This document shows, in pieces, positions 1 through 17,795 of a DNA stretch of 17,795 nt. Every line of letters begins with the position of its first letter. The stretch's first letter is position 1. The notes beneath the pieces are model-generated. The model made no database searches. It was given only the letters and a program-made list of their open reading frames with translations, and was not told where the DNA came from. This DNA is from Myxococcota bacterium (GTDB taxonomy: Bacteria > Myxococcota_A > UBA9160 > PR03), in contig JASJBO010000209.1 of NCBI GenBank assembly GCA_030066475.1, forward strand, positions 1 through 17,795. The letters are read 5' to 3'. Both the position numbers and the translations under genes were made by a program.

Positions 1-45
1 CGGCTCGCTGCGCGCTCCGGCTTCGCCTCCGCTTGCGGGGTGCCC
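1..45 (+). repeat. Degenerate, edge-truncated copy of the dispersed hairpin repeat
   Basis: The first bases match the middle of the repeat seen complete at 134-209: the segment reading CGGCTCGCTGCGCGC and the later CTTGCGGGG are recognisable. The central GCGCCC/GGGCGC hairpin is disrupted. The window edge removes the left end, so this may be a decayed copy or part of a larger array lying upstream. Confidence 0.4.
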
Positions 46-81
46 GCGAAGGGGCTGGTTGCCGGGCGAAGACGGTCCGAT

Positions 82-131
82 GGACTTCGCTCGCCTGCGG
101 CTCGCTGCGCGCGCCCTGCGGGCGCTTGCGG
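82..131 (+). repeat. Dispersed hairpin repeat, copy A (first two hairpins only)
   Basis: This is a 50-base partial unit starting GGACTTCGCTCGCC and followed at a 52-base period by copy B. It holds hairpin 1 (GCC-TGC-GGC core) and hairpin 2 (GCGCCC-TGC-GGGCGC, 111-125). It lacks the third hairpin found at the right end of complete copies. It lies beyond the 3' end of the minus-strand gene that stops at 229. Confidence 0.85.
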
Positions 132-133
132 AT

Positions 134-209
134 GGACTTCGCTCGCCTGCGGCTCGCTGCGCGCGCCCTGCGGGCGCTTGCGTGGGGCTTCTGCCGCGCG
201 GGCTCCTGG
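134..209 (+). repeat. Dispersed hairpin repeat, copy B (complete, 76 nt)
   Basis: This is a complete unit, identical to copy A over the shared part. Hairpin 1 has core GCC-TGC-GGC and hairpin 2 is GCGCCC-TGC-GGGCGC. Hairpin 3 is TCTGC-CGC-GCGGG, paired with two T:G wobbles. The right end reads CTCCTGG where the tandem copies near 14.7 kb read CTCCTAG. No gene is visible between position 1 and the stop at 229. Confidence 0.85.
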
Positions 210-228
210 CTTGCCGTGCGCCGCGCGC

Positions 229-870
229 CTACTTCGCCTTGCCGACGCCCGACATGAAGTCGGCCACGCGGCCGTCGCCCGGGGCGGGGATCTCCACCAC
301 GCGCTCCGGCACGTCGTCGTACTCGAGGCGCAGCGCGCGGCACATGATGGCGTGCATCTCGTAGAGCGCCGTGATGTAGGTGAGCTCGAGCGTCTCTTCC
401 TCCGAGAGGTGCTCGCGCAGCGCGGCGAAGGTGGCGTCCTGGACGCGGCCGTTCTGGAGCACCAGCTCGTCGGTGTAGGCCAGCACGGCCCGCTCGGCGT
501 CGGTGAACACGCCGGCCGTCGACCAGGCCGGGAGCGCCTCGATCTGCGCCTCCGTGAGCCCGACGTCGCGCGCCGCCTTGCAGTGCTGCGAGAACACGAA
601 CTGGCTCTCGCGCAGGAAGCCGGCCCGCGCCTGCCCCAGCTCGCGCAGCGTGGGATCGAGCTTGCGGTCGGCACTGCGGTAGAAGCCGAAGCCGGCCACC
701 GCGTGGCGGAAGCAGTCGGGCACCAGCGCGAACACGCTCCACCAGTTGCCGGGCGTGCCGGTGGCGGTGCCGGGCTCGGCGACGGGGCAACGCCCGCCGA
801 ACAGCATGTCGTAGATCCGCTGCACGTCGGGCGGGGCCTCGGCGCGCGGGACCTGACGGAGACGGGGCAT
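229..870 (-). CDS. Carboxymuconolactone decarboxylase / AhpD-like family protein
   Basis: This is a 213-residue cytosolic protein of the alpha-helical CMD/AhpD superfamily. Members include decarboxylases of ring-cleavage lactones and thiol peroxidase partners; the substrate here cannot be told. The superfamily signature is the stretch around residues 88-104 (E88, then SQHCKAARDVG with H96 and C97), followed by the helix TDAERAVLAYTDEL. Only one Cys sits in the motif, so the AhpD-type CxxC disulfide chemistry is absent. I chose the ATG at 870 over an upstream start at 906 because GGGAGG lies about 7 bases before it and the protein then begins MPRLRQVPR, typical of the family. It follows the DUF1329 gene by 45 bases on the same strand and is probably co-transcribed. 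An unusual inverted repeat covers its ribosome binding site. Confidence 0.85.
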   Translation of the reverse strand: MPRLRQVPRAEAPPDVQRIYDMLFGGRCPVAEPGTATGTPGNWWSVFALVPDCFRHAVAGFGFYRSADRKLDPTLRELGQARAGFLRESQFVFSQHCKAARDVGLTEAQIEALPAWSTAGVFTDAERAVLAYTDELVLQNGRVQDATFAALREHLSEEETLELTYITALYEMHAIMCRALRLEYDDVPERVVEIPAPGDGRVADFMSGVGKAK

Positions 871-878
871 GCGGAATC

Positions 879-896
879 CTCCCGATCGGTCGGGAG
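879..896. promoter_or_regulatory. Inverted repeat overlapping the ribosome binding site of the CMD-like gene
   Basis: Arms CTCCCGA (879-885) and TCGGGAG (890-896) flank the 4-base centre TCGG. On the minus strand the arm nearer the gene contains the GGGAG of the Shine-Dalgarno sequence, so a transcript hairpin could mask it. It could also be a DNA operator. The same 7-base arms occur over the ribosome binding site at 14901-14916. Confidence 0.4.
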
Positions 897-915
897 ATCT
901 TCGCACGTCTCGTCC

Positions 916-2238
916 TCAGTGGCGCCTGTCGAGCCTGCCCACGTTGATGTACGCGCGCACCCGGCCGCGCCCGCCGAGCGGCATCCCGTGGTTGTCCCAG
1001 ATCTCGATGCGGTTGCCGGTCCCGGTCTGCACGTTCACGATCACGTCGCTCACCACGCGCAGGTCGCGCGGCGTCTCGACGCCCTCCCAGCCCACGTACC
1101 AGTCGTCGCCGGTCAGATCGTCCTCGCTCCAGCGCTTGTTGTGCCAGATGATCTTCCACAGCTCGCCCTTGCGGTCGTAGGCGAACGAGTAGAGCGGCAC
1201 CAGGGTCTGTCGATCGAGATACAGGTCCTTGCGCTGATAGGGATGGTCGGCGTTCTTCGGGACCATGCGCACCACCAGGGCGTGGCGCAGCTCCCAGCGG
1301 TCGTCGGCGTACGAGAGCCCGTAGGGCCCGAAGTCGTGATTCCGCTGGTACGGGTAGGCGCGCACGCGCGTGTTGGTGGGAGCCAGGATCTCGGCCTCCC
1401 GCAGGCACGTCCACTCGTACTGGGGGACGATCCCGTCGAAGCTGAACAGGTCGTCGAAGGTGAAGTCGGTGCCGACCACCGCGTCGGTGCGCTGGGCCGT
1501 CGACACGCGGCGCACGCGCCGGAAGCTGGGCACGTAGACCCAGGTATCGTCGTTCTGCGCCTCGGCCGGCGGGCGATCCGACGACTTGTAGCGATAGCTC
1601 AGCAGCGCGGTGCCGCGCGCGTCGAACGGGGCGGTCACCTCGATGCCGCGCGCGTTCTTGCGGTGCTCGCCGCGGAACAGGTCGCCGCCCCGCTCTCGAT
1701 AGGCGGGCTCCACCCGGTGCGAGAGCTGGATCGTCTTCGAGGTGCCCTCGAAGAACAGGGGGAGCTGCTCGCCGCGGTCCCAGTAGGAGTAGTAGAAGTG
1801 CGTGGCTGCCCCGTCGCCGTGCCACTGGTAGTCGAAGTCCCACATGATCTTCGCGCCGGCGCGGGGGTCGGCGCGGCAGTCGACGTCGTCGATCGGGAAG
1901 GGCTGCCCCGCGACGTAGCCTTCGAGGCTGTCGTCGGGGCCGAGCCGGGCCTGGTGGGCGAAGCGGGTGGTGGCGTCGAGATAGGCGGCGGCGGGCGCAT
2001 AGTCGCGGTGCGCCGGACCGATCTCGAGCGCCATCCCCTCGTAGAAGAAGAAGTCGCGGTGCGACCAGAACTCGGGCGGCAGCCACGGTCGCAGCTCGTC
2101 GATGCGATCGTAGGAGATCCGGTCGCCCTCGCGCGGCGGCGCGGGCGCCGCGTCGCCTCCGGCGGCCGTTGCCGGGAGCGACGTGGCGAACATCATGCAG
2201 GTCAGGATGCCGAGGCATCGGATCGGGTCGAGACGCAT
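916..2238 (-). CDS. DUF1329 family exported protein
   Basis: This 440-residue protein has a signal peptide (basic start MRLDPIR, hydrophobic core, ALA-type cleavage near residues 22-26, PATAA). The mature part matches the DUF1329 family as I know it: periplasmic or outer-membrane-associated proteins related to the LolA/outer-membrane-lipoprotein-sorting fold, often encoded beside RND exporters or catabolic genes. Supporting stretches are the aromatic-rich YKSSDRPPAEAQNDDTWVY, PSFRRVRRVSTAQRTD and the DLYLDRQTLVPLYSFAYD segment with the following KIIWHNKRW. Biochemical function is unknown for the family. I chose the ATG at 2238 rather than 2295 because GGAGGAG lies 6 bases upstream and the signal peptide then begins at residue 1. 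It is the first gene of a pair with the CMD-like gene, and divergent from a winged-helix protein that could regulate it. Confidence 0.82.
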   Translation of the reverse strand: MRLDPIRCLGILTCMMFATSLPATAAGGDAAPAPPREGDRISYDRIDELRPWLPPEFWSHRDFFFYEGMALEIGPAHRDYAPAAAYLDATTRFAHQARLGPDDSLEGYVAGQPFPIDDVDCRADPRAGAKIMWDFDYQWHGDGAATHFYYSYWDRGEQLPLFFEGTSKTIQLSHRVEPAYRERGGDLFRGEHRKNARGIEVTAPFDARGTALLSYRYKSSDRPPAEAQNDDTWVYVPSFRRVRRVSTAQRTDAVVGTDFTFDDLFSFDGIVPQYEWTCLREAEILAPTNTRVRAYPYQRNHDFGPYGLSYADDRWELRHALVVRMVPKNADHPYQRKDLYLDRQTLVPLYSFAYDRKGELWKIIWHNKRWSEDDLTGDDWYVGWEGVETPRDLRVVSDVIVNVQTGTGNRIEIWDNHGMPLGGRGRVRAYINVGRLDRRH

Positions 2239-2350
2239 CGGGGCTCCTCCGGTTCTGCCGGGATCGACCCCGTCCGCCGCAGCGCGGATTCTCACGATTC
2301 CATCACGATGCGCGCGAATCGAACCCGCTGCGGACGGCGTCGAACGGGTC
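2239..2350. promoter_or_regulatory. Divergent intergenic region with a spaced inverted repeat
   Basis: These 112 bases separate the DUF1329 start from the winged-helix gene, so they should contain at least one promoter. I see no convincing -35/-10 pair. The only structure noticed is CCGCAGCG (2277-2284) with its complement CGCTGCGG (2326-2333), 41 bases apart. That could be a pair of half-sites, but eight-base matches arise easily at this GC content. Confidence 0.25.
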
Positions 2351-2659
2351 GTGGTCTACGCGTTCGGTGGCTTCGAGCTCGATGGCAGCCGGTTCGAGCT
2401 GCGCCACGAGCAGCGGCGGGTGGCGATCGAGCCGAAGCCGCTCGATCTGCTGCTCCACCTCGTCCGGAACCGCGACCGGGTGGTCGGCCACGAGGAGCTG
2501 CGCCGCGCGCTCTGGCCCGACACGACCCTCTGCGACGGTGTGCTCGCGCGCAGCGTCTGGGCGGCGCGCCGCGCGGTGGGCGACGACGGGGCGCGGCAGG
2601 CGGTGATCCGCACCTGCCATCGACGCGGCTACCGGTTCGTGGCGCCCCTCGATCGGTAG
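2351..2659 (+). CDS. Stand-alone winged-helix (OmpR/PhoB-type) DNA-binding protein
   Basis: This 102-residue protein is almost entirely one C-terminal transcriptional-regulator winged-helix domain. Residues 4-30 form the N-terminal sheet (FGGFELDGSRFEL, then the linker VAIEPKP). LDLLLHLVRNRDRVVGHEEL with ALWPD is the first helical pair, VLARSVWAARRAVGDD is the recognition helix, and VIRTCHRRGYRFVAP is the wing. In relatives this domain heads large regulators (CadC-like, or with TPR/AAA/cyclase modules); nothing follows it here before the stop. The frame stays open upstream to 2183, but homology begins only at the GTG at 2351, which I take as the start although its ribosome binding site is weak. 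It is divergent from the DUF1329-CMD pair, which it could control. It may be a truncated remnant of a larger regulator. Confidence 0.65.
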   Translation: MVYAFGGFELDGSRFELRHEQRRVAIEPKPLDLLLHLVRNRDRVVGHEELRRALWPDTTLCDGVLARSVWAARRAVGDDGARQAVIRTCHRRGYRFVAPLDR

Positions 2660-2675
2660 CGCGACGGGTGCACGG

Positions 2676-3620
2676 TCACGGGCGCGGGGCGGCGTAGCGC
2701 TCGGCGAGCTCTCCGAGCACGGCCAGGCAGTCGCGCGCCGTCTCGGCGATCACCTCGGCCACCGGGCGCACCGCGTCGATGCGGCCGGCCACCTGGCCGC
2801 ACAGTGCGATGCTCGCCTCCATGTCGCCGCCGAAGTAGAGGTCCATGGCGCGGCCGAACTCGCTCATCACGTTGTGCTCCGCGTACTCGAGCGACTCGCT
2901 GTGTCCGGTGCGCAGCGCGCGCAGGCCGGGCCCGTGGCGCCGGTTCAGGAACACCGTGTCGGTCTCGGCGGCCGCCACGATGGCGCTCTTCCAGTTCACG
3001 TGGACCGGGGACTCGGCGGCGGAGACCATCCGGGTGCCCATCTGGATCCCTTCGGCGCCGAGGGCCAGGGCCGCGGCCATGGTGCGGCCGTCGAGCATCC
3101 CGCCCGCTGCGATGATGGGCACGTCGACCCGGGAGGCGACCAGCGGCAGCAGCACCATGCTGGCCACGTCGCGCGGGTTCTTGAAGCCGCCCCCCTCGCC
3201 GCCCTCGACGATCAGGCCGTCGACGCCGGCCTCCACCGCCTTGAGCGCGCCGCGCAGCGTGGGCACCACGTGGAACACGGTGAGGCCCGCGGCCTTGAGG
3301 GGCGCCGTGTACTTCGTCGGGCTCCCGGCCGAGGTGGTCACGAAGCGCACGCCCTGCTCGATCACGAAGTCGGCGATCGCGGGATCGCGCACGAAGGCCT
3401 GCGCGATGTTGACGCCGAAGGGCTTCTCGGTGAGATCGCGCATCTTGCGGATCTCGTCCTTCACCGCGTCGAGCTCGCCGGACGAGGTCTCGATGATGCC
3501 CATGGCACCCGCGTTCGAGACCGCCGACGCCAGCTGCGAGCGCGCGATCCAGCCCATCGGCGCCTGCACGATCGGGATCTCGACCCCGAGCAGCTCGGTG
3601 ACCCGGTTGCGGAAGGTCAC
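2676..3620 (-). CDS. Nitronate monooxygenase / 2-nitropropane dioxygenase-family flavoprotein
   Basis: This is a 314-residue TIM-barrel FMN protein of the NMO/NPD/FabK superfamily. Visible marks are IPIVQAPMGWIA (residues 15-26), the phosphate- and flavin-binding segments AAGGMLDGR (171-179) and GAEGIQMGTRM (188-198), and EGGEGGGF (139-146). In classical nitronate monooxygenases the last motif ends in the catalytic His (AGGH); here the equivalent residue is Phe146. The protein may therefore act on another substrate, such as an enoyl- or CoA-linked compound, rather than oxidise nitronates. It starts with GTG at 3620, four bases after the stop of the large hydrolase-like gene. That spacing implies translational coupling, consistent with the poor ribosome binding site. 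It converges on the winged-helix gene. Confidence 0.85.
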   Translation of the reverse strand: MTFRNRVTELLGVEIPIVQAPMGWIARSQLASAVSNAGAMGIIETSSGELDAVKDEIRKMRDLTEKPFGVNIAQAFVRDPAIADFVIEQGVRFVTTSAGSPTKYTAPLKAAGLTVFHVVPTLRGALKAVEAGVDGLIVEGGEGGGFKNPRDVASMVLLPLVASRVDVPIIAAGGMLDGRTMAAALALGAEGIQMGTRMVSAAESPVHVNWKSAIVAAAETDTVFLNRRHGPGLRALRTGHSESLEYAEHNVMSEFGRAMDLYFGGDMEASIALCGQVAGRIDAVRPVAEVIAETARDCLAVLGELAERYAAPRP

Positions 3621-3624
3621 GCGC

Positions 3625-6171
3625 TCAACGCCCGAAGCTGGGCGGCGGCTCGGTGAGCGGATCGCACGGCACCTCGCGGCCCTCCGAGAGCTCGAAGGGC
3701 TCCGGCTCGGTGCCGTCGGCGCTGAAGCCGTCGCACACGCCCTCGCAGAAGTCGTCGATCACGCCGGTCGCCAGCCAGGTGGTGATCTGCTGCACCCCGG
3801 CCCCGGTGCGAAAGCTGCGGCCGTGCGGGTCGCAGTTCGAGGCGGCCGTGTCGTTGGCCAGCGGCGGTACGAAGGGCAGGATCTCGGGGTCGTCGAGGTC
3901 GTACATGCCGAGGTCGTGGTAGACCATCGCCCCGACGAAGTCCGCGTCGCCCTCGGCGAGCGGCGCCGGCTGGTCGGGGATGCCCAGCAGTCCGTTCACC
4001 GCCGAGCCCGCCGGCCCGGACGCGTCGTACAGGTTGGGGATGCCGAGCCCGCGCGCCGTCATCTCGGACGCCTCGTTCGACACCACGCCGTCGAAGCGCG
4101 CCACCGTCATCAGCACGTCCTTGGCCTCGCCGCTCCCGGGGAGCGGGTCGCGCACGACGTGGTGCAGGTAGCCGCCCGGCTCGGCGCTGTCCCACAGCTC
4201 GGTGCCGAGCGAGAAGAAGATCGCCTGACTCATGGCGTCGCGGTTCAGGAAGTCGAGCACCGCCGCGATCAGCCCGATCGCGGTGGAGCGCTGGATCATC
4301 ACGGAGAAGTTGCTGGCCGGGACGTCCACCGCCACGCGGCGCAGGTCGGGCGAGACCGCCGCCGTCAGCAGCCCCATGATGCCGCCGAGGCTCACGCCGA
4401 AGTAGTCGAGCTCCGCTCCGGTGTCGAACACGCCGACGGCGGGCGGGGTGCCGCCGCCGCCCGGTCCCTCCGCCTCGACCCGGAACGCGGGGTGCGTGTT
4501 GAAGGCGCCGCGCTTCATCATGCGCGCCAGCACCAGCGTGTTGACCACGCCCTGCCGCAGTCGGTCGGGCAGCGTGCCGAAGTTGGCGGGGTCGAACAGC
4601 ACCGCGTTGGTGATGAAGCTGGCGCCGCCGACCGAGAAGTCGTAGCTCGACAGTCCCAGCCAGTCGGTCGCGCCGCCGATGCGCTGGTAGCGGCCGAGCC
4701 CCTGCTCCACCAGGACGCCGTCGAGCGCGTTCGCCAGCAGCGAGGCGCCGCCCGCGTTGCCGAACAGGCCGTGGCCGAGCAGGATCGGCGGCAGCGACGT
4801 GCCGCCCTCGTCGAGGACGCCACACGGGATGGCGACCTCGAAGTTCGCCTGCATCGTGCCCTGGATCTCGGGGAGCCCGTCGCCGTCCTCGTCGACCAGC
4901 CGGCCGCCGACGGTGGGTGCCAGCAGCGGGTCGGAGTCGAGGAACAGGGGGCTCGTGAAGGTGCCGCGCACCAGCCGCCAGACGCGCTCGCCCGGGTCGG
5001 CGCAGTCGTTCTGGAGCGACGCGTCGGTGCCCTCGGGCGGGTCGTCCAGCAGCGGGAAAACGGTGAAGGTCTCGCCCCACTGCGCGTCGAGCCAGTCGAG
5101 TGCGCGGGCGCGCATCGCGACCAGCTCGCGCGTCAGCTCCTCTTCGCTCTGGACCACGAAGTCGAAGGCGAGCAGCAGCTCGTGCCGCGCGACGCCGGCC
5201 TGCTCGAGCAGCGCGAACAGCGCCTCCATGTCCGGGCGCCGCTGCTCGACGGCGTCGATGGTGGTGGGCCGCCGGTCGCGCAGCGCCGCGAAGACCGGCT
5301 CGGCCTGGATGGGCGTGCCGTCCGGGCGCACCAGGCTTCGCATCGCCACCACGTAGCGATGGCCGGGCTGGAGCGCCGCGGCGGGGCGCAGGAACAGCAG
5401 CTCGCGCTCCGGGAAGGCGCCGCGCGCCGCGCGCGCGTCGGGCTCGACGAAGTGGAGCACCGGCGTGAGCCCGTCGGTCACGTCCAGCAGCAGCGTCGGG
5501 CTGTCCGACTCGAGCGAGCGGCCGTCGGTGCTGCGGGTCGCCGCCAGCAGGCGCGGGGCGTTCGAGAGCTCGGGATCGACACCCCCCTCGAAGGCGGTGA
5601 GCAGCTGTACCAGCGGGCTGAAGCCGTCCTGCCGGTTGAGGTCGGCCGGCGAGAAGGGCACCGGGAAGCCCGGGATCGTCTCGGGCGTGAGCGCCAGGCG
5701 CACCCCCGTGGCACGGCTCGCATCGGGCTCGAGGAAGCGCGACGAGGGGTAGGGCAGCATGCAGTCGACGTCGCTCAGTACCTCGCAGGCGTCCGGGTCG
5801 CCGCGCAGCGCGACCAGCCCGAACGCCTGGCGGGCCACCAGCGCGGACGCGAGCCCGCCGAGGTCGAGCTGGATCACGGCGCGCAGCACGTGCTCGCCGG
5901 CCGCGAGGCCCTCGATCACGCCCGAGGCGATCCCCGCCTCGATCGCCACGGCGCCCGGGTCGAGCGGGACCCCGTCGACCTCGACCACCAGGGTCTCGAT
6001 CCGCCCCCGGCGAGGCAGGTCCAGCGACCAGGCGACGGGACCCACCAGGGAGAGCTGCCGCTGGGCGGGCGTGAGGAAGCGGAAGCTGCCGGTGCCGAAG
6101 GAGCAGGGCGCGACGGCCAGGCAGGCGAGCGCGGCCAGCGCCAGGATCAGCGTGGAGCGGGGGGCGAGCAT
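3625..6171 (-). CDS. Large exported alpha/beta-hydrolase-like protein
   Basis: This 848-residue protein has an N-terminal signal sequence (MLAPRST, then a hydrophobic run to about residue 23). The start at 6171 is supported by GAGGTGG just upstream; the frame extends to 6222 without a better site. The C-terminal half has alpha/beta-hydrolase hallmarks: LLGHGLFGNAGG (residues 464-475) resembles the HG oxyanion-hole motif, and YFGVSLGG carries the nucleophile elbow GxSxG with Ser594. A loop DEDGDGLPE (427-435) resembles a DxDxDG calcium-binding loop. The N-terminal 400 residues lack a family I recognise and may be Ig-like or adhesive. Bacterial proteins of this architecture are usually annotated as secreted hydrolases or Ig-like-domain lipases; the substrate is unknown. 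A Cys sits near the end of the signal sequence, but Pro at -1 argues against lipidation. The NMO-like gene follows after four bases. Confidence 0.75.
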   Translation of the reverse strand: MLAPRSTLILALAALACLAVAPCSFGTGSFRFLTPAQRQLSLVGPVAWSLDLPRRGRIETLVVEVDGVPLDPGAVAIEAGIASGVIEGLAAGEHVLRAVIQLDLGGLASALVARQAFGLVALRGDPDACEVLSDVDCMLPYPSSRFLEPDASRATGVRLALTPETIPGFPVPFSPADLNRQDGFSPLVQLLTAFEGGVDPELSNAPRLLAATRSTDGRSLESDSPTLLLDVTDGLTPVLHFVEPDARAARGAFPERELLFLRPAAALQPGHRYVVAMRSLVRPDGTPIQAEPVFAALRDRRPTTIDAVEQRRPDMEALFALLEQAGVARHELLLAFDFVVQSEEELTRELVAMRARALDWLDAQWGETFTVFPLLDDPPEGTDASLQNDCADPGERVWRLVRGTFTSPLFLDSDPLLAPTVGGRLVDEDGDGLPEIQGTMQANFEVAIPCGVLDEGGTSLPPILLGHGLFGNAGGASLLANALDGVLVEQGLGRYQRIGGATDWLGLSSYDFSVGGASFITNAVLFDPANFGTLPDRLRQGVVNTLVLARMMKRGAFNTHPAFRVEAEGPGGGGTPPAVGVFDTGAELDYFGVSLGGIMGLLTAAVSPDLRRVAVDVPASNFSVMIQRSTAIGLIAAVLDFLNRDAMSQAIFFSLGTELWDSAEPGGYLHHVVRDPLPGSGEAKDVLMTVARFDGVVSNEASEMTARGLGIPNLYDASGPAGSAVNGLLGIPDQPAPLAEGDADFVGAMVYHDLGMYDLDDPEILPFVPPLANDTAASNCDPHGRSFRTGAGVQQITTWLATGVIDDFCEGVCDGFSADGTEPEPFELSEGREVPCDPLTEPPPSFGR

Positions 6172-6295
6172 GGACCACCTCGTGGGGAGCGGGCTTCGCC
6201 GCGGGAGCGCCCTGGGTAACACGCGGCGGCGCCCGCCGTCCAGCGGCTGCCCGCGGGGTCCTTCCCCTCGTCCCGTCGGCGCAGCTCTAGCGGGT

Positions 6296-6370
6296 GGACT
6301 TCGCTCGCCTGCGGCTCGCTGCGCGCGCCCTTCGGGCGCTTGCGGGGGCTTCTGCCGCGCAGACTCCCAG
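6296..6370 (+). repeat. Dispersed hairpin repeat, copy C (complete, 75 nt)
   Basis: This single copy lies in the divergent gap between the hydrolase-like gene (start 6171) and the PEP-CTERM gene (start 6471). Hairpin 1 has core GCC-TGC-GGC, hairpin 2 is GCGCCC-TTC-GGGCGC and hairpin 3 is a perfect TCTGC-CGC-GCAGA. A CTAG (6287-6290) sits just to its left. The rest of the 299-base gap shows no promoter I can defend. Confidence 0.85.
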
Positions 6371-6470
6371 GGTCGAGATCCCCATGCACGAGTCGTCGAA
6401 GGCGGTTACCCGCGAGGCTGGCCGCCCTCTCTGCGTCGAAGCTATCGTCCCCGCCAGGAGCGCCGTCGAG

Positions 6471-7244
6471 ATGGCGCCGAGTACCGCCCTGATGCACACG
6501 TCGAAGGCCTTGCTGGTCGGTCTGGTCACCTTGGCTCTCGCGGCTCCTGCGACGGCGGCGGTCGTCCCGTTCTCGGGTGGTGTCGGTCTCTCGCTCTTCG
6601 GGTTGCCTCCGATCGCAGTGACGGGCACCGGCATCGCGACCATCGGCGGCTCGGGCGGGGGCGCGCACGTCGGCACGCTCTCGATCCCATCGACGCCGTT
6701 CGCGACCACGGGCGTGCTCGTGCCGGTGACCGATCCGTTGGCGTTCCCGATCGAGGGCCTGCAGGCGACCCTGCACAACGGCGCGGGGAGCTTCGCGAGC
6801 GGCAGCGGAACCGGCACCCTGAACGGTCCGATGGCGCTCCAGGGTGTGGCGCGGTTCTGCCTTCTCGCCTCGTGTGGCGCCTCGCCGGAGGCCAACGTGA
6901 GCGTGCCGCTCTCGGTGATCGGTGTGGGCGGCGCGCAGACGGCTTCGGTGCTCGTGAACGCGACCGTCTTCGGCAACCCGTGGACCACGGGTACCCTCTC
7001 GCTCGGCACGGTCACGCAGATGGGCTTCGCGCACGGGCCGGCCTCGGGGACCAGCTCGACGGCCAGTGCCTCGGGTGCCCTGCGGTTGGTGACGCCGATC
7101 TTCATCTCGACGAACATCTTCCCCGCGTCGTCGCTCCTGACGTTCGCGGTGCTGGACCTGCACGTTCCGGAGCCCGGCACGCTGCTGCTGCTGGGCTCGG
7201 GCGCGGTGGGCGTCGTGCTGCTCGGCCGCTCGCGCCGCGGGTAG
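6471..7244 (+). CDS. PEP-CTERM sorting-domain protein (exosortase substrate)
   Basis: This 257-residue secreted protein is rich in Gly, Ser, Thr, Ala and Val and very poor in charge. The N-terminus is a signal peptide (HTSKALLVGLVTLALAAPATAA). The C-terminus is a textbook PEP-CTERM tag: VPEPGT, then a hydrophobic segment LLLLGSGAVGVVLLG, then the basic end RSRRG. Such proteins are exported, cleaved at the PEP motif by an exosortase in the inner membrane, and usually end at the surface or in extracellular matrix. The middle resembles no domain I know. I chose ATG 6471, preceded by AGGAG about 11 bases upstream; ATG 6492 starts closer to the signal peptide but has no ribosome binding site. The exosortase at 12119-13138 is the obvious processing enzyme. 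Codon choice looks slightly less GC-biased than in its neighbours. Confidence 0.92.
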   Translation: MAPSTALMHTSKALLVGLVTLALAAPATAAVVPFSGGVGLSLFGLPPIAVTGTGIATIGGSGGGAHVGTLSIPSTPFATTGVLVPVTDPLAFPIEGLQATLHNGAGSFASGSGTGTLNGPMALQGVARFCLLASCGASPEANVSVPLSVIGVGGAQTASVLVNATVFGNPWTTGTLSLGTVTQMGFAHGPASGTSSTASASGALRLVTPIFISTNIFPASSLLTFAVLDLHVPEPGTLLLLGSGAVGVVLLGRSRRG

Positions 7245-7263
7245 GCCGCCAGGCGCGGGCGGC
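7245..7263. terminator. Candidate bidirectional hairpin between convergent genes
   Basis: GCCGCC (7245-7250) and GGCGGC (7258-7263) pair around a 7-base loop. They lie exactly in the 18-base gap between the stops of the PEP-CTERM gene and the amidohydrolase. There is no T-tract on either side, so intrinsic termination is uncertain. Confidence 0.35.
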
Positions 7264-8585
7264 TACTCGCCGACCTGGGCCGGGACCTCGGTGAAGGCAC
7301 TGGCGAGCTGCCGCGTCACGTCGAGCGTCGTGACGGGCCGCTGCCTCCCCTCCGTCGGGGGCTTGCCGCCCTGGCTGCTGCGCAGGCCGAGGTCGACGTC
7401 GGGCGACTCGGCGCGCAGCGCAGCCGCCGTGCAGCGCTCGCGCGGCCGGTGCGCGAAGGCGTCGAGCCGGAAGTGGCGCAGGGCGTTCTCGTGCGTGATC
7501 GCGTTCACCTCGGCCTCGGGCACGCCCTCGAGGCTGCGGGCCAGGATCTCCGGCGCCTGCGGCCAGGTGGTGTCGGAGTGCGGGTAGTCGCACTCCCAGG
7601 TGATCGTCTCCAGCCCCACGGCGTGGCGCTGGCGCACGCCCGCCGGGTCGTCGATGAAGCAGGTGATGAAGTGCTCGCGGAACACCTCGCTGGGCAGCTT
7701 CCCGCCGAAGTCCTGGTGGGTCCAGCGGTGGTGGTGCTGGTACACGTAGTCGGCGCGCTCCAGGAAGTAGGGGATCCAGCCGATCCCGCCCTCGGAGAGC
7801 GCGAACTTGATCTGCGGGAACTCGCGTGGCACGCGCGACCAGAGCAGATCGGCGGCGCAGCTCACGATGTGGATCGGCTGCACGGTGATCATCACGTCGA
7901 CCGGCGCCTCCATCGACGTGAACGACATGCCCTGCGCGGAGCCGATGTGGATGCAGACCACCGTGCCCTCGTCGGCGCAGGCGGCCCAGAACGGGTCCCA
8001 GTGCGGGTTGTGCAGGCTCGGGTGGCCGAGCTTCTCGGGGTTCTCGGTGAAGCTGACCGCGTGGCAGCCCTTCTTCGCGACCCGCCGCACCTCGTCGGCC
8101 ATCAGCCGCGGGTCCCAGATCGGCGGCAGCGACAGCGGGATGAAGCGGCCGGGGTGGCTGCCGCACCACTCGTCGATGTGCCAGTCGTTGTAGGCGCGCA
8201 GCATCGCGATCGACAGGTCCTTGTCCTGCTGTCGCGCGAACAGGTTGCCGCAGAACGACGGGAAGGACGGGAAGCACATCGACGCGAGCACGCCGTTGGC
8301 GTTCATGTCGCGGATGCGCTCCTTCACGTCGTAGCAGCCCGGGCGGAGCTGCTCGAAGGAGGTCGGCTCCATGCCGTACTCCTCGGGCGGGCGGCCCACC
8401 ACCGCGTTGAGCCCGATGTTCGGGATCGGCGTGCCCTCGAACACCCAGACGTCGCTGCCGTCGTCCTTGCGCACCACCCGCGGCGCGCGGTCGCGATAGC
8501 GCTGCGGCACGTGCCGGTCGAACAGGTCGGGCGGCTCGACGACGTGGTCGTCGACGCTCACGAGGATCAGGTCTTCGGGGCGCAT
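7263..8585 (-). CDS. Amidohydrolase family (amidohydrolase 2) metal-dependent hydrolase
   Basis: This 440-residue cytosolic TIM-barrel hydrolase belongs to the amidohydrolase-2 (ACMSD/2-pyrone-dicarboxylate lactonase-like) group, whose members decarboxylate or hydrolyse aromatic and related carboxylates using a divalent metal. The metal-binding DxH is D12-D-H14 near the start (VSVDDHVVEP). A second conserved His is in CIHIGSAQG (H213), and ECDYPHSDTTWP (331-341) carries the conserved Asp333 and His336. The segment NPHWDPFWAACADEGTVV is typical of the family. The C-terminal 60 residues after about 380 look unstructured and lineage-specific. ATG 8585 is preceded by GGAGG at good spacing. A perfect palindrome lies 38 bases upstream, in its likely promoter. 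The substrate is unknown; the neighbouring NMO- and CMD-like genes suggest catabolism of an aromatic or terpenoid compound. Confidence 0.87.
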   Translation of the reverse strand: MRPEDLILVSVDDHVVEPPDLFDRHVPQRYRDRAPRVVRKDDGSDVWVFEGTPIPNIGLNAVVGRPPEEYGMEPTSFEQLRPGCYDVKERIRDMNANGVLASMCFPSFPSFCGNLFARQQDKDLSIAMLRAYNDWHIDEWCGSHPGRFIPLSLPPIWDPRLMADEVRRVAKKGCHAVSFTENPEKLGHPSLHNPHWDPFWAACADEGTVVCIHIGSAQGMSFTSMEAPVDVMITVQPIHIVSCAADLLWSRVPREFPQIKFALSEGGIGWIPYFLERADYVYQHHHRWTHQDFGGKLPSEVFREHFITCFIDDPAGVRQRHAVGLETITWECDYPHSDTTWPQAPEILARSLEGVPEAEVNAITHENALRHFRLDAFAHRPRERCTAAALRAESPDVDLGLRSSQGGKPPTEGRQRPVTTLDVTRQLASAFTEVPAQVGE

Positions 8586-8622
8586 GCGGGGCCTCCGGCT
8601 CGTCTCCGTCCGGTCTGGTTGG

Positions 8623-8641
8623 ATCTGACGACTCGTCAGAT
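8623..8641. promoter_or_regulatory. Perfect 19-bp palindrome, probable repressor operator
   Basis: ATCTGACGA, a central C, then TCGTCAGAT form a perfect inverted repeat with 9-base arms. It lies 38 bases upstream of the amidohydrolase start and 62 bases upstream of the ligase start, within the divergent promoter region. It is less GC-rich than its surroundings. The TGACGA/TCGTCA arms look like a TetR-family operator, but no regulator of that family lies in the window. Confidence 0.65.
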
Positions 8642-8703
8642 TAGTGCGCCGGCCGGGGGGCTGTCGAGTCGACGCGGCGCACGGCGCGGGGCAGCCTCCG
8701 CGC

Positions 8704-10236
8704 GTGCAGCTCGCCGATCTCGTCGAGACCTCGCAGGCCGTCTCCGCGACGCGCGCGCGCCGCGAGAAGATCGCCCGGCTGGCCGACTGCCTGGCGCGCG
8801 TGCCGCCCGGGGAGGCCGAGATCGCGGTGGCCTTCCTGTGCGGCGAGCCGCTTCAGGGCCGCCTGGGGGTGGGCTGGGCCACGCTACGCGACGCCGCCGC
8901 AGGCCCGGCCGAGGCGCCGGCGCTCTCGCTCGCGGACGTCGACCGCGCTCTGACGCGGCTGGGTGCGCTGCGCGGGCGCGGCTCGGCGGCTGCCCGCGGC
9001 CGGGCGCTGCGCGAGCTGCTGGCCGCCTGCACGGCCCCGGAGGCCGACTTCCTGCGGCGGCTGCTGCTGGGCGAGCTGAGGCAGGGTGCGCTCGAGGGCA
9101 TCGTGGTGGAGGCGGCGGCGCGCGCAGCCGGCGTGGGTGCGGCGGAGCTGCGCCGCGCCGCGATGCTGTCGGGGCGCCTGCCGCAGGTCGCGGCCGCCGC
9201 GCTCGTCCATGGCGCCGCCGGCCTCGGCGCCTTCCGGATCGAGCTGTTCCGCCCCGTGCAGCCGATGCTGGCGCAGACCGCCGGCGACCTCGACGCGTCG
9301 CTCGCCCGGCTCGAGCGCGCGGCGCTCGAGTGGAAGCTCGACGGTGCGCGCGTCCAGGTGCATCGGCTCGGCGACGAGGTGCGGGTCTGGAGCCGCCGCG
9401 GCAACGAGGTGACGGCGCGCGTACCCGAGCTGGTGGAGGCGGTGGGGGCACTGCCAGTCGAGAGCGCCGTGCTCGACGGCGAGGCGATCGCGCTGCGCGA
9501 CGACGGCACGCCGCACCCGTTCCAGGTGACCATGCGCCGCTTCGGCCGCCGCCTCGGCGTCGAGGCGGCGCGCCGCGAGCTGCCGCTGCGCGTGTTCCTG
9601 TTCGACTGTCTCCACCTCGACGGCGAGGACTGCATCGACCTGCCGGCGGCCGAGCGCTGGGCGCTGCTCGACGCGCGTGTGCCCGAGGCGCTGCGGGTGC
9701 CGCGCGCCCGGGTCGAGTCCGCAGACGCAGCGCACGCGTTCCTCGACGCGGCGCTGGCTCGGGGCCACGAGGGCGTGATGGTGAAGGCGCTCGACGCCAC
9801 CTACGAGGCCGGGCGCCGCGGCGCGGGCTGGCTCAAGGTGAAGCCGGCGCACGGCTTCGACCTGGTGGTGCTGGCCGCCGAGTGGGGCAGCGGCCGGCGC
9901 CGCGGCTGGCTCAGCAACCTGCACCTGGGCGCGCGCGATCCCGCCACCGGCGGCTTCGTCATGCTGGGCAAGACGTTCAAGGGCCTCACCGACGAGACGC
10001 TGGCCTGGCAGACCGAGCGCCTCGGCGCGCTCGCCGTCGCGCGCGACGGCCCCGTGGTCCACGTCCGGCCGGAGCTGGTGGTGGAGATCGCGTGCGATGG
10101 CGTGCAGGCGAGCCCCCACTACCCGGCCGGGCTCGCGCTGCGCTTCGCGCGCGTGGTCCGCTACCGCCCCGACAAGCGCGCCGACCAGGCCGACACGGTC
10201 GATGCGGTCCGCGCCCTGCTCCCCGCTGCCGAGTGA
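8704..10236 (+). CDS. ligB: ATP-dependent DNA ligase (actinobacterial LigB type)
   Basis: This 510-residue ligase seals DNA nicks through an enzyme-AMP intermediate. Motif I is EWKLDGARVQVHR with the adenylated Lys211 (KxDGxR). Motif III is in VFLFDCLHLDG (297-307), motif IV is EGVMVK (356-361), motif V is GWLKVKP (375-381), and motif VI is the arginine-rich RFARVVRYRPDK (480-491). The N-terminal helical DNA-binding domain and the whole length closely resemble Mycobacterium tuberculosis LigB (about 507 residues) as I remember it, including GVGWATLR and GELRQGA. That alignment puts the start at GTG 8704; the frame is open from 8644 but the extra residues have no counterpart. It is distinct from the NAD-dependent E. 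coli LigB. Its stop TGA abuts the serC stop. It is likely accessory to an NAD-dependent LigA elsewhere, in repair. Confidence 0.93.
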   Translation: MQLADLVETSQAVSATRARREKIARLADCLARVPPGEAEIAVAFLCGEPLQGRLGVGWATLRDAAAGPAEAPALSLADVDRALTRLGALRGRGSAAARGRALRELLAACTAPEADFLRRLLLGELRQGALEGIVVEAAARAAGVGAAELRRAAMLSGRLPQVAAAALVHGAAGLGAFRIELFRPVQPMLAQTAGDLDASLARLERAALEWKLDGARVQVHRLGDEVRVWSRRGNEVTARVPELVEAVGALPVESAVLDGEAIALRDDGTPHPFQVTMRRFGRRLGVEAARRELPLRVFLFDCLHLDGEDCIDLPAAERWALLDARVPEALRVPRARVESADAAHAFLDAALARGHEGVMVKALDATYEAGRRGAGWLKVKPAHGFDLVVLAAEWGSGRRRGWLSNLHLGARDPATGGFVMLGKTFKGLTDETLAWQTERLGALAVARDGPVVHVRPELVVEIACDGVQASPHYPAGLALRFARVVRYRPDKRADQADTVDAVRALLPAAE

Positions 10237-11400
10237 TCAGGCGCCGAGGTCTGCCGCCGCCTCGCCCCAGGCCCAGTCGAGCCAGGGCAGCAGCGCCTCG
10301 AGGTCGGCGCGCTCCACGGTGGCGCCGCCCCACAGGCGCAGGCCGGCGGGCGCGTCGCGATAGCTGCCGATGTCGTAGGCGACGCCCTCATCGGCGAGGC
10401 GCGACACCGCCTGCTTCGCGGTGGCGCCGCGCGCTGCCGGGTCGAGCGCCAGGAAGCGCGGGTCGGTGATCGCGAGGCAGATCGACGTGCACGACCGGGT
10501 GCGCGGGTCGGTCGCCAGGAACTCGACCCAGTCCGACCGCTCCACCCAGTCCGCTACGCACGCCAGGTTCGCCTCCGAGCGAGCGACCAGGCCGTCGAGA
10601 CCGCCGATCTCGTCGGCCCAGCGCAGGCCGTCCAGCGCGTCCTCCACGCAGAGCATCGACGGCGTGTTGATCGTCTCGCCCCGGAACGGGCCCTCGGCGA
10701 GCTTGCCGCCCTTGGTGAGTCGGAAGATCTTGGGCAGCGGCCAGGGCGGCGTGTGGCTCTCGAGCCGCTCGACCGCGCGCGGCGACAGCAGCAGCATGCC
10801 GTGCTGCGCCTCGCCGCCCAGCACCTTCTGCCAGGACCAGGTCACGACGTCGAGCTTCTCCCAGGGGAGCCGCATCGCGAACACCGCCGAGGTCGCGTCG
10901 CACAGCGTGAGGCCGCTGCGGTCGTCCGCGATCCAGTCGCCGTCGGGAACCCGCACCCCCGCCGTCGTGCCGTTCCAGGTGAACGCGACGTCGCGCGCGA
11001 AGTCGACGGCGCCGAGATCGGGCAGCTCGCCGTAGTCGGCGCGCAGCACCCGCGCGTCATCGAGGCGCAGCTGCTTCTCGACGTCGCTTGCCCAGCCCTC
11101 CCCGAAGCTGTCCCAGGCCAGCACGTCCACACCGCGCGCGCCCAGCAGCGACCACATCGCCATCTCGAAGGCGCCGGTGTCGGAGGCCGGCACCAGCGCG
11201 AGCCGGTAGTCGTCGGGGAGGCCGAGCAGGCGCCGGCTCTCGCCGAGCACGGTGCGAATCCGCTCGACGCTCGGCCTGGCGCGGTGCGAGCGGCCGAGCA
11301 GTGCGGCATCGAGCGCTGCCGCCGACCAGCCGGGCCGCTTGGCGCAGGGACCGGACGAGAACTGCGGCCGGACGGGCCGCCGCTCGGGCTTGGCGGGCAC
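10237..11400 (-). CDS. serC: Phosphoserine aminotransferase
   Basis: This 387-residue PLP enzyme of fold-type I catalyses 3-phosphohydroxypyruvate + glutamate to phosphoserine + 2-oxoglutarate in serine biosynthesis. The opening [15 protein letters not shown] is diagnostic of Ser[13 protein letters not shown], the cofactor-nitrogen Asp168 in CDATSAVF, and the Schiff-base Lys192 in [15 protein letters not shown] follow in order. The length and the sequence around the Lys fit the longer SerC class found in mycobacteria, alphaproteobacteria and methanogens rather than the E. coli type. The start is GTG at 11400, with GAGGAG 7 bases upstream; the frame stays open to 12018 but that part is shadow of the EpsI-like gene. 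It lies 95 bases downstream of the exosortase pair on the same strand and has no obvious functional link to it. Confidence 0.93.
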
Positions 11401-11495
11401 GGGGAGCTCCTCGGTGAGCGCGGGAGCCGGATCGTAGGGGGCGGTCCCCGGTGCCGCAATCGAGCGCGACTCCGCGGAACCGAGCGCCCCGGGAC

Positions 11496-12122
11496 TCACG
11501 GCTGACAGGTCGCCTCGTAGTGGCGCCAGGCGGCGGCGAGCCAGTCGCGCGCGCGTTCCTCGAGCTTCGGCAGGTTCCACGGCGCGGTTCCCCCGCTGAT
11601 CAGGAACAACGTGAGGGGCCGGGTCCCGTGCAACAGCTGCGAGAAGCCCGAGCGCAGCTGGGCGACGAGGGGCCGCGCCACCGGCTCGCCCGCGTACACG
11701 AACAGGAAGGCGACCAGCCGCTTCCGGGCGCCGGTCTCGTCGTAGACCATGCGGATCGGCAGCGTGCGGCCGTCGACCTCGATCTCGTCGACGTTCTGGC
11801 GTTCGGCTTCGATCTGCGGCTCGACCAGCGAGCTCGGGCGCTCGCTCAGCCAGCGCGCCCGGAAGCTGCGCACGATCTGGAAGGTGGGTCGGCCGTGTCC
11901 CTCGACTTCGCCGCTGGTCCACTGGACCCGCGTCGATCGGCTCGAGATCGCGCGCTGCTCGGCGCTCAGGGTCCCCTCGATCCGGAGCGCGTCGCGGAAC
12001 GCCTCGGGATCGGCGCAATCCTCGTTTCGGTAGCGCCCGATTCCGTGAGTGACCACGGGCACCGATGCCGCCGCGAGCAGCACGATCACGAGCCAGTAGA
12101 AGCGCCGGGAGATCGGAATCAC
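11496..12122 (-). CDS. EpsI-like exosortase-associated membrane protein
   Basis: This 208-residue protein has one N-terminal transmembrane segment (about residues 8-24, [18 protein letters not shown]) and a soluble domain that should face the periplasm. I recognise no strong catalytic motif. The identification as an EpsI/DUF3485-type exosortase partner rests on size, topology, the [22 protein letters not shown] segment, and position. Its GTG start overlaps the exosortase stop in the sequence GTGA, so translation is coupled. Partners of this kind are fused to or encoded beside many exosortases and are thought to help processing or polymer export. The longer open frame to 13055 is the shadow of the exosortase gene. 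Cys35 and Cys206 could form a disulfide. Confidence 0.72.
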
Positions 12123-13138
12123 GTGAACGCCTTCCGGATCGCGTCGCGATCGGAGATCCAGAACAGGCCGCCGAGGATCAGCCAGAAGGTGAACACCCCC
12201 GACGCCTCGTGAAGCGGGCTGTCGAGGATGGGCCTGCCCCAGCGCTCCGTCAGCAGCACCAGGATGGCGACGCGCAGCGTGTTGGAGATCAGCGCCAGTG
12301 GGAGCGGGAGCAGAATCAGGATCAGACGCCGCCACCAGGAGCGGCAGTACCAGGTCAGCACCAGCGAGACGGCCGCGGCGGCGTACAGGGTGGCCACGCC
12401 GCTGCACGCGTCGGTGACGATGAACGTGTTGTTCGCCATCTCGAGGACCGTCTGCTCGCGCAGCACGGGGACCCCGATCGCCTTGATCAACGGCTCCACG
12501 GCGGCCGCCGTGGCGAGCCGCAGGAACAGGTGCGTGCCCACCGCGTTGGGGATCGGGATCATGAAGGCCGCGATCAGCAGCGGCATCGTGAGCGCCCGGG
12601 TGCGGCGCGGCCCCAGCAGCAGCAGCGCGAGGCCGGGCAGCGCCACCACCAGCCCGACGGCCGAGAGGTGGCGGGTGCGCACCGCCGAGTCGAACACCAC
12701 CAGCCCGAGCCCCAGCAGCAGGAAGGGCAGGCCCCAGGCCGACGACTCCTCGCGGTCGGAGCGGTCGCGGCGCAGGATGGCCAGGGTCAGGTAGGCCATC
12801 ACGAGGGGCACGAAGATGCCGTGGGCGTTGATCCAGATGCTCGAGGTCCACTGCTGGTAGAGCCACACCAGCGTCGGGCCGAACGCCGTCCCGAGCAGCA
12901 GGATCAGCGGCAGGAGCCGGAGGTTGTGGGGGGTGAGCAGCTCCGCCTTCGGCGGCGCGCCTTCGGGGCCGTGCTGCGGAGAGGGCGGGGTCCAGCGCCG
13001 GTAGACGAACACGCCCACCGCCACGACGCTGCCGGCCAGCACCGACGGCAGCCACTCGTTGGGCGTGAACGGGCTCACCGCCACCAGGGCGCCCAGCAGG
13101 CCAGCGAAGCCCAGCTCTCGAAGCGACGCGCGATTCAC
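12119..13138 (-). CDS. Exosortase (PEP-CTERM protein-sorting membrane transpeptidase)
   Basis: This 339-residue polytopic inner-membrane cysteine protease of the exosortase/archaeosortase superfamily recognises PEP-CTERM tails. The catalytic triad is visible: Cys245 in [11 protein letters not shown], Arg289 in [10 protein letters not shown] and His310 in [11 protein letters not shown]. The conserved upstream segment [14 protein letters not shown] (104-117) and MIPIPN (193-198) also fit. About eight to ten hydrophobic helices are present. I place the start at GTG 13138, with GAAGG 8 bases upstream. An in-frame GTG at 13231 would add 31 polar residues with no ribosome binding site. The gene overlaps the EpsI-like gene by 4 bases. 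Its likely substrate is the PEP-CTERM protein at 6471-7244; such enzymes usually serve many substrates across the genome. I cannot assign the subtype. Confidence 0.92.
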
Positions 13139-13374
13139 TCTGGAGCCTTCATCGATCCCCGTCGGGTGCGCTTGACCGAGCGCGTTGCCGGAGGGCCGGA
13201 CATGGTTGCGCAGAACCTGGAAATCATCCACTATGCCGGGGGTTTACGCGTTCGGCGAGCGTCTTTCGCCACGCCGGGTCGAATCGCAGGCGCCCGGGCC
13301 GGGTCCAAGCCGGCGACGACATCGGCGACGGACCGGCAGGTGTGTTGGACGCGGGCGCCCAACGCCAGGTCTAT

Positions 13375-13400
13375 GGGGGGTGGGGGAGAGGTAAGGGAGG
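13375..13400 (+). promoter_or_regulatory. G-rich purine tract in the leader of the HTH/TPR-like gene
   Basis: The 269-base divergent gap 13139-13407 must hold promoters for both the exosortase and the HTH/TPR-like gene; I see no convincing -35/-10 or -24/-12 pair. The last part before the ATG at 13408 is a purine tract with runs of six and five Gs separated by one T, then GAGG and the GGGAGG ribosome binding site. It could form a G-quadruplex or allow slippage. Confidence 0.35.
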
Positions 13401-13407
13401 CACAAGC

Positions 13408-14550
13408 ATGCCCGGCAGCGGTGAAGAAGCCAGCGTGGCCTACCCCGAGGTCTTCACGCTCCACTGGGAGGGACCCGGAGACCGGGAGCCCGCCCAGGAG
13501 ATGGCCTTCCCCGGCTCCGATGCCGAGGAGCGCGAGCGTGCCGCGCGCGAGCGCGAACGCGACGAGCAGGAGCAGGCGCGGGCCGCGCAGGGGCGCGCCC
13601 TCTGGGAGCGCATCGAGCACGAGGCGTCGCGCCGCGGCGATACCGATCTGTGGCGCCGCAAGCTCGAGGCCTACCGCTTCGTCAAGCTCGACGGTCTCGG
13701 CACGGCGGGCGACTACGGCCGCCGCCACGACGTCAACCACGCCACCGTGCGCACCTGGATCGCCGAGGTCGCCAAGCTCGCCTACCAGGTCGGCTATCGA
13801 CTGCACGAGGATCGCCTGCTGCTGCTCGGCGGCGCGCCTCCCGGCCTGCAGCGCCTGCGGGAGCTGGTGAATCGGGACGCCGCGTCCAGCGCCGCCTGGG
13901 ACGCGCTGCAGGAGGTCGAGGCGGAGTACCGGGGCGAGGACCCCTGGTTCCACCTGAACGAGGGCCACGTGTTCCGAGCCCGGCGCCTGCTGCGCGACTC
14001 GGACGACACCCTCAAGGAGGGCCTCGCGATCGCCGAGGCGCCGCGCGTGCGCTCGCTGCTGTGGAACGCGCGCGGCCAGACCTTGTGGGACTGCCGGCCC
14101 GACTCCGACCACCCGCTGCCCGACCACCTCGCGCGCGCCGAGAAGGCATTCCGTCGCGCCGCGATCCTGGACGCCAGCACCTACTTCCCGTTCGTGAATC
14201 TCGCTCAGCTGGCCGTGGATGCTGGAGACGCGCGCCGCGCGGCCTACTGGATCACCGAGCTCGGCGCGGCCCGCAAAGGAATGGAAGACACGATGAAGGA
14301 CGATCTTGCGCGCTATCTGCACCAGGCCGAGTGGACCGGGGCGGTCGAGGAGCGCCGCTTCTGGCGCAACGGACCCGGACGCTGGCTGGCCCAGGCCGCG
14401 AAGCGCGGCATCGTCCCGCTGCTGGTTCTGGCACTGGGGATCGCCACGGCCGTGGCCCCGACCGCGGTCGCCGAGCCGATGCCCGATCGCGACCTCGTCG
14501 TGGTCTCCAACAAGGGCGCCAAGGCGCGCAGCGGCGCCGGAGGCAACTGA
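13408..14550 (+). CDS. Predicted HTH / TPR-like protein with a C-terminal membrane anchor
   Basis: I do not recognise this 380-residue protein as a named family. In order it has an acidic N-terminus, a highly charged helix or coiled coil (about 39-75, ERERAARERERDEQEQ), and a putative helix-turn-helix (about 97-125, TAGDYGRRHDVNHATVRTW). The last resembles sigma-region-4 or LuxR-type HTHs. A helical TPR-like region follows (about 165-305, including ARAEKAFRRAAILDASTYFPFVNLAQLAVDAGD in pieces). One hydrophobic segment (334-355, IVPLLVLALGIATAVAPTA) and a 25-residue tail close it. With the HTH inside the cell, the tail would be periplasmic. ATG 13408 has GGGAGG at good spacing. It diverges from the exosortase gene, so a role in controlling surface-protein genes is conceivable but unproven. 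Three tandem repeats follow its stop. Confidence 0.7.
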   Translation: MPGSGEEASVAYPEVFTLHWEGPGDREPAQEMAFPGSDAEERERAARERERDEQEQARAAQGRALWERIEHEASRRGDTDLWRRKLEAYRFVKLDGLGTAGDYGRRHDVNHATVRTWIAEVAKLAYQVGYRLHEDRLLLLGGAPPGLQRLRELVNRDAASSAAWDALQEVEAEYRGEDPWFHLNEGHVFRARRLLRDSDDTLKEGLAIAEAPRVRSLLWNARGQTLWDCRPDSDHPLPDHLARAEKAFRRAAILDASTYFPFVNLAQLAVDAGDARRAAYWITELGAARKGMEDTMKDDLARYLHQAEWTGAVEERRFWRNGPGRWLAQAAKRGIVPLLVLALGIATAVAPTAVAEPMPDRDLVVVSNKGAKARSGAGGN

Positions 14551-14562
14551 CCCCTAGCTGGT

Positions 14563-14638
14563 GGACTTCGTTCGGCTTCGCCTCACTGCGCGCGCCCTCC
14601 GGGCGCTTGCAGGGGGCCTGTGCTGCGCACGCTCCTAG
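14563..14638 (+). repeat. Dispersed hairpin repeat, copy D (tandem array, first unit)
   Basis: This is a 76-nt unit starting 13 bases after the HTH/TPR-like stop and framed by CTAG at 14554-14557 and 14635-14638. Hairpin 1 has core GGC-TTC-GCC, hairpin 2 is GCGCCC-TCC-GGGCGC, and hairpin 3 has core GTGC-TGC-GCAC. Relative to copy C, hairpin 3 carries a swapped C:G to G:C pair, and relative to copies A-C hairpin 1 carries a swapped C:G to G:C pair. Confidence 0.88.
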
Positions 14639-14654
14639 ACCTAGACCTAGCTGA

Positions 14655-14730
14655 GGACTTCGTTCGGCTGCGCCTCACTGCGCGCGCCCTCCGGGCGCTT
14701 GCGGGGGGCTTCTGCCGTGCAGACTCCTAG
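14655..14730 (+). repeat. Dispersed hairpin repeat, copy E (tandem array, second unit)
   Basis: This is a 76-nt unit between CTAG 14647-14650 and CTAG 14727-14730. Hairpin 1 spans 14662-14678 (core GGC-TGC-GCC), hairpin 2 spans 14684-14698 (GCGCCC-TCC-GGGCGC), and hairpin 3 spans 14711-14723 (TCTGC-CGT-GCAGA). The short spacer to copy D reads GACCTAGACCTAG and contains two extra CTAG sites. Confidence 0.88.
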
Positions 14731-14734
14731 CTGA

Positions 14735-14810
14735 GGACTTCGTTCGGCTGCGCCTCACTGCGCGCGCCCTCCGGGCGCTTGCAGGGGGCGTCTGCCGCGC
14801 ACGCTCCTAG
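14735..14810 (+). repeat. Dispersed hairpin repeat, copy F (tandem array, third unit)
   Basis: This 76-nt unit repeats copy E at an 80-base period and ends at CTAG 14807-14810. Hairpins 1 and 2 match copy E. Hairpin 3 (TCTGC-CGC-GCACG) has one C:C mismatch and looks like an intermediate between copies D and E. Positions 14811-14900 beyond it show no gene or promoter I can defend. Confidence 0.88.
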
Positions 14811-14900
14811 CCTAGCCGCCCGTTCGGGTGATCCGGGTGTTGAGCGGCCGCCCCCAGCACCATGTCTCCGGGTGAGAGGAGCCCCCCGAGAGCTGGCGGG

Positions 14901-14916
14901 CTCCCGAGCTCGGGAG
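14901..14916. promoter_or_regulatory. Perfect 16-bp palindrome over the first ribosome binding site of the six-gene operon
   Basis: CTCCCGAGCTCGGGAG is self-complementary, and its right arm supplies the GGGAGG Shine-Dalgarno sequence for the ATG at 14924. An upstream GAGCCC can also pair with GGGCTC (14898-14903), giving a possible alternative hairpin. The 7-base arms are the same as those at 879-896. It could be a translational switch or a DNA operator. Confidence 0.45.
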
Positions 14917-14923
14917 GACGACC

Positions 14924-15460
14924 ATGGGGCGAGGACGGCGCGCTGCGCTGTGGCGGAGCACGAGAGGCGGTGGGACCGGGTCGCAGGGAGAGAGGCGGAG
15001 TCGGCGCGGAGTCGCGGTCGCACTCACGGCCCTCGCCCTGCTCTCGGCCTGCTCTGCGACCCGCGCGCCGCGCGAGACCGCGAGCACGGGCGCTGCCGAG
15101 TCCGTGCGGAGCAACACGCGGGCAGGACTCTCGCTGTATGCGACCGGCGACTACGCGCTCGCTGCGCGGCGCTTCGAGCAGGCCGCCGACGAGGCGCGCC
15201 GCTGCGGCGAGCCGGCGGTCGAGCGCCGCACCCGCAGCGCCGAGTGCACCGCCTGGCTGCGCGCGCGGCGCCTGCCGGAGCTGGCGCGCTGTAGCGAGCG
15301 CCTCGAGGCGCTCCAACGGCGCGCCGCCCGCTCGAATCCGGGCGTTGCGACGCTGATCGCGCTGGGCGCGATCGCGGGCGACCGCCCGCTGCCCGGCCTG
15401 CGCATGCCGCCGGGCGTCCGACCGGTCGTGAAGGCCGCTGCACGGGAGGGAGTGCGATGA
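14924..15460 (+). CDS. TPR-like predicted lipoprotein, first gene of the ExbBD-like operon
   Basis: This 178-residue protein has an unusually long basic leader (about 29 residues with nine or more Arg, ending RRSRRG), a hydrophobic core VAVALTALALL and the lipobox LLSAC with Cys43. The SRRGVAV segment loosely resembles a twin-arginine signal. After the lipobox, residues about 67-96 (AGLSLYATGDYALAARRFEQ and onward) form one TPR-like helix pair. Four Cys lie in the mature part. The function is unknown; a lipoprotein scaffold at the outer or inner membrane is the reasonable reading. The start ATG has GGGAGG 6 bases upstream, inside a perfect palindrome. Its stop overlaps the next start as ATGA. 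As leader gene of six coupled genes it is probably a component of the same envelope complex. Confidence 0.72.
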   Translation: MGRGRRAALWRSTRGGGTGSQGERRSRRGVAVALTALALLSACSATRAPRETASTGAAESVRSNTRAGLSLYATGDYALAARRFEQAADEARRCGEPAVERRTRSAECTAWLRARRLPELARCSERLEALQRRAARSNPGVATLIALGAIAGDRPLPGLRMPPGVRPVVKAAAREGVR

Positions 15461-16410
15461 GGTGGGAGCGAGTGTTCTGGGTGCTGGTCGCGTGCTCGCT
15501 GGCCTCGAGCGCGGCGGCGGGGCAGGCGCGCGAGCGTGCGATCGAGCAGATCCCGGAGCTGATGGGACGGATCCTCGAGACGCAGCAGGAGATCCGCGAC
15601 CGCGAGAGCGAGTACGCCCCGCGCATCGAGCAGCACGCCGAGACGATGGTGGAGTCGCGGCGGGCGGTCGAGGCGGCGTCGTCGGAGCAGGAGGCTGCCG
15701 AGTCGCTGGTCCGCTACATCGAGGCGTACGCCGCGCGGCTCGACGAGCAGCACGAGGGGCTGGTGGGCATCCAGTCCTCGGTGGTGCGCATGCGGGCGGA
15801 CGCGCGCGAGCTCGCGCGGGTGGCGCGCGCGACGCGCAACGGGGATCCCGACGCTCCCGCGCCCCAGGCCGAGAGGCGCGCCTTCTATCAGGACCACTTC
15901 CAGGGGCTGGCCTCGGCCACCGGGGAGCTGGCCGACCGGCTTGGACGCCAGTCGGAGGCCTCGACCGCGGGGGCCGTCCTGCACGCCAGCTGGGCGTCGC
16001 ACGAGGCGATCGCGATGCCGATGCGCCAGCTCGGACCCGAGGGCGCGCTGGCCTTCGCGCGCCAGGTGGAGGGGCTCTACGCGCGCGTGCAGGCGCGCTC
16101 GAACCAGCTGCGCGCCGAGCGCCGCTCGGTGAGGCGGCTGCTCGACCTGCTGATCGAGCGCCAGCTGGCGCGCAGCCTCGACGGGCTGTTCGACGGCACC
16201 GGCGAGCTGAGCCTGGGCGCGCTGGTGGCCGGGGGCAGCGGCTCGGGCGGCGCGGCCGGCTCGGGCGGGTGGGACGACCTGGACAGCCTGGTGAGCCGCA
16301 CGCTCGGGCTGCCGACCGGTGAGACGGACCTCGGCGCTTCGCGGGTCTCGCTCGACCGGCTCGACTTCTTCGCGCGCGGAGACCACCGCGAGTGGGAGGA
16401 TGCCCGATGA
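15457..16410 (+). CDS. Exported coiled-coil protein of the ExbBD-like operon
   Basis: This 317-residue protein has a signal peptide (MRWERVFWVLVACSLASSAAAG, cleavage near residue 21). A long alpha-helical, charge-rich region follows (about 24-128, beginning RERAIEQIPELMGRILETQQ) that looks like a coiled coil, then a second helical block (about 138-245). A Gly/Ser linker (258-271, AGGSGSGGAAGSGG) leads to an acidic C-terminal segment. The architecture resembles DUF3450-type periplasmic coiled-coil proteins encoded with ExbB/TolQ channels, but I cannot claim that family from sequence alone. GGGAGG precedes the ATG. Both ends overlap their neighbours by four bases (ATGA). A role as a periplasmic lever or adaptor for the downstream channel is inference. 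Confidence 0.7.
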   Translation: MRWERVFWVLVACSLASSAAAGQARERAIEQIPELMGRILETQQEIRDRESEYAPRIEQHAETMVESRRAVEAASSEQEAAESLVRYIEAYAARLDEQHEGLVGIQSSVVRMRADARELARVARATRNGDPDAPAPQAERRAFYQDHFQGLASATGELADRLGRQSEASTAGAVLHASWASHEAIAMPMRQLGPEGALAFARQVEGLYARVQARSNQLRAERRSVRRLLDLLIERQLARSLDGLFDGTGELSLGALVAGGSGSGGAAGSGGWDDLDSLVSRTLGLPTGETDLGASRVSLDRLDFFARGDHREWEDAR

Positions 16411-16829
16411 GGACGCCCAAGCGAATCGCGGTCGGCCTGCTCGCGGTCGCGCTCGCCGCCCCTGTCGCGGGCGCCGACGAGCCCGACTCGTGCCGCGAGT
16501 GGACCGCCGAGCATCGCGAGTGGACCGCCGAGGTGGTGCGCCGCTACCTGGGCCCGGCCAGCCAGGAGCAGGTCGACGAGGCCGTCTTCGAGCTGCTGCA
16601 GCGCGAGGCGTGGCTCACCTCGTGCGAGCAGACGGTGCGCCGGGCGCGCGTCGCCCAGGTCGGATGGCGACTGGTGGACCGCGAGCCGGACGAGTACGCC
16701 GGCGTCGTGATCGAGGCGCTGCTCGAGCGCGCGGGCTTCGATCTCACGCTCACCCGACTGCACGAGTCGACGCCCTCCGTTCCCGCCGCGCCGCCGGTGC
16801 GGCCCCGGGCACGCCGTGCTGCGCGTTAG
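16407..16829 (+). CDS. Small exported two-cysteine protein of the ExbBD-like operon
   Basis: This 140-residue protein has a clear signal peptide (MRTPKRIAVGLLAVALAAPVAGA, cleavage after about residue 23). The mature part is helical, with Cys29 and Cys73, which could form a disulfide. It ends in a Pro/Arg-rich tail (APPVRPRARRAAR). A six-residue motif REWTAE occurs twice in tandem at residues 30-41. I know no family for it. Its start overlaps the previous stop as ATGA and has GGGAGG upstream; its last 14 bases overlap the next gene. It is probably periplasmic and part of the same complex. Confidence 0.68.
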   Translation: MRTPKRIAVGLLAVALAAPVAGADEPDSCREWTAEHREWTAEVVRRYLGPASQEQVDEAVFELLQREAWLTSCEQTVRRARVAQVGWRLVDREPDEYAGVVIEALLERAGFDLTLTRLHESTPSVPAAPPVRPRARRAAR

Positions 16830-17286
16830 CGTCGTCGGGATCGGGCTCGGCGCCGTGCTCGCCGCGCCGCTGGTCCTGGTGGAGCGCGTCGGAGTCGGCG
16901 GGCTGGAGCTGGCTGCTGTCGGCCTCGCGCAGGCGGTGGACCGGGTCGGCTGGGTGCTCGTGCCACAGCTCGTGCTCGCGATCGGGGTGCTGGGGCTCGC
17001 GCTCCAGCGCATGGCGTCGCGCGCTGCCGGGCTCGGCGATCCGCCGCCGCCCGCCTGGCTCGAGCCCGCGGTGGAGTCCGCGCTGCTGCTGGGGCTGCTC
17101 GGCACGGTGAGCGGGATGGTCAGCGGCTTCGTCGGGCTCACGCCCGACGAGATCGAGCCGGGGCCGCTGGTGCACGCGCTCGGCGTGGCGCTGCGCAGCA
17201 GCCTGGTCGGCTTCCTGATCGCGCTGGTGGGCGTCTGGGTCAAGGCGCGCGGCGATGCGCCCGCCGCGGGAGTCCGGACGGCGTGA
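16816..17286 (+). CDS. Minimal MotA/TolQ/ExbB-like proton-channel protein
   Basis: This 156-residue inner-membrane protein has four hydrophobic segments (about 4-22, 46-63, 86-107 and 122-143). The last two match the ExbB/TolQ/MotA channel signature: SALLLGLLGTVSGMVSGFVG (helix with Thr97) and then ALGVALRSSLVGFLIALVGV, where Ser128-Ser129 stand at the place of the second pore threonine. Normal ExbB/TolQ proteins are about 230 residues with three helices and a large cytoplasmic domain. Here the loop between helices 2 and 3 is only about 22 residues (QRMASRAAGLGDPPPPAWLE), so the family's cytoplasmic bulk is missing. It starts with GTG at 16816, overlapping the preceding gene by 14 bases, and overlaps the ExbD-like gene by GTGA. 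Expected role: proton flow coupled to motion in complex with the ExbD-like protein. Confidence 0.68.
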   Translation: MLRVSVVGIGLGAVLAAPLVLVERVGVGGLELAAVGLAQAVDRVGWVLVPQLVLAIGVLGLALQRMASRAAGLGDPPPPAWLEPAVESALLLGLLGTVSGMVSGFVGLTPDEIEPGPLVHALGVALRSSLVGFLIALVGVWVKARGDAPAAGVRTA

Positions 17287-17681
17287 AGGCCCCGTCCTCG
17301 CATCTGGGCTTCGGGCTCTACTTCATCGATGTGCTGGCGTGCTCGCTGTTCTGCATCACGCTGGCGCTGGTGAGCGCCCGTTTCGGGCGCGAGACCGCGG
17401 TCGCGGTCGAGCTGCCGCGCGCCGAGTCGGCGGCTCGCGAGGGCGCGTCGCTCGACGCCGAGCCCATCACGGTGCGCACGGGCGAAAGCGGGCCGGAGCT
17501 GTACTGGGGCTCGGAGCGCCTCACGCACGAGCAGCTCGCGCAGCGCCTGCGCGCCGCGCCGCCGCCCGCGGTGGTGGTGCGCTCGGAGGCCTCGCCGCTG
17601 GCGCGGGTGATCGCCGCCGCGCACGCGGCAGGCGTCTACGACATCCAGCTCGCCTATCGACCCGAGGAGGAAACGCGATGA
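17283..17681 (+). CDS. ExbD/TolR-like membrane protein
   Basis: This 132-residue protein has one N-terminal membrane helix (about 12-33) beginning FIDVLACSLFCITLALV. FIDV with Asp16 matches the ExbD motif that places the proton-carrying Asp at the start of the helix. The periplasmic part ends with the ExbD/TolR-type fold: ELYWGSERLTHEQLAQRLR, AVVVRSEASPLARVIAAAHA and AGVYDIQLAYRPEEE. The size is close to the family norm (about 140). The GTG start overlaps the ExbB-like stop as GTGA, and its stop overlaps the next ATG as ATGA. Together with the preceding gene it should form a stator-like unit using proton-motive force. It is unlike canonical ExbD in its Cys-rich helix (two Cys) and very short cytoplasmic N-terminus. 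Confidence 0.82.
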   Translation: MKAPSSHLGFGLYFIDVLACSLFCITLALVSARFGRETAVAVELPRAESAAREGASLDAEPITVRTGESGPELYWGSERLTHEQLAQRLRAAPPPAVVVRSEASPLARVIAAAHAAGVYDIQLAYRPEEETR

Positions 17682-17795
17682 TCCGCTCCACGTTCGCCCT
17701 GCTGGGGGCCGCCGCCTGTGTCGTCGCGGCGTCCCTCTGGATCACGCCGCGGCTCGATCCGCGCGCGCTGCTCGAGCTGCCCCGCGCACGCACCG
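17678..17795 (+). CDS. Membrane-anchored protein of the ExbBD-like operon, cut by the window edge
   Basis: Only 39 codons are visible. The ATG overlaps the ExbD-like stop (ATGA) and has GAGGAGG about 7 bases upstream. The N-terminus MIRSTFALLGAAACVVAASL is one hydrophobic segment, followed by a Pro/Arg/Leu-rich start of the mature part (PRLDPRALLELPRAR). It could be a signal peptide or a TonB/TolA-like signal anchor. In canonical systems the third partner of ExbB/ExbD or TolQ/TolR is a single-pass TonB or TolA, which fits the position but is unproven. Confidence 0.75.
   Translation, partial: MIRSTFALLGAAACVVAASLWITPRLDPRALLELPRART

Follow-up and report, generated by a model that had tools for sequence, protein, structure and literature searches.

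A REP-like dispersed repeat in a class of Myxococcota: two adjacent hairpins with preserved pairing

A dispersed repeat that occurs six times in the window (the whole stretch of DNA analysed, 17,795 nt) and in many related genomes has a core of two adjacent hairpins followed by TTGC. The first hairpin (H1) is nearly invariant apart from compensated pairs, and the arms of the second (H2) are nearly free in sequence. The repeat is a lineage-restricted, non-coding, dispersed element. We explain it, with moderate confidence, as a REP-like repeat of which the complementary strand folds and is recognised as a single-strand hairpin by a putative trans-acting enzyme.

All copies in the window lie on the + strand and start with GGACTTCG (Table 1); apart from the truncated copy A they are about 76 nt long. 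A sequence-only reading of this DNA had proposed a dispersed repeat of that length with hairpins, and the six located copies bear this out. It had also assigned the H1 differences between copies A-C and copy E to two symmetric pairs, and the four differences are indeed exactly positions 9, 13, 19 and 23 of the repeat, i.e. pairs 9:23 and 13:19. Its further claim of an unchanging H2 stem, GCGCCC/GGGCGC, holds inside the window, where the loops are TGC, TTC and TCC, but not in relatives, where the stem varies. Pair changes in a third hairpin (H3) are readable in the window sequence on the basis of five copies only, and among 203 copies from relatives the stretch 3' of TTGC is little conserved. 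CTAG adjoins both ends of copies D, E and F (14554-14815) and may be a target or duplication motif; at the right end it was found in 14 of 215 copies from relatives vs 4 in control windows. Copy C sits between the start of an 865-aa ORF (3625-6222, - strand) and a PEP-CTERM gene on the + strand. The contig also carries genes for an exosortase (EpsH family; 12119-13231) and the PEP-CTERM protein (6294-7244).

Table 1. Repeat copies in the window and an example of the putative folding strand
Feature	Position	Strand	Parts
Copy A, truncated 52-nt unit	82..133	+	H1 85-110, H2 111-125, TTGC 126-129; without third hairpin
Copy B	134..209	+	H1 137-162, H2 163-177, TTGC 178-181, then H3 stretch
Copy C	6296..6371	+	H1 6299-6324, H2 6325-6339, TTGC 6340-6343, then H3 stretch
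Copy D	14563..14638	+	H1 14566-14591 (T:A and G:C variant), H2 14592-14606, TTGC 14607-14610, then H3 stretch
Copy E	14655..14730	+	H1 14658-14683, H2 14684-14698, TTGC 14699-14702, then H3 stretch
Copy F	14735..14810	+	H1 14738-14763, H2 14764-14778, TTGC 14779-14782, then H3 stretch
Putative folding strand, example (reverse complement of copy F core)	14738..14782	-	GCAA, GNA-capped H2, GCGCAG, H1 with tandem GA/GA patch and GNA loop

The pairing was analysed in 271 unique copies, an uneven set drawn from the window plus 34 genomes, one of which, G051, contributed 91. Four copies with three mismatches were excluded from the H1 counts (n = 267). In the numbering of the H1 26-mer, to which 3 is added to obtain the repeat numbering, pair 6:20 (= 9:23) was C:G in 210 copies, T:A in 47, C:A in 6 and of other kinds in 4, and pair 10:16 (= 13:19) was C:G in 168, G:C in 94 and of other kinds in 5. 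Pair 5:21 was G:C in 266 of 267, and 9:17 and 11:15 were invariant. Watson-Crick pairing was kept at 9:23 in 257 and at 13:19 in 262 of the 267 copies, compared with means of 213.5 (maximum 227) and 186.5 (maximum 204) when the 3' letters were re-dealt within genomes 1000 times; since many copies share descent, they do not amount to independent events. For each pair, both variants were found inside single genomes, e.g. in G049 and in the window.

One correction concerns H1, whose stem is interrupted by a 2x2 TC/TC mismatch situated between the two covarying pairs. Most letters are fixed by the search pattern, and H1 was therefore recounted in an unbiased scan in which the internal and apical loops were free and five Watson-Crick pairs and TGCGC were demanded. 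The TC/TC patch was present in 267 of 307 matches; in 15 of the remaining matches one and in 6 both patch positions were Watson-Crick paired, and 19 had another mismatch, so that retention of the patch is not absolute. In the 267 TC/TC matches pair 6:20 was C:G (207) or T:A (60) and never reversed, i.e. always pyrimidine:purine. A similar scan yielded 238 matches in loci of the class vs 1 in control loci of other taxa.

H2 was studied in the 210 of 271 copies (at most two mismatches, no N) that have TTGC within 75 nt. Among them were 138 distinct H2 sequences, 50 in G051 alone. Hairpin-like versions (up to 31 nt, at most two mismatches) made up 99 of the 138; the other 39 are longer, pair more poorly or meet an earlier TTGC before the true end. 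Stems of at least 5 bp were formed by 63 of 102 distinct versions, vs 7.2 with the arms re-dealt, and by 36 of 50 in G051 alone (re-dealt mean 8.3, maximum 17). In 52 distinct aligned cores with a 15-nt H2, a set that favours hairpins because its rows were picked by H1 match and H2 length, 97.9% of the cells were paired vs 75.2% after shuffling. The covariation score of these cores was 0.496 vs 0.144, none of 500 shuffles scored as high, and slid structures reached 0.083 at most; pairs changed on both sides (7 vs 6.2) and further pair types (10 vs 9.7) were not above the shuffles. RNAalifold returned the same two helices plus two invariant pairs. Thus, H1 covariation and H2 pairing exceed shuffled or re-dealt controls far beyond the window, in line with the earlier claim that pairing is being preserved. 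From this we infer that the structure is functional, with DNA and RNA both in play.

With a 31-nt pattern and up to 3 mismatches, the repeat was detected in 40 of the 90 genomes examined from one Myxococcota class, the richest being G051 with 85 + 82 = 167 matches; the same pattern read backwards gave no match in any of the 90. At looser settings this control gave 1 to 13 matches per genome at 3 mismatches, and chance therefore contributes in part to counts obtained there. Allowing 1 mismatch, a 27-nt pattern was found in 43 of 377 genomes of the phylum, including six outside the class list (G131, G142, G188, G312, G334, G362). It was absent from 717 genomes sampled in three other groups (0/199, 0/229 and 0/289), those of G007, G012 and G001, with loci titled as MAGs of Acidobacteriota, Gammaproteobacteria and Alphaproteobacteria, respectively. 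A covariance model matched 82 of the 90 class genomes at E <= 0.01, many of them weakly and with rough E-values; the best E was 1e-10 or lower in 39 of 90. No exact 48-nt match was present in the genome contig collection and no 31-nt match among viral contigs, and blastn against plasmids and phages gave only 1 and 3 records, partial and with E about 0.2. The class had been reached via G010 (locus L058, CAJPFO010000280.1) and G002 (locus L003, JANQFK010000079.1), whose proteins were 63-64% identical. By the 865-aa protein the nearest relatives are G033 (55%) and G002 (54%); when SerC (phosphoserine transaminase) served as the marker instead, most of the loci obtained were alphaproteobacterial and lacked synteny. 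Named relatives of the window's DUF1329 protein occur in Deltaproteobacteria and Myxococcota MAGs; the DUF1329 proteins of one Deltaproteobacteria MAG are 70-71% identical to it.

The strand complementary to the one first read is probably the one that folds, because its C(GNA)G loops and its GA/GA patch in Y-GA-R context are stable DNA motifs; the choice rests mainly on recognition of these motifs. On this strand the H1 loops are GAA (122), GCA (93), GGA (30) or GTA (15), i.e. GNA in 260 of 267, and the H2 triloops are GNA in 49 of 77 with a closing C-G in 71 of 77. The Y-GA-R context favours sheared tandem G.A pairs in DNA, and the GA/GA patch would, judged by its sequence, adopt this geometry. 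As sequence, H1 and many H2 resemble d(GNA)/d(GNNA) minihairpins in loop and closing pair. The minihairpins differ in being a structural motif and no repeat family; among the literature matches listed, none tied such minihairpins to repeats of this kind. Loops of GNA or GNNA on G-C stems are described in PMC4686876 as giving extraordinarily stable DNA minihairpins. The GAA minihairpin is reported in PMC6479982 to be 6 degrees more stable than that with GTA, which fits the commonest and the rarest H1 loop. Wobbles leaned to the complementary strand without significance in both H1 (C:A 6 vs T:G 1, p 0.125) and H2 (A-C 7 vs G-T 3, p 0.34). H3 of copy B, kept through G-T wobbles on the opposite strand, counts against the choice. 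With DNA energy parameters the proposed H1 fold was not the optimum in two examples. Replication-strand bias as judged by local GC skew was not convincing (20 of 50 loci; G024 alone 5 of 20).

The genomic context was determined for 150 copies in loci of at least 4 kb, using our own gene caller, which over-extends starts (e.g. at copy C). Tandem gaps held 58 copies, convergent gaps 35 and divergent gaps 8; 39 overlapped a predicted gene and 10 were at edges. Overall, predicted genes cover 81%, and the gaps >100 nt are 172 tandem, 69 convergent and 82 divergent. Divergent gaps are avoided (8 of 101 intergenic copies vs 82 of 323 gaps >100 nt), and the location of the copies matches that of REPs, near 3' ends and with neighbouring genes unidirectional or convergent. 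No gene family stood beside copies in more than two loci, and four did so in two each (167 adjacent among 801 predicted genes). In 30 loci of relatives of the 865-aa protein no copy was found on the 5' side, the position of copy C, with L322, L323, L330 and L345 having <230 nt there; as these relatives are only 36-55% identical, all that follows is that the position is not old. On the 3' side a copy was present in two loci.

Neighbouring copies within 250 nt were direct in 59 cases and inverted in 2. A subfamily in G036 starts with CGCCGCTCG, ends with CTACGC and often forms short arrays with the same inner hairpin. In G049 (L190-L208; e.g. L196 at 9029, L199 at 5442) composites were observed in which the core lies inside outer arms of about 20 nt. 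These arms vary by site and are yet complementary, with 311 of 340 cells paired in 17 copies vs 237.8 when re-dealt (maximum 264 of 300 re-dealings); one copy (8 of 20) misfits. Runs of N stand beside several copies in the G024 loci L210-L229.

The placement near 3' ends and away from promoters would also suit a role as RNA, in which transcribed hairpins block exonucleases or help termination and pairing is selected in the transcript; we consider this possible but doubtful. Many of the G051 copies stand right beside stop codons in a single orientation, and within 150 nt of a stop codon the proposed strand is the mRNA sense in 24 copies and the opposite in 3. Other genomes are mixed (bottom- to top-sense 7 to 10 in G049, 3 to 4 in G023, 5 to 5 in G024 and 2 to 5 in G027), and tandem gaps gave 33 to 25 (p 0.36), which speaks against a general RNA role. 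Of the 39 copies that overlap predicted genes, 30 have the proposed strand as sense, although this bias may mirror which frame gives a tolerable protein. Where copies are read through predicted genes, one frame yields ARSEPKASE-like peptides. Under RNA parameters the proposed strand was the more stable one for 52 of the 54 distinct H1 and for 155 of the 177 cores, but the strand differences fall inside the spread of random 46-mers. Also against RNA, GNA triloops prevail over GNRA or UNCG tetraloops, and no Rfam family reached its gathering score in the window or in 8 loci with copies, the best match being a chance-level P35 (19.6 bits vs a cut-off of 70).

Several features are shared with REPs that are moved by TnpA-REP/RAYT and tagged with GTAG, i.e. 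high copy number, intergenic location near gene 3' ends and a hairpin in single-stranded form whose complementarity is preserved. PMC8266576 reports that the E. coli REP is bound in the form of one single strand and depends on a conserved mismatch patch, activity being abolished once the patch is repaired. According to PMC3733652, REPs are located between genes in unidirectional or convergent arrangement and may act as a source of TAG stops. Preserved complementarity and complementary changes in REPs had already been noted (PMC2817692), and therefore covariation alone is not new. Unlike GTAG REPs, the present repeat comes from another taxon, has a second hairpin of nearly free sequence, and lacks tag enrichment, a consistent RAYT and inverted neighbours. 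CGTC-tagged REPs, also described in PMC3733652, are likewise reported without a dedicated transposase, but they have a CGTC-type end, stems of 8-9 bp and mostly head-to-head dimers; in the repeat studied here CGTC is not enriched and neighbours are direct. The main text of that paper contains neither 'Myxococc' nor 'Deltaproteobacteria'. In 215 copies, GTAG and CGTC were no commoner near the ends than in windows further out, and the 2 inverted against 59 direct neighbours do not indicate HH/TT dimers, BIMEs or REPINs. Because the tests for a tag, a flanked RAYT and inverted pairs all failed, we call the repeat REP-like and not REP. As for MITE features, no common ends were seen beyond the core; the G049 composites have complementary outer arms of about 20 bp. 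The DNA strings of the repeat were absent from the searched literature, and none of the titles and abstract beginnings among the matches listed describes it. Our literature searches turned up no repeat that combines a kept G.A patch, GNA loops, a second hairpin of free sequence and direct arrays.

The repeat could still be a REP moved by a RAYT (Y1 transposase) that is encoded elsewhere, has been lost or was missed by assembly, in agreement with the REP-like placement, copy number and mismatch-bearing hairpin; we consider this unlikely. Of the 90 class genomes, 34 have a Y1_Tnp match; the share is 19 of 40 among those that carry copies and 15 of 50 among those that do not (Fisher p 0.13). G030 (the fifth-richest genome), G028 and G027, with 69, 65 and 54 repeat matches, have 6, 6 and 3 Y1_Tnp matches. 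The four genomes richest in matches (G051, G097, G049, G023), MAGs that may be incomplete, gave no Y1_Tnp match, and neither did G024, whose repeat matches are all on one 3.67-Mb contig. A copy was present at only one (L112) of 30 Y1_Tnp loci, about 1.4 kb away. The link to a RAYT that had been suggested for the repeat is thus not supported by these data, and the lack of GTAG and CGTC enrichment and the direct neighbours likewise argue against this explanation.

It is quite improbable that the matched changes reflect mutation instead of selection, i.e. template switching in hairpins that corrects quasi-palindromes. Many H2 stems and the G049 outer arms are perfect palindromes of differing sequence, as such correction would produce, but for H1 it is disfavoured because 267 of 307 matches retain, uncorrected, the patch that lies between the covarying pairs. 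It is very improbable that the unit forms a single long hairpin of 76 nt on the + strand: copies D, E and F fold in this way (z -2.2, -2.9 and -4.0), unlike copies B and C (z -0.7 and 0.2), a covarying H1 base is left unpaired, and the fold includes sequence beyond TTGC, which shows little conservation in relatives.

In our preferred reading, a REP-like repeat recognised as a single-strand hairpin, the complementary strand would become single-stranded and fold into the H1/H2 hairpin, and a trans-acting enzyme, not clearly a RAYT, would recognise the folded form and copy or move it to positions between genes, often close to the 3' end of a gene, as is thought for TnpA-REP with REPs. Direct arrays would arise through tandem duplication. 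Against mobility, no transposition event, empty site or enzyme was seen in the loci examined. More tentatively, the repeats may be RAYT-independent mobile ssDNA hairpins, with a putative enzyme reading the GNA cap and tandem sheared G.A pairs of H1 and the neighbouring H2 by shape alone, so that copies with their own H2 would still be mobilised. If true, REP-like elements would extend to a Myxococcota class without the usual tag and without a consistent transposase. The copies would then represent a natural selection experiment on nucleic-acid structure, with a G.A patch, a GNA preference and a hairpin selected by shape, and would make it testable how REP-like repeats without a dedicated transposase spread.
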